64,000 nt of DNA, taken from Mesobacillus jeotgali. GTDB taxonomy: Bacteria; Bacillota; Bacilli; Bacillales; Cytobacillaceae. Below the pieces are notes generated by a model, which saw only the letters and a list, made by a program, of their open reading frames with translations, did not search any database and was not told the DNA's origin. Of this stretch, positions 1-64,000 are shown piece by piece. Every line of letters begins with the position of its first letter. The first letter of the stretch is position 1. Location of the stretch: the NCBI RefSeq assembly GCF_014856545.2, contig NZ_CP109811.1:4210001-4274000 (forward strand), written 5' to 3'. The translations under genes and the position numbers were made by a program.

Positions 1-1363
1 ACCAAAACGACCATTTTCCGATGCGTTCATTCAACATGAAACCAAAAATCTTCGGCCACCAGTATGTCATTCCCGCGATCATCGCGAATACTACACCTGG
101 GATGATAACCAGATGGAAATGGGCCACAAGGAACATCGTATTATGATACTGGTAATCCGCACTAGCCATGCCAAGCATGACGCCTGTTACTCCACCGATT
201 GTAAAAATCGGGATAAAGCCAAGGGAGTATAACATAGGAACCGTAAACCTGATTTTTCCTTTCCACAGTGTAAGAAGCCAGTTAAAGATCTTAACCCCTG
301 TAGGAATTGCAATTGCCATAGTCGTTATCGAAAAAATACTATTCACAAGGGCACCCTGTCCCATCGTGAAGAAATGATGGACCCAGACGACAAAGGACAA
401 TGCCGAGATCGCCACAATCGAAACGACCATAGACTTGTATCCATATAGATTTCGGCGGGCGAAAGTCGGAATGATTTCACTGTAGATCCCGAATGCTGGC
501 AGGATTAAAATATAGACCTCTGGATGGCCCCAGACCCAGAAAAAGTTGGCCCACAGCATATCCATGCCGCCATTTGTTGTCGTAAAGAAGTTGGTCCCAA
601 ATAAACGATCCATTGTTCCCATCGCCAATGCCACTGTTAATACCGGGAAAGCGAAAACAATTATTACATTGGTAATCAGTGCTGTCCATGTAAACATCGG
701 CATCTTCATTAACTTCATACCTGGCGCTCTCATTTTTAAAATGGTAACAATGAAGTTAATACCTGTGATTAAAGTACCAAGGCCTGCAATTTGAATTGCA
801 AGCATATAATAGTTCGTTCCTACTGATGGACTGAATTCATTTCCAGCGAGAGGGAAATACGATGTCCAGCCTGAATCAGGAGAACCACCTACCACGAAAG
901 AAATGTTAAATAACATCGCTCCCATAAAATATAACCAGAAACTTAAAGCGTTCAACCGGGGAAAGGCAACATCACGTGCTCCAATCTGCAAAGGGACCAC
1001 AAAGTTCATTAAAGCCATGACGAAAGCCATAGCCATGAATAAAATCATCACTACTCCGTGTGTCGTAAAAACCTCATTATATTCCTGGGCATTCAGTAAT
1101 GTATTCTCAGGTATAGCAGTTTGAGCGCGCATCATCAAAGCGTCGACCCCGCCTCGGAATAACATCAGCAAAGCGGAAATGAGATACATGATGCCAATGC
1201 GTTTGTGGTCAACCGTTGTTAACCATTGCTGCCACAGATAGCCCCATTTTCTAAAATAGGTCAGCCCAGCTAAAATAGCTATAATTGTAAGACCAATGGC
1301 TACCATCGAAGCGTAAATCGTTGGGCTTGGATTCGGGACAATAAATCGATCAAAAAATTCCAT
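1..1363 (-). CDS. qoxB: Cytochrome aa3 quinol oxidase subunit I, partial (C-terminus outside window)
   Basis: This is the catalytic heme-copper subunit of the aa3-type menaquinol oxidase, an integral membrane protein that reduces oxygen to water. 454 codons are present from ATG at 1363. The family is about 650 residues, so roughly 190 lie beyond base 1. Visible landmarks are the heme-a histidine in FTTHG (about residue 102), the CuB histidine in WGHPEVY, the His pair in VHHFF and the heme-a3/a ligands in VAHFH. An AGGAG ribosome site precedes the start. It lies 58 bp downstream of qoxA on the same strand, as in Bacillus qoxABCD. The paired subunit II lacks a CuA site, which supports quinol rather than cytochrome c as electron donor. 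Confidence 0.96.
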
Positions 1364-1421
1364 ACTCCTGCAACTCCTTTCAAGAAGTTTTAAGTTGTTA
1401 TACTACCTTACTTATAATCTT

Positions 1422-2351
1422 CTAGTGATTCATATCCTCCATATCATTTTGATCCATTTCTCCATCAGGATTTTGTTTTTCATCACCATTATTATCCTTT
1501 TGAGTGCTTGCCGCTTCTTTTTTGTGATGGCCCTCTGGAGGTGGAGAGAAGGATAAATGTGTTCCTGTATAAGTTAATTGACCTAGATGGCTGGGTTTTA
1601 ACAGTTCATTGAATTTTTCTTCAGTTAATGGTTTAGCAGTTTTCTTGATCTCTTCTACCCATTTCTCGTATTCAGCCTGCTTCATAGCTGTTACATTAAA
1701 GCTTTGCTCTGCGAAACCAGAACCTGTAAAATTCGCATTCCTTCCGCCGTACTCACCAGGTACGTCTACAGCTAGATTTAACTTATTAACCATATCTGCC
1801 ATCGCATATTTTTGGCCCCCTAATTGAGGAATCCAAAAACTAGAAATCGGCCCATATGAATACAGACGGAACTCAATTGGTCTGTTCGTTGGGATAAAAA
1901 GATAGTTGACAGTTTCAATATTTTCTTCTGGATAGCTGAAATGCCATTTCCAATTTGAGGAAGCAGCATATATCACTAATGGTTTCTGATTTTCATAGCC
2001 TTCTGGTATCGACTCTACCTCATATGTGGATTTCACTGTAATTATTGAAAGAAAAATGACAATTATGATCGGAATCCCTACAAAGATTGATTCAATCACC
2101 TTGCTCCCTTCAATATGTGGCGGTTCATAGTTTTCACTTTGTCTAGAAGCCCTGTACTTGACTAACATGACGATGAAAAGTACAAAAACCGCAATGACAA
2201 CGAACGCCATAGTCCAGATTGAAATCATGATTACATCTGCAGTTGTACGTGCTTGCGGACCTTTCGGATCAAGAACCATAAGTGGTTCACATCCCGATAG
2301 TAAGGTGAAAACACCCAGAATCAACGACAGAATCGCCCATTTCACTTTCAT
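1422..2351 (-). CDS. qoxA: Cytochrome aa3 quinol oxidase subunit II
   Basis: Subunit II of the quinol oxidase, 309 residues. It is a predicted lipoprotein with lipobox LSGC (Cys21), followed by two membrane helices (about 38-60 and 86-107) and an extracytoplasmic cupredoxin-like domain. The Cys, His and Met ligands of a CuA centre are absent from the domain around WKWHFSYPEEN and the stretch after it, which marks a quinol oxidase subunit and not a cytochrome c oxidase one. The C-terminal tail is charged and rich in Asp, Asn and Met. It is the first gene of the operon. The start follows AAAGGGGTAA. The upstream interval holds an Fnr-like palindrome and two ATGAACA repeats. Confidence 0.95.
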   Translation of the reverse strand: MKVKWAILSLILGVFTLLSGCEPLMVLDPKGPQARTTADVIMISIWTMAFVVIAVFVLFIVMLVKYRASRQSENYEPPHIEGSKVIESIFVGIPIIIVIFLSIITVKSTYEVESIPEGYENQKPLVIYAASSNWKWHFSYPEENIETVNYLFIPTNRPIEFRLYSYGPISSFWIPQLGGQKYAMADMVNKLNLAVDVPGEYGGRNANFTGSGFAEQSFNVTAMKQAEYEKWVEEIKKTAKPLTEEKFNELLKPSHLGQLTYTGTHLSFSPPPEGHHKKEAASTQKDNNGDEKQNPDGEMDQNDMEDMNH

Positions 2352-2421
2352 CGAGTTACCCCTTTCTTTAGTTGATGAGACAGTAGTTAGAATCCATGTC
2401 CAATTTATATCGCCTTATTTA

Positions 2422-2437
2422 TGTGAATTACATCACA
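2422..2437. promoter_or_regulatory. Fnr/Crp-type palindrome upstream of qoxA
   Basis: TGTGA-ATTACA-TCACA is a perfect match to the TGTGA-N6-TCACA consensus used by Bacillus Fnr. It lies 71 bp upstream of the qoxA start. A TATAAT hexamer on the minus strand at 2452-2447 lies just upstream of it, so a bound regulator could act as a roadblock on the aerobic oxidase operon. No strong -35 is visible, so activation from another start site cannot be excluded. Confidence 0.5.
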
Positions 2438-2523
2438 TAGGATAACATTATAAATTGTTTTACAATCTGGAAGCATGAAAGTTAACTTAAGAGAATGAAG
2501 CTGCAAATCAAACGAATGATATA

Positions 2524-2577
2524 TGAACATATATACATAAATTACCTAAAAGTCATTGATACATGAACACATATACA
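2524..2577. promoter_or_regulatory. Two 40-bp-spaced TGAACA(Y)ATATACA repeats
   Basis: TGAACATATATACA at 2524 and TGAACACATATACA at 2564 are near-identical and spaced by 40 bp (about four helical turns) in the divergent qoxA/SCO interval. Each resembles the TGAA...TTCA operators of ArsR/SmtB (CzrA-type) repressors and the related sites at feoA, czcD and the copper operon. The assignment is inference. Confidence 0.35.
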
Positions 2578-2782
2578 TACATGTTTTCCAGAAAGAACGA
2601 ACAGTTTCTAACACGGTTATAATGTTAACATACTCATCCAGCTGATAAATTTCTATTTGTGACAAATTTATGAAGGTTTTTATTTACATTTTTGTATTAT
2701 TCTTTTCCTTTTACTAACTCCAAAAGAATTAAATTAGGAATCTTCACACTTTTATCACAAACAAATGGTAATAATAAAAATA

Positions 2783-2809
2783 TTGACTGTTAATCAATTA
2801 TGCTATATT
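2783..2809 (+). promoter_or_regulatory. Possible promoter of the SCO gene
   Basis: TTGACT at 2783-2788 and an extended -10 TGC-TATATT (hexamer 2804-2809) have a short 15-bp spacer and lie 28 bp upstream of the SCO start. The spacing is below the optimum, so this is tentative. Confidence 0.3.
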
Positions 2810-2837
2810 TAAATTTTGAATAAAGGGAGATTAATCA

Positions 2838-3419
2838 ATGCGGAAGACTATAGGTGTGTCCATTGCTTTAATGGTTACGTTAATACTTACAGCTTGCGGG
2901 CAAGATATAAAGGATCCTTTGAATTGGGAAATAAATGACTTCACTTTCGAAAATCAAAATGGCAAGAAAGTAGGAATGGAGGATTTAAATGGCGAGGTAT
3001 GGGTAGCAGACTTTATTTTCACTAGCTGTGAAACGGTTTGTCCCCCTATGACGGCTAATATGGATATCCTGAATCAGAAGTTGAAAAAGGAAGGAATAAA
3101 TAACATTAAATTTGTTTCCTTTAGTGTTGATCCTGATGTTGATACCCCTGATAGAAGAAAAGATTATATGGAGCGGTATGATATCAATCCTGATAAGTGG
3201 CACTTTTTATCAGGATACTCTCAGCAAACAATCGAAGACTTTGCTTTGAAAAATTTTAAAACTATTGTTAAAAAGCCTGAAAATGACGATCAAGTTATTC
3301 ATGGCACTTCCTTTTATCTGGTTGATAAAGATGGGGTAATCGTAAAAGATTATCCAAGTCTTTCTGATGTTCCCTTCGAACAAATGATTGAGGATATTAA
3401 GATTCTATTGAACGAGTAG
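2838..3419 (+). CDS. SCO1/SenC family copper chaperone lipoprotein
   Basis: 193 residues with a thioredoxin-like fold, anchored outside the membrane by lipobox LTAC (Cys20). The copper/redox motif is CETVC (Cys64, Cys68), with the third ligand His155 in IHGTSF, as expected for SCO proteins (YpmQ in B. subtilis) that deliver copper to the CuA site of cytochrome c oxidase. Here it sits divergent from a quinol oxidase that has no CuA site. Its target is therefore either another oxidase elsewhere, the CuB centre, or thiol redox control. GGGAG precedes the ATG. A rho-independent terminator follows at 3466. Confidence 0.92.
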   Translation: MRKTIGVSIALMVTLILTACGQDIKDPLNWEINDFTFENQNGKKVGMEDLNGEVWVADFIFTSCETVCPPMTANMDILNQKLKKEGINNIKFVSFSVDPDVDTPDRRKDYMERYDINPDKWHFLSGYSQQTIEDFALKNFKTIVKKPENDDQVIHGTSFYLVDKDGVIVKDYPSLSDVPFEQMIEDIKILLNE

Positions 3420-3465
3420 TCATATTTTCAGGGGAATTGTTGCCGAGTTGGCCAAAACGGCAGAA

Positions 3466-3504
3466 AGAGGGTGACCTGATGGGTTACCCTCTAATAGTTT
3501 TTTT
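3466..3504 (+). terminator. Rho-independent terminator after the SCO gene
   Basis: AGAGGGTGA pairs with TTACCCTCT (one G-U), followed by seven T at 3498-3504. It sits between the converging SCO and feoB genes. Confidence 0.8.
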
Positions 3505-3522
3505 ACTTGTATATAGGTCATT

Positions 3523-4920
3523 TTATATCCAGCCAAAATATCTCACAGTTTGGGCAATAAGAAACGTTACACAAAGGGCGATGGCGGTTGGAATGATAAA
3601 AGCCATAAATGTCCACTTCTTGCTCTTTGTTTCTTTATAAATATTAATCAATGTTGTGCCGCAAGGATAGTGTAATAGAGAAAAAAGCATCATATTCAAC
3701 GCAGTGAGCCAAGTCCAATTATGATTAATAAAAATTTGCTTAATATCTTCTATTCCTCCTGCATCAACCAGTTCACCTGTTGATAGATATCCCATAAGAA
3801 GGACAGGCAGCACAATTTCATTTGCAGGGAGTCCGATTATGAATGCCATCAAGATATACCCATCCAAGCCTAACATTTGGCCGAGCGGATCAAGAAATTG
3901 GACAATGTGCAATAAAATGCTCGTGCCGTTCACATGGATATTTGCCAATATCCATGTCATGACCCCCGCGGGTGCTGCTACTTTAACTGCTCGTTTTAGT
4001 ACTGCTAGAGAATTGTTCAAAGAAGAACGAATGACAGTATCAAATATCTTCGGCTTTCTATAGGGCGGGAGTTCCAATGTATAGTGTGTTGGGACACCAC
4101 TTAATACAGTTTTTGATAGAATCCAAGAAACAGAGAATGTTATGATGATCCCAAATAATACAATTCCCACTATGACAGCCGTTGTTATAAAGGATTTGAT
4201 TCCCCCCGTAAAACCAGCCGCCATAAACAAGGAGGCCAGCAAGATTAACGTTCCCCATCTCCCATTGCAAGGAACAAAATTATTGGTCAGGATGGCAAGC
4301 ATCCGTTCCCTCGGTGATTCTATTATTCTTGTGGACATCATGGCTGCTGCATTACAGCCAAAACCCATCGCCATTGTAAGGGATTGTTTGCCATGTGCTC
4401 CAACAGTTTTAAAAAGCCGATCCATGTTAAATGCTACTCTAGGAAGATATCCATAGTTCTCGAGAAGTGCGAAAGTAGGAAAAAATATCGCCATCGGAGG
4501 CAGCATCACACTGATGACCCATGAAGTTCCCCGATAAAAGCCCAATACCAATACACCGTATAGCCAATCTGGAGCTTTTACAAGCTTAAATAATACTGTA
4601 ATATGTCCCTCAAGCCAGCCAAAAAAATCCGCGAGCATAGAAGAGGGAATATTGGCTCCTGCAATGGTTAAGTAAAATACCGCTCCGAGCATTAGAAGCA
4701 TGATAGGAAAACCCCAAACAGGAGAAGTAAGCACCGAGTCTAATCGCTCCGTTCTTTCGTCATGTTTTGTTTTGCTATATTCAACTCCCGCCTCAATACA
4801 TCCCCTGCTATTCCGATACAGAGCCTCCACAATCTTATCGCGTGTTTTTGAGGATGATAATTTCTCTGCTTGCTCAAGCAGTTCAACGAACATTACTTGT
4901 TCAGAGGCTGCTTTTTCCAT
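3523..4920 (-). CDS. feoB: FeoB membrane permease half (nucleoside-recognition/Gate domains)
   Basis: 465 residues corresponding to the C-terminal, membrane-embedded part of the ferrous iron transporter FeoB. The N-terminal stretch of about 60 residues completes the helical spacer (GDI-like) region. It is followed by about 8-9 hydrophobic helices in two Gate repeats with the typical GFGCNAAAMM and NNFVPCNGRWG motifs, the latter containing the conserved pore Cys. Its ATG overlaps the stop of the upstream GTPase gene as TGATG, so the two halves are translationally coupled. No residues seem lost between the halves, which argues for a stable two-protein FeoB and against a recent frameshift. Confidence 0.9.
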   Translation of the reverse strand: MEKAASEQVMFVELLEQAEKLSSSKTRDKIVEALYRNSRGCIEAGVEYSKTKHDERTERLDSVLTSPVWGFPIMLLMLGAVFYLTIAGANIPSSMLADFFGWLEGHITVLFKLVKAPDWLYGVLVLGFYRGTSWVISVMLPPMAIFFPTFALLENYGYLPRVAFNMDRLFKTVGAHGKQSLTMAMGFGCNAAAMMSTRIIESPRERMLAILTNNFVPCNGRWGTLILLASLFMAAGFTGGIKSFITTAVIVGIVLFGIIITFSVSWILSKTVLSGVPTHYTLELPPYRKPKIFDTVIRSSLNNSLAVLKRAVKVAAPAGVMTWILANIHVNGTSILLHIVQFLDPLGQMLGLDGYILMAFIIGLPANEIVLPVLLMGYLSTGELVDAGGIEDIKQIFINHNWTWLTALNMMLFSLLHYPCGTTLINIYKETKSKKWTFMAFIIPTAIALCVTFLIAQTVRYFGWI

Positions 4921-5615
4921 CAGTTTAATCCCTCCTTTGATAAATGCCTATCCTTCAGTTCTTCGAGCAACTTTTCATCACCATCCAATAGCCTTAAAGA
5001 AAGCCATCTGGCTGGTACATTGTTTCCGAATACCTTTTGGACCATCGGTAAAAGGTATTCTAATTTTTGTTCAGTTTCGTCATCATATTGAACTTTTACA
5101 GGCGAACAAGGAATGACACCTGTTACTACCCTTTCAATTGTATCCAACAAAAGCGGCAGTCCTGTTTTATTTCTGGCTGATATTTTAATGACAGGGACCC
5201 CAAGGCGTCTCATCAGTATTTTTTCATTAATCCTGATACCCATTTTCTCAGCCTCATCCATCAAGTTGATGCATACAATGACTTTCTCAGTCAATTCCAG
5301 GACCTGCAACGCAAGATTTAAATTGCGCTCGAGTGCAGTAGCATCCGGTACAACAATCGTCAATTCCGGTTTCTCAAACACTATAAAATTTCGCGCTGTC
5401 TCCTCATCAAGTGAATTAGAAAAGAGGGAATACGTTCCTGGCAGGTCAATCATGTTGTAGGATTTACCTTTGTGTACGAATGCTCCTTCTTTTATATCCA
5501 CGGTCTTGCCTGCCCAGTTGCCCGTATGCTGCTTTAGCCCAGTCAAGGTATTAAACAAAGTACTTTTTCCGGTATTTGGATTTCCTGCTAGTGCAATCCT
5601 GATTTGATTGATCAT
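4920..5615 (-). CDS. feoB: FeoB GTPase half (G domain plus spacer)
   Basis: 231 residues carrying the cytosolic G-protein part of FeoB. Motifs are G1 GNPNTGKS (11-18), G3 DLPGT (57-61), G4 NLMD (117-120) and G5 SARNKTG (146-152). From about residue 170 it continues into the helical GDI-like spacer and then stops, instead of entering the membrane domain. The membrane half is the next gene, overlapping as TGATG. Upstream, its ATG overlaps the feoA stop by 4 bp. The three genes feoA, feoB-N and feoB-C therefore form one coupled unit for Fe(II) uptake. Confidence 0.92.
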   Translation of the reverse strand: MINQIRIALAGNPNTGKSTLFNTLTGLKQHTGNWAGKTVDIKEGAFVHKGKSYNMIDLPGTYSLFSNSLDEETARNFIVFEKPELTIVVPDATALERNLNLALQVLELTEKVIVCINLMDEAEKMGIRINEKILMRRLGVPVIKISARNKTGLPLLLDTIERVVTGVIPCSPVKVQYDDETEQKLEYLLPMVQKVFGNNVPARWLSLRLLDGDEKLLEELKDRHLSKEGLN

Positions 5616-5860
5616 TTCTCGACCAGCTCCCCTATAATATTGAGACTCTCTTCTTTCCTTAAAGCAACAGATGCACCGCTTACCCGATAAACAACAGGGT
5701 CACCTAAAGGACTTCTTCTCACCACCTCGACTATTGCTCCTGGTACAAATCCTAAATCCAGTAGCCTTCTCCTCATCGTTCCGTGGATATTGAGACTTAA
5801 AATTTTTATAAAATCCCCGATTATGCCATCATACAAACTCAACTTGTTTGTCCGTATCAT
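5612..5860 (-). CDS. feoA: Ferrous iron transport protein A
   Basis: 82-residue SH3-like protein that partners with FeoB at the cytoplasmic face. It shows the FeoA hallmarks RRRLLDLGFVPGA (about 30-42) and a C-terminal strand with ALRKEE. It is the first gene of the feo operon, with AGGAGG upstream of its ATG and a consensus promoter about 55-85 bp upstream. Its stop overlaps the start of the FeoB GTPase gene. Confidence 0.93.
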   Translation of the reverse strand: MIRTNKLSLYDGIIGDFIKILSLNIHGTMRRRLLDLGFVPGAIVEVVRRSPLGDPVVYRVSGASVALRKEESLNIIGELVEK

Positions 5861-5885
5861 CTTTTTTTCCTCCTAGCCATAGTTT

Positions 5886-5897
5886 TTCCCTAGAGAA
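5886..5897. promoter_or_regulatory. Imperfect palindrome in the feoA leader
   Basis: TTCCCTAGAGAA is symmetric at 10 of 12 positions and lies in the transcribed leader between the feo promoter and the feoA ribosome site. It could be an operator for a metal-sensing repressor. The regulator family cannot be told from sequence. Confidence 0.3.
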
Positions 5898-5915
5898 ACA
5901 TTTCTGGTTTATTTC

Positions 5916-5944
5916 ATTATATGTTCACTTATTCATATTGTCAA
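5916..5944 (-). promoter_or_regulatory. feo operon promoter with embedded operator-like motif
   Basis: TTGACA (5944-5939), a 17-bp spacer and TATAAT (5921-5916) form a consensus SigA promoter. The spacer is almost entirely filled by TGAATAAGTGAACA (minus strand of 5922-5935). This is the same kind of motif seen at czcD and at the copper operon, and it suggests repression by occlusion. Confidence 0.75.
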
Positions 5945-6085
5945 AATGATTGTAGGAAAGTTTTTTAGCATTTAGGTGTATGCGTGGCTATACAGTATGA
6001 ATATTGCAAATGCCTTAGTCAGTCTGGACATTGCCTCGAGACACATATTGTTACCCACTACGATATTATTAAATAGTTCTATGCA

Positions 6086-6250
6086 ATAAGAAAAGCGCAA
6101 GCGCCTCGACCAGGCCTGACGGTGAAGTCGTTCTTTGACTTCATTGGCAGGACCGAAGCGTCTCGAGCTGCTCAAAGCTAACGCTTCTCGCAAGATACTC
6201 GAGGAAGCATACTCTTGGATGAAAACTGGCTAGGCGCTGGAGCTAGACAC
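6086..6250. repeat. Dispersed intergenic repeat, short copy (about 165 bp)
   Basis: The element starts GAAAAGCGCAAGCGCC and ends near GGCGCTGGAGCTAGACAC. It contains GTGAAGTCGTTCTTTGACTT (6120 on) and CGCTTCTCGCAAGATACTCG. A longer copy with the same start, internal blocks and end is at 8488-8893. GC content is well above the flanks and no reading frame is conserved between copies, so it is a non-coding repetitive element. Confidence 0.75.
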
Positions 6251-6283
6251 TAATCTGAGTGTAATAAGTTTATACTTTCTTAT

Positions 6284-6318
6284 AAAACAAAAAAGCTTGC
6301 AGGAGGCTCTGCAAGCTT
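6284..6318 (-). terminator. Terminator of the ZIP-czrA operon
   Basis: A perfect 10-bp stem AAGCTTGCAG/CTGCAAGCTT with a 6-nt loop is followed on the minus strand by a T-rich run. It starts 14 bp after the repressor stop codon. Confidence 0.85.
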
Positions 6319-6331
6319 AAAGTTTCTAGTA

Positions 6332-6667
6332 TTAATGATGTCTGGCATGGTCAATTATTTGTTTCAGGACACCCATTACGTGTTCATCATCGCACGAATA
6401 TATCATGGAAGTACCTTCTCTTCTGTACTTTACTAATCTTAAATTTTTCAGGAATCGTAACTGATGAGAAACAGTGGATTGGAGCATCTCCAGTTGTACA
6501 GCAATTTCGTTGACTGATTTTTGTCCTTTTGATAACAGGTGCAGGATCTTGATCCTAGTAGGGTCAGATAACGCTTTAAAAGTTTGCGATACTATAAACA
6601 GCGTCTCTTCATCCAAAGTGTTTTCAAGATTCACCATATCAACTGGTTCATGTTCTGATTTCTTCAA
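6332..6667 (-). CDS. czrA: ArsR/SmtB family metal-sensing repressor, CzrA type
   Basis: About 111 residues, winged-helix repressor. The recognition helix lies around [22 protein letters not shown]. The C-terminal helix has DEH...HARHH, matching DxH-x10-HxxH, the alpha-5 Zn/Co site of CzrA, SmtB and NmtR. There is no ELCVCD-type alpha-3N site. I chose the TTG at 6667 because GAGGTG lies 6 nt before it. A GTG at 6676 would overlap that ribosome site. It is downstream of the ZIP gene and close to three efflux genes, so zinc-responsive control of neighbouring transporters is likely. Confidence 0.88.
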
Positions 6668-6740
6668 TTCGTTCACCTCAAGGTTTTATAAGGTTCATTA
6701 TATCACAGCATGGCCAGCTATTCGAAGTCAATTTAACTGC

Positions 6741-7535
6741 CTACCAGATTGATATCACCATGATCATCAACTTTATTGAACCAAGTGCAATAGCTAATAT
6801 GAATAGCAATCTTGAAATTGAAACGGTCCCAATACTTTTCCAGAAAATTTCGTATAAAGCTATATAACTTATAGTCCCTATTGCCGCTCCTATTACCAGT
6901 GTATAAAACTTAAGCGGGACGACAGGAATAGTTTGACCTGCAAAGATTGTGAAACCGACGCCAAAAGACAAAATGGCACAGGAAATCCAGAAGATGGTGG
7001 ACCTTAGTTTATTTTGGAGGATGGCTCCCATTAATATTACTCCTTCTGGAATATGATGAAGCACTACGGCTATCGTTAAATAAAAATTGTCGACTTCTTC
7101 ATTTAAGAAGCTTAAACCAAGTGCAAACCCTGTGGGTATACTATGGGTATACAGCGCCAAAAATAAAAGGATGAAGGCTGACCACCCCGTCTGGGCTTTG
7201 TGATTGAATTGGCGAAAAAAACGGTCAATTGTCAAGATGAGCAAAACACCTGAAGAAATCCCTATAAAAACCCCTAATGGATCTAATCGAACCAGCGCTT
7301 CTGGAATTAAGTCGAATGTGATTAAGCCTAATAAAAGACCGCCACAGAATAAATGTATAGATTGATGATTCATATTCCATTTCTTATTAATGAAAAATGT
7401 CATGTATCCCCCAAACAGGAGGCCCAGGAAAACGATCCATGCTAATATGGCACTTACACTTGCAGGTTGCAATCCATCCTCACACCTTCCGGCCAAAACT
7501 TCTTTAAGATGTATATTCAATTTTTCAATGGACAT
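6741..7535 (-). CDS. ZIP family divalent metal transporter
   Basis: Up to 264 residues with about eight membrane helices. The ZIP signature is visible in the paired metal-binding helices: HSIPTGFALG (about residues 131-140) and HHIPEGVILMG (about 160-170). ZIP proteins normally import zinc or related ions. No His-rich cytoplasmic loop is present. The ATG at 7535 has no ribosome site. A TTG at 7469 preceded by GGAAGGTGTGAGGA is a good alternative that removes 22 residues. It is followed 65-75 bp later by czrA on the same strand, probably one transcript. Pairing an importer-type gene with an efflux-type repressor is unusual. Confidence 0.85.
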   Translation of the reverse strand: MSIEKLNIHLKEVLAGRCEDGLQPASVSAILAWIVFLGLLFGGYMTFFINKKWNMNHQSIHLFCGGLLLGLITFDLIPEALVRLDPLGVFIGISSGVLLILTIDRFFRQFNHKAQTGWSAFILLFLALYTHSIPTGFALGLSFLNEEVDNFYLTIAVVLHHIPEGVILMGAILQNKLRSTIFWISCAILSFGVGFTIFAGQTIPVVPLKFYTLVIGAAIGTISYIALYEIFWKSIGTVSISRLLFILAIALGSIKLMIMVISIW

Positions 7536-7624
7536 GCTGATTGATTTGTTGATTAAAATGGCATTTCCAGTTTTAGCGAAGGCAAGGAGGGAAAAGAGAA
7601 GTAAAAAAAGGAGCAGGACAGCTT

Positions 7625-8485
7625 ATGGGTAAAAACAAACACAAAAGTATGGGAGTTGCCTTTTTTCTAAATCTTTCATTCACGATTATAGAAATTATAG
7701 GAGGAATCTTGACAGGAAGTATCGCCATCATTTCTGACGCGATACACGATTTGGGTGATTCAATCTCCCTTGGGATGTCATGGTACCTCGAACGGAAGGC
7801 TAGTAGGAAACCCAGCGATAAATACACCTTTGGATATAAGAGATTATCCTTGATGGGGTCATTGCTGAATGCAGCAGTCCTTATTTTCGGATCCCTCTAT
7901 GTATTGATTGAGGCTGGAAAAAGGCTATTTGAACCTGTGTCTCCAAACTCTCAGGGAATGTTTTGGCTTGCGATTCTTGGTATAGCGGTAAATGGATATG
8001 CAGCGTATCGTATAAAAAAAGGGGAAAGTGGAATGAACCAGAAAATGCTCTCATGGCATTTATTAGAGGATTTACTCGGGTGGATTGCAGTCTTAGTGGT
8101 CAGTATCATCATGCAATTCAAAGAAATTCCTATCTTAGACCCTCTTCTTTCCATTGGGATCACTCTCTTTGTACTTTACCATGTAATTAAAAATCTCAAG
8201 AAAACACTTGTCATCTTGATGGATGCGGTCCCTCAGGAAGTTAATCTCAAAGACATGAAGGATCAGTTCCTGAATCTAGAATATGTTATGGATATTCATA
8301 ATTTACACTATTGGTCCCTTGACGGTAAGTCGAGTGCATTCTCCACCCACCTTATCGTCCAAGAAAAATTGGAAAATGGACAGGAAGAAGTAATTAGGAA
8401 TAAAATCAGGCAAATCTTGAAGAATAATGATGAAGGTATTGACTTCATTTCGATTCAGGTCGAACGTGGACGAAAAACATGCTAA
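7625..8485 (+). CDS. Cation diffusion facilitator family transporter (Zn-type)
   Basis: 286 residues with six membrane helices and a cytoplasmic C-terminal ferredoxin-like domain (about 205-286, VMDIHNLHYWSLDG). The transport site reads SDAIHDLGDS in helix 2 and HLLED in helix 5. This His/Asp set (HxxxD) is typical of zinc-preferring CDFs. No His-rich loop is present. It is expressed divergently from the ZIP gene. AAGGAG precedes the ATG. It probably exports Zn, Co or Cd by proton antiport. A high-GC repeat lies directly downstream. Confidence 0.93.
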   Translation: MGKNKHKSMGVAFFLNLSFTIIEIIGGILTGSIAIISDAIHDLGDSISLGMSWYLERKASRKPSDKYTFGYKRLSLMGSLLNAAVLIFGSLYVLIEAGKRLFEPVSPNSQGMFWLAILGIAVNGYAAYRIKKGESGMNQKMLSWHLLEDLLGWIAVLVVSIIMQFKEIPILDPLLSIGITLFVLYHVIKNLKKTLVILMDAVPQEVNLKDMKDQFLNLEYVMDIHNLHYWSLDGKSSAFSTHLIVQEKLENGQEEVIRNKIRQILKNNDEGIDFISIQVERGRKTC

Positions 8486-8487
8486 GA

Positions 8488-8893
8488 ATAAGAAAATCGC
8501 AAGCGCCTTGGTCAGCCCCGACAAGGGTTGGAGGGCCGACCGGTGAAGTCGTTCTTTGACTTCATTGGGCGGACCAAACTCTAAAAGCGAAGGCGACTGC
8601 CCAACTCCGACAAGCGCTGGAGGCCTGACAGTGAAGTCGCTCTTTTACTTCATTGGCAGGACCAAAAACGAAAAGTATAGCCGACTGTCCAGAAACGCAG
8701 AAACTGGAGACTCCGGCCCTGCCGGCGGAGTTGAAGTTTCGGAGTTTCTAGGAGGCGACACTAGACAAGCGTCTCGAGGAGTTAGGAGCCGCAGCTAGAC
8801 AAGCGTCTCGAGCTGCTCAAAGCTAACGCTTCTCGCAAAATACTCGCGGATGCACATTCTTGGATGAAAACCGGCTAGGCGCTGGAGCTGGCC
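8488..8893. repeat. Dispersed intergenic repeat, long copy (about 406 bp)
   Basis: Same family as 6086-6250, with shared ends and the shared block ending GGCTAGGCGCTGGAGC. Internally the GTGAAGTCG-TTCTTTGACTTCATTGG unit occurs twice (about 8542 and 8630), and GACAAGCGTCTCGAG also occurs twice. The long copy therefore looks like fused or duplicated units. Short open frames inside it are incidental. Confidence 0.7.
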
Positions 8894-8934
8894 AATTCTC
8901 TAAGTTGAAATGCTATAAATTCTGATATTATTTA

Positions 8935-8985
8935 AAAAACAGGAAGACTGCCAGGGAGTTTCCCCAGGGTAGTCTTCCTGTTTTT
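8935..8985 (-). terminator. Terminator after czcD (bidirectional)
   Basis: A perfect 15-bp stem AAAAACAGGAAGACT/AGTCTTCCTGTTTTT with flanking A and T runs lies 8 bp beyond the czcD stop. Confidence 0.9.
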
Positions 8986-8992
8986 ATGACCT

Positions 8993-9916
8993 TTAGTTAC
9001 AAGTCCCATGCTGAGTAGGACAACCAAATTCCAATTTCTCCGTTTGGATGGTACTATGATCAATTCCGAACTCGTCATGGAGAATCGCCTGTGCTGCATG
9101 GAGAATGACATCATGGTTCCCATTATCCTGGATGGTTATATGACAGCTTAATACAAGAACCCCAGAAGTAATGGACCAAACATGCAGATCATGTACGTCT
9201 TGAACATAGGGAATTGCATGCAGCGATGATTTCACTTGCTCATAATCGATATGGCTTGGGGTGCCTTCCATCAGGATGTGGAAAGAATCCTTGGTCACTC
9301 TCCAGCCGCTGATGATGATCAATATCGAAACGATCACACTCGCAATCGGGTCGGCAATGCCCCAGTCGAAAAAGTAAATAAGCAATGCAGCCGAAATGGC
9401 ACCGACCGACCCAAGCATATCCCCTATAACATGTAAAAAAGCACTTCTGACATTTAAATTTTCGTCTTTATCACCTTTCATCAATAACCATGCCGCTATG
9501 ATATTGACCATCAACCCGATGATAGATATTGTTAGCATACCAAGGCTTTTTACCTCTGGAGGGTTAAGGAACCTTTGATATGCTTCATAAAATATATAGA
9601 GTGAAATCAATATTAATGTGACACCGTTAAGTGCAGCTGCAATGATTTCAAACCTTTTATAACCAAATGTTTTCCCTATCGTCGCCTTTCGTTCTCCAAG
9701 TTTGATGGCCGTTAAGCTTAATCCTAATGCTGCAGCGTCACTCAACATATGTCCTGCATCTGATAATAGGGCAAGACTATTTGTAATGATACCGCCGATC
9801 ACTTCCACAATCATGTACGTCGTAATAATAATAAACGAAAGGAACAGTGCTTTTTTATTATTTGCATTCCCATGGCCATGACTATGTCCATGAGCGTGTG
9901 AATGTCCGTGTCCCAT
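8993..9916 (-). CDS. czcD: Cation efflux protein CzcD
   Basis: 307-residue cation diffusion facilitator. The N-terminus is a His-rich cytoplasmic tail (about 14 residues of HGHSHAHG type). Six membrane helices follow, with the transport site SDAGHMLSDA (helix 2) and HVIGDMLGS (helix 5, HxxxD), then a C-terminal domain with DVHDLHVWS. This matches Zn/Cd/Co efflux antiporters such as B. subtilis CzcD. AGGAGG precedes the ATG. The promoter just upstream carries TGAATATATGCTCA over the expected start site, a plausible CzrA operator. Confidence 0.95.
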   Translation of the reverse strand: MGHGHSHAHGHSHGHGNANNKKALFLSFIIITTYMIVEVIGGIITNSLALLSDAGHMLSDAAALGLSLTAIKLGERKATIGKTFGYKRFEIIAAALNGVTLILISLYIFYEAYQRFLNPPEVKSLGMLTISIIGLMVNIIAAWLLMKGDKDENLNVRSAFLHVIGDMLGSVGAISAALLIYFFDWGIADPIASVIVSILIIISGWRVTKDSFHILMEGTPSHIDYEQVKSSLHAIPYVQDVHDLHVWSITSGVLVLSCHITIQDNGNHDVILHAAQAILHDEFGIDHSTIQTEKLEFGCPTQHGTCN

Positions 9917-9933
9917 AATGAACCTCCTTTTTA

Positions 9934-9983
9934 TGAATATATGCTCATATATATATTATTAACATATGATGGGTGTATTGCAA
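9934..9983 (-). promoter_or_regulatory. czcD promoter and CzrA-like operator
   Basis: TTGCAA (9983-9978), 17 bp and AATAAT (9960-9955) form a plausible promoter. TGAATATATGCTCA at 9934-9947 (TGAGCATATATTCA on the coding strand) overlies the predicted start site. It is an imperfect TGA...TCA inverted repeat of the ArsR/SmtB operator kind. Confidence 0.6.
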
Positions 9984-10154
9984 TCCTTTTTGAGGAAACC
10001 AGGCATTTATTTTTACCCCAGTTGCAATTTTTTATTCTTCTTCAATTTTATTGTTATTCAAAACACTTTTCTGTGAATAATTATTGTAGTTAAGTAAATA
10101 ATCATGTTGAAAAGAAATAGAAATCAAATCAGAAAATTAGGAAGGAATCAGGAA

Positions 10155-11015
10155 ATGGGGAACTCTACTGTAAAAACTGGTGAAAAAGGCGCCTGGATCA
10201 GCATTTCTGCCTATATTTTTTTGGCTGCATTCAAGTTGATCATGGCAAACCTGGGGAATTCTGAAGCACTTAAAGCGGATGGTCTGAATAATTTTACTGA
10301 TGTGTTTGCTTCCGTAGCCATTTTAATCGGATTAAAAATTTCAAAAAAGCCAGCTGATGAAAACCACAAATATGGTCACTCCAGGGCAGAAACCATTTCG
10401 TCCCTGATCGCTTCGTTCATCATGTTTTTTGTAGGGGTCCAAGTTGTAATGGATTCCTTCCAGAAATTCTACAAACCAGGTGAGGGCCAGCCGGAGCTTT
10501 TTACCTCATTCGTCGCCTTGATCAGTGCTATAGCCATGTTTTATGTATATAGGATAAATATCAAGCTATCCAAGGAAATCGGAAGCAAAGCCTTGTATTC
10601 AGCGGCACAGGATAATAAATCTGACGCCTTAGTCAGCATAGGAACGGCAGTAGGAATCATCGGTGCTTTTTTCGGCCTTGGATGGCTTGATCCGCTAACA
10701 GCCGCCTTTGTTGGTTTGATCATTTGTCATACTGCCTGGGATATCTTCAAAAATGCTGCCCATGACCTGACTGATGGCTTTGAGGTTCAGACACTTAAGG
10801 AATTTGAAGATACAATCAATGATACCCCAGGCGTAAAGTTCACTAAAGATATTAAAGCAAGATTATATGGAAACCAGACAGCAGTAGATGCAACCATTTT
10901 CGTTGACTCAAATCTGTCAATCATTCAGGGTCATGCTATATCAGAATTGGTAGAACAACGCTTGTTTGAATACCACAAAATCGGCCATGTCCATATCCAT
11001 ATCGAACCTATTTAA
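10155..11015 (+). CDS. Cation diffusion facilitator family transporter (YeaB/MntE-like)
   Basis: 286 residues from the preferred ATG at 10155, which has AGGAAGGA 8 nt upstream. An in-frame ATG at 10104 lacks a ribosome site and would add 17 residues. The helix-2 site is DGLNNFTD and the helix-5 site is QDNKSD. The His of zinc CDFs is replaced by Asn/Asp, as in Mn/Fe-type members (B. subtilis YeaB, MntE). The C-terminal domain ends with HVHIHIEP. The three CDFs in this window thus have different predicted metal sites. The end overlaps the converging 55-residue gene by 8 bp. Confidence 0.9.
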   Translation: MGNSTVKTGEKGAWISISAYIFLAAFKLIMANLGNSEALKADGLNNFTDVFASVAILIGLKISKKPADENHKYGHSRAETISSLIASFIMFFVGVQVVMDSFQKFYKPGEGQPELFTSFVALISAIAMFYVYRINIKLSKEIGSKALYSAAQDNKSDALVSIGTAVGIIGAFFGLGWLDPLTAAFVGLIICHTAWDIFKNAAHDLTDGFEVQTLKEFEDTINDTPGVKFTKDIKARLYGNQTAVDATIFVDSNLSIIQGHAISELVEQRLFEYHKIGHVHIHIEPI

Positions 11016-11175
11016 GCGTGTCCTTTGAACCCATTTTTTCCTCCAATTCTTTTAGTTCTTTATCCGACTTTTTCTTAAATAAGTAGATAACCCCTATAGC
11101 CATAAGTGACAAAATTGAATATGCGGCTACTGTTGGGAAAAGTTCAGCAATATTTAAACCAAGAACAAATTGCAT
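11008..11175 (-). CDS. 55-residue single-helix membrane protein at the end of the copper operon
   Basis: ATG at 11175 is preceded by GGAGTGAGG. The product has a hydrophobic stretch at about residues 14-33 (VAAYSILSLMAIGVIYLF) followed by a charged tail rich in Lys and Glu (KKKSDKELKELEEK). It lies 25 bp downstream of the CopD gene on the same strand, so it is probably the last gene of the FixH-like/CopC/CopD operon. I do not recognise the family. The orientation would be N-out with the tail in the cytoplasm. A small accessory subunit of the copper system is the natural guess. Confidence 0.65.
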   Translation of the reverse strand: MQFVLGLNIAELFPTVAAYSILSLMAIGVIYLFKKKSDKELKELEEKMGSKDTLK

Positions 11176-11200
11176 CTTCCTCACTCCTTCTAATGTGTTT

Positions 11201-12271
11201 TTAATGACCTGCCGTCATAAGTACGATATAAGCCATAAATACGAAAAACAATCCAAATACCACGGATCCTGCTACCATGTTTTTACGAGTAAAACTGAGT
11301 ACCATTAGAATCAATAAAATGGTTGATAAGAATACTCCAAAAAGAAAGGAGGCATCCACATTTAACTGTACTATATCATTAGTTAGAAAGGGATGAAACC
11401 ACTTATACAACTGTGAATAGCCTTCTGTTTTAATCATTGATTCTATATCATGCGGTGGAGATTGAATTCCCAGTGCACCAGTCACAATAAATATCAAGGT
11501 TATAAATATGCCCTCTGCTCTCATCCATTTAATTGTTGAGGGACCTGGATGCTCTGCTTGTTTTTTCATCAATATTCCATTGATAAATGCAAAAACTAAT
11601 AGAGGAATTATAAGTATATGTTTAACTAATAAAGCCTGTCCATATGGAAGCATCCAAGAAGAGACATAATCTTTAGGGTCCACAACCAGTTTCATGGTCA
11701 TGAAACCACTTACAATGATTAAAATTAGACAAAGAATAGCTGTAGGTGTAAACCAAGACAAAAATTTACTCCAGTTACGCACGTCCTTTGAGAATAGAGA
11801 AACAATCAATAATATACCTGTCCAAACCACTACTCCAAGAAAATGTATTGTGTGAGATGTCAGGCCATACCAAAAGGACAAACTTGCAGCATGGCTCGAA
11901 TATCCAACGGCAATAATTAACAATAGAACTAGAAAAGTTTGAAAATACTTGGATTTATTAAATAAAATCATGAAGTATAAAAGCAGTCCTACCCATGAAG
12001 TAAACATCCAAGCTTTTCCTACTTCAAAATCAAATAGAACTGAACGTAATGTTTCCCAAAAACCTAAAGCTTCTATAAAGTAGAAAATCACTTGAACTAC
12101 TGGCCCTATTGAAGCAAAAATGATTCCCAGTATCGATAGAAAATATACTGCTCTTGGAATTTCAATTTTTGGTTTAAAATTTACAGGAACGAGCTGAAAA
12201 ATCATAGCTCCAACTAAAATAGAAAAAGAAAGGTACAAAATAGTTTCAGATACTATTAGATAAAAGGTCAT
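11201..12271 (-). CDS. copD: CopD family copper resistance/uptake membrane protein
   Basis: 356 residues with about nine membrane helices. The CopD region includes HTIHFLGVVVWTG (about residues 140-152) with the conserved His residues, and a later helix ending VTGALG. CopD proteins are thought to move copper across the cytoplasmic membrane together with CopC. The start overlaps the copC stop by 4 bp (ATGA type), so the genes are coupled. A C-terminal extension of about 80 residues with three further helices follows the core. Confidence 0.85.
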   Translation of the reverse strand: MTFYLIVSETILYLSFSILVGAMIFQLVPVNFKPKIEIPRAVYFLSILGIIFASIGPVVQVIFYFIEALGFWETLRSVLFDFEVGKAWMFTSWVGLLLYFMILFNKSKYFQTFLVLLLIIAVGYSSHAASLSFWYGLTSHTIHFLGVVVWTGILLIVSLFSKDVRNWSKFLSWFTPTAILCLILIIVSGFMTMKLVVDPKDYVSSWMLPYGQALLVKHILIIPLLVFAFINGILMKKQAEHPGPSTIKWMRAEGIFITLIFIVTGALGIQSPPHDIESMIKTEGYSQLYKWFHPFLTNDIVQLNVDASFLFGVFLSTILLILMVLSFTRKNMVAGSVVFGLFFVFMAYIVLMTAGH

Positions 12272-12852
12272 TTTTTACCCTTTCTGAAAATAAAGAGTGC
12301 CATAATTAGTATGGTTAAGGCTGCTGCAGGCAAAAACCACTTTTGGAAATTTGAATTTCCCACTCCCTCTTGTTTATTTTGTTCGTCTTGGGACAAAGTG
12401 TCATCTTCCTTGTTTTGCTCCTGACCCTCCTGCTCTGAGTCTTCAGTTTGGTTCTCGGTTTCATCTTCTCTGTTAGAAGCTTCAGTTTGAGTTTGATCAG
12501 GTACTTGAACGGTAAAAGAAATGGTTCCCTCCAGAGGATGACCATCTTCTCCAACTATTTTCCAAGTCGCCTTATACTCGCCATTTTCTAATGGCTTATC
12601 CAATTTCCCAATTAATTTATCTTCCTCAATCGTAATATTTTCAACTTGGTATGTCTCGTTATTATGTGTTAAGAATAGCTCACCAATTGTTTCAATTTCT
12701 GTTTCAAAGGTGATGTCTATCATATCAAGCGGTTCCTTTACAATCTCCCCTTCTGCAGGATTCGATTCTTTTGTATAAGAATGGGCAAAGACCTCAATTT
12801 TTAAATTAAAGCTAATAAGAATAAGGATTGCTATAACCCAGATCTTTTTCAT
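12268..12852 (-). CDS. copC: CopC domain copper-binding protein, membrane anchored
   Basis: 194 residues. I use the ATG at 12852 because AGGAGG lies 9 nt before it. A TTG 21 bp further upstream would overlap the preceding gene. A signal peptide ends ...EVFA, leaving His24 as the mature N-terminus. With Asp103/His105 in EDGHPLEG it gives the canonical CopC Cu(II) site. A low-complexity acidic linker (Glu/Gln/Asp/Asn, about 115-165) leads to a C-terminal transmembrane helix (about 170-188). It binds extracytoplasmic copper and is coupled to copD. Confidence 0.88.
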   Translation of the reverse strand: MKKIWVIAILILISFNLKIEVFAHSYTKESNPAEGEIVKEPLDMIDITFETEIETIGELFLTHNNETYQVENITIEEDKLIGKLDKPLENGEYKATWKIVGEDGHPLEGTISFTVQVPDQTQTEASNREDETENQTEDSEQEGQEQNKEDDTLSQDEQNKQEGVGNSNFQKWFLPAAALTILIMALFIFRKGKK

Positions 12853-12865
12853 TTTCGAAAACCTC

Positions 12866-13246
12866 CTACTCAACTATAAAATCCATTTTGGGCATGTTGT
12901 GCATCCCTCTAGCAGTTACATGCGCGATAATAGTATATTTTCCTGCTTCGGAAAAAGACTTTTGGATGGCATAGATTCCAGATTCACTATTTTTAGCCTC
13001 TAGCTTTTCATGAGTTTCCTGGCCTTCTTTCCAAATCTCAAATTGTACAGAGTCAGCATCATTCACATTTTCTTTTCCCTGAGTAATTCGGGCTTTCAAT
13101 GCTACAGTTTCCCCTTTTTTTATTACTTCAGGCAGAATAATTTCAACATCAACCATTTCGAGTAGGGATTCCTTGTTACTTTCCTGTGCACACCCACCCA
13201 ATATAAAAAATACAGAAGCAAATATTATCATTATAAATGATTTCAT
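12866..13246 (-). CDS. FixH/YtkA-like extracytoplasmic lipoprotein
   Basis: 126 residues with lipobox LGGC (Cys19) and an Ig-like beta domain ending in ARGMHNMPKMDF. The HxMPxM stretch is typical of FixH/YtkA-like domains and offers His and Met copper ligands. It is the first gene of the copC-copD transcript, 14 bp upstream of copC. AAGGAG precedes the ATG. The likely role is binding or delivering copper outside the membrane, possibly for oxidase assembly. This is inferred from family and context. Confidence 0.75.
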   Translation of the reverse strand: MKSFIMIIFASVFFILGGCAQESNKESLLEMVDVEIILPEVIKKGETVALKARITQGKENVNDADSVQFEIWKEGQETHEKLEAKNSESGIYAIQKSFSEAGKYTIIAHVTARGMHNMPKMDFIVE

Positions 13247-13291
13247 TTAAATCAACTCCTTATTCCAAGGCTTAAGGCTTTTCTTTAACAG

Positions 13292-13305
13292 TGAATATAT
13301 GAGCA
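13292..13305. promoter_or_regulatory. CzrA-like motif at the copper operon promoter
   Basis: TGAATATATGAGCA differs from the czcD motif only in the order of two bases near its end. On the minus strand it lies between a possible -35 TTGATT and -10 TAAAGA (17-bp spacer), about 45 bp upstream of the first copper gene. Confidence 0.4.
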
Positions 13306-13429
13306 ATCAATCATATAAAATAATACTAATTTTAAGAGTATAAATCAATATCTTTAGGCAAATGACTTTCCATACTTACTATTAAGGCTTAGGTTAAATT
13401 ATGAAACGTTATGAAAATAAATTAATCAT

Positions 13430-13463
13430 AAAGAAGCCCACATTCATCATTTCCAATGTGGGC
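13430..13463 (-). terminator. Terminator of the cadC-cadA-methyltransferase operon
   Basis: GCCCACATT (13436-13444) pairs perfectly with AATGTGGGC (13455-13463), followed on the minus strand by TTCTTTAT. It is 12 bp beyond the methyltransferase stop. Confidence 0.8.
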
Positions 13464-13474
13464 CCTGGCCAAAA

Positions 13475-14089
13475 TTAAACTTTCATTAAAACTATTTTTT
13501 GGTACATACCATTGAATAATGATTTTTTTCTCTCTAATAGTCTTATACTCTTCGTTTCATTCGCGATGGACTCAAAGGATAAACCAATATCTGTACCTAA
13601 TAGTCTAATCAATGGTCGAATTAATCTTTTCGATAATGAAAGTTCTTTCTTACCGTCAACAAATTTATCAAAAACAACAATCTGTCCACCATATTTCGTA
13701 ACACGGGTCATTTCATCAAGGGCTTTTTTGCCATCGGGAACGACAGTTAATATCAAGCTGCCAATGACATAATCAAACGTATTGTCTGGCAGGTTCATGC
13801 TTTGAGCATCCATTTGTATAAATTCAATTTTTTCGCCTTCGTACTTCTTTCTTGCTTGATTTAGCATGTCTTCTGAAAAGTCTATGGCTGTTACCTTGAG
13901 GCTGTTATAAGGGACTTGATCGATATCCGCCCCTGTGCCAACCCCTACGAAAAGTACGGATTCTCCTGCTTTAAACTCTATATCTTGAAAAACTCGTTTT
14001 CTTGCTTCTAAAAATAGTCCGGAATTAAAAAAGTAATCGTAGATGGGGGACCAAATTTTATAGATGAATCGATTCCAATTATTATTCAT
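13475..14089 (-). CDS. Class I SAM-dependent methyltransferase in the cad operon
   Basis: 204 residues with a Rossmann-type SAM-binding site: motif I VLFVGVGTGADID (about 45-57), acidic residue after strand 2 (AIDFSEDM), and motif IV-like DYVIGSLILTVVPDG. The closest broad class is UbiE/Methyltransf_11. The substrate cannot be read from sequence. It is 21 bp downstream of cadA on the same strand and followed by a terminator, so it is expressed with the cadmium-responsive operon. A metal(loid)- or stress-linked methylation is possible but unproven. Confidence 0.85.
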   Translation of the reverse strand: MNNNWNRFIYKIWSPIYDYFFNSGLFLEARKRVFQDIEFKAGESVLFVGVGTGADIDQVPYNSLKVTAIDFSEDMLNQARKKYEGEKIEFIQMDAQSMNLPDNTFDYVIGSLILTVVPDGKKALDEMTRVTKYGGQIVVFDKFVDGKKELSLSKRLIRPLIRLLGTDIGLSFESIANETKSIRLLERKKSLFNGMYQKIVLMKV

Positions 14090-14110
14090 CTGATTACCCC
14101 GTTCGTTAAA

Positions 14111-16255
14111 TTATTCTTTTACCCTCAAAAGTCGCAAACCGTTTAAAGTGACAATAAGAGTAGCCCCCATGTCGGCAAATATAGCGATCCATAAGGTAAG
14201 CCATCCTGGTATCACTAGCAGAAGTGCAATAAGCTTGATTGCCAGGGAGAATGTAATGTTTTGCTTGATGATCGTTAAGGCTTTTCTGCTTAACTTGATA
14301 GTAAACGGCAGTTTCTTGAGATCATCGCCCATTAAAGCAATGTCTGCAGTTTCCAGAGCCGTATCAGTCCCTGCTCCTCCCATGGCGATTCCTACAGTGG
14401 CAGAAGCTAGAGCAGGTGCATCGTTGACCCCATCTCCAACCATGGCCACTTTACCGTGTTCATCACGCAATTTCTTGATAAATGCCAGTTTATCCTGTGG
14501 AAGAAGTTCCGCTTCGATGTCAGATACTCCGACCAATTCACCAATTGCATTTCCAGTCCCTTTATTGTCACCTGTCAGCATGATGGTCTTCTTTATTCCA
14601 AGTTCATGGAGTCTGGCGATAGTGGAACGGCTGCTTTCCCTAACTTCATCTGCTACTGCAATCAACGCGGATATACTATCCGTAGTGCCCACAACCATGA
14701 CTGTTTTTCCTTGAAGCTGTAATTCATTAATTTTTTTACTAATGTCAGATGAAATACTCTGATTTAACAACTCTTCAAATAACTTTGGATTTCCAATAAA
14801 GTAGGTTAACCCGTTTATTGTTCCTTTTATCCCTTTTCCCGTAATCGATGAAAAATCCTCCACAACTAGGTCCTTGAAAGAAATTTCTTTTTCCTCTGCT
14901 TTTTTTATTATCGCTGAAGCAAGAGGATGCTGAGAATTATATTCTAATGCAGCTATGATACTCAGCAGCTCATTTTCCTTCTGCTCATTATCAAGCATTA
15001 CATAATCAGTAACTGCAGGTACGCCTTTTGTTAAAGTACCTGTTTTATCAAATGCGATGGCGTTAAGCGCACCCGCTTCCTCAAGATAAACTCCGCCTTT
15101 GATTAATACTCCATTCCTTGCTGCATTTCCTATTGCAGTTACAATGGCAACCGGCGTCGAAATGACAAGTGCGCAAGGACAGCCGACAACTAGGACCGCA
15201 AGCCCTTGATAAATCCACTCACTCCAGTCTGCCTGGAATAGAAGCGGCGGGATTATAGCCACAAGTGCAGCAATCACAATAATGGCCGGTGTATAATACT
15301 TTGCAAACTTATCGACAAAAGCCTGGGAAGGTGCTCTCTCCGCTTGGGCTTCTTCTACTAGGTGAATGATTTTCGCAATTGTTGTATCATCGACCCTTTT
15401 TGTTACTTTGACTTCCAGTAAGCCTTCTGTATTCAATGTACCTGCAAAAACATCATCATCCACTGATTTTTCCAGCGGTACGGATTCTCCAGTAATTGCT
15501 GCCTGGTTAACGGATGAATATCCTTTAACGACAATTCCGTCCATAGCAATTTTTTGACCTGGCTTCACGATCATGATATCACCGATTTGGATATCATCTA
15601 CTTTAATCAATAGTTCCTGACCATTACGACGGATGAGTGCTTCTTTTGGCGCGATATCCATTAATGAACGAATCGAAGCCCGAGCCTTATCCATGGAATA
15701 TTTCTCAAGCGCCTCAGAGATTGCAAATAAGATAACAACTACTGCACCCTCAGTCCATTCGCCGATAAAGCCAGCACCGATAATGGCAATCGTCATGAGA
15801 GTTCGCATGTCGAACTCTAACCGGAAAAGATTTTTCAAACCCGTTTTAAATAAAGAAAATCCTCCAATTAAGATGGCTGCCAGAAAAGCCGCGATCGTTG
15901 GCAGACTTTCTTCCCCATTAATAGACTGAGAGACATAACCTAAAACCACAAACAGTAATGAAGCCAAAACTGTGGAATATTCCTTCCAGAATGGTTCTTT
16001 TTTCTGTGGTTTCATCTCACCCTTTTCAGGATAGATCTTCAAATTTTCAAAAGCTCCAGCCTCTTCCAGCTTTTCAATCGTTGTGTTTCCAACCACCGTT
16101 ATTTTTGAGGCACCGAAGTTTACACTTGCATCCAAAACACCATCCAGGTGCTTTACGTTCTTCTCGAACGTTCTAGCGCAGCCCGCTCAAGAAAATCCTT
16201 CGATGCGATAAACCGTCTTCTCTGCATTAAGATTCTGTTCTAAAGCCTCAGTCAA
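14111..16255 (-). CDS. cadA: Cd/Zn/Pb-exporting P1B-type ATPase CadA with in-frame TGA at the HMA CxxC motif
   Basis: Start TTG at 16255, with AGGAG about 10 nt upstream and overlapping the cadC stop. It reads 714 residues if the TGA codon 23 (16189-16187) is decoded. Codons 20-26 read G-F-S-TGA-A-G-C, so the TGA replaces the first Cys of the N-terminal metal-binding CxxC. The frame is unbroken on both sides and aligns with known CadA proteins ([11 protein letters not shown]). Downstream motifs are intact: TGES, CPC (about 359-361), DKTGT (Asp403), HP and GDGVND. If TGA is a true stop, a restart at TTG 16135 would give 674 residues without a working HMA domain. Selenocysteine insertion, nonsense mutation and sequencing error are the three explanations. 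Confidence 0.85.
16155..16189 (-). other. Candidate selenocysteine site: TGA plus bSECIS-like hairpin in cadA
   Basis: On the coding strand the TGA (16189-16187) is followed after 15 nt by ACGTTC-GAGAA-GAACGT (16171-16155), a perfect 6-bp stem with a 5-nt loop. The loop begins 22 nt after TGA and starts with G. Known bacterial SECIS elements show a short stem at this distance with a G among the first two loop bases. Part of the palindrome comes from the conserved Phe-Glu-Lys-Asn codons, so chance is possible. Confidence 0.4.
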
Positions 16256-16616
16256 GGGTACTCAACTCCTTTTGATGTTCAAATGCAATACTAATCAATT
16301 GTTTTACATGTTCATCCGTAAGAGAATAAAAAACCAATTTCCCTTCTTTCCTGTACTTTGCCAAACCCATATTTTTAAGTAAACGCAAGTGATGCGATGC
16401 AGTTGCAGTTGAAGCCCCTACAATATTGCCAACATCACATACACAAAGCTCATCCTCCAAATAAAGGGAGTAGGCAATTTTCATCCTTGTTTCATCTGAA
16501 AGGGCTTTGAATATCTTGGCCACATCCTTTGTTTCATCAGGTTTTAGGATGGCTTTTACCCGATCAACCCTTTCTTGATCCACACATGCCACTTGACATA
16601 CATCGATTTCCTTCAA
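16248..16616 (-). CDS. cadC: Cadmium-responsive ArsR family repressor CadC
   Basis: 122 residues from TTG at 16616, the length of the Staphylococcus CadC. GGAGGTG lies 5 nt before this TTG. An ATG at 16673 lies inside the operator and promoter and is not credible. Metal ligands are visible: two N-terminal Cys (CQVAC, about residues 6 and 10) and ELCVCD before the recognition helix, together the alpha-3N Cd/Pb/Zn thiolate site. The HTH helix is STATASHHLRLL. It represses its own operon from two operators and, by operator identity, probably bdbD-bdbC. Its 3' end overlaps the cadA start by 8 bp. Confidence 0.95.
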   Translation of the reverse strand: MKEIDVCQVACVDQERVDRVKAILKPDETKDVAKIFKALSDETRMKIAYSLYLEDELCVCDVGNIVGASTATASHHLRLLKNMGLAKYRKEGKLVFYSLTDEHVKQLISIAFEHQKELSTLD

Positions 16617-16640
16617 ATTGATCACCTCCGTTTCACCAAC

Positions 16641-16692
16641 ATTCAAATGGACGTTTGAATACATTATATTCAAAAATGTGTTTGAATGTCAA
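16641..16692 (-). promoter_or_regulatory. cadC promoter with two CadC operators
   Basis: TTGACA (16692-16687), an 18-bp spacer and TATAAT (16668-16663) form the promoter. Operator ATTCAAA-N6-TTTGAAT at 16668-16687 fills the spacer. A second copy at 16641-16660 lies just after the -10. Both are perfect 7-6-7 inverted repeats, the form known for CadC boxes. Confidence 0.88.
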
Positions 16693-16754
16693 AGATAATA
16701 ATTTTTAATTTCCCTCAAAAGCAGCTCGAATAACCAGTCCGAGTATGAAGCGAC

Positions 16755-16799
16755 AAAAAAAACCAAAAAGAGCCGACCCATTAAGAAAAGGGACAGCTC
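16755..16799 (-). terminator. Terminator of bdbD-bdbC
   Basis: On the minus strand GAGCTGTCCC pairs with GGGTCGGCTC (one G-T pair, one mismatch), followed by TTTTTGGTTTTTTTT. It begins 7 bp past the bdbC stop. Confidence 0.75.
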
Positions 16800-16805
16800 G
16801 CTATG

Positions 16806-17234
16806 TCATCGGTTCTTGCGCTTAATCAATAGAGCCATAAAAATGATAATAAGAGTAAATGCTGTGAATGCTAAGAATGGTATGGTTATAAAACCAAACC
16901 AATTGATATATTGAGCCGTACATGGAACACCACTGACACAAGGTTTAACTTGTGCAAATCCAGGAACCTTTTGTACTAGGTAGTGATTAAGAGATATCAG
17001 CCAACCTATGACAGCTAAAGGCAATACGAATTTTTTTACAGCTGTATCATTTTGAAATGTCGCAATTCCTAATAGCAACACCAAAGGATACATAAGAATG
17101 CGTTGGTACCAGCATAACTCACAGGGAATAAAGCCAGCTATTTCACTGAAATACAGACTGCCCAAGGTTGCCATCAGTGAAACAACCCAGGCTAAATAAA
17201 GGTAGATTTGCTCGCCATTTACGCTTTTCATCAT
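16806..17234 (-). CDS. bdbC: Disulfide bond formation protein BdbC (DsbB-like quinone oxidoreductase)
   Basis: 142 residues with four membrane helices. The first extracytoplasmic Cys pair is CELC (Cys38, Cys41), and the second loop has Cys99 and Cys105 (KPCVSGVPC). These relay electrons from the partner thiol oxidase to quinone. The start overlaps the bdbD stop by 4 bp. In B. subtilis bdbC-bdbD also lie beside a cadmium ATPase gene, so the neighbourhood is conserved. Here a CadC operator controls the pair. Confidence 0.93.
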   Translation of the reverse strand: MMKSVNGEQIYLYLAWVVSLMATLGSLYFSEIAGFIPCELCWYQRILMYPLVLLLGIATFQNDTAVKKFVLPLAVIGWLISLNHYLVQKVPGFAQVKPCVSGVPCTAQYINWFGFITIPFLAFTAFTLIIIFMALLIKRKNR

Positions 17235-17911
17235 TGTTTTTCCTTTAAGCCTTCTTCTATTAAGGAAATGATCAACTCATAATCAAAAGGATCTTCAAGT
17301 ATCGTGTCATTCACCATAATGGTTGGAGTCTTCTCTACTTTAAATTCCTCTACTAGTGCAGTGTCTTTGTCCAACTCCTCTTTTATCTCCTGGCTCCGCA
17401 TATCTTTTTCCAGTACCGCCAAATCAATCCCTGGTACAGTGGAAGCAACTTCTAATGCCTTTTCCTCTGTAAGCCAGTTAGAGTCATGATCGGCACCTGG
17501 TTGTTCGCTAAATAACTGTTTATGGAATTGCCAATAACCTTCAGGACTCTGTTTGTAGACAGCTTCTGCAGCAGCTGATCCCACTTTAGATTCTTCACCA
17601 TGAAACAGCACATTGATGTACACAAATTTCACTTTTCCCTGGTCAATGTAATCTTTAATTAATGTGGGAAAGAATTGTTCTCCCCAGGCTTTGCATGCTG
17701 GGCATTTATAATCACCGAATTCGACTACAGTAACTGGCGCATCCGCCACTCCCAATGTAGGCTGCCCTTCGATCGGCGGTAATTTGTCTGTGGTTGTGTC
17801 AGGATTTGTTTCTGACTTCGAATTGATCATAACTAATGCTGCCAGAGCTACTACTACAACAAGGGTTATAATGACTGCCATTTTAAAGAATGAATTATTT
17901 TTTGGAACCAT
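17231..17911 (-). CDS. bdbD: Thiol-disulfide oxidoreductase BdbD (DsbA-like)
   Basis: 226 residues: an N-terminal membrane anchor (about 10-30), then a DsbA-like thioredoxin fold with active site CPAC (Cys70, Cys73), an inserted helical domain, and the cis-Pro loop TPTIMVN (about 195-201). It introduces disulfides into exported proteins and is re-oxidised by BdbC, encoded next in the same transcript. The promoter carries an exact CadC box over its -35, which suggests induction by Cd, Zn or Pb, metals that attack extracytoplasmic thiols. Confidence 0.93.
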   Translation of the reverse strand: MVPKNNSFFKMAVIITLVVVVALAALVMINSKSETNPDTTTDKLPPIEGQPTLGVADAPVTVVEFGDYKCPACKAWGEQFFPTLIKDYIDQGKVKFVYINVLFHGEESKVGSAAAEAVYKQSPEGYWQFHKQLFSEQPGADHDSNWLTEEKALEVASTVPGIDLAVLEKDMRSQEIKEELDKDTALVEEFKVEKTPTIMVNDTILEDPFDYELIISLIEEGLKEKQ

Positions 17912-17955
17912 ATTTCTCCTCCTGTAAAGGTTTCATGAGTTTACCGACAGCCTTA

Positions 17956-17998
17956 ATTTTATCAAATAGACTATTGTTATTCAAATAGAGTTTTGAAT
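17956..17998 (-). promoter_or_regulatory. bdbD promoter with CadC operator
   Basis: The operator ATTCAAA-N6-TTTGAAT (17979-17998) has the same arms and spacing as the two at cadC. Its promoter-proximal arm contains the -35 TTGAAT (17984-17979), followed by 17 bp and TAAAAT (17961-17956). Binding would block polymerase. Confidence 0.8.
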
Positions 17999-18125
17999 AT
18001 TTTATGACTTCTAAAAGCTAATATGAAAGATTAATAATCTAATAACAGCTTAATATTATCCATCGAAACCATTTATTAAGATTCCCGAAGGACTCTCTTT
18101 ACACTCGGTCAATACAAGAATAAAT

Positions 18126-18168
18126 TCAAAAAAAGTGGTGCCCCTGTATGATCAAATTACGGGACACC
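18126..18168 (-). terminator. Terminator after the LtaS-type gene
   Basis: GGTGTCCCGTAA pairs with TACAGGGGCACC (one mismatch) on the minus strand, followed by ACTTTTTTTG. It starts 8 bp beyond the stop codon. Confidence 0.8.
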
Positions 18169-18175
18169 TTCATAT

Positions 18176-20107
18176 TTACTCGTTCGGATAAATCTTTTCG
18201 TAATTATAACGCGACCGATCTACCGGAATGAAATCGGCAGGTGTATAAAATCGGAGCAAATCCCCATTAATGACGCTGTCAGATAACAGGAGTTTACCTT
18301 CTGCCGCTTTCTGATATTTTTTTGCTAATTGCAGGCTAGCATCATCCTCAACTTCTGCTCCAGTGGCAGAATCGTATACTTTTCCATCCACGAATGTTAA
18401 TGATGGACTGACAAAATCTCCATTTCGAAATGGGACAAGTTCATCATGTTCCTCCGATAAAAGATCTGTACCAAACTGTACATAATTTTTGGTATCTTTG
18501 CCGAGCAAATGAAGTAGAGTTGGCAGGAGATCGATTTGTCCTCCGTATTCACTATTTATCCCACCTTCAATTCCTGGAACCCGAATGAAAAGAGGAACTC
18601 GCTGCAAACCTGCATTTTCAAAAGGAGTAATCTCCTTGCCGATTACCTCGCCCATTGCCTTATTACGATTCTCTGAATTCCCATAATGATCTCCATACAT
18701 AACGATGATGGAATTATCGTATAAACCCGATTCCTTTAAATAATTAAAGAACTGCTCTAGTGCTTCATCTGCATATCGTGCCGTTTGGAAATAACCATCA
18801 ACTGTTGGATCGCCCGTTGTGTTTGGTGGAATCGTTGCCTCAGAGTCATCAATTTTGTAAGGAAAATGATGGGTGACTGGAATGAATTTCGCATAAAACG
18901 GTTGCTGCAACGACTCCAATAACGGAATGGATTGCTGATAAAATGGCTTATCCATTAATCCGTAATCAGTTAGATTTTTTTCATTTTGCATCTCGTAATA
19001 GCTAGAATCAAAAAACTTATTGTAACCAAATGATTTATAAACTTCATTCCTATTCCAAAAGCTTCCGCCATTTGAATGGAACACTGCTGACGTATAACCT
19101 TGCTGCCCTAAAATAGCAGGGGCTGCTTGGTACGTATTTAAACTCTTCGTTGTAAAAGCAGAGCCTTGTGGCAAACCATAAAGCGAATTCTCAAGGATGA
19201 ATTCTGCATCCGAGGTTTTTCCCTGTGCCGTTTGGTGAAAAAAGTTATTAAAATAAAGAGTATTTGGATCTCGCTTTAACGAATTTAGGAACGGCGTTAC
19301 TTCCTCACCGTTCATCTTGTAGTCTATCAAAAAATTCTGCATTGACTCCAGATGAAAGTAGATGACATTCATCCCTTTTCCGGCTCCAAAATATTCAGGG
19401 TTTGGCCTAGCATGGTTCGATTTCGTAAAGTTGATTACCTCTGTAAGATCATCGCTATCCGCAAGGACCCGTTGTGCGGATGCTTTAGTGCTAACGACAG
19501 CATCATATAGCGTATAGTTATACATACCTAAATACTTCACTATATAATTACGGTCGAACCCTCTCGTCAATAATTGAGGTCGATCCTTTTCCGCTAGGGC
19601 AAGATTGAAAAATGATACGCCTAACGCAATAGATACGACAGCGACTGGTAACCTTTTACCAGTCTTTGAGTTGTCAGGTTTTATCGTTCCGGATAAAAAC
19701 AATGCTAAAAGCACTGCTAAATCCATAAAAAACAAGATATCATAACCTCTTAACAGTGAGCCGATACTGCCGCTGACATCTCCAAAATTTTGAGCCTGAG
19801 TGATTGTAGGCAACGTAATGTAATCATTAAAAAATCGGTAGTAAAGAACATTAGCATACAATAGGAAAGACATAATAAAGGATAGACCAATAACGCCATA
19901 GTATTTTTTTCTTCCCTTTAACAAGAAGGCTAGGGACAATATAAGGATTATAGATCCTAAGGGATTCAGGAATAGCAAAAACTTTTGCAACTCACCTTCA
20001 ATTCCCAAGCTGAACTGTGTCAGTTGAGCAAGGTATGTTTTAATCCAAAGAAGAGTAACCGCTAAAAAGAAGAATCCTAAATATTTATTATAAAGTGTTT
20101 TTTTCAT
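18176..20107 (-). CDS. ltaS: Lipoteichoic acid synthase family protein
   Basis: 643 residues: five N-terminal membrane helices (to about 175), then an extracellular sulfatase-like domain that transfers glycerol phosphate from phosphatidylglycerol. Mn-site residues are visible: Glu254 in HLESMQ, nucleophile Thr298 in GKTSDAEF, and Asp473/His474 in YGDHYG. A TKASA sequence near residue 211 is a possible signal peptidase cleavage site that would release the domain, as in LtaS. Bacilli carry several paralogues (LtaS, YfnI, YqgS, YvgJ), so which one this is cannot be decided. It is monocistronic, with its own terminator. Confidence 0.88.
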   Translation of the reverse strand: MKKTLYNKYLGFFFLAVTLLWIKTYLAQLTQFSLGIEGELQKFLLFLNPLGSIILILSLAFLLKGRKKYYGVIGLSFIMSFLLYANVLYYRFFNDYITLPTITQAQNFGDVSGSIGSLLRGYDILFFMDLAVLLALFLSGTIKPDNSKTGKRLPVAVVSIALGVSFFNLALAEKDRPQLLTRGFDRNYIVKYLGMYNYTLYDAVVSTKASAQRVLADSDDLTEVINFTKSNHARPNPEYFGAGKGMNVIYFHLESMQNFLIDYKMNGEEVTPFLNSLKRDPNTLYFNNFFHQTAQGKTSDAEFILENSLYGLPQGSAFTTKSLNTYQAAPAILGQQGYTSAVFHSNGGSFWNRNEVYKSFGYNKFFDSSYYEMQNEKNLTDYGLMDKPFYQQSIPLLESLQQPFYAKFIPVTHHFPYKIDDSEATIPPNTTGDPTVDGYFQTARYADEALEQFFNYLKESGLYDNSIIVMYGDHYGNSENRNKAMGEVIGKEITPFENAGLQRVPLFIRVPGIEGGINSEYGGQIDLLPTLLHLLGKDTKNYVQFGTDLLSEEHDELVPFRNGDFVSPSLTFVDGKVYDSATGAEVEDDASLQLAKKYQKAAEGKLLLSDSVINGDLLRFYTPADFIPVDRSRYNYEKIYPNE

Positions 20108-20484
20108 GTAATCACCTGCTTGTTAAACTAAGATAATAGACTGAATGTATACAAGGATAGCATATCGTAAACATTTCCTTCAAATATTATTCAGCAAACA
20201 AAGGGATGTAAATGTTTCCCATTATTCTGTTCTCCATGATTATTTATAACCTCACAACCCGTTTTACCCGGATTTTCTACATAACAATCCAATTTGAACA
20301 GTACCTTTTATACATCTGCTTTCGAGAAAATAAAGAATCATATTCTTTTCATTTCACAATAAACCTCATTCTTAAACTGAATCCTAAAAATTAGATGAAT
20401 TACTAAAAGTATAATAACGAACTCTCGTAACCCTTTCGCTACTTGGAAATCATTGCAAGTTTCACATTGAGTTATACCGGGGAA
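20108..20484. other. Intergenic region between ltaS and the cwlO-like terminator
   Basis: About 380 bp of AT-rich sequence that must hold the ltaS promoter. A 60-codon frame on the plus strand (20212-20394) has no ribosome site and a biased hydrophobic/aromatic composition, and I do not consider it a gene. No repeats or RNA elements were seen. Confidence 0.4.
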
Positions 20485-20514
20485 ATAAAAAAGGAAGAGA
20501 AAAAAGTCTCTTCC
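20485..20514 (-). terminator. Terminator of the cwlO-like gene
   Basis: A perfect 8-bp stem GGAAGAGA/TCTCTTCC with a 6-nt loop, followed by a T-rich run on the minus strand. It lies 22 bp after the stop codon. Confidence 0.82.
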
Positions 20515-20535
20515 AGATTATATATAGGCAAGTGA

Positions 20536-21843
20536 TTACATATAGGCAAGTGGGTTTACTGCATTTGATTTTGACGCATTCCAAGAACCTTTGTGAAGCT
20601 CAAAATGTAAGTGCTGACCGAAAGATTGCCCTGTATTTCCCATAGTCCCAATTCTTTGGCCACGGGTTACCACTTCATTATTACCTACACGGCGGTCGCT
20701 CATGTGGGCATAAACAGTTGTCCATGTCTGCCCATTCAGTGAATGTGCCACAAAAATAACATTTCCGTAACTTGAAGAATAATAAGAACGGATTACAACA
20801 CCATCAGCAGCCGCAACAATAGGAACATTTGAAGCTTTATTTGCTACGTCAAGGCCGGCATGGAAAGATCCCCACCGTGCCCCGACATTCGACGTAATTC
20901 TACCGTTTGTAGGCATCTGAATCATGCCCCCAGAAGCCGGTGGTGCCGATACTGCTTGAGAGTCTCCGGTACTCGTAGAACTGCCGCTTTTTTTGGCTGA
21001 CGCTGCAGCTCGTTGCCTTTCCAGTTCTGCCTTTCTAGCAGCCTCAGCAATTTGGGCCTGTCGCTTCTTTTCAAGAGCGATCGCCTGCTGCAAAGCCCCT
21101 TGTTGAGCGGCAAGTAGGTCCCCTTCTTCTGCTAATGATAGTGCCGCAGCTTCCATCTGTTCTTCTTCTTGTTTTAAAGTGCTCATTAATTTATTCTTTT
21201 CCTTGATTTGTGTATTCAGTTCAACCTTTAAAACCTCAAGTTCTGATTTCATCTCTTTCAAGTTTTCCAGCTTCGTTTCTACCTCTTGTTGTTTCGTTTC
21301 AAGCTCCAGTTTATCCTGTTTATGCTGTTCAAGGATATTTTTGTCTGCTTGTACAATTGTTGTGACTGCACTCACACGGTCAACGAAGTCGCTGAAACTA
21401 TTAGCTCCGAGCAATACATCAATATAGTTAACTGTACCGCCGTTTTCCTGGAAGGAACGTGCCTTGTCCTTTAGTAATTCGTTCCGCTGTTCTATACGCT
21501 TCATCAATTCCGCAATTTCAACTTTTAACTGCTCAATCTCTCCTGTTGTCTGGTCAATTTGAGCATTCTTCACTTGGATTTTCTCCTCTGCTTCAGCAAC
21601 AGCAAAATCAAGAGTCTTGATTTGTTCATTCACTTTTTCTTGCTCACTTTGCAGTTCATCAATCTTTGATTTCTTTTGGCTAATTTCAGCGTTGATGCCT
21701 GAACGTTTATTCTGTAATTCTTCCTTTTGCTTTTGCAAGTCCGAAATGCTTGCAGCTTTTACTTGATCAACTGTTAATGGGCTTAATAAAGAACCCAGGC
21801 TTAAAGTACTGACTACTGCTAGTGAGAGTATCTGCTTTTTCAC
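20536..21843 (-). CDS. CwlO-like peptidoglycan hydrolase (coiled coil plus M23 peptidase)
   Basis: 435 residues. A signal peptide (cleavage near VKA-A, residue 31) is followed by a long coiled coil (about 33-275), a Ser/Gly/Ala linker and a C-terminal LytM/M23 metallopeptidase (about 315-435) with HAGLD and HLHFE zinc ligands. EnvC/PcsB/CwlO-type proteins of this architecture are activated through the coiled coil by FtsEX, whose genes lie immediately upstream. In B. subtilis the same locus encodes CwlO, but that enzyme has an NlpC/P60 domain, so this is a catalytic-domain swap at a conserved position. Confidence 0.88.
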   Translation of the reverse strand: MKKQILSLAVVSTLSLGSLLSPLTVDQVKAASISDLQKQKEELQNKRSGINAEISQKKSKIDELQSEQEKVNEQIKTLDFAVAEAEEKIQVKNAQIDQTTGEIEQLKVEIAELMKRIEQRNELLKDKARSFQENGGTVNYIDVLLGANSFSDFVDRVSAVTTIVQADKNILEQHKQDKLELETKQQEVETKLENLKEMKSELEVLKVELNTQIKEKNKLMSTLKQEEEQMEAAALSLAEEGDLLAAQQGALQQAIALEKKRQAQIAEAARKAELERQRAAASAKKSGSSTSTGDSQAVSAPPASGGMIQMPTNGRITSNVGARWGSFHAGLDVANKASNVPIVAAADGVVIRSYYSSSYGNVIFVAHSLNGQTWTTVYAHMSDRRVGNNEVVTRGQRIGTMGNTGQSFGQHLHFELHKGSWNASKSNAVNPLAYM

Positions 21844-21915
21844 TAGATCTTTCCCCTCTCTTACTCATGATAGTTTCGTAACTTTGTCTTTCTATCTATC
21901 GTCTATTGGCTTTGT

Positions 21916-21950
21916 AGTGTTAAGGAAGACTTTACTATCTTCCTTACACT
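21916..21950 (-). other. Hairpin between ftsX and the cwlO-like gene
   Basis: AGTGT-AAGGAAGA pairs with TCTTCCTT-AACACT (one bulged base) around an 8-nt loop, beginning at the ftsX stop. No T run follows. It may be a processing or stability element or a weak attenuator in the leader of the hydrolase mRNA. Confidence 0.5.
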
Positions 21951-22849
21951 TTTAAGAATTTACGGACGGACATGAGACTTCCCCAGATTCCAATTGCCGC
22001 ACCCATGATGATCAGGATTGCAGACAGCTGGTATACAAACGGATTGAATTCAAGCAATTTGATAAAATGGTCTTTCAGTTTATCGTTAATGAAGTCATAA
22101 GCGTAATAATAGGCTGCAGAGACTACCGCGATCGGCACCATTGCCCCAAGGATTCCCAGCCAAAGGCCTTCAAGGAAGAATGGCCATCTGATAAAACCAT
22201 TGGTAGCACCGACAAGTCTCATAATCTCAATTTCTCGTTTACGTGCCATAATCGTAATTTTGATAGTGTTTGAAATTAAGAACATGGCTGTAAAAAGCAG
22301 TCCAACAATCAGGATAAGTCCAACATTGCGGCTTACTTTTATAAAACTGAATAACTTTTCAACCTTGCCTTGCCCATACTTTACAGTAGCGACATATTCG
22401 AATTTCTCAATCTGCTTGGCAACTTTCATTGTGTCAGTTGGGTTTTTCGTCTTTACGACGAACACATCGTTCAAAGGATTGTCCTGTTCAAACAGCTGGA
22501 AAGCTTCTCCTTCATCTCCCAGACTCTCAATAAGGCTTTTAAGTTCTTGTTCCTTGGAAGAATAGGTCACATTTTTAATACCAGAAACCTGGTTGATTCG
22601 CTGTTCCAATACCTCTTTATCTTTGTCGTTCGCTGCTACATCCACATGGACCCGGATTTCTACATCTTCCTCGATCGTGGTTGCGACTTTATTTAAATTC
22701 ATCATAATGACGAAAAAGACACCGACCAAAAGCAGGGTAACTGTAACGGCGCTTACGGAGGCAAACGTCATCCAGCCATTCCTGCCTAAGCTTTTAAAGC
22801 TCTCCCGGACATGGCGGCGAAATGTTCTAGCTTTCATATCCGTATTCAC
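21944..22849 (-). CDS. ftsX: Cell division ABC transporter permease FtsX
   Basis: 301 residues with four membrane helices (about 25-50, 175-200, 225-250, 275-295) and a large extracytoplasmic loop after helix 1 that contacts the hydrolase. FtsX and FtsE transmit ATP hydrolysis to peptidoglycan hydrolase activation. It overlaps the ftsE 3' end by 23 bp and is followed by the cwlO-like gene, its expected client. Confidence 0.96.
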   Translation of the reverse strand: MNTDMKARTFRRHVRESFKSLGRNGWMTFASVSAVTVTLLLVGVFFVIMMNLNKVATTIEEDVEIRVHVDVAANDKDKEVLEQRINQVSGIKNVTYSSKEQELKSLIESLGDEGEAFQLFEQDNPLNDVFVVKTKNPTDTMKVAKQIEKFEYVATVKYGQGKVEKLFSFIKVSRNVGLILIVGLLFTAMFLISNTIKITIMARKREIEIMRLVGATNGFIRWPFFLEGLWLGILGAMVPIAVVSAAYYYAYDFINDKLKDHFIKLLEFNPFVYQLSAILIIMGAAIGIWGSLMSVRKFLKV

Positions 22850-23513
22850 CTTTCATTTCGTCACGGGCAATCCTGCCATTCTCAATCGCGATGACGCGAT
22901 GCGTGATTGTGTTGACGATTTCTTTGTTGTGGGTGGCCATGACGATCGTGGTTCCCCTTAAGTTAATCTCTTCGAAAATGTTCATGATTTCCCATGAGGT
23001 ATCGGGGTCAAGGTTTCCAGTTGGCTCATCGGCAATCACCACTTTTGGTGCGTTCACAATTGAACGAGCAATGGCAACACGCTGCTGTTCCCCTCCCGAT
23101 AGCTCGGTAGGAAGCGCTCTTGCCTTGTGCTTAAGTCCGACAAGTTCCAGGGTTTCCATTACACGCTTCTTGATATATTGCGGCTGTTCCTCGATTACTT
23201 CCATCGCAAAAGCGACATTTTCATAGACTGAAAGAGTGTTCAACAATTTGAAGTCCTGGAACACGACGCCAATATTACGGCGAAGCAATGGTACTTTGCT
23301 GTCCTTTAGCTTGGCTAGATTGACACCATTTATTATGATGGAACCTTTGGAAGGCTTGACCTCCCGGTACATCATTTTTATAAAAGTGGATTTTCCAGCA
23401 CCGCTGGGCCCTACTACGTATAAAAATTCACCTGCATCTATATGAACATTAATTCCATTAGCGGCAACGATGCCGTTAGAATATGTTTTATACACATCCT
23501 GCATATCTATCAT
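22827..23513 (-). CDS. ftsE: Cell division ATP-binding protein FtsE
   Basis: 228-residue ABC ATPase with Walker A GPSGAGKST (about 35-43), Q-loop VFQDF, signature LSGGEQQR, Walker B VVIADEPTGN and the switch His in MATHNKE. It is cytoplasmic and pairs with FtsX. The gene overlaps ftsX, showing strict co-expression. Confidence 0.97.
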   Translation of the reverse strand: MIDMQDVYKTYSNGIVAANGINVHIDAGEFLYVVGPSGAGKSTFIKMMYREVKPSKGSIIINGVNLAKLKDSKVPLLRRNIGVVFQDFKLLNTLSVYENVAFAMEVIEEQPQYIKKRVMETLELVGLKHKARALPTELSGGEQQRVAIARSIVNAPKVVIADEPTGNLDPDTSWEIMNIFEEINLRGTTIVMATHNKEIVNTITHRVIAIENGRIARDEMKGEYGYES

Positions 23514-23913
23514 TTTTGTATCACCTTAGATAGTTTGTCTTATCAATCGGCTATTCTTCGACAATTTGTAACAAACCTATTATAGCATCTCCCTATAGTA
23601 AAAAAACCCTTTTAATTATTACAGTTTCTTTTCAAATTAGCCTTTTTATACCAATTAATCCCTATGAAGGATATTCTATCTAGTAGTTTAAGCACTTTTT
23701 TGCTTTAAAAGCCAGCAATTTACCTAGTAAAATACTGATATAATACAGTTTCTCATTTAGTAGAATTTTTAGTTTTATTACCAAGCTGTAACAAGATTTT
23801 GTCATAACTTGTATGGACATTTTGTGAAGCTTGCTGAATTGCTAAATAATTTGGCGATTTTTCGAAAATGCATAAAGACAGCAATTTCACTATGGTTGTA
23901 TTGGAAAGAACAG
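23514..23913. other. Intergenic region upstream of ftsE
   Basis: About 400 bp of AT-rich DNA between cccB and ftsE. It should hold the ftsE promoter. Apart from the cccB terminator at its end I see no repeat, RNA or reading frame that I would defend. Confidence 0.4.
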
Positions 23914-23946
23914 CATAAAAAAAACGCCCTGTAATCAGGACGTTTC
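23914..23946 (-). terminator. Terminator of cccB
   Basis: On the minus strand AAACGTCCT-GATTAC-AGGGCGTTTTTTTT forms a stem (one mismatch) followed by T residues. It lies 11 bp after the cccB stop. Confidence 0.78.
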
Positions 23947-23956
23947 CTTAAAACTC

Positions 23957-24271
23957 TTATTTTTTGTTAGCCAGCCATTCAGCCACTGCTGATGCATCGT
24001 CGCCTTCAAGCAGTTTTGGAGGCATTGAGCCTTGGCCGTTAGCGATTACACTTTCAATGTCTTCTTGTGACAAACGTGAACCTACATCGCTTAACTTAGG
24101 TCCAACTCCGCCTTCCAGGTTACCGCCATGGCAGCTAGAGCATTTTTGATTATAGAGCTTTTCTGGATCCGCACCAGCTGTGTCCCCGCCGCCAGCTTCG
24201 TCGCCGCCCCCGCCGCAAGCTGCCAGTACCAAGGAGGTTCCCATTAATAGAGCCAATAATTTCTTCTTCAA
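23957..24271 (-). CDS. cccB: Cytochrome c-551, membrane lipoprotein
   Basis: 104 residues with lipobox LAAC (Cys19), a Gly/Asp-rich linker, and a class I cytochrome c domain with heme motif CSSCH (Cys44, Cys47, His48) and distal Met in GSMPPKL. It carries electrons outside the membrane toward a cytochrome c oxidase. Position between the YitT-family gene and ftsE matches B. subtilis cccB. Its presence implies a cytochrome c oxidase in the genome besides the quinol oxidase at the left edge. Confidence 0.94.
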   Translation of the reverse strand: MKKKLLALLMGTSLVLAACGGGGDEAGGGDTAGADPEKLYNQKCSSCHGGNLEGGVGPKLSDVGSRLSQEDIESVIANGQGSMPPKLLEGDDASAVAEWLANKK

Positions 24272-24321
24272 CTTAACTCCCCCTAAGAAAATTTTGCATA
24301 CACGACTATTTTATACCAATA

Positions 24322-25185
24322 TCAAGCCCTTTTAAAACCCTCACCCAATACCTCAGAAGCATCCATTACAATGACAAATGCTGATGGGTCAATGGATTGG
24401 ACCAATTGTTTCAATTTTGTGAACTCCGTCTGGTCCACGACACACATGATAATTGGCCGTTCCTGGTCGGTATAGCCGCCGTATGCTGATAGTTTTGTCA
24501 CTCCACGGTCTATTTTATTCAAAATCGCTTCACGAACTTCATCCTGTTGGTTTGTAATGACCATTGCCATCTTCGAGCGCCCGATGCCCACCTGCACAAG
24601 GTCAATCGTTTTGCTAGTCACATAAAGCCCGATTAACGCATATAGACCGCGTTCAATATCGAATACAATCGCTGCAGATAATACAATCAGTCCATCAATC
24701 AACGCCACGCAGGTTCCAAGCGATAGCCCCGTGTACTTGTGGATAATTTGCGCTGCCAAGTCTGTACCGCCAGTTGAAGCGTTTCCTCTGAATACAATTC
24801 CAAGTCCGAGACCGACACCAATACCGCCGAACAATGATCCAAGCAAAGGATCGAGAGTCCATGGCTTTACGTCATTCGTCAAAAACACTATAAATGGAAG
24901 AAAAATGGTCCCTGCAAGAGTTTTATACCCATATTGTCGCCCAAGTAAAACAACCCCAGCAATAAACAGCGGGATATTAAACGCCCACTGGACATACGCA
25001 GGCTCCCAGCCAAGCGTAGCATCCAAAATCGTACTGATCCCGCTGACCCCGCCGGAAGCAACCCGGTTCGGCAGCAAGAACACATTGAACGAAATAGCTA
25101 CAATTCCAGAACCAATCAACACATATACATATTCAATCAGCTTTTCTAGAGTTGGATTTATCGTATGATTTCGCCGTTTTTTCAC
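24322..25185 (-). CDS. YitT family membrane protein (YvjA-like)
   Basis: 287 residues from GTG at 25185, chosen because AAAGGAG lies 8-10 nt upstream. An in-frame ATG at 25230 coincides with the -10 region of the promoter and cannot be the start. About five to six membrane helices (YitT/DUF161 domain) are followed by a cytoplasmic C-terminal DUF2179 domain (about 205-280). The function of YitT proteins is unknown. Position before cccB matches B. subtilis yvjA. Confidence 0.9.
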   Translation of the reverse strand: MKKRRNHTINPTLEKLIEYVYVLIGSGIVAISFNVFLLPNRVASGGVSGISTILDATLGWEPAYVQWAFNIPLFIAGVVLLGRQYGYKTLAGTIFLPFIVFLTNDVKPWTLDPLLGSLFGGIGVGLGLGIVFRGNASTGGTDLAAQIIHKYTGLSLGTCVALIDGLIVLSAAIVFDIERGLYALIGLYVTSKTIDLVQVGIGRSKMAMVITNQQDEVREAILNKIDRGVTKLSAYGGYTDQERPIIMCVVDQTEFTKLKQLVQSIDPSAFVIVMDASEVLGEGFKRA

Positions 25186-25220
25186 AGTCCTATCTCCTTT
25201 TTCCTTTAATGCCGTCAGTG

Positions 25221-25249
25221 AGTATAGCACGTGTCGAATTTTCTGTAAA
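25221..25249 (-). promoter_or_regulatory. Promoter of the YitT-family gene
   Basis: TTTACA (25249-25244), a 17-bp spacer and extended -10 TGC-TATACT (hexamer 25226-25221) lie 35 bp upstream of the GTG start. This is a strong SigA-type match. Confidence 0.8.
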
Positions 25250-25726
25250 CGCTAGCAGTGCGCCGTGTTAAAGGGTGAAAGTTGATATTGAATCCCTTCT
25301 CTGGCGGTGCGTTATTTGGAGCTTATTTGATGTAAAAACGAATATTATCATTTTCACTAACACTATTACTGTAAGACAGAGCCTATATTATAGAAACAAT
25401 TCGTCTAGCTTATTTTGCAAGCACAATTTTGTAGGAATTAGATAGTTTGTGAAATTATGAACTATTTTTGACGTTTCACCAAATACCCTTACCCCTAGTC
25501 GTACTTTGTGATACATTTCACGTATAAGGAGGCGGTCATATTGATTAGTCTTTCCTGTAGAAAAGAAAAATACTTTTTTTAACATCTCACATGCTCACCA
25601 TTACACAATATCCGGGTCAAGCATCTGGCCAGACTGTAGATTGCGGATTATAAATAAAGAGCGTGTAAGCAACTGACCAATAACAAATCGAAACGATATA
25701 AATTTTTAAGAAAGAGGGTAATATAC
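25250..25726. other. Intergenic region between YitT gene and CoA-disulfide reductase fusion
   Basis: About 480 bp between divergent genes. It contains an Fnr-like half-perfect palindrome TGTGA-TACATT-TCACG at 25507-25522 and a possible plus-strand promoter CTGACC-N18-TATAAA (25673-25702). A 65-codon minus-strand frame at 25388-25585 lacks a ribosome site and is probably not a gene. Confidence 0.4.
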
Positions 25727-28309
25727 ATGGCAAAAAAAGTGGTAATCGTAGGTGGAGTTGCTGGCGGAGCTACAACGGCTGCTCGTTTAAGAAGATTGGA
25801 TGAACAGACAGAAATCGTGATGATCGAACGCGGTGAATATATTTCTTTCGCAAACTGCGGACTTCCTTATTATATTGGCGGTGCGATTCAGGAACGTGAC
25901 GCATTGCTGGTGCAGACAGTTGAAGGCATGTCAAAGAAATTCAACATGGATATTCGCAACTTGAGCGAAGTCACACGCATCGACCGCGAGCGCAAAGTGG
26001 TTGAAATCAAGAACCTTAAAACGGGCGAAACTTATGAAGAGAGCTACGATGTGCTTGTTTTATCACCAGGTGCAAGCCCAATTAAGCCTCCGATCCCGGG
26101 CATCAATGAAGCAGAAGCATTGTTCACGCTTCGCAACATTCCTGATACTGATAAAATCAAAGCGTATGTTGATGAGCAGCAGCCGAAGAAAGCGACAGTC
26201 ATCGGCGGCGGCTTCATCGGTGTTGAAATGGCTGAAAACCTTTGGGAACGCGGTGTTGAAGTAACACTCGTAGAGATGGCTGATCAGATCATGGCACCCA
26301 TCGACTTTGAAATGGCTTCTATTTTACACCAGCACCTCCGTGAAAAAGGCGTGAAGCTTGTTCTTGAAGACGGTGTGAAATCTTTTGAAAAGAACGGCAA
26401 AGTCATTAACCTGAACAGCGGCAAGCAAATTGACACTGACCTTGTTATCCTTGCGATTGGCGTTGCTCCTGAAAATAAATTGGCTAAGGAAGCTGGGCTT
26501 GAGCTAGGACTTCGTGGTGCGATCCGTGTCAACGAGCGCCTGCAGACGGCTGACGAGAGCATCTACGCAATCGGTGACGCGATTGAAGTGAAGGACTATA
26601 TCAACGGACAGGCGACTCACATTCCGCTTGCATGGCCGGCCAACCGCCAGGGACGGATAGTTGCGGACCATATCAACGGCATCGATTCCAAGTACCAAGG
26701 CACGCTTGGCACATCGATCGCGAAAGTGTTTGACATGACTGTTGCGGCAACAGGAAATAACGAGAAGACTTTGAAGCGTCTTGGCATCTCTTACGATGTC
26801 GTGCACGTTCACCCAAGCTCTCACGCCGGCTACTATCCTGGCGCATTCCCAATCGCGCTAAAATTGATCTTTGACCGTGAGACAGGAAGAATCTTCGGTG
26901 CACAAGCTGTATCTTATGATGGCGCAGATAAGCGCATCGACGTACTGGCAACTGCCATCAAAGGCGGCATGACGATTTTCGACCTGCCAGATCTTGAACT
27001 GGCATACGCACCGCCGTACTCTTCTGCAAAGGATCCAGTCAACATGGCTGGCTACGCAGCGAAAAATATTGCGGAAGGCCTCGTGGAAACGGTACAATGG
27101 CATGAAATCAATGACATCCTTGCTGACGGCGGCTATCTGATCGACGTCCGCGAGCCAATCGAGCGCGATATGGGTATGATCGAGGGTTCTGTGAATATTC
27201 CGCTTGGCGAGCTTCGCGACCGCCTCGGTGAAATCCCGACGAAGGAAGTGTACGTTTACTGCCAGGTCGGCCTTCGCGGTTACCTAGCTACACGTATCCT
27301 GATGCAGGCGGGATTCAAAGTTCGTAATTTGGATGGCGGATACAAGACTTACTCTTGCGTGTATGAGCCAGATGCAAGTGAGAACTGTGGTACACCGATC
27401 AGCGACAATGGCGTTGCTCAGCGAAATGCTGCAATGGAGGAAATTGCTGCTGGCGCTGCCCAGTCTAGTGTTGGATTGGCTGTTGAGGCGGCTCCTGTTG
27501 CTCAGGCACCCGCAGCTCCTGCCGTGACAGCTGCACCGCCAACTGTAAAGACAACTCTTGATGCTTGCGGCCTGTCTTGCCCTGGTCCGATCATGAAGGT
27601 TTATAAAACAATCGGCGACATGCAGGACGGCGAGGTGATGGAAGTCCACGCAACAGACCCAGGCTTCGCAAAGGACATCAAAGCGTGGTGTGAGAAGACA
27701 GGCAACAAACTGATCAGCAACAATTTTGAGGATAAGAAGTTCAAAGCGCAAATCATGAAAGGCAATGTGGTCGTGCCTATGAACACGATGGCAGCTCCTG
27801 TTGGAGTTCCAACTGGCGTACCAACTGCGGCTCCTGCTAAAAATGGCGCAACGATGGTTGTGTTCAGCGGCGACCTCGACAAGGCAATTGCAACCTTCAT
27901 CATCGCATCCGGCGCGGCGGCGATGGGCAAAGAAGTAACCTTGTTCTTTACCTTCTGGGGACTGAACATCCTGAAGCGCAACGACGCACCATCAACCGAG
28001 AAAGACATGATGGCAAAAATGTTCAGCATGATGATGCCGAAGGGCGCAAACGACCTGCCACTGTCCAAGATGAACATGGGCGGCATGGGCTCCAAGATGA
28101 TTAAGACAGTCATGGCCAACAAAAACGTCGACAGCCTTGAAACTCTGATGAAAAACGCCATGGACGCCGGCGTCAAGCTAGTAGCATGCGGCATGAGCAT
28201 GGACATCATGGGCATCGCAAAAGAAGAACTCATCGACGGAGTCGAAATCGGCGGCGTAGCAGCTTATCTGGGTGATGCGGAGGATTCTGGATTGAATTTG
28301 TTTATCTAA
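25727..28309 (+). CDS. Four-domain sulfur-transfer enzyme: CoA-disulfide reductase, rhodanese, TusA, DsrE
   Basis: 860 residues. Domains in order: FAD/NAD(P)-dependent reductase (1-445) with GGVAGGATTAAR and redox Cys44 in FANCGLPYY as in CoA-disulfide reductases; rhodanese (about 455-545) with active-site loop CQVGLRG (Cys512); Ala/Pro-rich linker; TusA domain (about 608-680) with CGLSCPGP (Cys614, Cys618); second linker; DsrE-like domain (about 705-860) with Cys821. The cysteines suggest a persulfide relay within one chain. GC and codon use rise in the last third. AGAGGG precedes the ATG. It is monocistronic, with a terminator at 28327. Confidence 0.93.
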   Translation: MAKKVVIVGGVAGGATTAARLRRLDEQTEIVMIERGEYISFANCGLPYYIGGAIQERDALLVQTVEGMSKKFNMDIRNLSEVTRIDRERKVVEIKNLKTGETYEESYDVLVLSPGASPIKPPIPGINEAEALFTLRNIPDTDKIKAYVDEQQPKKATVIGGGFIGVEMAENLWERGVEVTLVEMADQIMAPIDFEMASILHQHLREKGVKLVLEDGVKSFEKNGKVINLNSGKQIDTDLVILAIGVAPENKLAKEAGLELGLRGAIRVNERLQTADESIYAIGDAIEVKDYINGQATHIPLAWPANRQGRIVADHINGIDSKYQGTLGTSIAKVFDMTVAATGNNEKTLKRLGISYDVVHVHPSSHAGYYPGAFPIALKLIFDRETGRIFGAQAVSYDGADKRIDVLATAIKGGMTIFDLPDLELAYAPPYSSAKDPVNMAGYAAKNIAEGLVETVQWHEINDILADGGYLIDVREPIERDMGMIEGSVNIPLGELRDRLGEIPTKEVYVYCQVGLRGYLATRILMQAGFKVRNLDGGYKTYSCVYEPDASENCGTPISDNGVAQRNAAMEEIAAGAAQSSVGLAVEAAPVAQAPAAPAVTAAPPTVKTTLDACGLSCPGPIMKVYKTIGDMQDGEVMEVHATDPGFAKDIKAWCEKTGNKLISNNFEDKKFKAQIMKGNVVVPMNTMAAPVGVPTGVPTAAPAKNGATMVVFSGDLDKAIATFIIASGAAAMGKEVTLFFTFWGLNILKRNDAPSTEKDMMAKMFSMMMPKGANDLPLSKMNMGGMGSKMIKTVMANKNVDSLETLMKNAMDAGVKLVACGMSMDIMGIAKEELIDGVEIGGVAAYLGDAEDSGLNLFI

Positions 28310-28326
28310 TGTTGGTTTGGAGAGCG

Positions 28327-28354
28327 GCCTTCCTGTGTGGGAGGCTAATTTTTT
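28327..28354 (+). terminator. Terminator after the sulfur-transfer fusion gene
   Basis: GCCTTCC/GGGAGGC (one T-G pair) with a 5-nt loop, followed by TAATTTTTT. Confidence 0.75.
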
Positions 28355-28381
28355 GTTGTTTTTCTTCCTATTTTAGGAAGA

Positions 28382-28480
28382 CGGTGCAATTAAATCGATT
28401 AATGGTGCAATTAATTAGCAGTACCGTGCAATTAATTCAAACAACGGTGCAATAACCTAAAACAACAGTGCAATTATCCC
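28382..28480. repeat. GTGCAATTA repeat cluster, left copy
   Basis: Five occurrences of a (C/G)GTGCAAT(T/A)A core separated by about 22-26 bp of unrelated AT-rich sequence. A second cluster with the same core lies at 30305-30425, so the NERD gene is bracketed by the two. Confidence 0.7.
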
Positions 28481-28660
28481 CCTATATTAGCAGAATAATT
28501 TTTCCAGCAGCAAGTGAACTATATTAAAACACGATATGACGTCAAAACAATACTTTTTGGTTCTTCTACCTACCTCCGTTTCATCCAAAAACGCACTTGC
28601 GTAAGATGCAGAATAGCTTTTCACACGTATTTAGAGGAAAAATTGAAGTTTTTTTTGATA

Positions 28661-29195
28661 GTTACCTTTTTTACTCTAGATCGGTTCGGTGCTTGCTCAC
28701 TAGATTGTGCTTCTTAACTAGATTGTCCTCACCTTGGCACATGGGGTTGTTGAAAATAGGTAATTGAGGGCTGAACCGCTGTTTAGTTTAAAGTTACCTT
28801 TATTACTCCAAATTAGTTTGATTCTCGCCTACTAGATTGTCCTCCTTATCCGGGTTGTCCTCTATCTTGGCGCATGGGGTTCTTGTAAATAGGTAATTGA
28901 GAACTGAACCGTTGTTTAGTTGGAAGTTACCTTTTTTACGCCAAATTGATTTGGTGCTTGCCTACTAGATTGTGCTCCTTATCTGGATTATCCTTCTCTC
29001 CTGGCACTTGGGGTTGATATAAACAGGTAATTAAGAACTGAACCGTTGTTTAGTTTAAAGTTACCTTTTTTACTCCAAATCGGTTTGATGCTCGCCTACT
29101 AGATTTTGCTCCTTATATGGATTGTCCTTCTCTCCTGGCACTTGGGGTTGATATAAACAGCTAATTGAGACTCCGACAGTTGAAAGATACCATTT
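28661..29195. repeat. 133-bp tandem repeat, four copies plus a partial
   Basis: The marker GTTACCTTTTTTACTC recurs at about 28661, 28793, 28926 and 29060 (periods 132-134 bp), with a degenerate fifth near 29186. Other shared landmarks are CTAGATTGTCCT, GGCAC(A/T)TGGGGTT and GGTAATTGAG(A/G)ACTGAACCG. Within each unit GGTAA...AACT and AGTT...TTACC are inversely repeated, so each RNA copy could fold. No frame spans the array. Confidence 0.85.
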
Positions 29196-29298
29196 CTTCA
29201 ACCGATAGCAACCAAGATAAAAACTTCTCTCTCTTTAACAGGATTTATTCCGATAAATGTCGAATAATACACTCATCAACCTAAAGGAGTGACAATTT

Positions 29299-30255
29299 TT
29301 GATAGCGAAACGCAGAACGACCCCACGGAGAATCCTCGTTAATGAAGCACTACTGCGCAGACTTCCTCCAAACCATCCAAAGAGGCCAGATATTCTTAAA
29401 GATTTGCTGATTAAAAGAGCAGGATTTAAAGGCGAACAGGATATGGATTATTACCTTAGCCTGTTGAACGAAAACGATTTTTACATCCTCCAGGATCTCC
29501 GCATTCCACTTGGCACAAACTACTTCCAAATTGATTTCCTTCTTTTATCAACCAAATTCGCTCTGCTGATTGAAAATAAGAATATCCCTGGAATAATAGA
29601 ATTTGACCCTGCCTTCAAGCAAGTTTTCCGAACGTATAATGACAGCACGGAAATATACGACTGCCCGGTCGACCAGGTAAAAAGACAAGTCTATCAATTC
29701 AGGAACTGGCTGAAGAAACACAATATCGATCCACTTCCACTTGAATTCCTCGTCACCTATAGCAATCATGGCTCCATCCTTCAAAATCCCAGTAAAAATC
29801 AAGAAGTTTATAATCGAATTTGTAAAGGAGGACAATTGGTCTTTAAAGTAGACGAAATTCAAAATCGTCACCAAAGAGAGGTTCTATCGATTAAGGATGT
29901 AAAAAGGTTAACGAAATTGCTGATTAAGAGTCACGAACCGGAGAAAGCTGATATTAGCAAGTATAATTTATCCCCATCTGACATCATCCCAGGTATACAA
30001 TGTCCAACGTGCGAGCAATTTCACATGGAGAGAATCTCAAGGAAATGGTACTGTGCCCATTGTGAAACTACCTCAACTAACGCACATCAACAGGCTATTC
30101 TTGATTATTTTCTGCTGATTGGACCGACAATGACAAATAAACAATTGAGAGTTTTTTTACGCCTGCCGTCACGGAGTACTTCTACAATCTTATTGAGGAA
30201 TATGAGCCTACAACATACAGGTAGTACGAAAAACAGAGTATATTATCAAGCATGA
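29299..30255 (+). CDS. NERD domain (nuclease-related) protein with C-terminal zinc ribbon
   Basis: 318 residues from TTG at 29299, preceded by AAAGGAGTG. The NERD domain (about 42-165) begins with FKGEQDMDYYL and carries the restriction-nuclease-like core QIDFLLLS...IENKN, in which Asp, Glu and Lys form a PD-(D/E)xK-type site. The C-terminal part has a zinc ribbon (CPTC, CAHC near 235-255) and a winged-helix-like end. NERD proteins are suspected DNA-processing enzymes but their role is unresolved. It stands alone between arrays of repeats and has a strong terminator. Confidence 0.82.
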   Translation: MIAKRRTTPRRILVNEALLRRLPPNHPKRPDILKDLLIKRAGFKGEQDMDYYLSLLNENDFYILQDLRIPLGTNYFQIDFLLLSTKFALLIENKNIPGIIEFDPAFKQVFRTYNDSTEIYDCPVDQVKRQVYQFRNWLKKHNIDPLPLEFLVTYSNHGSILQNPSKNQEVYNRICKGGQLVFKVDEIQNRHQREVLSIKDVKRLTKLLIKSHEPEKADISKYNLSPSDIIPGIQCPTCEQFHMERISRKWYCAHCETTSTNAHQQAILDYFLLIGPTMTNKQLRVFLRLPSRSTSTILLRNMSLQHTGSTKNRVYYQA

Positions 30256-30259
30256 TTAT

Positions 30260-30292
30260 AACCTCCTCTTCCTTTTGGCCGAGGAGGTTTTT
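30260..30292 (+). terminator. Terminator of the NERD gene
   Basis: A perfect 9-bp stem AACCTCCTC/GAGGAGGTT with a 12-nt loop and T run. Confidence 0.88.
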
Positions 30293-30304
30293 CCATTATT
30301 AGGA

Positions 30305-30425
30305 TGACGGTGCAATTCCGGCATTTAACCGTGCAATAAAGAAGAATGAGCGTGTAATTACTCTAGTTGACGGTGCAATTAGCTTCAATTATGGCGCAAT
30401 TATGACGTTTAACCGTGCAATTACC
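30305..30425. repeat. GTGCAATTA repeat cluster, right copy
   Basis: About six copies of GTGCAATTA or close variants (GTGCAATAA, GTGTAATTA, GCGCAATTA) at about 20-25 bp spacing, related to 28382-28480. Confidence 0.65.
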
Positions 30426-30459
30426 CCAAATTCAATCAGACTAGCAGCTCATTAAGCGC

Positions 30460-30487
30460 AAAAATCCCCCGCCAACCCGGCGGGGGA
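30460..30487 (-). terminator. Terminator of prfB
   Basis: A perfect 8-bp GC stem CCCCCGCC/GGCGGGGG, followed on the minus strand by ATTTTTG. It lies 27 bp after the stop codon. Confidence 0.88.
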
Positions 30488-30513
30488 CTCCAAAAACTCA
30501 TATTCAGTTCGGT

Positions 30514-31624
30514 CTACTCACCCAAACTCAACTTAGAGCGTAAATATGCATCAATAAACATATCAATATCACCGTCCATGACTCCCTGCACATTGCCGGA
30601 TTCGGCACCGGTGCGATGGTCTTTTACCATTGAATACGGGTGGAATACGTAGGAGCGAATCTGGCTGCCCCAGCCGATTTCTTTTTGCTCGCCGCGGATT
30701 TCGTCCAGCTCGGCTTGCTGCTGCTCGATTTCACGCTGGTACAGCTTCGCTTTCAGCATCTTCATCGACGTTTCACGGTTCTTGATCTGTGAACGTTCTG
30801 CCTGAGATGATACAACGACACCAGTTGGCAAGTGCGTGATTCGGACGGCTGAGTCAGTTGTGTTGATGTGCTGACCGCCGGCGCCGCTTGCACGATACGT
30901 ATCGATTTTCAGGTCTTCCGTACGGATTTCAATTTCAATTTCGTTATTGAATTCCGGCATCACTTCGCAAGATACAAAAGAAGTATGGCGGCGTCCAGAA
31001 GAATCAAATGGTGAAATACGTACGAGACGGTGTACGCCTTTTTCCGCTTTCAGATAGCCGTATGCATTGTGTCCGTTAATCTTCAAAGTGACACTCTTAA
31101 TTCCCGCTTCATCCCCTGGAAGATAATCCAGCGTCTCCACCTTGAAACCGCGCTTTTCCGCCCAGCGAGTGTACATACGCAAAAGCATCGAGCCCCAGTC
31201 CTGGGATTCCGTTCCGCCAGCACCTGGGTGAAGTTCAAGAATCGCGTTATTTTTATCGTGCTCTTCGCTTAAAAGGAGCTGAAGCTCAAACTCACTCATG
31301 CGCTCTTTAAATTCCACAAGCTCCTTCTCCAACTCTTCGCGAAGATCCGCGTCGTCTTCCTCTTTTACAAGCTCATAAGTCAAATCGAGATTTTCGTATG
31401 TCTCGTTCAGCTCGTTAAAAACATTAACCTGTTCCTTGAGCGCATTTGCTTCGTTGATGACAACCTGTGCCTTCTGCTGGTCATCCCAGAAGTCCGGCGC
31501 AAGCATGCCATCCTCTAGTTCAGCAATTCGCGCTTCTTTATTTTCGAGGTCAAAGAGACCCCCTGAAGTCCGCTAATTTCTTAGCTGTTTTTTCAAGCTC
31601 ATTCCTGATATCTGCTAATTCCAT
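30514..31624 (-). CDS. prfB: Peptide chain release factor 2 with programmed +1 frameshift
   Basis: Starts at ATG 31624 (GAGGTG upstream). It reads 24 codons to CTT, meets TGA (31552-31550) and continues in the +1 frame as Leu-Asp-Leu-Glu to give about 369 residues. RF2 recognises UGA/UAA through its SPF-type tripeptide and releases peptides through the GGQ motif ([15 protein letters not shown] region). The split frame is the classical autoregulatory frameshift: low RF2 favours shifting. It is not a pseudogene. It lies downstream of secA on the same strand, as in B. subtilis. Confidence 0.97.
31549..31564 (-). promoter_or_regulatory. prfB: prfB programmed frameshift signal
   Basis: AGGGGG-TCT-CTT-TGA-C: the internal Shine-Dalgarno-like AGGGGG sits just before the slippery CTT-TGA-C. 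This matches the universally conserved RF2 frameshift site. Confidence 0.97.
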
Positions 31625-31728
31625 ATCATTCACCTCAAAAGAAAGTTAATTACTATTATACCTTATTCTATGCAGCAAGGAAAAAGAGAGCCGGTTACCC
31701 GCGCCCTCTTGTTGTTCTTTAACACATC

Positions 31729-31759
31729 ACCGCACCGGGGGTCAGACCCCCGGTGCGGT
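31729..31759. other. Strong GC hairpin between secA and prfB
   Basis: A perfect 14-bp inverted repeat ACCGCACCGGGGGT/ACCCCCGGTGCGGT with loop CAG. It lies 13 bp past the secA stop. No T run follows on the minus strand, so it may be an mRNA 3'-end or processing structure, or a repetitive palindrome, and not a classical terminator. Confidence 0.7.
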
Positions 31760-31772
31760 AGTGCGGTAAAGC

Positions 31773-34286
31773 TTATTCTGCTTTGCCGCAGCAGTTTTTG
31801 TATTTCTTGCCGCTGCCGCAGATGCATGGGTCATTGCGGCCGACATCCATTGATTTGACGACTGGCTTCTTCTTTACTTTTCCGCCTTCGCCTTCTTTTG
31901 GATTTACCGCGTGGCCTTTCGCTACTTCCTGGCGCTCAAGGTTGCTGCGGATTTCAGCTTTCATGATATATTTCGCAACGTCGTCTTCGATGGAAAGAAC
32001 CATGTTTTCGAACATCGCGAAGCCTTCATGCTGGTATTCGCGCAGTGGATCGATCTGGCCATACGCACGCAGGTGGATACCCTGGCGCAGCTGGTCCATC
32101 TGGTCGATATGGTCCATCCACTTTGAGTCAACCGAGCGAAGCACGATAACTTTTTCAAACTCACGCATTTGCTCATCTGTCAGCATTTCTTCTTTTTCAT
32201 TATAGCGCTCTTTCACCTTTGCCATGATCGCTTCGATGATTTCATCCGCCTCTTTGCCGCGAAGGTTTTCAGCAGTGATGTCGCCTTCGTGTAGCAGATT
32301 GCCGTTCACATAGTCCATAATGCTGTTCAGATCCCATTTTTCCATATCCTCGCCTGCTGGCGTATGGGCAGAGACATTGCGCTCCAATGCAGACCTGATC
32401 ATTCTTTCTACGATGTCGCGGAGGTTGTCAGATTCAAGAACCTCATCACGCTGCTTGTAGATGATTTCGCGCTGCTGGCGAAGGACATCATCGTACTGAA
32501 GCAACTGCTTACGGGCATCAAAGTTGTTGCCCTCAACGCGTTTTTGCGCAGATTCAACGGCTCTGGAAACCATCTTGCTCTGGATTGGCTGGGTATCATC
32601 CATGCCAAGACGCTCCATCATTGATTTCATATTGTCAGAACCGAAGCGGCGCATCAGCTCATCTTCCATTGAAAGGTAGAACTGAGTCACACCAGGGTCT
32701 CCCTGACGTCCGGAACGTCCACGAAGCTGATTATCGATACGACGGCTCTCGTGACGCTCTGTACCAATAACCGCAAGGCCGCCAACTTCTTTAACGCCTT
32801 CGCCAAGCTTGATGTCCGTACCACGGCCCGCCATGTTCGTCGCGATCGTAACCGCGCCCTGATGGCCGGCTTCAGCGATGATTTCCGCTTCACGCTCATG
32901 GTTTTTCGCGTTCAGAACATTATGCTTGATGCCTTTTTTAGATAAAAACGCAGAAATGATTTCCGAAGTTTCAATCGCAACCGTACCAACAAGGACCGGC
33001 TGGCCAGCCTGGTGGCGTTCAGCAATGTCGTCGGCTACCGCCTTGAACTTCCCTTGCATCGATGCGTAGATTAAATCCGGACGGTCGTCACGGGCAATCG
33101 GACGGTTCGTTGGAATCACAACAACGTTCATATTGTAAATATTGCGGAATTCCTCTTCCTCAGTCTTCGCCGTACCGGTCATACCGGAAAGCTTCTCGTA
33201 CATACGGAAGTAGTTCTGGAATGTGATCGTCGCAAGCGTCATGCTTTCATTCTGGATTTCAAGGCCCTCTTTTGCCTCGATTGCCTGGTGCAAGCCTTCG
33301 CTGTAGCGGCGGCCCTTCATCAGACGGCCAGTGAACTGGTCAACGATGACGATCTCGCCGTCCTGGACGACGTAATCCACATCCTTGTGCATGCTAGCCT
33401 GGGCTTTCATCGCCTGGTTGATATGGTGAAGCAATGTCACATGCTTGATGTCAAAAAGGTTCTCGATGCCAAAAGCCTTCTCGGACTTCGTGATTCCTTC
33501 CTCCGTCAGCTGGACACCCTTCGTTTTTTCATCATAAGTGTAGTCCTCTTCACGCTTCAAAGTGCGCACGAATGCATTCGCCTGAATGTAAAGCGCAGCA
33601 GATTTTTGCGCAGAACCTGAAATGATCAATGGCGTACGCGCTTCATCGATCAAGATGGAGTCAACTTCATCGATAACACAGAAGTGCAGCGGACGCTGAA
33701 CCTTCTGGTCTGAGTAAAGCACCATGTTGTCGCGCAGATAGTCGAAGCCGAACTCGTTGTTCGTACCATATGTGATATCTGCACGGTAAGCTTCCTGTTT
33801 CTCTTCCTTCGTCATGCTGTTCAGGTTCAAGCCGACAGAAAGGCCAAGGAACTCATACAGCTTGCCCATTTCAACGGCATCACGGCTAGCAAGGTATTCG
33901 TTGACCGTGATAACGTGCACACCGCGTCCAGTGATCGCGTTCAGGTAAACCGGCATTGTCGCTGTAAGGGTTTTACCTTCACCAGTCTTCATCTCGGCGA
34001 TATTTCCCTCGTGAAGGGCGATACCACCCATCAGCTGGACCTTATAAGGGTAAAGCCCAAGAACACGCTTGGCACCTTCACGTACGACAGCAAAAGCTTC
34101 AATCAGCAAGTCATCAGTAGACTCTCCGTTTTGGTACCGGTTTTTGAACTCTTCCGTTTTTTCCCTCAGCTGGTCATCAGACAGCTTTTCCATATCGCCT
34201 GCAAGTGCATCAATCTGATCCGCCATCTTCGTCAATTTCTTAATATCGCGTTTATTCTGGTCGAAAATTTTCGCTAAAATCCCCAT
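31773..34286 (-). CDS. secA: Preprotein translocase ATPase SecA
   Basis: 837 residues, the usual length for Bacillus. Motor domain landmarks are the Walker [12 protein letters not shown] (about 100-110), [12 protein letters not shown], and the second nucleotide-binding fold with [13 protein letters not shown] and GRSGRQGD. The C-terminus ends in the SEC-C zinc motif [13 protein letters not shown] that binds SecB or ribosomes and lipids. It drives post-translational export through SecYEG. It is followed by prfB with a GC hairpin between them. Confidence 0.98.
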
Positions 34287-34356
34287 ACAGACGCTCCTTT
34301 TATCTATTGAATCTCGTTGTATTTTATAAGTTGATTGTCGTAAAAAATTGTCCCAA

Positions 34357-34388
34357 AGAAAAAAGATTCGCTGTTAACGCACCGAATC
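34357..34388 (-). terminator. Terminator-like hairpin upstream of secA
   Basis: GATTCG/CGAATC with a 12-nt loop, followed on the minus strand by TTTTTTCTTT. With 34462-34498 it separates the DUF1028 gene from secA. Confidence 0.6.
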
Positions 34389-34461
34389 CCTTTTAGAAAA
34401 ATTCGATTTATTTCTTCTTACTATTCTACCACTTACAAAAGGGAGTGACAACCAATCGGAA

Positions 34462-34498
34462 AAGGCGAAAAGTCCCACTGCCGGCTGACAGAGGGACC
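34462..34498 (-). terminator. Terminator of the DUF1028 gene
   Basis: GTCCC-A-CTG pairs with CAG-A-GGGAC on opposite sides of an 8-nt loop, followed by TTTTCGCC on the minus strand. It is 6 bp beyond the stop. Confidence 0.7.
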
Positions 34499-34504
34499 CA
34501 TGTT

Positions 34505-35347
34505 TTATTGATTTTTCATAAACTCCAAAACTTCGAGGTCGATTTTGCCCTTCTCCTGCTCTCGTTCTTCAAAGTTTTCGGTGTGGATATAGGCAGTTAG
34601 CGCTTTGTGGAGTTCTTCGTTGTCAGCTGGATCTGCCTTCAGGTAATCAAGGCGCTTGAGATGCTGTACGACTGCCTCCCTGACCTCACCCTCAACTTCC
34701 ACTACGTTCTCAGGCTTTGCTTTGGCAAAATAAAGCTGCTGCAGGCCGTAGATGCGGATTAATTCTGTGATGGGGTCCGGATGGTCATCGACACGCAGAT
34801 CGATATAACGATCATTGTAGCCGCCGTATCCACCCTTCTCTTTGACGACAAGAAGTGCCGCCGACTGCTGGCCCCTGCTGTCGCCACCAGCTTGCTGGCC
34901 GGCGTTGAGGGCCTGGAGTAAACGGTGTGCAAGCGAGCCTTTTTTCGACTCAAATGTCTCAGCCATAGCTTTCACAGTATTCTCATCCACTAAGATATTT
35001 CCCTGTGCCGCAAAATGCTTTCCAGTAATGCCGCCTGCCCAGTCATAGCAATATGTACCTGTAAAAGTTGCACCATTTCCTTCGGCGTCAATCAAACCGA
35101 CCTGGCGCATTTCCTTGTCCGGGTCGTCCTTCGTGATCAGCTCCATCACTTCCTCAGCTGATTTCCCCTGAGCCATCAACTCTAGCGCCTGCGGGCCATA
35201 TGCTGTATTTGCGTATGACTGAGTAGCAACAGCTCCAACTCCAGCCTTCGCAAACGGAACAACCGCCCCGACTCCAAGGAACTTCGACTGTACGGCAATT
35301 CCCCATTCTTTTTCCTGCGAATCATAACCTACGATTGAAAATGTCAT
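34505..35347 (-). CDS. DUF1028 (Ntn-hydrolase-like) protein
   Basis: 280 residues from ATG at 35347, preceded by AGGAGGCGATACATA. A longer frame upstream has no ribosome site. The N-terminus is (M)TFSIVGYD, and if Met is removed Thr becomes the N-terminal residue, as in Ntn-hydrolases. Conserved blocks are GVGAVATQSYAN (about 39-50), GKHFAAQGN and GGDSRGQQSAALLVV. A helical C-terminal part (about 215-280) follows. The substrate is unknown. It is a single-gene unit between hpf and secA, a place where B. subtilis has no such gene. Confidence 0.85.
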   Translation of the reverse strand: MTFSIVGYDSQEKEWGIAVQSKFLGVGAVVPFAKAGVGAVATQSYANTAYGPQALELMAQGKSAEEVMELITKDDPDKEMRQVGLIDAEGNGATFTGTYCYDWAGGITGKHFAAQGNILVDENTVKAMAETFESKKGSLAHRLLQALNAGQQAGGDSRGQQSAALLVVKEKGGYGGYNDRYIDLRVDDHPDPITELIRIYGLQQLYFAKAKPENVVEVEGEVREAVVQHLKRLDYLKADPADNEELHKALTAYIHTENFEEREQEKGKIDLEVLEFMKNQ

Positions 35348-35410
35348 TATGTATCGCCTCCTGAAAAAATATTTCGGCACTCGGTATAATTTTCCCTTCA
35401 AAAGTACAAA

Positions 35411-35443
35411 TTAAAACCCACAGCCAATTTCTGGCTGTGGGTA
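35411..35443 (-). terminator. Terminator of hpf
   Basis: A perfect 11-bp stem ACCCACAGCCA/TGGCTGTGGGT with a 5-nt loop, followed by TTTTAATTT on the minus strand. Confidence 0.88.
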
Positions 35444-35456
35444 GAATTTAAGATTA

Positions 35457-36002
35457 TTATTGAGCTTCAATCAAACCATAGCGGCCGTCGTTTCGCTTGT
35501 AAACAACATTTGTTTGGTTTGTTTCAGCGTTTGTGAACACGTAGAAGCTGTGGCCCAGCATGTTCATCTGCAGGATCGCTTCCTCGCTGTCCATAGGCTT
35601 CAAATCGAAGCTCTTTGTGCGGACAACTTCAAGATCCTCATCTTCTTCAACCTGCTCAACTTCTGTGAAAATTGGAGCGTAATCCTTCAGGCTTTCCTTT
35701 TCACGGAATTTGCGGTTGACCTTTGTTTTGTGCTTGCGGATTTGTCGCTCGAGCTTATCAGTGATCAAATCGATCGCAGCATACATATCTTCATGAGTTT
35801 CCTCTGCGCGAAGCACAAGGTCCTTCATCGGAATCGTAATTTCAACTTTTGATTTTTTATCCTGGTAAACTTTCAGGTTCACGTTCACATTGGCATTGGG
35901 TGACTCGGTAAAATACCGGTCAAGCTTCGCAACCTTCTTCTCTACATACTCTCTGATTGCTGGCGTTACCTCAATGTTTTCTCCACGAATGTTGTAGTTC
36001 AT
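35457..36002 (-). CDS. hpf: Long ribosome hibernation promoting factor
   Basis: 181 residues from ATG at 36002 with GGAGGAG upstream. Further upstream codons are untranslated. The N-terminal S30AE domain (about 1-100, MNYNIRGENIEVTPAIREYV) binds the 30S decoding region. The C-terminal dimerisation domain (about 125-181, LKPMDSEEAILQMNMLGH) mediates 100S formation. It corresponds to YvyD in B. subtilis. It is downstream of the fliT region on the same strand, with its own terminator. Confidence 0.96.
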   Translation of the reverse strand: MNYNIRGENIEVTPAIREYVEKKVAKLDRYFTESPNANVNVNLKVYQDKKSKVEITIPMKDLVLRAEETHEDMYAAIDLITDKLERQIRKHKTKVNRKFREKESLKDYAPIFTEVEQVEEDEDLEVVRTKSFDLKPMDSEEAILQMNMLGHSFYVFTNAETNQTNVVYKRNDGRYGLIEAQ

Positions 36003-36176
36003 AGTGGACTCCTCCTTTGGGATATGACTATGTATTACTAATTCTATTTTACCCCAAAGAACTCCTGCAAAAACAGTCTGAAGATTTGACATTTTTATGT
36101 CTGTTTTTACCGTCGGAATAGTGGATAATTTGTTGAGGCTTGTCCGAATATAGGAAAACCGCCCGGTATTGGGCGG

Positions 36177-36560
36177 TTAGAAAATATAATAAGGCTTTAT
36201 CTCCTGGTCAATTTTATTTCTCCAGTCCTCAAAAACCGGATAAATTTTTTTACTGATAATCTGTTGAACCATTACGATGTCATCAACTTTCCCTAGCAAT
36301 TCAGTTGCCTCAAGAACTTCTTCAAACTGATCAAAGCAATCCAGAAGAGCAGGGTTGTCGACAAACTGTTCAGAAATGGCCGAATTGGAGTCATCAATCT
36401 GTGAAAAAGCAAGCAGGATATCTTCCCAGAGATTTATTGCTCCTTCATACCTTAACTCCTCAAAACAGACCACTATATGCTCGAATGCCTCCTGAATCGT
36501 CTCCAGCAAGCCAGCATACTGCTGTACGAGAAGAAATTTCTCTTCAGTCAAGGTTGCCAT
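36177..36560 (-). CDS. Acidic helical protein of unknown function downstream of fliT
   Basis: 127 residues, strongly acidic, predicted almost entirely helical, with no signal peptide and no motif that I recognise. It starts 9 bp after the fliT stop and is the last gene of the flaG-fliD-fliS-fliT transcript. Its composition and position resemble a flagellar export chaperone or a regulator of filament assembly, but this is context only. B. subtilis has no gene at this point. Confidence 0.7.
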   Translation of the reverse strand: MATLTEEKFLLVQQYAGLLETIQEAFEHIVVCFEELRYEGAINLWEDILLAFSQIDDSNSAISEQFVDNPALLDCFDQFEEVLEATELLGKVDDIVMVQQIISKKIYPVFEDWRNKIDQEIKPYYIF

Positions 36561-36569
36561 CCAATCATC

Positions 36570-36911
36570 CTAATTTCTTTTGTCGTAAAACACGCCGTCG
36601 GTCGAAAGGTTTTCATAAGGGTTGATATACTTGCTATTCGATTCCTTCTTGGCCTGCAAATTTTTAATATTCTTTTGAATCAGGAACTTTTCAGACTGTA
36701 AAAGTTGCATGAGCTTGGAGTTCAGCAGAATCAGCTTTTTTCCGACCTCTACCTCATCGGGAGAAAAAGGTGGAACAATCTCGTTCATCAGGTTCTCGCG
36801 TTCATCCAACAAAGCTTCCACACGACTGATTTTCCCATCGCGCTCGTCTGCAGATTCAAGAACGGAGATCAATTCCGCTGTCCGCGCGTAAAATTGGCTG
36901 ACCGGACCCAC
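36570..36911 (-). CDS. fliT: Flagellar export chaperone FliT
   Basis: 113 residues if started at GTG 36911, which overlaps the fliS stop (TAGTG) and gives the same length as B. subtilis FliT. A GAGGGCGG-like ribosome site lies inside the end of fliS. The longer frame to 36971 would overlap fliS by 60 bp. The protein is all helical, with the charged stretch ESADERDGKISRVEALLDERE typical of FliT. It holds the cap protein FliD before export. Confidence 0.85.
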   Translation of the reverse strand: MGPVSQFYARTAELISVLESADERDGKISRVEALLDERENLMNEIVPPFSPDEVEVGKKLILLNSKLMQLLQSEKFLIQKNIKNLQAKKESNSKYINPYENLSTDGVFYDKRN

Positions 36912-37312
36912 TAGACTCTTCCGCCCTCGCCAAACTGCTTCTGGCGATTCACCTGGATGACCTGTTTCCATGTATCGCGGAATTCCGTTACAAGTCCTTC
37001 AACTTCCTCCAAGATTGCTACTTCATTCTTGATATTCGCCTCGATTAAACGGCGGTTCATATAATCATAAAGAGACATCATATTCTGTGAAACTTCCAAA
37101 TCCATATTCAGCGTGACCATCAGTTCCTGAACGATTTTTTGCGCCTTGATGATATTCATATTTTTCATTTCAATGTCCTTCTGGGCCATTGCATGTTTCG
37201 CCAGATTGATAAATTTCAAACATCCGTTATATAACATCAACGTCAACTCACCCGGCGAAGCCGTGTTGACGGATGATTGCTGGTATGACTGGTAAGGATT
37301 ATTTAATGCCAT
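36911..37312 (-). CDS. fliS: Flagellin export chaperone FliS
   Basis: 133 residues, helical. The start MALNNPYQSYQQSSVNTASPGELTLMLYNG region is diagnostic: YQSYQ plus PGELTLMLYNGCLKF. It binds the C-terminus of flagellin and prevents polymerisation in the cytosol. It lies between fliD and fliT in one operon. A second FliS paralogue is encoded at 42346. Confidence 0.96.
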   Translation of the reverse strand: MALNNPYQSYQQSSVNTASPGELTLMLYNGCLKFINLAKHAMAQKDIEMKNMNIIKAQKIVQELMVTLNMDLEVSQNMMSLYDYMNRRLIEANIKNEVAILEEVEGLVTEFRDTWKQVIQVNRQKQFGEGGRV

Positions 37313-37334
37313 TTAGAACGCTCCTTTTTAAAAC

Positions 37335-39431
37335 TTACATACTGAACTGCTGCATGAGATATGCTGATTGGCTATTCGCTTTTTGAATCGCTTTTTCCAT
37401 TGCCGTGAACTGGCGCCAGTAACGGTCCTCCACCTGAGTCAGACGGGATTCGAAACGCTTAATCTGGTTATCCACGCTTAACAAGTCTTTTCCCAGGCTG
37501 AATTGCTGGTTAGTAGAAAAAGCATTCCCCGCCTTTGCCTTAAGCTTGTCCATAATTTCATTAGCCGTATCATATAACCTTTGTGTAATTCCCTTTTGCG
37601 AATCAGTCGCGCCAGAGGCATTGAATAATTTTTCGACAGACAGTGGATCTGCTTCGATTGCCTTCTTCAATTCTGCCTCATTGATCTGCAGCTTCCCACC
37701 TTCAAGGTAATTAGCTGATGTGGTGATCCCGATGCTGGCCAGTTGGTTAAACAACGGGCTTACCTCGGCATTCTCGACAGGAGTATAAAAATCCATCCGC
37801 ATTTGCGACAATGCTCCAGTAAGGATCGAATCCCGTCTCAACAAGCCACTTTTAGACTTTTCTTCCCACTGCTCCTGCTGCTTTTCACTCAAGGATTCAC
37901 GCTGTTCGTCTGTCAGCGGCTGATAATCTTTATAGTATGTTTCAGACGTTTTCTTTTGAATCTTATCTATCAGTTCATTGTATTTATCGACGAATTTCTT
38001 AATATTATCAAACACTTTCGTCGTATCATTGTTAATATTAACCGTAATCGCAGGATCTGTGTTCAATGCCGGTTCTGTACTCGTATTGAAGGTCTGCTTC
38101 AATGTGAAAGTTACGCCATTCATATCGAAAGTATTCGATGTCCGCTCTGTATCTAGGCCATTGATGGTAAACTCAGCGTTGGCTCCGACTGTCGTCACCA
38201 AGCCTGATGCAAATCCCAGGGTATTTTCTATGAAGCTTCCGGAAAAATCGATCTCATTACCAGCTGTGTTGAAATCTCCGGTCTCCTTCCTCGTCATGGT
38301 CATGCTTTTGGTAAAATCATCATAAAACATCGTGACGCCTGCATTGGAGGAGTTGACCTCGTTAATGACCTGGTTCAAGGACTCATTACCTTTCACCAGG
38401 AAATTCTCAGTCACCTTCACATTCCCCGTTTTATAAGAAGAAACGGAAAAATCGGTATACTTTTGATCATAGGTCAGTTCAAGCTTTATTGGATCCGTTG
38501 TTGATTCGGCCAGCGTGCGCATAGCATCAGAAACCTTGATGTTGCCTGTGACGGTATCCAGCACTCCTACCTCTTCAGTCCCCCTCATGATTCTCCTGCT
38601 GTTCGGTTCACCTGTCACTGCTTCAAGTGTCAGATTTTCCGGAGCAGCCGTGCCGATATGCAATTTCAATCCTGTGATAGTATCTAGTGCCCCATTTGTA
38701 AGCTGCAGAGCCTGTGTGTCCTTAGTGATCGCAGACGTCGTTTCGGTTTTGGTTTTTGATACATATTCGACAGCCACTGAGCTGTCTTTACTAATCGCAT
38801 TACCGAAGATCAAGTTACCAGTGCTTGTATCAAATTGCACCTGGTCCTTCCCGGCAGTTGGTGTTCCCGTGACGACCTCAAAGCTCTTGCCGTTCACCTT
38901 AACACTCCATGATGACAGCTTTGCAGGATCAAGGTTGGCTATTTCAGTTGCACTAAGCCCAAGATTGACGGTTGTACCTTCTGCAGTCGTCTTCACTGTC
39001 TTACTTTCCACCACGCCATTGCTAAAGGTTAATCCATTTGAAAAAGTTTGCGATACCAACGGTTTACTGCCATCAAAACCTGTGCCGGCAATGGCACCTG
39101 AATTTTTCACAGTTTCCGCACTGGCCAATCTTCTCACACTGGAAATCGAAAATGACGATTGGCTGGCAGAACTATTGGCAGTCGCTGAAACACGGGAATC
39201 ATTTGTTGAGGATGTCGTCCTTACCCGGAAGGTCGATGATAGCTTCATCGTCGTCAGTTCTTTCCGGAAATCCAGGAAAAGATTATTCATTGTACGATAA
39301 TCATCCCGGCGCCACTCTAGGACCTGCTTCTTTTGCTTCAGTTTATTAACGGGCATCCGTTCTGCCTTCATCAAGTCGGCAACGATACTGTCGATGTCCA
39401 TGCCGCTTGCAAGGCCGCCGATTCTTACCAT
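37335..39431 (-). CDS. fliD: Flagellar filament cap protein FliD, enlarged
   Basis: 698 residues, about 200 more than B. subtilis FliD. The conserved N-terminus (IGGLASGMDIDSIVADLMKAE, with a coiled-coil segment to about 100) and the C-terminal coiled coil (about 615-698, QQFSLGKDLLSVDNQIKRFE region) enclose an expanded Thr/Ser/Val-rich exposed domain. The cap promotes flagellin folding at the filament tip. Both it and the nearby 621-residue flagellin are oversized, which suggests matched surface domains. Confidence 0.95.
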   Translation of the reverse strand: MVRIGGLASGMDIDSIVADLMKAERMPVNKLKQKKQVLEWRRDDYRTMNNLFLDFRKELTTMKLSSTFRVRTTSSTNDSRVSATANSSASQSSFSISSVRRLASAETVKNSGAIAGTGFDGSKPLVSQTFSNGLTFSNGVVESKTVKTTAEGTTVNLGLSATEIANLDPAKLSSWSVKVNGKSFEVVTGTPTAGKDQVQFDTSTGNLIFGNAISKDSSVAVEYVSKTKTETTSAITKDTQALQLTNGALDTITGLKLHIGTAAPENLTLEAVTGEPNSRRIMRGTEEVGVLDTVTGNIKVSDAMRTLAESTTDPIKLELTYDQKYTDFSVSSYKTGNVKVTENFLVKGNESLNQVINEVNSSNAGVTMFYDDFTKSMTMTRKETGDFNTAGNEIDFSGSFIENTLGFASGLVTTVGANAEFTINGLDTERTSNTFDMNGVTFTLKQTFNTSTEPALNTDPAITVNINNDTTKVFDNIKKFVDKYNELIDKIQKKTSETYYKDYQPLTDEQRESLSEKQQEQWEEKSKSGLLRRDSILTGALSQMRMDFYTPVENAEVSPLFNQLASIGITTSANYLEGGKLQINEAELKKAIEADPLSVEKLFNASGATDSQKGITQRLYDTANEIMDKLKAKAGNAFSTNQQFSLGKDLLSVDNQIKRFESRLTQVEDRYWRQFTAMEKAIQKANSQSAYLMQQFSM

Positions 39432-39448
39432 AATTTCTGCACCTGCCT

Positions 39449-39820
39449 TTAAATCTTTTTATCTACTATTAATCCGAGGAATTCTGTCATCGCCGCGTAA
39501 AAATCAAGCATTTTCTTCGGCGGGATTTCCCTGACGATTTCCTTTGTTTTTTCATCTACCAAGGTCACATAGTATTCCTGCAGCTTCTCATGATACTGGA
39601 ATTTCAAAGCGGTATTGCTTTGCATAAGATACTTATTCAGCCCCTCAACTACACCTTCCATTTTTTCTTTAGGAATCGACTGCGACTCTTCCTGCACAGG
39701 TACTTGTGCTGCATTTTCTTCTGCAACGGTCTGTGAACCGCTATCAATACTATCAATCTTTGTCTTAATCGTTTCATAGATGTAGGAACCTGATGTATTT
39801 GAAGAGAGACTGCTAATCAT
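39449..39820 (-). CDS. flaG: FlaG family flagellar protein
   Basis: 123 residues from ATG at 39820, with GAGGAGG upstream. The longer frame runs through the SigD promoter and is not translated. A variable N-terminal half is followed by a conserved FlaG domain (about 50-123) with NKYLMQSNTALKFQYHEK and VREIPPKKMLDFYAAM. It corresponds to YvyC in B. subtilis, directly upstream of fliD. It probably limits filament length. It is first in the flaG-fliD-fliS-fliT unit. Confidence 0.9.
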   Translation of the reverse strand: MISSLSSNTSGSYIYETIKTKIDSIDSGSQTVAEENAAQVPVQEESQSIPKEKMEGVVEGLNKYLMQSNTALKFQYHEKLQEYYVTLVDEKTKEIVREIPPKKMLDFYAAMTEFLGLIVDKKI

Positions 39821-39857
39821 GAAAATTGCCTCCTCGAAAGCGCATATTATATTGTTT

Positions 39858-39885
39858 ATATCGGAATGACTGCTACAAGTCTTTA
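39858..39885 (-). promoter_or_regulatory. SigD promoter of flaG-fliD-fliS-fliT
   Basis: TAAA (39885-39882), a 16-bp spacer and TCCGATAT (39865-39858) match the flagellar sigma consensus TAAA-N15-GCCGATAT at 11 of 12 positions. It lies 38 bp upstream of flaG. Confidence 0.82.
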
Positions 39886-39898
39886 ACATTTTGTGAAA

Positions 39899-39931
39899 AA
39901 TAAAAAGCCTCCTCACATTGAGAAAGCTTTA
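39899..39931 (-). terminator. Terminator of the accessory flagellin operon
   Basis: On the minus strand AAAGCTTTCTC pairs with GAGGAGGCTTT (G-T pairs included), followed by TTTATTTTTC. It overlaps the end of the YaaR-like gene and isolates it from flaG. Confidence 0.7.
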
Positions 39932-40375
39932 CGTATAAATATTAATCAACATTCCCTGAATTTCACCGACAAGGCCTAAGAGGTCAATTCCCTTCTTTTC
40001 CTTATCAAGTACCGAGTTGGTAAGGTCGATCAACTTGCTGTCCACTTCTTTGACAAGCTTATAAATCTTCGAAGATCCACGCTGATTGAAGCCTCTATGC
40101 TCTTTAAGCTCAAGTCCATTTTGGACAGCGTCCTCCATGAAATCTTTTACAAGCTTCTTATATTTCTTCAGGTTTTCGACTGAGCGGGTATCAACTAATT
40201 TTTTTCCTTGCTCCTCAATCGCCTGCATTTTCTTGCTTAAACGCTCAAAAGTAACATCCGTACGACGCTGACTGACCACTTCACTGAAAGAAATCGAATC
40301 CTTCGCGACTGTTTCCTTCATTCCTGTCTTGGTTAATGAAGCTTTGGAAACACGCTGAATGTCCATCCTGCTCAC
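39929..40375 (-). CDS. YaaR family (DUF327) protein in the flagellar cluster
   Basis: 148 residues. The C-terminal two thirds match YaaR/DUF327, with a charged helix (KYKKLVKDFMEDAVQNGLELKE), KIYKLVKEVDSKL, LTNSVLDKEKK and the end GEIQGMLINIYT. YaaR in B. subtilis (146 residues) lies elsewhere, near the DNA replication genes, and its function is unclear. Here it is the last gene of the SigD-driven block that includes the 621-residue flagellin, so a role in motility or filament assembly is implied by position only. Confidence 0.82.
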   Translation of the reverse strand: MSRMDIQRVSKASLTKTGMKETVAKDSISFSEVVSQRRTDVTFERLSKKMQAIEEQGKKLVDTRSVENLKKYKKLVKDFMEDAVQNGLELKEHRGFNQRGSSKIYKLVKEVDSKLIDLTNSVLDKEKKGIDLLGLVGEIQGMLINIYT

Positions 40376-40416
40376 ACCTTTGCGTAAAAATAGCTATCTT
40401 TAATTATATCATACCA

Positions 40417-40443
40417 AAGGGAGAGACGTTTGCTGCCCCTCCC
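40417..40443 (-). terminator. Possible terminator after the large flagellin gene
   Basis: GGGAGGGGCAG...TCTCTCCC on the minus strand pairs over 5-6 bp and is followed by TTTGGT. The T run is weak, so partial read-through into the YaaR-like gene is plausible. Confidence 0.45.
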
Positions 40444-40456
40444 TGGTCAAATCCAA

Positions 40457-42322
40457 TTATTTCAATAATTGCAGAACTCCCTGTGGCATCTGGTTAGCCT
40501 GTGAAAGCATTGCCTGTGCAGCCTGGTTCAGAATATTATTCTTTGTAAAATTGGACATTTCCTTTGCCATATCAAGATCGCGGATACGGGATTCAGAGGA
40601 CGTCACGTTTTCAGTCATGATTTTCAAGTTGTTCACCGTATGCTCCAGACGGTTCTGAATTGCGCCAAGGCGTGCTCGTTCTGAAGAAACCTTTTGGACG
40701 GCATCAGAAAATATCGTAATGGCTGCCTGTGCTTTTTCATGGGTAGAAACATCTACCGCATATTCCACGTTCGTCCCGTTTACAACAACTGACTCATCGG
40801 CATACCAGACCTTTTGTTGTTTACCGTTCTCCAACGTAATTGAGCTTTCACCCGCAATATTGGCAGTCACTCCCAATGAAATCCCGCGCATATCATTTAC
40901 TTCCAATGTAACGGATTGGCCTGAGTTCGCCCCAATCTGGAAGTTCATTGATCCGTCATTGCCAGTAGTGACTTCTTGGACCTCGAAGCTGAAGGAGCCT
41001 TCCTTCAAGGCAAAACTGTTCATTACCAAGCCCTCGGTTACATCGAATGCCAATACAGCCGGGTCCACACCATCAGCAACCTTTGCCGCTACTTCCTGCT
41101 CAACACCACCCATTTCTATGGAATATGTGTAAAAAGGCACAGTTGTCGGCGTATTGAAGGTAATTTTGTCTCCATCAGCCATATCAATAGTGGAAAACTT
41201 GAAAGATATGCCGTGATTGTCGTAAAGGTCCGTAGCAGCTACTGTGTCTGATACAGTCGGCGTACTTGCTCCGTCTGGCGTAAACTCCACCAACCAGTCC
41301 GTACTGTTCTTCGTCAGCGTCCATTCACCGGCCGCTGCCTCAGTTGAAACAGTGATTGGCTGTGTGAAACCAACATTATTTTTCCCAGTATTACCTGGTG
41401 CAAATCCCTGCTGCATGGTTCCCAAAGTGCTGGACTGAGCATTAATGATAAATTCTGCCTTATCGCCTGCGACAAAGCCAGCAGCGTCTTCGATTTGGAA
41501 CTTAATGCCGTGATTATTATATTGTTCACCAATCGTGTAGGTATCATTGATATTACCTGAGCTGTCTTTTACGCTAAAAGTAGCAGCATCAATCATTTCA
41601 AGGGTAATCGTATCATTTAATGCCGGTGCCGGGTTGCCTTTGCTGCGGTCATAGGAAATGCTATTTCCGGCAAAAATAAGTGTTCCTGTTCCAGTAAGAG
41701 TAAGCTCGTTTATGGAAAGGGGGATCTCCTGAGTCTCTTTTCCATTTGCAAAGAAAGCTCCTGCAGATGATTTGGATACATTCACCGTGTAGCTTCCAGG
41801 TTCAAATGCATCCCCAACCGTCAAATCCATTCCGGTTACAGCATCAAACTGGCTTGCTTTTCCATCTGCAAAAGCCTTCCCTGCAGGAGCCAGCGTATTC
41901 ATCCTGCTGCCATCCAAAAGAGAAGCATTATTAAACTCAGTGGCATTGCCAATTCGATTAAGTTCAGATGTCAATTGATTGATTTCCTTCTGGATTTCTG
42001 CTCGATCTGTATCCGTGTAGGAATCATTAGCCGCCTGCACTGCCAGCTCACGCATCCGTTGAAGAATTTCATGGGAAGAGGAGAGAGCTCCTTCAGCTGT
42101 CTGGATCAGAGAGATGCCGTCGAGCGCATTTCTTTCTGCCATTTCCAGACCGCGAATTTGCGAGCGCATCTTTTCGGAGATGGCAAGACCAGCCGCATCA
42201 TCGGAAGCCTTATTAATCCTTAGACCTGAAGACAATTTTTCCAGACTTTTCGCTGTGTTGGTATTATTAATCGCCAGATTGCGATAAGCATTCAAAGCAG
42301 AAATATTATGGTTGATTCTCAT
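40457..42322 (-). CDS. Large flagellin (621 residues)
   Basis: N-terminal D0/D1 ([19 protein letters not shown] start, [21 protein letters not shown]) and C-terminal D1/D0 ([15 protein letters not shown], end QGVLQLLK) are canonical. The central region (about 170-530) is a long beta-rich insertion, giving outer domains far larger than in the roughly 300-residue B. subtilis flagellin. Only 23 bp separate it from fliS2 upstream, so it is transcribed in an operon from the SigD promoter at 45503. Most flagellin genes are monocistronic. A GAGGGGTC ribosome site precedes ATG. Confidence 0.95.
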
Positions 42323-42345
42323 TCTGTATGACCCCTCTGTTTCTT

Positions 42346-42774
42346 TTAGTTTTGAACTCTCATTATGCTATTTTCATAAGCTGACACCTTACGTACGGTG
42401 CTGGATTGAGAGACATTCACTTTTTTCTTTAAAATTTCATTCCAGGCATGGATAATCGGCTCAATCAATGTAATCATATCCCTCAGGATTGAAACATCTT
42501 TCTTAACATTCGCAATGATGATTTGATCTGCCATATAGTTATATAGCATGTCCAGCTGCTGTCCAATAGGACCTGCCTCATACTTCAGTCCAACTCCAAG
42601 TCTATGTAAAATATCATTTGTCCTCTGCAATTTGGCATTTGCCTGCACATAGGACTTTTCATTGATCAATTCGATCGCCTGCTCCAGATTATCGATGATT
42701 CCTTCATACAGGAGAGCCGTCAGTTCCTGGGGACTTTTCTTGAATATGACGTCCTTTGTCAGTGCCTCCATCAT
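42346..42774 (-). CDS. Second FliS-type flagellin chaperone
   Basis: 142 residues with a four-helix FliS fold: [24 protein letters not shown] near the N-terminus and [20 protein letters not shown]. It is clearly a paralogue of fliS at 36911 with a different C-terminus. Immediate linkage upstream of the 621-residue flagellin suggests a chaperone dedicated to that subunit. Confidence 0.9.
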
Positions 42775-42825
42775 ATACCTCCATTATGGTAACTATTGAT
42801 TCTATCGGTAAAACCTCTCATTTAT

Positions 42826-43122
42826 TTAATAGTTTTTCTCCAATTCCTCAAGCAGGATGAAGATCTCCGCAATGACTCCGTATAGCTGTGGCGGGACAGA
42901 ATCTCCAAGGTCAATGTCGAGCAAATTCTGAAGCAGTGAGGAGTCCGCTTGGAGATGGACGTTATTTTTCTTCGCAAGCTCAATGATTTGCTGCGCGACT
43001 GCCCCATTTCCCTGTGCCACCACGGTCGGAGACTTACCGGTATTATCATCATATTTAATGACAGCCGCCGAAGGGCCGTTCAGCTGCCTTCTGTTTTTCT
43101 GGTTAAAATAAAGATTGTTCAT
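42826..43122 (-). CDS. FlhB C-terminal-domain-like protein (EscU/YscU/HrcU, YlqH-like)
   Basis: 98 residues matching only the cytoplasmic domain of the export-gate protein FlhB: AAVIKYDDNTGKSPTVVAQGNG, then PPQLYGVIAEIFILLEELE. The autocleavage NPTH sequence of true FlhB is replaced. Stand-alone copies (YlqH in B. subtilis) can partly substitute for the FlhB C-terminus in substrate switching. It overlaps the FliK-like gene by 4 bp, the same pairing as ylqG-ylqH. Confidence 0.88.
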   Translation of the reverse strand: MNNLYFNQKNRRQLNGPSAAVIKYDDNTGKSPTVVAQGNGAVAQQIIELAKKNNVHLQADSSLLQNLLDIDLGDSVPPQLYGVIAEIFILLEELEKNY

Positions 43123-45467
43123 ATCGTGAAATTATACCCCTTCTCTGTAAAAGCAGGCGTTAATTTTACAGTTTGCTGGTCAGTGGATTCCGTTTCTGCT
43201 TCGACAGCTGGCTTCTTCGTTTTCAGTGCCTCAAGTTTGTAGCCGATTTCCTGCAGGCGTTCTTTGGAAATCTCAGTCATTGGATCAAGCAGCTTGTCCA
43301 ACCCGTCCTTTTTGCTGTTAAAAGTGATCGAGATATTTCTGTTCTGGGCCGTCACCTGGATGCCGACCTCGCCAAGCTTCTTCGTTTCGAGCACGAAATA
43401 AAGACTGCAATTTTCCCAATCGATTTTTTCACCGGATTTTTGAGAATTGATGAAAACCTTGATGTTTTCCATTTCCTGATTCAGCAGGAAAGGCATTTGC
43501 AGGAAAAGATTTTGCATACCGGAAGAGTCCTGCTTATTTAAAAGCTGCTGTCCGGTGAGATTGGCAAGTGTCTGCTCTGCTTTTGGATATCCATCTGCGT
43601 CCTGAGCCATCTGGATCAGCCTTGCTTTCAGGTTTTGATTTAAATCTCCCTGATCACCTTTAGAGCCGAAAACCAAGCTGTTCGCCGCATCATTCTCATG
43701 CGTCAGACCGAGACGCCTTACAGATTCAAACACCTGACGGGCAGAATAATCCTGGTCAGGCATCGGCCTGACTGCCTGTCTGACAGCTTGAGCCAGCTGC
43801 TCATCCGATGTCACGGTTGTTCTCAGCAGACTTTGCTCATTCACGAAGTGCTGTACCCTGGTATTGGATGGCTTAAAGATAATCTGGTCAAGGGTAGCTT
43901 TCACATCTTTCACAATCGTGATGGCTGCCGTATACTCTCCTTTCGCAAGCAGGTTGCGCGCTTCAGAGAGACGTGAACTAGCAGTCAGCATCTTCTTCTC
44001 TGTCAGCATATCGGTATAAAGCATGAAATTGCTTTTAAGGATGGCATTGTCCAATTTATTGATTGCCGCATCCAGTGTCTGCCTCGCATTGACCTTGCTT
44101 CCACCTTTGTCTAGCATCAGAGCTACGTGATCGAGACTCTTGGTGATTTCCTGCTTGATTTTTTTAAAATCAATCGCCAGTTGCGACAACTTTTGTGTAA
44201 TTTCCATCACCAATACAGACTTCGATTGCAAGGCAAGAGATTGGAGCGACTCATTGATCGCATATTGCTCAGCTTCCGTCAAAGTCAACTGTTCTCCGCC
44301 TTTTTGAATTGAAGGATGATCTTTTTCCAGCTGGTTCATCGCTTCCGCCACTACCTTGCGAGCAGATAGCTCCCTGCCCTGTTCAGCCATCTGAGTGGCC
44401 TTTTCAAACGAAGCTTTCAATTGAGTTATATCAATGGTTTTATTGCCTTTTAATTCGTCAAGAACCTTTTCGATTATGTCCAGTATCTTAGTTAATGACG
44501 CTTCTTTCTGAACATCCTTTAAAAGGGATTTTAGAAGGAGCATGTCCTGATCAGGAGTCTCGATTATAGCCTGCTTCATGTTTTGGGCAGTCAAAAATTC
44601 GAGTGCTTCACGCAATCTGGCAGCCGCAATCCTCTGCAATTTTTCCCCATCAGCAATTGCTCCCTGTCTGACTCTGTCCGTCCCCGCAGCATGAATCTGC
44701 AGCGCTTTTGTGATTTCCTGCTTCAATTGTTCCATTTCCGGGCGTCCGTTGGCATCAAGGCGGCGGACCAAAGCTTCTATGTCCTTAAGAGAGACATTTC
44801 CATTCTTTAGGTCACGGATGATCTGTTCAATATTTTTTAACTCCGGCTTTGGATTAACTCCGCTATCCGTTGAATTTGCATGACCTTTAGGCATCTCGAC
44901 CTTGATCTCTCCAGCCAGTTCCCTCAGAGCGTCCTTCATACCCATGCCATGCAGGGCCGTATGTATGGCATTCAAATGATTCGCTGCCATCGGAAGATTC
45001 TTCTGAGCCAACGCATTCACCGTTTCCATTTTTTCCATCGGCTTGCCTTGAGCTTCGGTCAAGAACTTCTGCAAAGTCACCATCTCGTCTTTGGTCAACT
45101 GAATACCCTTCGCATCGAAAACCCTCACTGCATCCTTTAATTCCGGGAAGGCCCCAGGGTCAAACCCAGCCTTCAATAGACGTCCATTTAATGATTCAGC
45201 ATTGGCAGCTTTCATAGCTAAAGAAGCAGACGCCTCCCTTAAAACAAGCCTCCCAGATTCAGGCCTATCCACCACCTCAGCAAGCAACCTGTCAGAAGAC
45301 GGAACCTGCCCATCAAATCGGGCACTAAACTCCTGTCCCTTAAAAAGAACCGTAGCCTCATTGCCACCCAAACGATCCTTGATCAAAACAGACCCAATTT
45401 CCCCCGAAGAGATGGAAGCCTTGTGATCATTCAACTGTCTTGAAACCATTTGATTTGTTACCTGCAT
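43119..45467 (-). CDS. Large FliK-like (YlqG-type) flagellar protein
   Basis: 782 residues, mostly helical with several repetitive Leu/Lys/Glu segments (about 210-620). The last 170 residues (from about 600) resemble the FliK hook-length-control C-terminal domain, including FLLNQEMENIKVFINSQK, a beta segment around LYFVLETKKLGEVGIQV, and a short linker. It is paired with the FlhB-like gene, as FliK normally interacts with the FlhB C-terminus. It is first in the SigD-dependent accessory flagellin operon. The function in filament assembly is inferred. Confidence 0.75.
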   Translation of the reverse strand: MQVTNQMVSRQLNDHKASISSGEIGSVLIKDRLGGNEATVLFKGQEFSARFDGQVPSSDRLLAEVVDRPESGRLVLREASASLAMKAANAESLNGRLLKAGFDPGAFPELKDAVRVFDAKGIQLTKDEMVTLQKFLTEAQGKPMEKMETVNALAQKNLPMAANHLNAIHTALHGMGMKDALRELAGEIKVEMPKGHANSTDSGVNPKPELKNIEQIIRDLKNGNVSLKDIEALVRRLDANGRPEMEQLKQEITKALQIHAAGTDRVRQGAIADGEKLQRIAAARLREALEFLTAQNMKQAIIETPDQDMLLLKSLLKDVQKEASLTKILDIIEKVLDELKGNKTIDITQLKASFEKATQMAEQGRELSARKVVAEAMNQLEKDHPSIQKGGEQLTLTEAEQYAINESLQSLALQSKSVLVMEITQKLSQLAIDFKKIKQEITKSLDHVALMLDKGGSKVNARQTLDAAINKLDNAILKSNFMLYTDMLTEKKMLTASSRLSEARNLLAKGEYTAAITIVKDVKATLDQIIFKPSNTRVQHFVNEQSLLRTTVTSDEQLAQAVRQAVRPMPDQDYSARQVFESVRRLGLTHENDAANSLVFGSKGDQGDLNQNLKARLIQMAQDADGYPKAEQTLANLTGQQLLNKQDSSGMQNLFLQMPFLLNQEMENIKVFINSQKSGEKIDWENCSLYFVLETKKLGEVGIQVTAQNRNISITFNSKKDGLDKLLDPMTEISKERLQEIGYKLEALKTKKPAVEAETESTDQQTVKLTPAFTEKGYNFTI

Positions 45468-45502
45468 ATAAACACACTCCGAACATTATCAATCTAACAA
45501 TT

Positions 45503-45528
45503 TTATCGGCAGGAAAAGGATTATCTTA
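45503..45528 (-). promoter_or_regulatory. SigD promoter of the accessory flagellin operon
   Basis: TAAG (45528-45525), 14 bp and a GCCGATAA (45510-45503) box, with 10 of 12 consensus positions, lie 36 bp upstream of the FliK-like start. Confidence 0.75.
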
Positions 45529-46206
45529 ATGTGGAATTTATACCAATTTGGTGGGAAAGGTAGATAAAGGTTTTAAAATGTTGGATGAAAGATTCTTTGA
45601 GAGAACTGGGGTAGAAAACCTTTGGAGAAATTATTGAAAATAAAATGGAAAAGAAGCATAAGTTCATCGAATTTCAAGATGAGTAATTGACACTTAGTAG
45701 ATTGTATCATCAAACATAAACTCTTATTCCATTTAGTACAATATTAATTGTTAAATCACCTTTTCACTATCTCACCTTCAATTCTTCTTTCACTTGAAAT
45801 AGGAAATGCTCAAAAGGGGCTCTAGCAATGCTATAGCCCCCCCTATATCAAAATATCAATTCAATACCACTCGCTTCTGCTTCTCTTTCACTTTTGAAGT
45901 CTGGTCCTTACTGATTTTATTTGTTCTTGCACCCAAAATCGAACAAAATATATCCCAGCATCTTCATTTAGTTTATATCAGAGCCATCATGTTTAATTGC
46001 TGCTTTCAAGCAAGTTTAACTCGGCTCCTGTGTCGCTTCCTTTGACACAGGAGCCGAGTTTCCCCTTGGTTCTGCTTAGCCTGTGGCTGTTGTTTTTGTG
46101 ACATATGAAGAATTGGATTGGTTTTTTATGGTCTTGGTCATATTATTAAAAATCTTCCCCACTCAACTCTTTTTATAGATTAAATAAACTAGAAGCGGCG
46201 AGAAAC
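45529..46206. other. Non-coding interval between glycosyltransferase genes and accessory flagellar operon
   Basis: About 680 bp without a convincing gene. It holds two strong inverted repeats: GGGGCT-C-TAGC...GCTA-T-AGCCCC at 45816-45840, and a 17-bp perfect stem (AACTCGGCTCCTGTGTC and its complement, loop 9) at 46018-46060. The second probably ends the glycosyltransferase transcript. A 79-codon plus-strand frame (45806-46045) crosses the first hairpin and lacks a ribosome site. Confidence 0.6.
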
Positions 46207-48117
46207 TTATCGAGAATTGGCTCTCTGTATCATTCTAGCAAAATACAAAATATTCACTACTGATCTAGATTCACTTAAATGGCTAACAATCTCTACAAGT
46301 TCTTTTATTATTTGGAGACCGTTTATTGAAAAGTTCAAATACTGGATTTTACTGTTCATTGAAATATCTTTTGCCCTTTCAATATCCTCACTACATTCTT
46401 CAAGTAAATTATTTTTTGCCATATATAGAGCTCTTTCAAGGAATGATTCCACCAAATAAACTGTGTTGTCCGAAATTCGTATGTCTTTTGTATAAATCTC
46501 CTCGATAGGAATATCGTGTGTTTTTTTCACTGCTAATCGATGATACTTCATAGTAGCTTCCTGCAGATTGTTTATTTGGATGCTTTCTATTGCTGTTCCG
46601 CGAGTTCCTGAATGAACTCGATAATGTAAAGTTGGTAAAGGCAATGCCATTGTATTGAAATGCCTACAGATACGCATCCACATATCATAATCTTGAGCCC
46701 TAATTAAATTCTCATCCCATTTACCTACCGTTTCATAACATTCTCTTCGAACAATAACACTAGGAGTAAAAAAACGATTTCCCTTAATCTGTTCCTTCAG
46801 AGCATACTGAGGTTCTATATTTCTTGCACTCCATACACCAGAGTAGGCCAAAGAATCATTTTCCTTTTGGAAGTATATAGTTGATGTATGAATAAGTCCA
46901 ACACTTTTATTTTCTTGAAATTTTCTTATTTGCACCTCCAATTTTTTGGGTAAAGCAATGTCGTCGTCATCAAATATCCAAATATATTTTCCTGTCGCGC
47001 TTTCCATTCCAAGATTTATAGCTGAAGATTTCCCTCCATTTTTCTTTGAAATATAAGTTATCAAATGTTGATATTCACTAAGAATTAATTCCGTGTCATC
47101 AGTTGAACCATCATTCACCACTATTATTTCCTTATTTTTATAAGTCTGAGAAATCAAACTTTCCAATGCCTCTTTTAAGTGACTAGCTCTATTATAAGTT
47201 GGTAGTATAATCGATACTTTCTCATTATAATCTATATCTTTCAATTTATGAGGTGGCAGGAAATTAGAAACCATAGTAATATTACTTTCTCTATCAGTTT
47301 CTTTTTCTACATCTATATAACATAATATCCACTGACCAGGCACTTCATTTATCCAGTTTATTTTGCTACTTGTAAAAGAATTTATTAAGGAAGCTATATT
47401 TTGTTTAGTAAATATTCTCACATGATCAGGATCTGGGATTGCATACCCTTTAGGAACACTGATGACTATTCTCCCTCCATGTTTGCATATCCTTAACGCT
47501 TCTTCAATAAAAGGCGCAGGATCCGGTACATGTTCCAATACTTCAGCCAGTATAACTGTATCAAATGTATTTTCCTGAAATGCAAGAGCTGCACCGTCAC
47601 CAAGATTAAAATAACAATTATCTAGACCGAGTGTTTTGACTTTGTATCTAGCTAGTTCAATTGCTACCGGGTCAATATCTATACCGAATACGTTAGTTGC
47701 ATGCATGGCAATAAACGTAGATAAATCTCCGCTTGCGCATCCTACCTCAAGAACATCTCCCCTACATAAGGGAGCAGTGATTCCAATTCTATTCAATTCA
47801 CTTTTGTTTCTTGGTCTCCTATAGTTTCTCCATTCCCTGTCTTCAATTTTATTTGATAATAGGATAGATAATAGCTTTTTATTTCTAGGTAAAGTTATAT
47901 AATTGTGATATTTATCAAACCCAACCTCACTAATATAAAAATCTGAAACTTCTTGATTACCTGTTGAAGAGGAAAAAACTGCTAAATATATTTTTATTAT
48001 CTCATTATTGGGAGTCTTTCCTAATTCATCGAACAATATGGAATAAGCTTTAATGTAATTCCGATCTATAAAATATTCTAGAGACTCATAACATTTTGTT
48101 TCGATATTCTTATCCAT
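46207..48117 (-). CDS. Methyltransferase-glycosyltransferase fusion, probable flagellin modification enzyme
   Basis: 636 residues: a helical N-terminal segment (1-110), a SAM methyltransferase domain (about 115-265) with motif I VLEVGCASGDLS (122-133) and GIDIDPVAIELA, then a GT-A family 2 glycosyltransferase (about 300-530) with VSIILPTYNR, VVNDGSTDDT and the metal-binding run DDDD (383-386), then a helical tail. DNA is AT-rich relative to neighbours. It starts 22 bp after another glycosyltransferase, which follows a flagellin gene. Glycosylation and methylation of flagellin is the likely role, inferred from position. Confidence 0.85.
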   Translation of the reverse strand: MDKNIETKCYESLEYFIDRNYIKAYSILFDELGKTPNNEIIKIYLAVFSSSTGNQEVSDFYISEVGFDKYHNYITLPRNKKLLSILLSNKIEDREWRNYRRPRNKSELNRIGITAPLCRGDVLEVGCASGDLSTFIAMHATNVFGIDIDPVAIELARYKVKTLGLDNCYFNLGDGAALAFQENTFDTVILAEVLEHVPDPAPFIEEALRICKHGGRIVISVPKGYAIPDPDHVRIFTKQNIASLINSFTSSKINWINEVPGQWILCYIDVEKETDRESNITMVSNFLPPHKLKDIDYNEKVSIILPTYNRASHLKEALESLISQTYKNKEIIVVNDGSTDDTELILSEYQHLITYISKKNGGKSSAINLGMESATGKYIWIFDDDDIALPKKLEVQIRKFQENKSVGLIHTSTIYFQKENDSLAYSGVWSARNIEPQYALKEQIKGNRFFTPSVIVRRECYETVGKWDENLIRAQDYDMWMRICRHFNTMALPLPTLHYRVHSGTRGTAIESIQINNLQEATMKYHRLAVKKTHDIPIEEIYTKDIRISDNTVYLVESFLERALYMAKNNLLEECSEDIERAKDISMNSKIQYLNFSINGLQIIKELVEIVSHLSESRSVVNILYFARMIQRANSR

Positions 48118-48138
48118 GATGGCTTATTCCTTCCTTTT

Positions 48139-50070
48139 TCATGACTGTAGATATTGATTTTTCAACCACTGACTATCTGTATATTCCATTAATGCATTAG
48201 TTATCAAATTCTCTTTCTTCTCATCATCACCTAATGTATTGAGTATTTCTATAGCAAATTTATAAAATCTAAAATCATCTTTATTTACAATAGCGTACTT
48301 AGAAACGTCTAAAGCATCTTTTAGATTACCTGACTCAATTAACCCAGTAATAATATTTATAAAGTCTTGCTCATTGAATAGATTCCAATCACATAAACTA
48401 TATAACTGCAAAGATTCACCTTTAAAACCGTTTGAAAATAATATTTTAGCAACTTTATGAATTGTATATTCATCACTATTCTCTATTTCCTCTAAAATAA
48501 CATTACATAAATCATATTTCTTATATACAAAAAGTAGTTGGAGCACATGGGTAATTAAATTATTATCAATATTAGTAACTGACTCCTCACCATTTAATAA
48601 ATTTAATAGTTTGCTCACTTGCCCATTATGATTTAAAGAATTAAATACTAGTAAATAATCACCTACCACTTTATAATCATTTAGTAATATTAAATCTACT
48701 ATATTAATCCAATTGGATTCAATCATCGTTTTCATTATATCCGGTGTAAATAACTCTTCAAATTGTTCAATATCACCGTGATTATTAATACAAAGTTCCT
48801 TCAAGTGAGCGACCTTAGTTAACAATACAAATTCATCATTGTAGTCATTTAGCAAGTTTACTGCTAAGGAAGGATTACCTACTTCAAAACTTGCTCTTAC
48901 GTAATCTATAATATTGTTACCATTTACTAATTCATTTGATTTCAAAAAATTTGTAATTTCTTCAGCAGTATGAAAATTATTTAATACGTATACTACTTTA
49001 TTAATAGCGTCTTTATTATACTTATCTATGTTCAAAACGCTAGAGTAATGATAAATTGAGTTATCGAAATCATCTTCATAAAGATATATTTTCCCTAACC
49101 TATTATGTGGTTTCAACTCTTTTACATCGGGCATGAGTATTATATCAATATATTTTTCTTGGTTATTTAAAATTTGAAAATACATTTGTTTTGCATCGTC
49201 TAATTGTCCTTTAATTAAAAAGATTTCCCCTTTTAAGTATGGAAACTCGGGTGAACCCGCATATATTTCTTCAGCATCTTTAATTACCTTTAAAGCATCA
49301 TTATATCTTTGTAAACGCATTAAACAATTTATAATTTGTATAATATTATATGAAACCCAAGGGGTCCTAAAATTACCTTTAAGTTTATATGCTTGTAAAT
49401 ATGATTTAAGTGCTTTTTCATATTCTCCAATTGAAAAGTACTCATTGCCAAAGTTAAAATAATCAAATGCTTGTTGACTTCCCGTATTCAATTCTTTTTC
49501 TAGTAGATGTCGGTTGCGTTCGTTCTTATTTTTCTTCTTAACCGTATCTTTTAGATAGCCTGAGTGAAAGATTAATAAATTTGAATTCCTTGTTTTCAAC
49601 TGTTCGTCTTTAGCACTTTTTAATTGTTCATGAATATGACGATAATAAACAATATCACGATTATTTTTATAAATTCTGCTGTGATAATTTTGAACTAAAC
49701 TCTCTCCATAAAAACCAGTAAAATTTAATATCTTTGCAGTATAGGTATCAAAAAGACCATTGTCATTATGCAATTCTCGTATAAAATCTTTAAAATTTTC
49801 TTCATCGATATATTCGTCAGCATCTAACACTAAAATCCATTCTCCTGAAGCTTTTTCAGAAGCATAATTTCGCGCGGCTGAAAAATCATTACTCCATTTG
49901 AAGCTATAAACATTATTTGTATACTGTAATGCAATTTTTTTAGTATTATCAGTAGATCCTGTATCTATAATAATCATTTCATCAATTAAATTAGCCACTG
50001 ATGACAAACAACGATTTAATACTTTTTCTTCATTTTTGACAATCATACAGAGTGAGATAAATGGTTTCAT
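48139..50070 (-). CDS. Family 2 glycosyltransferase with TPR region
   Basis: 643 residues. The N-terminal GT2 domain (1-about 200) has SLCMIVKNEEKVLNRCLSS, IIIDTGSTDNT and the metal motif LDADEYID (82-89), as in enzymes that glycosylate peptides and surface proteins. TPR-like helices (about 205-360, FNFGNEYFSIGEYEKALKSY) and a long helical C-terminus follow. Base composition is markedly AT-rich, suggesting acquisition. It lies 93 bp downstream of the short flagellin gene beyond a terminator and forms a pair with the methyltransferase fusion. Confidence 0.86.
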   Translation of the reverse strand: MKPFISLCMIVKNEEKVLNRCLSSVANLIDEMIIIDTGSTDNTKKIALQYTNNVYSFKWSNDFSAARNYASEKASGEWILVLDADEYIDEENFKDFIRELHNDNGLFDTYTAKILNFTGFYGESLVQNYHSRIYKNNRDIVYYRHIHEQLKSAKDEQLKTRNSNLLIFHSGYLKDTVKKKNKNERNRHLLEKELNTGSQQAFDYFNFGNEYFSIGEYEKALKSYLQAYKLKGNFRTPWVSYNIIQIINCLMRLQRYNDALKVIKDAEEIYAGSPEFPYLKGEIFLIKGQLDDAKQMYFQILNNQEKYIDIILMPDVKELKPHNRLGKIYLYEDDFDNSIYHYSSVLNIDKYNKDAINKVVYVLNNFHTAEEITNFLKSNELVNGNNIIDYVRASFEVGNPSLAVNLLNDYNDEFVLLTKVAHLKELCINNHGDIEQFEELFTPDIMKTMIESNWINIVDLILLNDYKVVGDYLLVFNSLNHNGQVSKLLNLLNGEESVTNIDNNLITHVLQLLFVYKKYDLCNVILEEIENSDEYTIHKVAKILFSNGFKGESLQLYSLCDWNLFNEQDFINIITGLIESGNLKDALDVSKYAIVNKDDFRFYKFAIEILNTLGDDEKKENLITNALMEYTDSQWLKNQYLQS

Positions 50071-50105
50071 AGTTTTTAGCCCTCCAGGAATAATAGATTT
50101 AATAA

Positions 50106-50142
50106 AAATATCGTGCTTGAAAATATCTTAAGCACGATATTT
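50106..50142 (-). terminator. Terminator of the short flagellin gene
   Basis: A perfect 13-bp stem AAATATCGTGCTT/AAGCACGATATTT followed by TTATTAAAT on the minus strand. Read-through would be needed for co-expression of the glycosyltransferases. Confidence 0.82.
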
Positions 50143-50163
50143 CTTTAAACCTATTAACTTTAA

Positions 50164-50976
50164 TTAACGGAGTAACTGTAGCACGCCTTGAGGTTGCTGA
50201 TTAGCTTGTGCAAGCATTGCCTGGGCAGCTTGAGAAAGAATAGAATTCTTAGTTTGGTTCATCATTTCTTTCGCCATATCAACATCACGAATACGAGATT
50301 CAGCAGCCGTAAGGTTCTCAGATGAAGTATTCAAATTATTGATGGTATGATCCAGACGATTTTGATTAGCTCCTAAATAGGATCGAATTTCAGAAACTTT
50401 CTCTATTGCAGCGTCAATCGATGCTATTGCTGCACTTGCACTAGCAGCATCAGATACATCAATTGAAGCTATTGTTAAGCCTGTTGGATCTAGGTCAATG
50501 TTAATCGAAATATTTAAGTCTTGACCGTCATTAGCACCGATTTGTAAAGTTATATTTAATGATCCATCAAGTAATTCCTGTTTATTGAACTGAGTCGTAT
50601 CTGAAATTCTAGTAATTTCGTTATTTAACTCATCAATTTCAGCCTTAATAGCATTTCGATCTTCAGTTGTGTTTGTATCATTACCACCCTGAACAGCTAA
50701 CTCTCGCATACGTTGAAGAATGGAATGTGTTTCATTTAACGCGCCTTCAGCAGTTTGGATTAGTGAGATACCGTCTTGAGCATTTTTAGATGCTTGATCT
50801 AATCCGCGAATTTGTCCACGCATTTTTTCAGAAATTGAGAGTCCTGCTGCGTCATCCCCAGCTTTGTTAATACGTAGGCCAGAGGATAATTTCTCCATTG
50901 AACTTGATTGTGCATTAGAAGCGCTGTTTAACTGACGATGCGTGTTCAATGCAGCGATATTATGATTGATTCTCAT
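50164..50976 (-). CDS. hag: Flagellin Hag (270 residues)
   Basis: Nearly minimal flagellin: D0/D1 halves (MRINHNIAALNTHRQLN, GLRINKAGDDAAGLSISEKMRGQ; C-terminal [22 protein letters not shown]) are joined by a very short centre (about 140-190). Position next to csrA and fliW equals hag in B. subtilis. It has its own SigD promoter and a leader with a CsrA-type GGA hairpin plus AAGGAGG, so it should be under FliW-CsrA translational control. It coexists with the 621-residue flagellin 8 kb away. Confidence 0.96.
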   Translation of the reverse strand: MRINHNIAALNTHRQLNSASNAQSSSMEKLSSGLRINKAGDDAAGLSISEKMRGQIRGLDQASKNAQDGISLIQTAEGALNETHSILQRMRELAVQGGNDTNTTEDRNAIKAEIDELNNEITRISDTTQFNKQELLDGSLNITLQIGANDGQDLNISINIDLDPTGLTIASIDVSDAASASAAIASIDAAIEKVSEIRSYLGANQNRLDHTINNLNTSSENLTAAESRIRDVDMAKEMMNQTKNSILSQAAQAMLAQANQQPQGVLQLLR

Positions 50977-51001
50977 TACTTATTTCCTCCTTGAATTTAA
51001 G

Positions 51002-51021
51002 GGTTCACTTCCTTGTGAACC
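51002..51021 (-). promoter_or_regulatory. CsrA-binding hairpin in the hag leader
   Basis: On the mRNA GGTTCAC-AAGGAA-GTGAACC is a perfect 7-bp stem presenting AAGGA in a 6-nt loop, the classical CsrA recognition form. A second AGGAGG site is the ribosome site itself. This is the two-site layout known for hag repression by CsrA. Confidence 0.75.
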
Positions 51022-51077
51022 TTAATTAGTTTAGTTCGAGTCGTCCAGGTCGGCCGCCCTGTTCTTCTCTACTTATG

Positions 51078-51104
51078 TTATCGTCGGATTGGGTGGGTTG
51101 TTTA
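51078..51104 (-). promoter_or_regulatory. SigD promoter of hag
   Basis: TAAA (51104-51101), 15 bp and GACGATAA (51085-51078) agree with 10 of 12 positions of the SigD consensus. The leader is about 95 nt. Confidence 0.8.
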
Positions 51105-51131
51105 ATAGTTTTTAATTATTTTTTATAATTT

Positions 51132-51347
51132 TTATTTCTTTAGGTTCGTCAGCAGGGCTGTGATGTCTTTTGATGCGTTCTGATTTTCTTCCTGAATCTG
51201 TTCGTAGATTTCTTTTCTCAGGATTTCGATGTTTTTGGGTGCTTTGATGCCGATTTTGACCTGGTCGTTTTTGGATGAGACGATGGTGATTTCGATATCG
51301 TCACCGATTTTGATAGTTTCGCCGTTTTTTCTTGTCAGTACGAGCAT
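51132..51347 (-). CDS. csrA: Carbon storage regulator CsrA
   Basis: 71 residues. The RNA-binding core [22 protein letters not shown] is diagnostic, and a short helical tail follows. It represses translation of the adjacent hag mRNA and is antagonised by FliW, encoded just upstream (6-bp gap). Its transcript probably starts upstream at flgM or at yviE, since the terminator at 52376 precedes yviE. Confidence 0.97.
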
Positions 51348-51352
51348 TCATC

Positions 51353-51787
51353 TCACCCCTTTACCTTTTGGAATAGGTTATGTTTGGTCTTGTAGCCTTC
51401 TTCGACGAGAATGACCTGTTTCGCTTTGTTGTTAGCTTTATTGATGATGACGGGTGCCTGAAGGTTGGCGGTTGTTTTCTCGAATGGGTCTTCGACTGTT
51501 AGGATTGCGTAGACCGAGACATCTTTCTCAGATTCCACCCCTATCTCTTCAACCACTGTATCCTCAATTTTAAAGTCATATTCCTTGAAAAAGTCAAAAG
51601 GATTTGCGACCACAAATGCCAGTCCTGGTGTTTCCACTGACTGCATCACAGAGAATGATCCATCTTCATTTAGAGGCAAAATCACGAATCTCTTTTCGTC
51701 TGGAAATCCAGGTATTCCTTTTTCAAACTGCAATACTTCTGTTTCATGTATTTCTACTTCATTATGATATTTTGTAGTTAATTTCAT
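51353..51787 (-). CDS. fliW: Flagellar assembly factor FliW
   Basis: 144 residues from ATG at 51787, with AAAGGAG upstream. The longer frame crosses this site. Conserved FliW features include FEKGIPGFPDEKRFV (about 22-36), the NPFDFFKEY stretch and the end GYKTKHNLFQKVKG. It binds flagellin or CsrA in a partner switch that matches flagellin translation to secretion. It is coupled to csrA. Confidence 0.96.
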   Translation of the reverse strand: MKLTTKYHNEVEIHETEVLQFEKGIPGFPDEKRFVILPLNEDGSFSVMQSVETPGLAFVVANPFDFFKEYDFKIEDTVVEEIGVESEKDVSVYAILTVEDPFEKTTANLQAPVIINKANNKAKQVILVEEGYKTKHNLFQKVKG

Positions 51788-51800
51788 CACAAAATCTCCT

Positions 51801-52355
51801 TTAGATTTCAAAATCAATGTTCAATGTATTTTTTTGCGCTAAATAGATATTGGTTTTACCAGGATAATAGTTAATCACTGGTTTGTTCGGAGTAACTTCG
51901 ATATTTACAGGACGAGTTTTCCAGTTAATCCTTGTTTCGCCCGGATCATAATTAATTTTGACACTATTATGCGATGGAATCCAGCCAATGTTAATATCAG
52001 CCATGGGCGGAAGGCTATTTCGTTCGGCTTGGCTATGGAGGGCAGAAAAACCATGCTCGATCATCATCAGCTCGTCCCCTTCCTGGGAAATCCTCGCTAT
52101 GGCATTCATCGCTTGCTGATAGCCGGCCTGGGCAGCATCTTCGGTCATCCGAAACACGCTTTTCAAGTTGGCATCCTCGAAAGCTCTTGTCTGGTCAATC
52201 GTCAGCCTGGGCGGTCTCCGATCAATCATCAATTTGGCCATAGGCTGCTCCATCTGCATATCAGCATGACGCTGCTGTATTTGCATTTCTCCCCTGCTTG
52301 TTTCGATGCCAATCTGTGCAAAAGTCGATTGCATTCTTATTTGTGGTATGTTCAT
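51801..52355 (-). CDS. yviE: YviE-like DUF6470 family protein
   Basis: 184 residues. The first part (MNIPQIRMQSTFAQIGIE) and the repeated beta-type segments ending in NIEVTPNKPVINYYPGKTNIYL match the YviE family found between flgL and fliW in bacilli. Function unknown. Gly/Pro/Asn-rich strands suggest an extended beta structure. A 13-bp gap leads to fliW. Confidence 0.88.
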   Translation of the reverse strand: MNIPQIRMQSTFAQIGIETSRGEMQIQQRHADMQMEQPMAKLMIDRRPPRLTIDQTRAFEDANLKSVFRMTEDAAQAGYQQAMNAIARISQEGDELMMIEHGFSALHSQAERNSLPPMADINIGWIPSHNSVKINYDPGETRINWKTRPVNIEVTPNKPVINYYPGKTNIYLAQKNTLNIDFEI

Positions 52356-52375
52356 TGGTAACTCCCCCTATAAGA

Positions 52376-52406
52376 AAAGCCTTATCAATTTTCATGATAA
52401 GGCTTT
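52376..52406 (-). terminator. Terminator between flgL and yviE
   Basis: A perfect 12-bp stem AAAGCCTTATCA/TGATAAGGCTTT with a 7-nt loop, followed by TCTTAT on the minus strand. It may be leaky, since no promoter for yviE is evident. Confidence 0.75.
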
Positions 52407-52473
52407 AGTTAGGCACTTTTCGTAAATCTATTATTCCTAATAGTTCGGAGTAAAGTTCAACTAGAAATGAACC

Positions 52474-53364
52474 TTATCTTAAGAAATCCATCAATGTCGG
52501 CTGAATGACTCTCGCACTCACGCTCAACGCCGCACGGTGGACACTTTCTTGGGACTTCAAGTCCATAATGACACGTTCAATATCGGCATCCTCATTATCA
52601 GAAAGAATTTTTGTAGCCATCACTTCCTGTTGACCAAGCCGTGTTTCGACCATTTCTAGGCGATTGTATCGCGCACCCAACTCGGAGCGCTCTGCCGACA
52701 AAGTGTTCATCACTTTATCGAGATCCTCAAGCAGCTGATCCATTCCCTTTGGATCCGGACTTTCGAGTTGTTCCTGGATTTTTTGGACTGTATCGAACAT
52801 TTCCTGGTTGAATACATTGCCCGGATTGACGTTTGCTTTCATAAAGACACCGCGGGATACCTCGATCTGATAGTTATTGATTTTGTCGGATGTGAGGTTG
52901 TCTGCTACCTCCACCGGATTTTCCGATGTGACGACCGGTTTCATGATATCCGTACCGTGGAAAATATAGCGACCGCCAATCTTAGTATTTGCTGTTGCCG
53001 CTAGGCTTTGCTGCAATTGCTCGATTTCACGAGCAATTGCTTTGCGGTCGTCCGGGCTGTTCGTGTCGTTCTGCCCCTGAATCGTCAGCTCTCGTACACG
53101 CTGCAGAGCGCTGTTCGCCTGATCAATCCCGGCTTCGGAATTTTCCATCCAAAGGTATAGCTCGGATAGATTGCGCTTATATTGTTCAATCTCCGTCAGA
53201 TTGGAGCGATAGTACATTCCCTTCATCGCGACAACTGGGTCATCGGAAGGTTTATTGATCTTTTTGCCTGTAGCAAGCTGGTCTTCGTACTTTCCCATTC
53301 TTCTGTAACTCTCGCTCAGGTTCCTAAGCGAGTTGGAAGACAGCATCGATTGTGTGACTCGCAT
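52474..53364 (-). CDS. flgL: Hook-filament junction protein FlgL
   Basis: 296 residues with flagellin-like ends: N-terminus MRVTQSMLSSNSLRNLSESYRRM with KINKPSDDPV, and a C-terminal helix ending LSVSARVIQPTLMDFLR. It connects hook and filament together with FlgK, encoded 9 bp upstream. Length is as in B. subtilis. Confidence 0.96.
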   Translation of the reverse strand: MRVTQSMLSSNSLRNLSESYRRMGKYEDQLATGKKINKPSDDPVVAMKGMYYRSNLTEIEQYKRNLSELYLWMENSEAGIDQANSALQRVRELTIQGQNDTNSPDDRKAIAREIEQLQQSLAATANTKIGGRYIFHGTDIMKPVVTSENPVEVADNLTSDKINNYQIEVSRGVFMKANVNPGNVFNQEMFDTVQKIQEQLESPDPKGMDQLLEDLDKVMNTLSAERSELGARYNRLEMVETRLGQQEVMATKILSDNEDADIERVIMDLKSQESVHRAALSVSARVIQPTLMDFLR

Positions 53365-53373
53365 CTATATCAC

Positions 53374-54939
53374 TTACCTTCCACCAGTTCCCATGCCATT
53401 GATGATTTTATCCAGAAGTTCGTCCTGGAGAGAAATCATTCTTGCAGAAGCATTATAGGCATGCTGGAATTGGATCATATTCGTCATTTCTTCATCGAGA
53501 GATACCGTGCTAATCGATTCGCGTTTATTCTGGACAGCTAGTTTAAGCGCTTCCCCATTCGCCGTCAATCGGTTCGCTTCCTGCGCCTGAACAGCCATGC
53601 CGCCAATGATTCCTTCATAGTAATTGCGGAAATCAGCTTTCTCCGATCCGCCGTCATAGCTCAATTGCTGCGTAATGATATTTGCCAGATTAAGGACGTT
53701 CGAGCTATCTCCAAGTGTGGCTTTGGTGATGTCATCCCCAGTTGCAGATGCAATATTGTCCAGACTCGCAAGGATTTGATCATCCATCGTCATCCTGCCG
53801 GCAAATCCTTCGCGGTCTCCGATTGCTGCAGATTCGGCATCAGCGAAGAACGAGATTTCCTCTGCCTTCGGGCCGTTCCCGTCAGTTCCATTAATTTCAT
53901 TTGGACTGAAGCCAGCTTTATGTACATCATTGAAGGCATTAGCAAAAGTATATGCCAGATTGTCCAGCTCTTTTAGCATTTCAGCATAGACGCCAGAGAC
54001 TTCCCCTTCATTATTTTTAAAGGCAAAAGCTTCTACAAGTCCCTGAAGTTTCCCCCTTGATTGCAGTTCATTGAAGGGGATTTCAGTATTGCCGACTTTC
54101 ATGCTTGCAATCGCATAGTCTGCATCTTTATTGATGGAAACTTCGTTAAAGCCACCATTCCCGACCAGGATCCCGTGCTGTTTGCCTGTATCGCTTACAA
54201 GCTTGATAATCGCTTTCCCTTCAGCGCCTGAATGGGAAAGGCCGCCGGTTTCTGAATACTCGACTTTAACGTTAACGATAGAAGATAATTCATCAATCAG
54301 TCGGTCACGTACATCATAAAGGTCGTTCGGCAAATAGCCATGCGGCTCCACATCACCGATCTGCTTATTCAGTTCATGAATTTGCTTCACCAGGGAATTT
54401 ACCTTGTTGACAGTAACATTGATTTCATTACCAATGTCCTTCTGTACCGCCACAAGAGAATTGTGCAAATAATTGAATGTTTCCGCTACAGCGATTCCCC
54501 GTTGGCGGACTACAGACCTGGCTCCCTCGTTGCTCGGATTCACGGCTAAATCTTGGAGAGCCTGCCAGAATTGATCCATCGTGTTAGCCAGACCGGAATC
54601 AGAGGGTTCATTCATGATTTGTTCCATCTTTTGATAGGCTTCAGCCTTCGCTGATGAATAACCTAGCTTGTTCGATTCATTTCTGTATTGGACATCAAGG
54701 AAGCCCTCGCGAATGCGCTGCACAGCATCGGCTTTCACTCCTGTGCCAACTTGACCAGGGATATTGGGCCTGTTGAGCGAGGCTGCCGGATAAGGCTCCG
54801 TCTGGGCAAAATTAACCCGTTGCCTTGAATATCCTGGTGTATTGGCATTGGCAATATTATGTCCCGTAGTATGTAGAGCGGATTGCTGCGTGAACATTCC
54901 GCGCCTTGCTGTTTCTAATCCCATAAAGGTCGAACGCAT
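53374..54939 (-). CDS. flgK: Hook-filament junction protein FlgK
   Basis: 521 residues. The N-terminal rod/hook signature (GLETARRGMFTQQSALHTTGHNIANANTPGYSRQRV) and C-terminal MIQFQHAYNASARMI are diagnostic. The middle is the exposed junction domain. It lies between flgN (its chaperone) and flgL in the flgM-flgN-flgK-flgL operon. Confidence 0.97.
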   Translation of the reverse strand: MRSTFMGLETARRGMFTQQSALHTTGHNIANANTPGYSRQRVNFAQTEPYPAASLNRPNIPGQVGTGVKADAVQRIREGFLDVQYRNESNKLGYSSAKAEAYQKMEQIMNEPSDSGLANTMDQFWQALQDLAVNPSNEGARSVVRQRGIAVAETFNYLHNSLVAVQKDIGNEINVTVNKVNSLVKQIHELNKQIGDVEPHGYLPNDLYDVRDRLIDELSSIVNVKVEYSETGGLSHSGAEGKAIIKLVSDTGKQHGILVGNGGFNEVSINKDADYAIASMKVGNTEIPFNELQSRGKLQGLVEAFAFKNNEGEVSGVYAEMLKELDNLAYTFANAFNDVHKAGFSPNEINGTDGNGPKAEEISFFADAESAAIGDREGFAGRMTMDDQILASLDNIASATGDDITKATLGDSSNVLNLANIITQQLSYDGGSEKADFRNYYEGIIGGMAVQAQEANRLTANGEALKLAVQNKRESISTVSLDEEMTNMIQFQHAYNASARMISLQDELLDKIINGMGTGGR

Positions 54940-54957
54940 AAGTGACTTCCTCCATTA

Positions 54958-55407
54958 TTACGCTTTTGAATTAAACAGGCTCTTGCTTGGCGAACCTGGC
55001 TCTCCTTGCCCATAATTGAAATCTTCCTGCGACGGGGCGATCAGGCTCATTGAAAAAGAAATGAATTTCAGGGACTGATTAATCAATCCCTGATTCAATT
55101 CATTCAGCTGTTGAATTTGGCGTATTACATCCTGGAGCTCCTGACTAATTTCTAAAAGAGTCTCTTTCTCTTGTTCTGGCCATTTATCCAACAGTTCACT
55201 TAATGTCTGATCACCAGTGACCCTGCGTCTCTCAGCCTCGAGCTTTTCGATCGCAAAAATATGTGTCTGTTCTTCTTTCAGAAGATTTGTCAAAGCAGGT
55301 ACATCTTCCGCTTCAAGAATGCCTGTTTTTTTGAATGCCAGTTCCAGCAGGCTTTTATGAAGCTTTAAAAGCTTGGCCATGCTGTCAATAAGTTGATGGA
55401 TACTCAT
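54958..55407 (-). CDS. flgN: FlgN family chaperone (YvyG-like)
   Basis: 149 residues, all helical with heptads. It has EEQTHIFAIEKLEAERR and QLNELNQGLINQSLKFISFSMSLI, the pattern of FlgN chaperones that escort FlgK and FlgL. It is located between flgM and flgK, as yvyG is in B. subtilis. Confidence 0.9.
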   Translation of the reverse strand: MSIHQLIDSMAKLLKLHKSLLELAFKKTGILEAEDVPALTNLLKEEQTHIFAIEKLEAERRRVTGDQTLSELLDKWPEQEKETLLEISQELQDVIRQIQQLNELNQGLINQSLKFISFSMSLIAPSQEDFNYGQGEPGSPSKSLFNSKA

Positions 55408-55421
55408 GTTTCTCCCCCGAC

Positions 55422-55685
55422 CTATTTTTTATAATAGAAATCCATAACACTTTTTGCGATATCCTGTGGATTTGGCTTATAAGTGCCATTCTCCACTTGA
55501 AGCTTCAGCTCTTCTACCTTTTTCTGGCGCAGCTGTTCAACTTCTGACATCTGCTGCATAGCCTTTGCTGTAGGTGAAATCTCCACCTTATCAACTGGTT
55601 TTTCAGCCTTCTTCAGTTCATCAATTTTATTCATCTGTCTGTTATATGGGTTGATTCGATTTGTGCCAAAATTACTGATCTTCAT
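55422..55685 (-). CDS. flgM: Anti-sigma factor FlgM
   Basis: 87 residues. The conserved part is D(K)VEISPTAKAMQQMSEVEQLRQKKVEELK, with the C-terminal helix (VENGTYKPNPQDIAKSVMDFYYK) that binds SigD. It is exported or inactivated after hook completion. It has its own SigD promoter at 55730 and is therefore under feedback control. Confidence 0.95.
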   Translation of the reverse strand: MKISNFGTNRINPYNRQMNKIDELKKAEKPVDKVEISPTAKAMQQMSEVEQLRQKKVEELKLQVENGTYKPNPQDIAKSVMDFYYKK

Positions 55686-55729
55686 TCAATATCCCTCGCT
55701 TTCATTAAGTTAAGGATTCTCTACCGTAC

Positions 55730-55756
55730 ATATCGGATATTTCCCCGTTATCTTTA
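55730..55756 (-). promoter_or_regulatory. SigD promoter of flgM
   Basis: TAAA (55756-55753), exactly 15 bp and TCCGATAT (55737-55730), with 11 of 12 consensus positions, lie 44 bp upstream of flgM. Confidence 0.88.
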
Positions 55757-55784
55757 GTAATAATGTAAAATAGCGACTTTAGTC

Positions 55785-56189
55785 TTATTCATTTCTTGTA
55801 AAATACGTCGCCTTATGGCTGCTAATTTTTTGTTTAAACTCTTCTTCCCGCTCAAGATGTTTTAAATCGGTTCTGAGCTCATTAGCGCAGCCCTCACAAA
55901 GTCTTCCGGTCCGAATCACTTTACCGCACTTGTCGCAAGGATACCCAAGGTTCGGGAATTGCGCTATCTGAAGCTTGCCATTTTTAATGAACTTCAGGAT
56001 CAGTTTTTCCGGTACGCCTGTCGCTTCAACCACCTGTAGCATCGTCGCAGCCCGATTCTCACGTTTTCTCATATATTTAGCGACAGTATCATACGCCGCT
56101 TCTTCTTTTCTCCAGCACTTTTCGCAAACATCGCGAAATTTGCTTGCCACATATATTTCGCCGCATTGCGGGCAATTTTGAAGGTCCAC
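55785..56189 (-). CDS. yvyF: YvyF-like flagellar operon protein (TIGR03826 type)
   Basis: 134 residues with four CxxC knuckles (CPQC at 6-9, CEKC near 18-21, CDKC and CEGC near 85-100) and a helical middle with TGVPEKLILKFIKNGKL. The arrangement suggests two zinc ribbons around a helix-turn-helix-like segment. The conserved position between comFC and flgM links competence and flagellar transcripts, but the function is unknown. Confidence 0.9.
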   Translation of the reverse strand: MDLQNCPQCGEIYVASKFRDVCEKCWRKEEAAYDTVAKYMRKRENRAATMLQVVEATGVPEKLILKFIKNGKLQIAQFPNLGYPCDKCGKVIRTGRLCEGCANELRTDLKHLEREEEFKQKISSHKATYFTRNE

Positions 56190-56217
56190 TGTCCTTCCTC
56201 CTTCAATAATATCTCAT

Positions 56218-56925
56218 CTAGCGTGCCAAAGTGAATGAATACACCTTCGCCGCTCCGTTATCTTTTAGTATTTTGGCTGCATGCCTCAGCGTGGAGCCTG
56301 TAGTATATATATCGTCAATCAGCACAATTGTTTTACTGTTAAGATTTAGGTCTGTTTCCAATTTGAATACTTGCTCTATATGAATTCTTTCAGAGCGCGA
56401 TTTTTTTGACTGTTTTTCGGTATGGACTCTGGAGAGCAGGCGGGTTGGTTTGAAGCCGGCAGTGGTGATGAGGGCTTCTGCCTGGTTGAAGCCTCTTTCG
56501 TAGAGTCGTTCTGCACTGAGCGGGATTGGGACAATATAATCATATTGGAAAGCTTGCAAAGCCTGGCGAAGATCTACTGCAAAAATCTCCGCCAGTACAT
56601 AATCCCCGCGGAATTTGAATTTCGCCACCACATCTTTCGTAAAATCAGTATAGCGATACAGTGAGCGGTTTTGGTCAAGCCTCCCGCTCCATTGCTCGTC
56701 TTCCTCCCAGCGTTTGCAATCCAGACAGACACTACCTAACCTGAATTCCGCTTCCAAAAAGGCAAATGGTCTGCCGCAGATTCCACATATCTCCCCTGTA
56801 ATCGGCGCAAAGTTCTCATAACATCCTCCACAAATCTTTGATGTTTGATCATCCCCCAAAAGAGTTCTCCACGACAAAACAGGTTCTATCTCAGCGTGGC
56901 ATATCAGACAATAACTCACTTTCAT
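56218..56925 (-). CDS. comFC: Competence protein ComFC (amidophosphoribosyltransferase-like)
   Basis: 235 residues: an N-terminal double zinc ribbon (CLICH, CGGC, CGICG, CLDC within 1-75) and a PRTase-like domain with the PRPP loop VLIDDIYTTGSTL (about 203-215). It is needed for DNA uptake in transformable bacteria. It overlaps the comFA end by 4 bp. The comFB gene found between them in B. subtilis is missing here. Confidence 0.94.
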   Translation of the reverse strand: MKVSYCLICHAEIEPVLSWRTLLGDDQTSKICGGCYENFAPITGEICGICGRPFAFLEAEFRLGSVCLDCKRWEEDEQWSGRLDQNRSLYRYTDFTKDVVAKFKFRGDYVLAEIFAVDLRQALQAFQYDYIVPIPLSAERLYERGFNQAEALITTAGFKPTRLLSRVHTEKQSKKSRSERIHIEQVFKLETDLNLNSKTIVLIDDIYTTGSTLRHAAKILKDNGAAKVYSFTLAR

Positions 56926-58391
56926 ACATCAATCAATCCCTTCTTGATCCCCTCTTTGTTCATCATCGTAATTTGGCTGCGGGCACTGAGCATTGCTTCT
57001 GTTTTGCCATAATGAAAAAATGTCACATCGCCTGTTGGATATTCTGCACTTCTTCCTGCCCGGCCGGCAATCTGCACAAGAGCACTCTCTGTAAAAATAC
57101 TGTCCTCCGTGCCAATGACAGCAACATCAATATTCGCTACCGTAACACCGCGTTCAAGAATAGTTGTGGTAAGCAATATGGGCATCTCTTTATTTCGGAA
57201 CTTTATTACTTTTTCTTTTCTATCAGGATCTTCAGCATGGACCGATTCAATAAGAGGATACAATTGTCGAAGGATGGTGAGGATTTTGTCCATGGCGGCG
57301 ATTTTCGGAGCAAAAATCAATGCTTGTTTTCCGTTGGCTAATCTAGATTCCACCCATTTTTTTATTGGAGTAGACAACCTTCCCTTACTAAGGTGTTTCT
57401 CCCAGTTTCCCGACCACACAAACTGTGGCACCGGCAGAGGATGGCGGTGGAAGCGGGCAGGAATCGTGACATAATCTCTTTTCCCAAGACGGCACTCTTT
57501 CTGCCATTGTTTTTTAGGGGTGGCAGTTAAATATATCAACGAGGATTTTAGCTTCTTTGATTGCTGGACTGCATATTGAAGAGTTTCGTCAATGGAATAA
57601 GGGAAGGCATCCACCTCATCGACAATCATTACGTCGAACGCCCTGTAAAAGCGGAGCAATTGATGCGATGTCGCGATAGTAAGCTGAGCTAATTCGTAGC
57701 GGTCTTCACTGCCGCCATAAAGAGCTGCGATTTTTATATCTGGGAACACTTTTTTAAAACGAGGTGCCAGCTCAAGAACCACATCCGTCCTTGGCGTAGC
57801 CACACAAACCCGCTTGCCTGTGGAGAAAGCCTGAGCAATCCCTTCAAATAACACTTCCGTTTTACCTGCCCCAGCAACCGCCCATACAAGGAGCTCAGAT
57901 GAGTTTTCCACAGCTTCCGCAACCTGACGGGAAGCAACCTTCTGTCCTGCTGATAATTTCCCGTCCCAATGAAGAGGTTGGGCAATTCGATTAAACTCTG
58001 GTTCAGGCCCCGCCCAGCTAATAAGCGGCGTGCACTCACTCACCCGTCCCATCATCAAGCATTTGCGGCAATAGAACTCTACTTTCCCACAACGGGAACA
58101 CGGGAATTCTGCAAACCAGGTTGGATCAGTTGTACCGCATCTTGTGCAAGAAAGCGGATCTCGGTTGACTCCCTTGCGGTATACTATATATCCACTTTCA
58201 TGGTGTTTCTGAATTTCCTCTCTCGAAAAAGGCAATTCCTCATGCAGCAGCTGTTTCCCAGTCAGCATTTTTTGCAGTTCAGGATTGTATTGGAAAGAAC
58301 GATCTGTGGATAACGAGGAAAATCTGTCGGTGAATGCCTGTTCATCAACAGAATGAATTACATTGGGGATTAAATTTTCTTCTTTCAACAA
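56922..58391 (-). CDS. comFA: Competence helicase ComFA
   Basis: 489 residues. An N-terminal four-cysteine zinc finger (CTRCGTT, CSRCGK, CRKC, about 81-110) precedes a superfamily 2 helicase core with Walker A VAGAGKTEVL (about 171-180), DEVDA motif II, TATPKKQW motif III and QIAGRAGRS motif VI. It is an ATP-driven motor for pulling single-stranded DNA into the cell. Upstream lies a DnaA-box cluster instead of a clear ComK box. Only a one-mismatch AAA-N5-TTTT element is visible near 58490. Confidence 0.95.
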   Translation of the reverse strand: MLKEENLIPNVIHSVDEQAFTDRFSSLSTDRSFQYNPELQKMLTGKQLLHEELPFSREEIQKHHESGYIVYRKGVNRDPLSCTRCGTTDPTWFAEFPCSRCGKVEFYCRKCLMMGRVSECTPLISWAGPEPEFNRIAQPLHWDGKLSAGQKVASRQVAEAVENSSELLVWAVAGAGKTEVLFEGIAQAFSTGKRVCVATPRTDVVLELAPRFKKVFPDIKIAALYGGSEDRYELAQLTIATSHQLLRFYRAFDVMIVDEVDAFPYSIDETLQYAVQQSKKLKSSLIYLTATPKKQWQKECRLGKRDYVTIPARFHRHPLPVPQFVWSGNWEKHLSKGRLSTPIKKWVESRLANGKQALIFAPKIAAMDKILTILRQLYPLIESVHAEDPDRKEKVIKFRNKEMPILLTTTILERGVTVANIDVAVIGTEDSIFTESALVQIAGRAGRSAEYPTGDVTFFHYGKTEAMLSARSQITMMNKEGIKKGLIDV

Positions 58392-58408
58392 AGTTAATCA
58401 CAGCCTTT

Positions 58409-58584
58409 TGTGGATTTTTATGTGGATAACAAGGTTTTTATGTGGATAATGTGGGTTAAATTGTTGGTAAGTGTCTGTTTAGGGTGATGAAAGCGGTTTT
58501 TACTGTGGATAATCAGATGTTGATTGAAAATATCTGTTGGTAAGTGAATCTTTTTGTTGATAACTACTATATTTATGTGGATAA
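58409..58584. promoter_or_regulatory. DnaA-box cluster upstream of comFA
   Basis: TGTGGATAA, the complement of the DnaA box TTATCCACA, occurs perfectly at 58421, 58441, 58504 and 58576, all in one orientation. Near matches lie at 58409 (TGTGGATTT) and 58555 (TGTTGATAA). A second direct repeat, TGTTGGTAAGTG, occurs at about 58462 and 58535. The cluster fills the whole comFA-degV interval. Confidence 0.8.
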
Positions 58585-58623
58585 TCAAATAAAGCGCCAC
58601 ATCCCCATACGGATCCGGCGCTT
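58583..58623 (-). terminator. Terminator of degV
   Basis: AAGCGCC (58592-58598) pairs with GGCGCTT (58617-58623), followed by TATTTGATT on the minus strand, 28 bp beyond the stop. Confidence 0.7.
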
Positions 58624-58651
58624 CATCATTGTTGTAAGAACTCTTCCGTAA

Positions 58652-59491
58652 TTATTTCTTATACCAGCCCATCCCCATCGAACCTTCCCCAAGATGGGTT
58701 CCAATGACTGGACCGAAGTAGCTTAACATGAATTCAACATTCGGGAACTGAGCTTCTAGCTCGCTTTTCCATTCAAGTGCTTCTGCTTCACGATTGGCAT
58801 GAATGACGACTGCCCTGTAATCATCCCCGCTGTTCGCATCCTCCGCAAGCAGTTCGACGACACGGTTCATCGCCTTTTTACGTGTACGGACCTTTTCAAA
58901 CGGAACAATCTTCTTGTCCTCAAAATGAAGCAAAGGCTTCACTTGCAACAGGCTTCCAATCAATGCCTGAGCACTCGACAATCGGCCGCCGCGCTGAAGA
59001 TGGCTTAAATCATCCACCATGAAGTAGGCGCGGATGGAGTGTTTCATCTCATTCAAGCGCCCGATGATTTTCTCAGGTTCAACACCCTGCTCTGCCAGCT
59101 CTGCCGCTTCCAGAGCATAAAAACCCTGGACCATCGCGCTGATTTCAGAATCAAATGGATATACTTTTATCCCATCAACCATTTCGCCCGCGCTCACCGC
59201 ACCCTGGTAAGTGCCGCTAATCCCGCTGGACAAATGGATGGTGATGACCGAATCGTATTCTTTTGCTAGTTTTTCAAAAAGCTCGACGAACTCGCCAATC
59301 GGAGGCATCGAAGTTGTCGGAAGCTCGCGCTGCTTCACTTCTTCATAAAACTCTTCTGCGCTGATATCTATTTCTTCTCTATATGTCTCATGATCGAAAA
59401 TCACGCTCAACGGAATCATGTGGATATTCCATTTCTCCCGCAAATCCTTCGGGATGTACGCAGTGCTATCCGTGATAACTGCCGTTTTCAT
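58652..59491 (-). CDS. degV: DegV family fatty acid-binding protein
   Basis: 279 residues from ATG at 59491. The longer upstream frame has no ribosome site. Conserved DegV blocks are TDSTAYIP (about 6-13), TTSMPPIGEF (61-70), IHLSSGISGTY (about 88-98, fatty-acid carboxylate-binding Ser) and FYALEAAELAEQG. Members act as FakB-type carriers that hand exogenous fatty acids to FakA kinase. It is located next to degU as in B. subtilis, where the gene was named. Confidence 0.93.
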   Translation of the reverse strand: MKTAVITDSTAYIPKDLREKWNIHMIPLSVIFDHETYREEIDISAEEFYEEVKQRELPTTSMPPIGEFVELFEKLAKEYDSVITIHLSSGISGTYQGAVSAGEMVDGIKVYPFDSEISAMVQGFYALEAAELAEQGVEPEKIIGRLNEMKHSIRAYFMVDDLSHLQRGGRLSSAQALIGSLLQVKPLLHFEDKKIVPFEKVRTRKKAMNRVVELLAEDANSGDDYRAVVIHANREAEALEWKSELEAQFPNVEFMLSYFGPVIGTHLGEGSMGMGWYKK

Positions 59492-59626
59492 TATTATATT
59501 ACCATCCTTATGTTTTTCTCTACAGTTTGTACAATCCCATTTTATATGAACTTCCTGCAAAATGCATTCTTTCAGGAAAACTATTTTAATAAAGAGATTG
59601 GAAATGCTAAATAGAAAGATACTATA

Positions 59627-59800
59627 TAAGTTGAACTAGAAAGTTTACCTTTTCATTTCGCTCCAGGTGCTTCGCTTTCCGCGGGCGGCCTGGGAGCCTC
59701 CTCGGCGCAAGCGCCTGTGGGGTCTCCCACTGACCTTTCATCCCGCAGGAGTCTTCGCACCTTCCGCTTCATTAAATCGATAATTGTTAAGTTCAACTTA
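59627..59800. mobile_element. MITE-like dispersed Bacillaceae repeat, 174 bp
   Basis: The outer 11-bp inverted repeats TAAGTTGAACT (59627-59637) and AGTTCAACTTA (59790-59800) enclose a GC-rich, strongly palindromic core with CTTTCCGCGGGCGGCC, GGGAGCCTCCTCGGCGC and CCCGCAGGAGTCTTCGCACC. I recognise this core as a repeat common in intergenic regions of Bacillaceae. There is no transposase and no clear target duplication. It is inserted between degV and sda. Confidence 0.7.
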
Positions 59801-59871
59801 CACCTCTTTTGGATTTACAGATTTTTTCTATGCGTCCTACTATCGACAAATCCTCTCAAACAGGTATTTGT

Positions 59872-59911
59872 TAAAAAACAAAAAGACACTAGCAATCGAT
59901 TGCACAGTGTC
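59872..59911 (-). terminator. Terminator of the sda-like gene
   Basis: GACACT...AGTGTC encloses the palindrome GCAATCGATTGC. On the minus strand a TTTTTGTTTTTT run follows. It lies 7 bp after the sda stop, evidence that the small gene is transcribed. Confidence 0.85.
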
Positions 59912-59917
59912 ACAAAA

Positions 59918-60070
59918 TTAAGAAACGTATTGTTTTTCTAAGCTTTTTAAGCCTCTGTTATTTATTTCTTCCATTAGCATTTCAATAAAGGTTTCATCCA
60001 AATTTAACAGAGTAGCCTTTTGGTATGCTTCTAGTAACTTTTCATCTGTTAGTTCCCATAGTGTAGAAAT
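59918..60070 (-). CDS. sda: Sda, sporulation histidine kinase inhibitor, apparent ATT start
   Basis: 50 residues that match Sda along its helical hairpin: LTDEKLLEAYQKAT, then NL-x3-FIE-x4-EI-x2-R-x-L. In B. subtilis Sda (46 residues) blocks KinA autophosphorylation when replication is perturbed. The only start with a good ribosome site (AAGGGGTGGTC, 8 nt) is ATT at 60070. The alternative GTG at 60079 lies inside that site. Promoter TATAAT at 60106-60101 and the terminator support expression. It sits between degU and degV. Confidence 0.78.
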   Translation of the reverse strand: MSTLWELTDEKLLEAYQKATLLNLDETFIEMLMEEINNRGLKSLEKQYVS

Positions 60071-60100
60071 GTTGACCACCCCTTCGATTTACTTTCCCTC

Positions 60101-60106
60101 ATTATA
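60101..60106 (-). promoter_or_regulatory. -10 element of the sda-like gene
   Basis: TATAAT about 30 bp upstream of the start, with TTTACA or TTACAA 18-19 bp further upstream. A weak DnaA-box-like TTTTCCACC lies at 60156-60164. Confidence 0.5.
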
Positions 60107-60176
60107 TCGGATTTTATTAAGAATTTGTAAATCTCTGGCGGTTTTTCTGTCGTATTTTTCCACCAAAAACCGACAA

Positions 60177-60210
60177 AAACCACATCTGCCATTGTCGACA
60201 AATGTGGTTT
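60177..60210 (-). terminator. Terminator of degU
   Basis: A perfect 9-bp stem AAACCACAT/ATGTGGTTT, followed on the minus strand by TTGTCGGTTTTTGG, 16 bp beyond the degU stop. Confidence 0.75.
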
Positions 60211-60225
60211 CTTCGTTTCTTCATT

Positions 60226-60909
60226 TTATCTCACTTCTACCCAGCCATTCTTGATGGCAACGACTACTGCCTGGGTGCGATCGTTTACGTTCATTTTTTG
60301 TAAAATATTGCTTACGTGGTTCTTGACTGTCTTCTCACTGATGAACAGTGCTTCGCCAATGCCTCTGTTGCTTTTTCCATCTGCCAGCAGCTGCAAAACT
60401 TCGCATTCGCGGCGTGTCAGCAGGTGAAGAGGACGGCGAATTTCAACCGGGGATATGTACTTATCTGTTCCGCCTTCATCAGCGGATAAACGGCGGTATT
60501 CTTTTACAAGGTTATGCGTTACACGCGGGTGAAGGTATGAACCTCCATCTGCAACAACTTTAACAGCTTCGATTAGCGCATCTGCATCCATTTCCTTTAA
60601 CAGATAGCCTGTCGCGCCTGTCCTAAGTGCATGTGTTACATAATTCTCATCATCATGGATGGAGAGGATGATGACCTTTGATTCAGGATACTTTTCAATC
60701 AGTTCAGCTGTTGCCTCTACCCCATTTGTGTTCGGCATGTTGATATCCATAATGACAACGTCTGGCTGATGCTGGTCTACTAGCGAGATAGCTTCGCTGC
60801 CGTCGTCACCTTCTGCCACTACTTCAAATGATGGTTCAAAATCAAGGATCCTTTTTACCCCTTCTCTGAAAAGTTGATGGTCGTCAATAATGACAATCTT
60901 TGTTGTCAT
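60226..60909 (-). CDS. degU: Response regulator DegU
   Basis: 227 residues. The receiver domain (1-125) has the acidic pocket IIDDHQ and phospho-acceptor Asp55 (VIMDINMP), and the C-terminal LuxR-type HTH (about 160-227) has [18 protein letters not shown] and [13 protein letters not shown]. It controls exoenzymes, motility and competence, so it connects directly to the flagellar and comF genes nearby. It lies downstream of degS, 81 bp gap. Confidence 0.97.
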
Positions 60910-60990
60910 ATCATTCGCCTCCCTTTACGGCTTCTATCTCTATTTTTTATCTTGGCAGCGGCTGGTGCCGCATTGGATACGCTGCTATTT

Positions 60991-62133
60991 TCATAGATTC
61001 ATCGGAACCTGGATGATGACTAAAGTCCCTGTACCAATTTTCGAGTGGATGTTCAGTTCGCCATTTAGAAGCTCCACCCTTTCCCTGATTCCAAGGATGC
61101 CGAATGATTCTGGTTTGGCATCGTTGACATCAAAGCCTCGGCCATTGTCTTTTACCACTGCTATTACCAGGTCTCTTTTTATCTCCAGCTTAACCTGGAT
61201 AATCGTAGCATTGGCGTGCTTCAGCGCGTTTTGCACTGATTCCTGGATCATTCTGAACAGAGCGACTTCATAATTGGCAGGAAGTCTTTTATCCTCACCC
61301 ATATTGGAGAATTCTATTTTTGTCGTCTTATGATAGTCTTCGATTGTCTGTAAATATTTTTTGAGGGTAGGAACCAAACCTAAATCGTCAAGAGCCATTG
61401 GCCTCAAATCGTAAATGATTCTCCTGACCTCATATAGTGCCGAACGGACCATCTTTTTCATGTCTTTAATTTCTTTGATCGCTTCGCTTGCACTGCGCTC
61501 TTTATAGATTTTCTCGATAAGGTCCGACCGCATCATCACATTCGCCAGCATTTGTGCGGGCCCGTCATGGATCTCACGGGAAAGCCTTTTTCGCTCATCT
61601 TCCTGGGCTTCAATGATTTTCAGGCCAAAATCCTGCTTCTGCTTCGCCGTTTCCAGCGCCTCACCCATTTGCCTGATATCGCTCATCAAATAATTCATGA
61701 CGACGGTTATTTGCGAAACAAGGTGTTCAGCTTTTTCAATTGTTTCACTTAATCCTAGAAGCCTTCGTTCAAGATCATCCCGTTTCTCCCGAAGCTGTTT
61801 TTCTATCTGCCTGTTCAATGTCAAATCCATTTGCAGCTTATGAGCAACCTCATATGCCTCACGGACCTGCACTTCGGTATAATCCTTGAAATGCTTACTT
61901 ACTTCTGACAGCCTTTTTCTCGCTGCCCTTACCTGGGTATCAAGAAAGTCACCTTCATTGATTGTTTGGGCAACCTTTCGTTTAATTTCTCGCAATTCAT
62001 CTGTAATCGACTCATAATCCGAGCGGCATTCTTCGCCAATTCGAAAAATTTCGTCTTTACTTTCGCCAACAGTTTCAATCATTTTTTCAAGAATCATATC
62101 AAGAGCTTTAGAATCAAACATTTTAATAACCAT
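60991..62133 (-). CDS. degS: Sensor histidine kinase DegS
   Basis: 380 residues, cytoplasmic, with no membrane helix. A coiled-coil sensor region (about 25-175) precedes the HisKA_3 site REIHDGPAQML with His189, the same position as in B. subtilis DegS, and a HATPase domain with NALKHA, DNGRGF and GILGIRERV. It phosphorylates DegU. A GGGGGAG ribosome site precedes the ATG. Confidence 0.97.
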   Translation of the reverse strand: MVIKMFDSKALDMILEKMIETVGESKDEIFRIGEECRSDYESITDELREIKRKVAQTINEGDFLDTQVRAARKRLSEVSKHFKDYTEVQVREAYEVAHKLQMDLTLNRQIEKQLREKRDDLERRLLGLSETIEKAEHLVSQITVVMNYLMSDIRQMGEALETAKQKQDFGLKIIEAQEDERKRLSREIHDGPAQMLANVMMRSDLIEKIYKERSASEAIKEIKDMKKMVRSALYEVRRIIYDLRPMALDDLGLVPTLKKYLQTIEDYHKTTKIEFSNMGEDKRLPANYEVALFRMIQESVQNALKHANATIIQVKLEIKRDLVIAVVKDNGRGFDVNDAKPESFGILGIRERVELLNGELNIHSKIGTGTLVIIQVPMNL

Positions 62134-62555
62134 TTAAACTCCCCCATGGGTGGCACACATAGATATTTTATCGTGAAACATGGATGGTTACTAATTTCAA
62201 CAAGAAAATCATGCCAATTTTAATAAAAATCGTCATAAAGACACAGAATCAGATTACCATTCTAAGTCTTATATCCTATAATTTTAGGAAATAAACTCTT
62301 CTTTGAAAATTAAAACATTTTTCCAAAAATATTAATCGGAGCCTTTCCTATTGGTAGGACCACTAAACATTATAACATCCATACATATTTACTGTATTAA
62401 AGTTATATTACAATCATAAGACAGGAATTGTCCTATGATAAGCTGTAAACTTATAATGAATTGTAGCACTAAAAACTATTAACGAAAATAAGCACTGTGT
62501 CAAAATGACCATATAGAGTATTGGGAAATTTTTTAAAAGAGAGGAACGAACCTAA
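62134..62555. other. Divergent regulatory region between degS and yvyE
   Basis: About 420 bp of AT-rich DNA that must hold the degS and yvyE promoters. I could not assign hexamers with confidence and saw no repeat or RNA element. Confidence 0.4.
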
Positions 62556-63194
62556 TTGCTTCCAAATTACTATACAGTAAAAGGTTATGGAGAACATGAA
62601 ATCGAGATTCAAAAATCCCGGTTCATAGCATATATAGATAGAGCGGAGACAGAGGAAGAAGCCCAGGAGTTCATCCAGTCCATTAAGAAAAAACACTGGA
62701 ATGCCAATCATAATTGCTCTGCCTACATGATTGGCGAAAATGATCAGATCCAGAAGGCTAATGATGATGGAGAACCAAGCGGTACTGCAGGGGTACCAAT
62801 CCTTGAGGTTTTAAAAAAGAAGCATTTAAAGGATACGGTTGTGGTAATCACACGTTACTTCGGCGGCATCAAACTTGGAGCCGGCGGTTTGATTCGCGCA
62901 TACGGCAAGGCCACTTCCGAAGGTTTGTCAGCCACAGGAATCGTAGAGCGAAAGCTGATGCGAATCGTTCACACCACTGTTGAATACACCTGGCTTGGCA
63001 AAATCGAAAATGAGCTAAGATCATCCGTATATCAATTAAAAGAAATCCACTACCTGGATAAGGTGGAGATCGAAACATTCGTGGAAGAAGCACAGACAGA
63101 AACGTTCAAGGAATGGATGGTTGAACTGACGAGCGGACAGTGTGAATTGCGTGAAGGCGACATGCAATATTTAGAGGAGCCAGCTGCCGTTTAA
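62556..63194 (+). CDS. yvyE: YigZ/IMPACT family protein
   Basis: 212 residues from TTG at 62556, with GAGGAACG 9-10 nt upstream. An N-terminal UPF0029/IMPACT domain (1-about 125: KSRFIAYIDRAETEEEAQ, NCSAYMIG, DDGEPSGTAG, RYFGGIKLGAGGLIRAY) and a C-terminal DUF1949-like ferredoxin fold (about 140-205). The family is linked to ribosome or nucleotide binding, with no defined reaction. It diverges from degS as in B. subtilis. Confidence 0.94.
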   Translation: MLPNYYTVKGYGEHEIEIQKSRFIAYIDRAETEEEAQEFIQSIKKKHWNANHNCSAYMIGENDQIQKANDDGEPSGTAGVPILEVLKKKHLKDTVVVITRYFGGIKLGAGGLIRAYGKATSEGLSATGIVERKLMRIVHTTVEYTWLGKIENELRSSVYQLKEIHYLDKVEIETFVEEAQTETFKEWMVELTSGQCELREGDMQYLEEPAAV

Positions 63195-63298
63195 TCGGAT
63201 CTTTGAAAAATTCAATTTACGAAACATGATAAAAATTGTAGAATAAAATGTGGCTTACAAAAAAAGGTTGATTATTTTTTAACAAAAGGAGCTATCTT

Positions 63299-64000
63299 AT
63301 GTCTGTTGATAGACGTTCACTATTGAAAAAGCGCAAGAAACGAAGAAGAATCGTTTCCACCGTATTGTTTGTCGTGCTATTCACTGTCCTTACTGCAGGT
63401 GGATACGGAGCATTCTTATATAATAAAGCACAATCCGTCATTGATGATTCTTATAAACCGCTGGATCGCCAGTCAGATAAACGAGACAAACAAGTTAATC
63501 CGGATGTCGATAACATCTCCGTCCTGTTTGTCGGAATCGATGACAGCGAAGCACGTAATTTCGAGTCCGCATCGCGTACTGATGCATTGATGCTGGCAAC
63601 ACTTAATGAAAAAGACAAATCCATCAAGCTGTTAAGCATCCCTCGTGACTCGCTTGTCTATATCCCAAGCAAGGGCTATGAGGATAAAATCAACCACGCG
63701 TATGGTAAAGGCGGCATTACTTCTACTATTGAAACGGTCGAAGAACTGCTCGATGTACCGGTTGACTATTATGTCCAAATGAATTTTGAAGCATTCATTG
63801 ATGTCGTTGATGCCCTGGATGGCATTGAAGTTGAAGTCCCATTTGAATTACATGAAAAAGACTCAACTGACCGTAATGGTGCGGTTTACTTGAAACCTGG
63901 ACTCCAAACCCTTGATGGTGAGGAAGCATTGGCACTGGCACGCACAAGAAAGCTCGATAACGATATCGAACGCGGCAAACGACAGCAGGAAATTCTTAAA
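63299..64000 (+). CDS. LytR-CpsA-Psr family cell-wall glycopolymer ligase, partial (3' end outside window)
   Basis: 234 codons are visible from ATG at 63299 (AAAGGAG upstream). A basic cytoplasmic start (KKRKKRRR) and one membrane anchor (about 20-40) precede the extracellular LCP domain with FVGIDDSEARNF, SRTDALMLATLN, SIPRDS (catalytic Arg/Asp region) and ALARTRKLDNDIERGKRQQE. These enzymes attach teichoic acids to peptidoglycan. The position after yvyE corresponds to tagV (yvhJ) of B. subtilis. Confidence 0.93.
   Translation, partial: MSVDRRSLLKKRKKRRRIVSTVLFVVLFTVLTAGGYGAFLYNKAQSVIDDSYKPLDRQSDKRDKQVNPDVDNISVLFVGIDDSEARNFESASRTDALMLATLNEKDKSIKLLSIPRDSLVYIPSKGYEDKINHAYGKGGITSTIETVEELLDVPVDYYVQMNFEAFIDVVDALDGIEVEVPFELHEKDSTDRNGAVYLKPGLQTLDGEEALALARTRKLDNDIERGKRQQEILK

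Follow-up and report, generated by a model that had tools for sequence, protein, structure and literature searches.

The heavy-metal ATPase gene cadA within the analyzed 64-kb stretch of the Mesobacillus jeotgali genome (hereafter the window) carries a single in-frame TGA at codon 23, and we consider it highly probable (roughly 0.9, based on sequence comparison) that this UGA serves as a selenocysteine (Sec) insertion site. A selenocysteine-containing metal ATPase had already been proposed in a preliminary description of the window, and this reading is supported by the Sec machinery of the host, by the conservation of the TGA among relatives, by its co-occurrence with Sec genes and by an RNA signal downstream of the codon. 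The evidence for Sec insertion is comparative throughout, and the species contributing to it are not independent of each other.

The gene (14111 to 16255, minus strand) comprises 714 codons including the Sec codon and encodes a CadA/ZntA-type P1B heavy-metal ATPase. It begins at TTG 16255 with AAGGAG located 10 nt upstream, and this start overlaps the end of a cadC-like ArsR-family regulator gene situated directly upstream on the same minus strand (16248 to 16616; PF01022 on 16248 to 16613). The TGA (16187 to 16189, minus strand) is embedded in the codon context TTT-TCT-TGA-GCG-GGC-TGC (F-S-TGA-A-G-C) and represents the sole interruption of a frame that stays open from there down to 14111; read as Sec, it occupies the first ligand position of the CxxC site in the HMA domain, giving UxxC. 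The second Cys of this motif (TGC, 16178 to 16180, minus strand) is encoded by TGT or TGC in 80 out of 80 named loci. The read-through product of 714 amino acids scored 623.5 bits against TIGR01525 (cut-off 346.25) and 524.8 bits against TIGR01512 (cut-off 313.5), in agreement with the earlier statement that the frame from TTG 16255 matches CadA on both sides of the TGA, and it contains the HMA (PF00403, residues 15-66), E1-E2 ATPase (PF00122) and hydrolase (PF00702) domains. When the HMA domain was aligned to the solved cadmium-ATPase domain 2aj0, the TGA matched the first Cys of SCTNC, which bore out its assignment to exactly the first metal-ligand Cys. All features by which a P1B-2 Cd/Zn/Pb ATPase is recognized (HMA domain, the membrane motif CPC, the phosphorylation motif DKTGT) were found in the CadA translation. 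A cadC relative lies immediately upstream of cadA in 59 of 64 TGA and 13 of 14 Cys named loci, two of the 80 being too short upstream. Within the window (11201-17911), DsbB- and DsbA-like genes are located upstream of cadC-cadA, and methyltransferase, YtkA-, CopC- and CopD-like genes downstream.

The preliminary description had named the presence of selA, selB, selD and a tRNA-Sec as a check on its proposal, and all four were found in the host genome (code G000), which is complete in one contig of 4.84 Mb. The tRNA-Sec has the anticodon TCA (ARAGORN) and reached 67.1 bits in Rfam compared with a cut-off of 47, while SelA, SelB and SelD were detected with 478.9, 364.5 and 393.3 bits, respectively. 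Elsewhere in this genome UGA very probably stands for Sec, because selD and two fdhA genes carry in-frame TGAs themselves. In the case of FdhA, two out of four matches above the cut-off contain one TGA each in the context NRT-U-HAPSV, with each of these TGAs being followed by a hairpin with a GUC loop 19 nt past the UGA. A further formate-dehydrogenase-like match below the cut-off (208 bits; G000:C1:4692249-4693001) likewise has one in-frame TGA and is possibly another selenoprotein gene. The host genome harbors three cadA genes, all of them with TGA at the HMA codon, and both copies outside the window are preceded by a cadC relative. Among its nine HMA matches, a stop was present in the three CadA copies only, the other six being stop-free. 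A scan of the 64-kb window for other TGA-interrupted frames yielded 50 candidates, 40 of which were inspected by eye; apart from the CadA site, the non-overlapped frames among these 40 resembled gene-upstream sequence.

Extension of the analysis toward related species revealed that cadA is not randomly disrupted in relatives, a case which the preliminary description had listed as evidence against its proposal; instead, TGA or Cys is kept at the site. Of 80 named cadA loci, 65 have TGA at the site and the other 15 a Cys codon (TGT or TGC). In a set of 61 genomes with 66 CadA-like matches, 43 matches have a single TGA as internal stop and 23 have none, and all 43 carry this TGA at the HMA codon. 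A larger set of 144 loci (L024-L167, species partly repeated) was screened with a site pattern requiring Cys or TGA at the first and Cys at the last position, which matched 130 loci (105 with TGA, 25 with Cys). The remaining 14 escaped the pattern; three of them (L141, L148, L149) have TGA at the site, and the rest are without TGA in the stretch read, the site of L161 lying outside that stretch. Sampling on class level (121 genomes, at most nine candidates scored per genome) added 23 further TGA-bearing matches, 22 of which were fetched. The site is covered by 21 of these copies, every one of which carries its TGA at this codon, and they represent 16 families besides that of the window. The 23rd match, which is not one of those fetched, is a fragment (G208) with several stops. 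Neither TAA nor TAG occurred at the site in any cadA copy read; two class-level copies have one TAG in addition to their site codon, which is Cys in G134 and TGA in G115. The closest named cadA among the matches listed, from which near-identical records are possibly omitted, is that of Mesobacillus subterraneus MITOT1 with 97%. On a tree of 113 copies calculated with the HMA columns removed (FastTree), 10 changes between Sec and Cys are needed, 8 of them forced by well-supported branches. Sec and Cys versions occur side by side in related species, in one case within one genus code, and provide natural pairs for studying the function of Sec.

The distribution of the TGA was compared with that of the Sec machinery in two sets of genomes, which share species. 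In the 61-genome set, full SelA is present in all 37 genomes with a TGA copy (the host included) compared with 9 out of 19 without TGA (Fisher p 2.6e-6, the species being non-independent). These 56 genomes exclude G004, whose match falls short of the HMA domain, and four genomes without a CadA match. SelA matches below 100 bits (G021, G057, G058 and secondary ones) were counted as other proteins, though most of them exceed the cut-off, and two genomes with a damaged selA were counted as positive, namely G010 (66% complete, internal stops) and G016 (two pieces). In the latter, a TGA-cadA genome, selA appears as two overlapping matches (G016:C1:1845726-1846827), indicating a frameshift or a sequencing error. 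In the named set, for which 50 of the 80 loci (48 genomes) were searched, full SelA and SelB were found together in 34 of 35 TGA genomes versus 3 of 11 Cys-only genomes, the latter term meaning that only Cys copies were among the fetched loci. Two genomes with one Cys and one TGA locus each (G097, G105) were excluded from this comparison, and SelA is present in both. The exception among the TGA genomes is Bacillus sp. B1-b2 (G089; L081, contig34), in which neither SelA nor SelB was found and whose cadA TGA copy is otherwise open. This copy may be a recent arrival or a broken gene, or the genes may be missing due to an assembly gap.

A hairpin following the TGA had been put forward in the preliminary description as a mark of a selenoprotein. 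Its geometry was confirmed: hairpin 1 (ACGTTC-GAGAA-GAACGT; 16155 to 16171, minus strand) consists of a 6-bp stem beginning 15 nt past the TGA and a GAGAA loop starting at nt 22, leaving 21 nt between TGA and loop. Its diagnostic value did not hold up. When this stretch was re-coded synonymously 5000 times, 2291 of the variants had a stem of at least 6 bp at an allowed position. At least five of the six pairs are kept by 90 of the 109 TGA copies, but also by 13 of the 31 Cys copies. The reservation that the hairpin is partly dictated by conserved codons thus turned out to apply, and largely so. As hairpin 1 does not exceed chance, it represents the least diagnostic element of the region and was rejected as stand-alone evidence for recoding; the main recoding element is probably a different one.

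A second stem-loop is located just outside the region covered by the preliminary description. Hairpin 2 (AAAGCACC-UGGAU-GGUGUUUU; 16134 to 16154, minus strand) has an 8-bp stem and a UGGAU loop 40 nt after the TGA. Its pairing is kept in 98% of the cells in 88 distinct TGA copies versus 51% in 20 Cys copies, and compensatory changes were observed among these 88 TGA copies at nt 40-50 (A-T in 80, G-C in 4) as well as at nt 36-54 (A-T in 73, C-G in 8). In addition, an extended imperfect stem is formed round hairpin 1, starting 1 nt past the TGA (16145 to 16185, minus strand; nt 4-11 with nt 38-44), with its pairing kept to 90% in TGA compared with 51% in Cys copies. The extended stem and hairpin 2 are mutually exclusive, because the ACACC arm is common to both. 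A longer fold was noted at 16120-16195 of the window sequence, in which the UGA region pairs with the hairpin 1 stretch (MFE -27.5, z -3.96, matched by 0 of 200 shuffles).

Codon usage across 92 TGA copies revealed frozen synonymous sites 21-53 nt past the TGA (codons +7 to +17). The conserved codons are TTC (0.97), AAC (0.95), CAC (0.99), CTG (91/91), GAT (84/84 where the residue is Asp), GGT (0.95) and GTT (0.98), each of them exceeding all other conserved columns of its residue; for comparison, 40 other Leu columns peak at 0.59 and 44 Gly columns at 0.54. The position of these frozen codons corresponds to hairpin 2. For Glu +8 and Val +11, codon conservation in the same 92 copies stayed within the range of other columns. 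In 21 Cys copies, codon conservation in the corresponding columns is lower (Phe 0.76, Asn 0.76, Gly 0.52, Val 0.48); for Leu, His and Asp no such comparison applies, since the Cys copies have different residues there. A point against a selected structure is that, out of 5000 synonymous variants of the window's sequence at this place, 115 had an equally good fold. On balance, we favor hairpin 2 as the putative main SECIS, that is, the SelB-binding element, in this clade.

The bSECIS consensus as depicted in Fig. 2A of PMC13188914 comprises a loop of 3-9 nt, a stem of 4-16 bp, a G at loop position one or two, with G or U as its usual 3' neighbor, a distance of 16-37 nt between UGA and apical loop (37 “for most”) and an MFE of at most -7.5 kcal/mol; the same source states that some bSECIS elements depart from the model. 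Both hairpins are within the size limits, with loops of 5 nt on stems of 6 bp (hairpin 1) and 8 bp (hairpin 2). A loop G is present in both as well, in hairpin 1 as the first position followed by A, and in hairpin 2 as the second position after U and followed by G (UGGAU). The spacing of 21 nt in hairpin 1 lies within the limit and that of 40 nt in hairpin 2 beyond it, and an MFE of -6.2 was calculated for hairpin 1 alone, missing -7.5, compared with -13.7 including the extended stem and -8.4 for hairpin 2. Accordingly, neither hairpin agrees with the full consensus: hairpin 1 deviates in energy and in the neighbor of the loop G, hairpin 2 in spacing. The GU(U/C) loop seen in the FdhA hairpins of the host and, by eye, in selD is absent from hairpins 1 and 2.

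In distant families, two other stem-loops occupy the same cadA coding stretch. Type A is a stem of 6-7 bp with a GUU loop 17 nt after the UGA (e.g., CUGCUCA-GUU-UGAGCAG, CCGCUCA-GUU-UGAGCGG and CUUCUCG-GUU-CGAGAAG, the last of which arose through linked amino-acid changes), while type B is a stem of 6-8 bp with a GUU or GGU loop 38 nt after the UGA (e.g., CCAGGC-GUU-GCCUGG, UUCAGGC-GUU-GCCUGAA). At least one of the three stem-loops (hairpin 2, type A, type B) occurs in 106 of 109 TGA copies compared with 1 of 31 Cys copies, which makes decoding of the UGA the best explanation, the 109 being composed of the 88 distinct copies and the 21 from the class-level sample (two alike, from one genome) without L141, L148 and L149. 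L189 and L202 are among the three TGA copies under the stem cut-offs, and each of these two has a stem that narrowly misses them. The sole Cys copy with a marking stem is L217 (G164), in which 6 of 7 type A pairs are left. It shares the genus code g86 and nearly the same HMA domain with a TGA copy (L186, G179), and because of this common genus code the stem looks like a fossil.

Two explanations without Sec have to be weighed against these data. That cadA is nonsense-mutated, being either a decaying pseudogene or a shorter pump translated from a downstream start, is highly improbable. A standard ORF listing does place the start at TTG 16135, giving a frame that wholly covers the pump core and loses the metal-binding domain, and the genome of Bacillus sp. 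B1-b2, which has a TGA copy, yielded neither SelA nor SelB. However, TTG 16135 is not conserved, relatives showing TCT, TTT, TAT, GTT and others besides TTG, and SelA nearly always accompanies the TGA. Furthermore, the Arg at position -6 from the TGA is kept in 92 of 92 copies while its synonymous sites drift (codon entropy 2.24 bits). We rejected the pseudogene on account of this residue conservation before the TGA and of the TGA being fixed at one codon in tens of species and 16 further families, where none of the copies read showed TAA or TAG. Scarcely more probable is a decoding of UGA as another residue, e.g., as Cys carried by tRNA-Sec or as Trp through a near-cognate tRNA, leaving the HMA site functionally ordinary. 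UGA recoding by altered tRNAs is known, and the residue is Cys in 15 out of 15 non-TGA named loci; yet TGT or TGC would be the simpler way of encoding Cys, and a change to these codons occurred repeatedly. Further points against such a decoding are the complete selA-selB-selC-selD set, the co-occurrence of SelA with the TGA and the stem-loops marking the TGA copies.

With Sec insertion as the preferred reading, a sequence of events can be proposed. Metal would free CadC from the cadC-cadA operon and ribosomes would start at TTG 16255. At UGA codon 23, SelB together with Sec-tRNA, held by the downstream hairpin or hairpins, would insert Sec. With the ribosome at the UGA, the 5' arm of the extended stem would be masked and the ACACC arm released, allowing hairpin 2 to form. 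Ribosomes failing at the UGA would yield a stub of 22 residues, and pump output would therefore depend on selenium. In the finished protein, the Sec selenolate (soft, with a low pKa) and its partner Cys would bind a metal ion within the regulatory N-domain, namely Cd(II), Pb(II), Hg(II) or Zn(II), and would feed or activate the CPC transport site. For Cd, Pb and Hg, a selenolate combined with a thiolate offers ligands that are softer and more acidic than a pair of thiols, and by this chemical analogy we lean toward Sec acting as a metal ligand in the HMA site of CadA. As selenium would be part of the site by which an exporter holds its metal, this role of Sec is directly testable. For a redox-sensor role of UxxC, as also suggested in the preliminary description, the support is confined to chemistry.

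The main alternative for the role of Sec, which is compatible with its insertion and which we regard as possible though rather unlikely, is that Sec acts chiefly as a switch through which selenium or the redox state controls the synthesis or activity of the pump, e.g., via a UxxC selenenylsulfide, and not as a better ligand. UxxC is similar to redox motifs, a stop as early as codon 23 would limit wasted synthesis, and the arm shared by the mutually exclusive extended stem and hairpin 2 would suit such a switch. The DsbA- and DsbB-like genes adjoining cadC-cadA in the window point in the same direction, but relatives of these lie within ~3 kb of cadA in only 1 of 64 TGA and 1 of 14 Cys named loci. 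The site itself speaks instead for metal binding by Sec, as it provides the two metal ligands of a metal domain and the gene follows cadC in a cadC-cadA order. A broader picture remains tentative: a family of metal pumps in the Bacilli may use at least three stem-loops at 17, 38 and 40 nt and have moved many times between Sec and Cys. In Mesobacillus/Neobacillus, it would moreover possess an RNA with two states, the extended stem and hairpin 2, which share one arm; this RNA would be opened by the ribosome at the UGA and would make synthesis of a soft-metal exporter conditional on selenium.

Sec-containing UxxC cation ATPases are already known as a selenoprotein family, being listed in PMC13188914 and PMC9312934 and in an ocean survey (PMC2398784); 32 genes from 25 organisms were counted in 2016 (PMC5029168), and PMC13188914 cites Zhang and Gladyshev 2007 as the source for the family. 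Most prokaryotic selenoprotein families are thought to be redox-linked (PMC9312934). Compared by table description, the listed proteins (e.g., ABB15669.1) belong to the same ATPase superfamily and share the Sec-first UxxC and one Sec per protein with the CadA described here. In contrast, the entries in PMC13188914 and PMC9312934 name no member from the Bacilli, across which TGA copies of cadA are common, with three per genome in the host, plasmid copies and stem-loops at spacings off the consensus. A text search of the deep-Sep paper (PMC12013277) gave no mention of “ATPase” or “Bacill”. NF041115, a UxxU metal-binding (seleno)protein, reached 25.9 bits on CadA residues 11-55 (cut-off 95). This family and the putative mercuric transport selenoproteins also have Sec in soft-metal sites (PMC13188914), whereas the site of CadA is UxxC and fused to the pump. 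Compared with bSECIS elements, cadA differs in its tandem hairpins, neither of which is within all consensus limits, and in the types A and B of other families.

No dedicated selenoprotein CadA model was among the best 25 of 26 families in NCBIfam release 20, and our literature search returned no dedicated paper on a Bacillus cadA selenoprotein, though Bacillales members may stand in supplementary tables. As far as these literature searches show, the breadth within the Bacilli, the repeated exchange of Sec and Cys, hairpin 2 and the three stem-loop forms are new. The three forms amount to a natural survey of the elements accepted by SelB in these bacteria. Another close counterpart is the CadA with CadC of the Listeria / Staphylococcus pI258 type, a P1B-2 ATPase with an N-terminal HMA domain. 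HMA, CPC, DKTGT and the cadC-cadA order are the same, and the N-domain of the CadA studied here aligns to 2aj0 (“Probable cadmium-transporting ATPase”) at an E-value of 7.1e-24; the first ligand codon, in contrast, is Cys in these proteins and TGA here. Gene callers treating TGA as a stop will place the start of such genes too far downstream, so that the metal-binding domain is lost.

Several minor observations concern single loci. A cadA titled Chryseobacterium sp. ISL-80 (L040) is nested among Mesobacillus copies, and this assembly is probably mislabelled. Seven Cys-type copies (L091-L093, L095-L098) from Heyndrickxia, Metabacillus, Cytobacillus, Robertmurraya, Virgibacillus and Bacillus records are seemingly near-identical at the HMA domain and have perhaps spread recently. 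Plasmid pBO1 (387 kb) of Cytobacillus oceanisediminis 2691 carries a TGA cadA together with an ArsR-family gene (L177). The RefSeq CDS of this plasmid copy (WP_082919471.1) runs across the TGA; the NCBI pipeline therefore evidently reads through such a codon already, with the position presumably marked as Sec.
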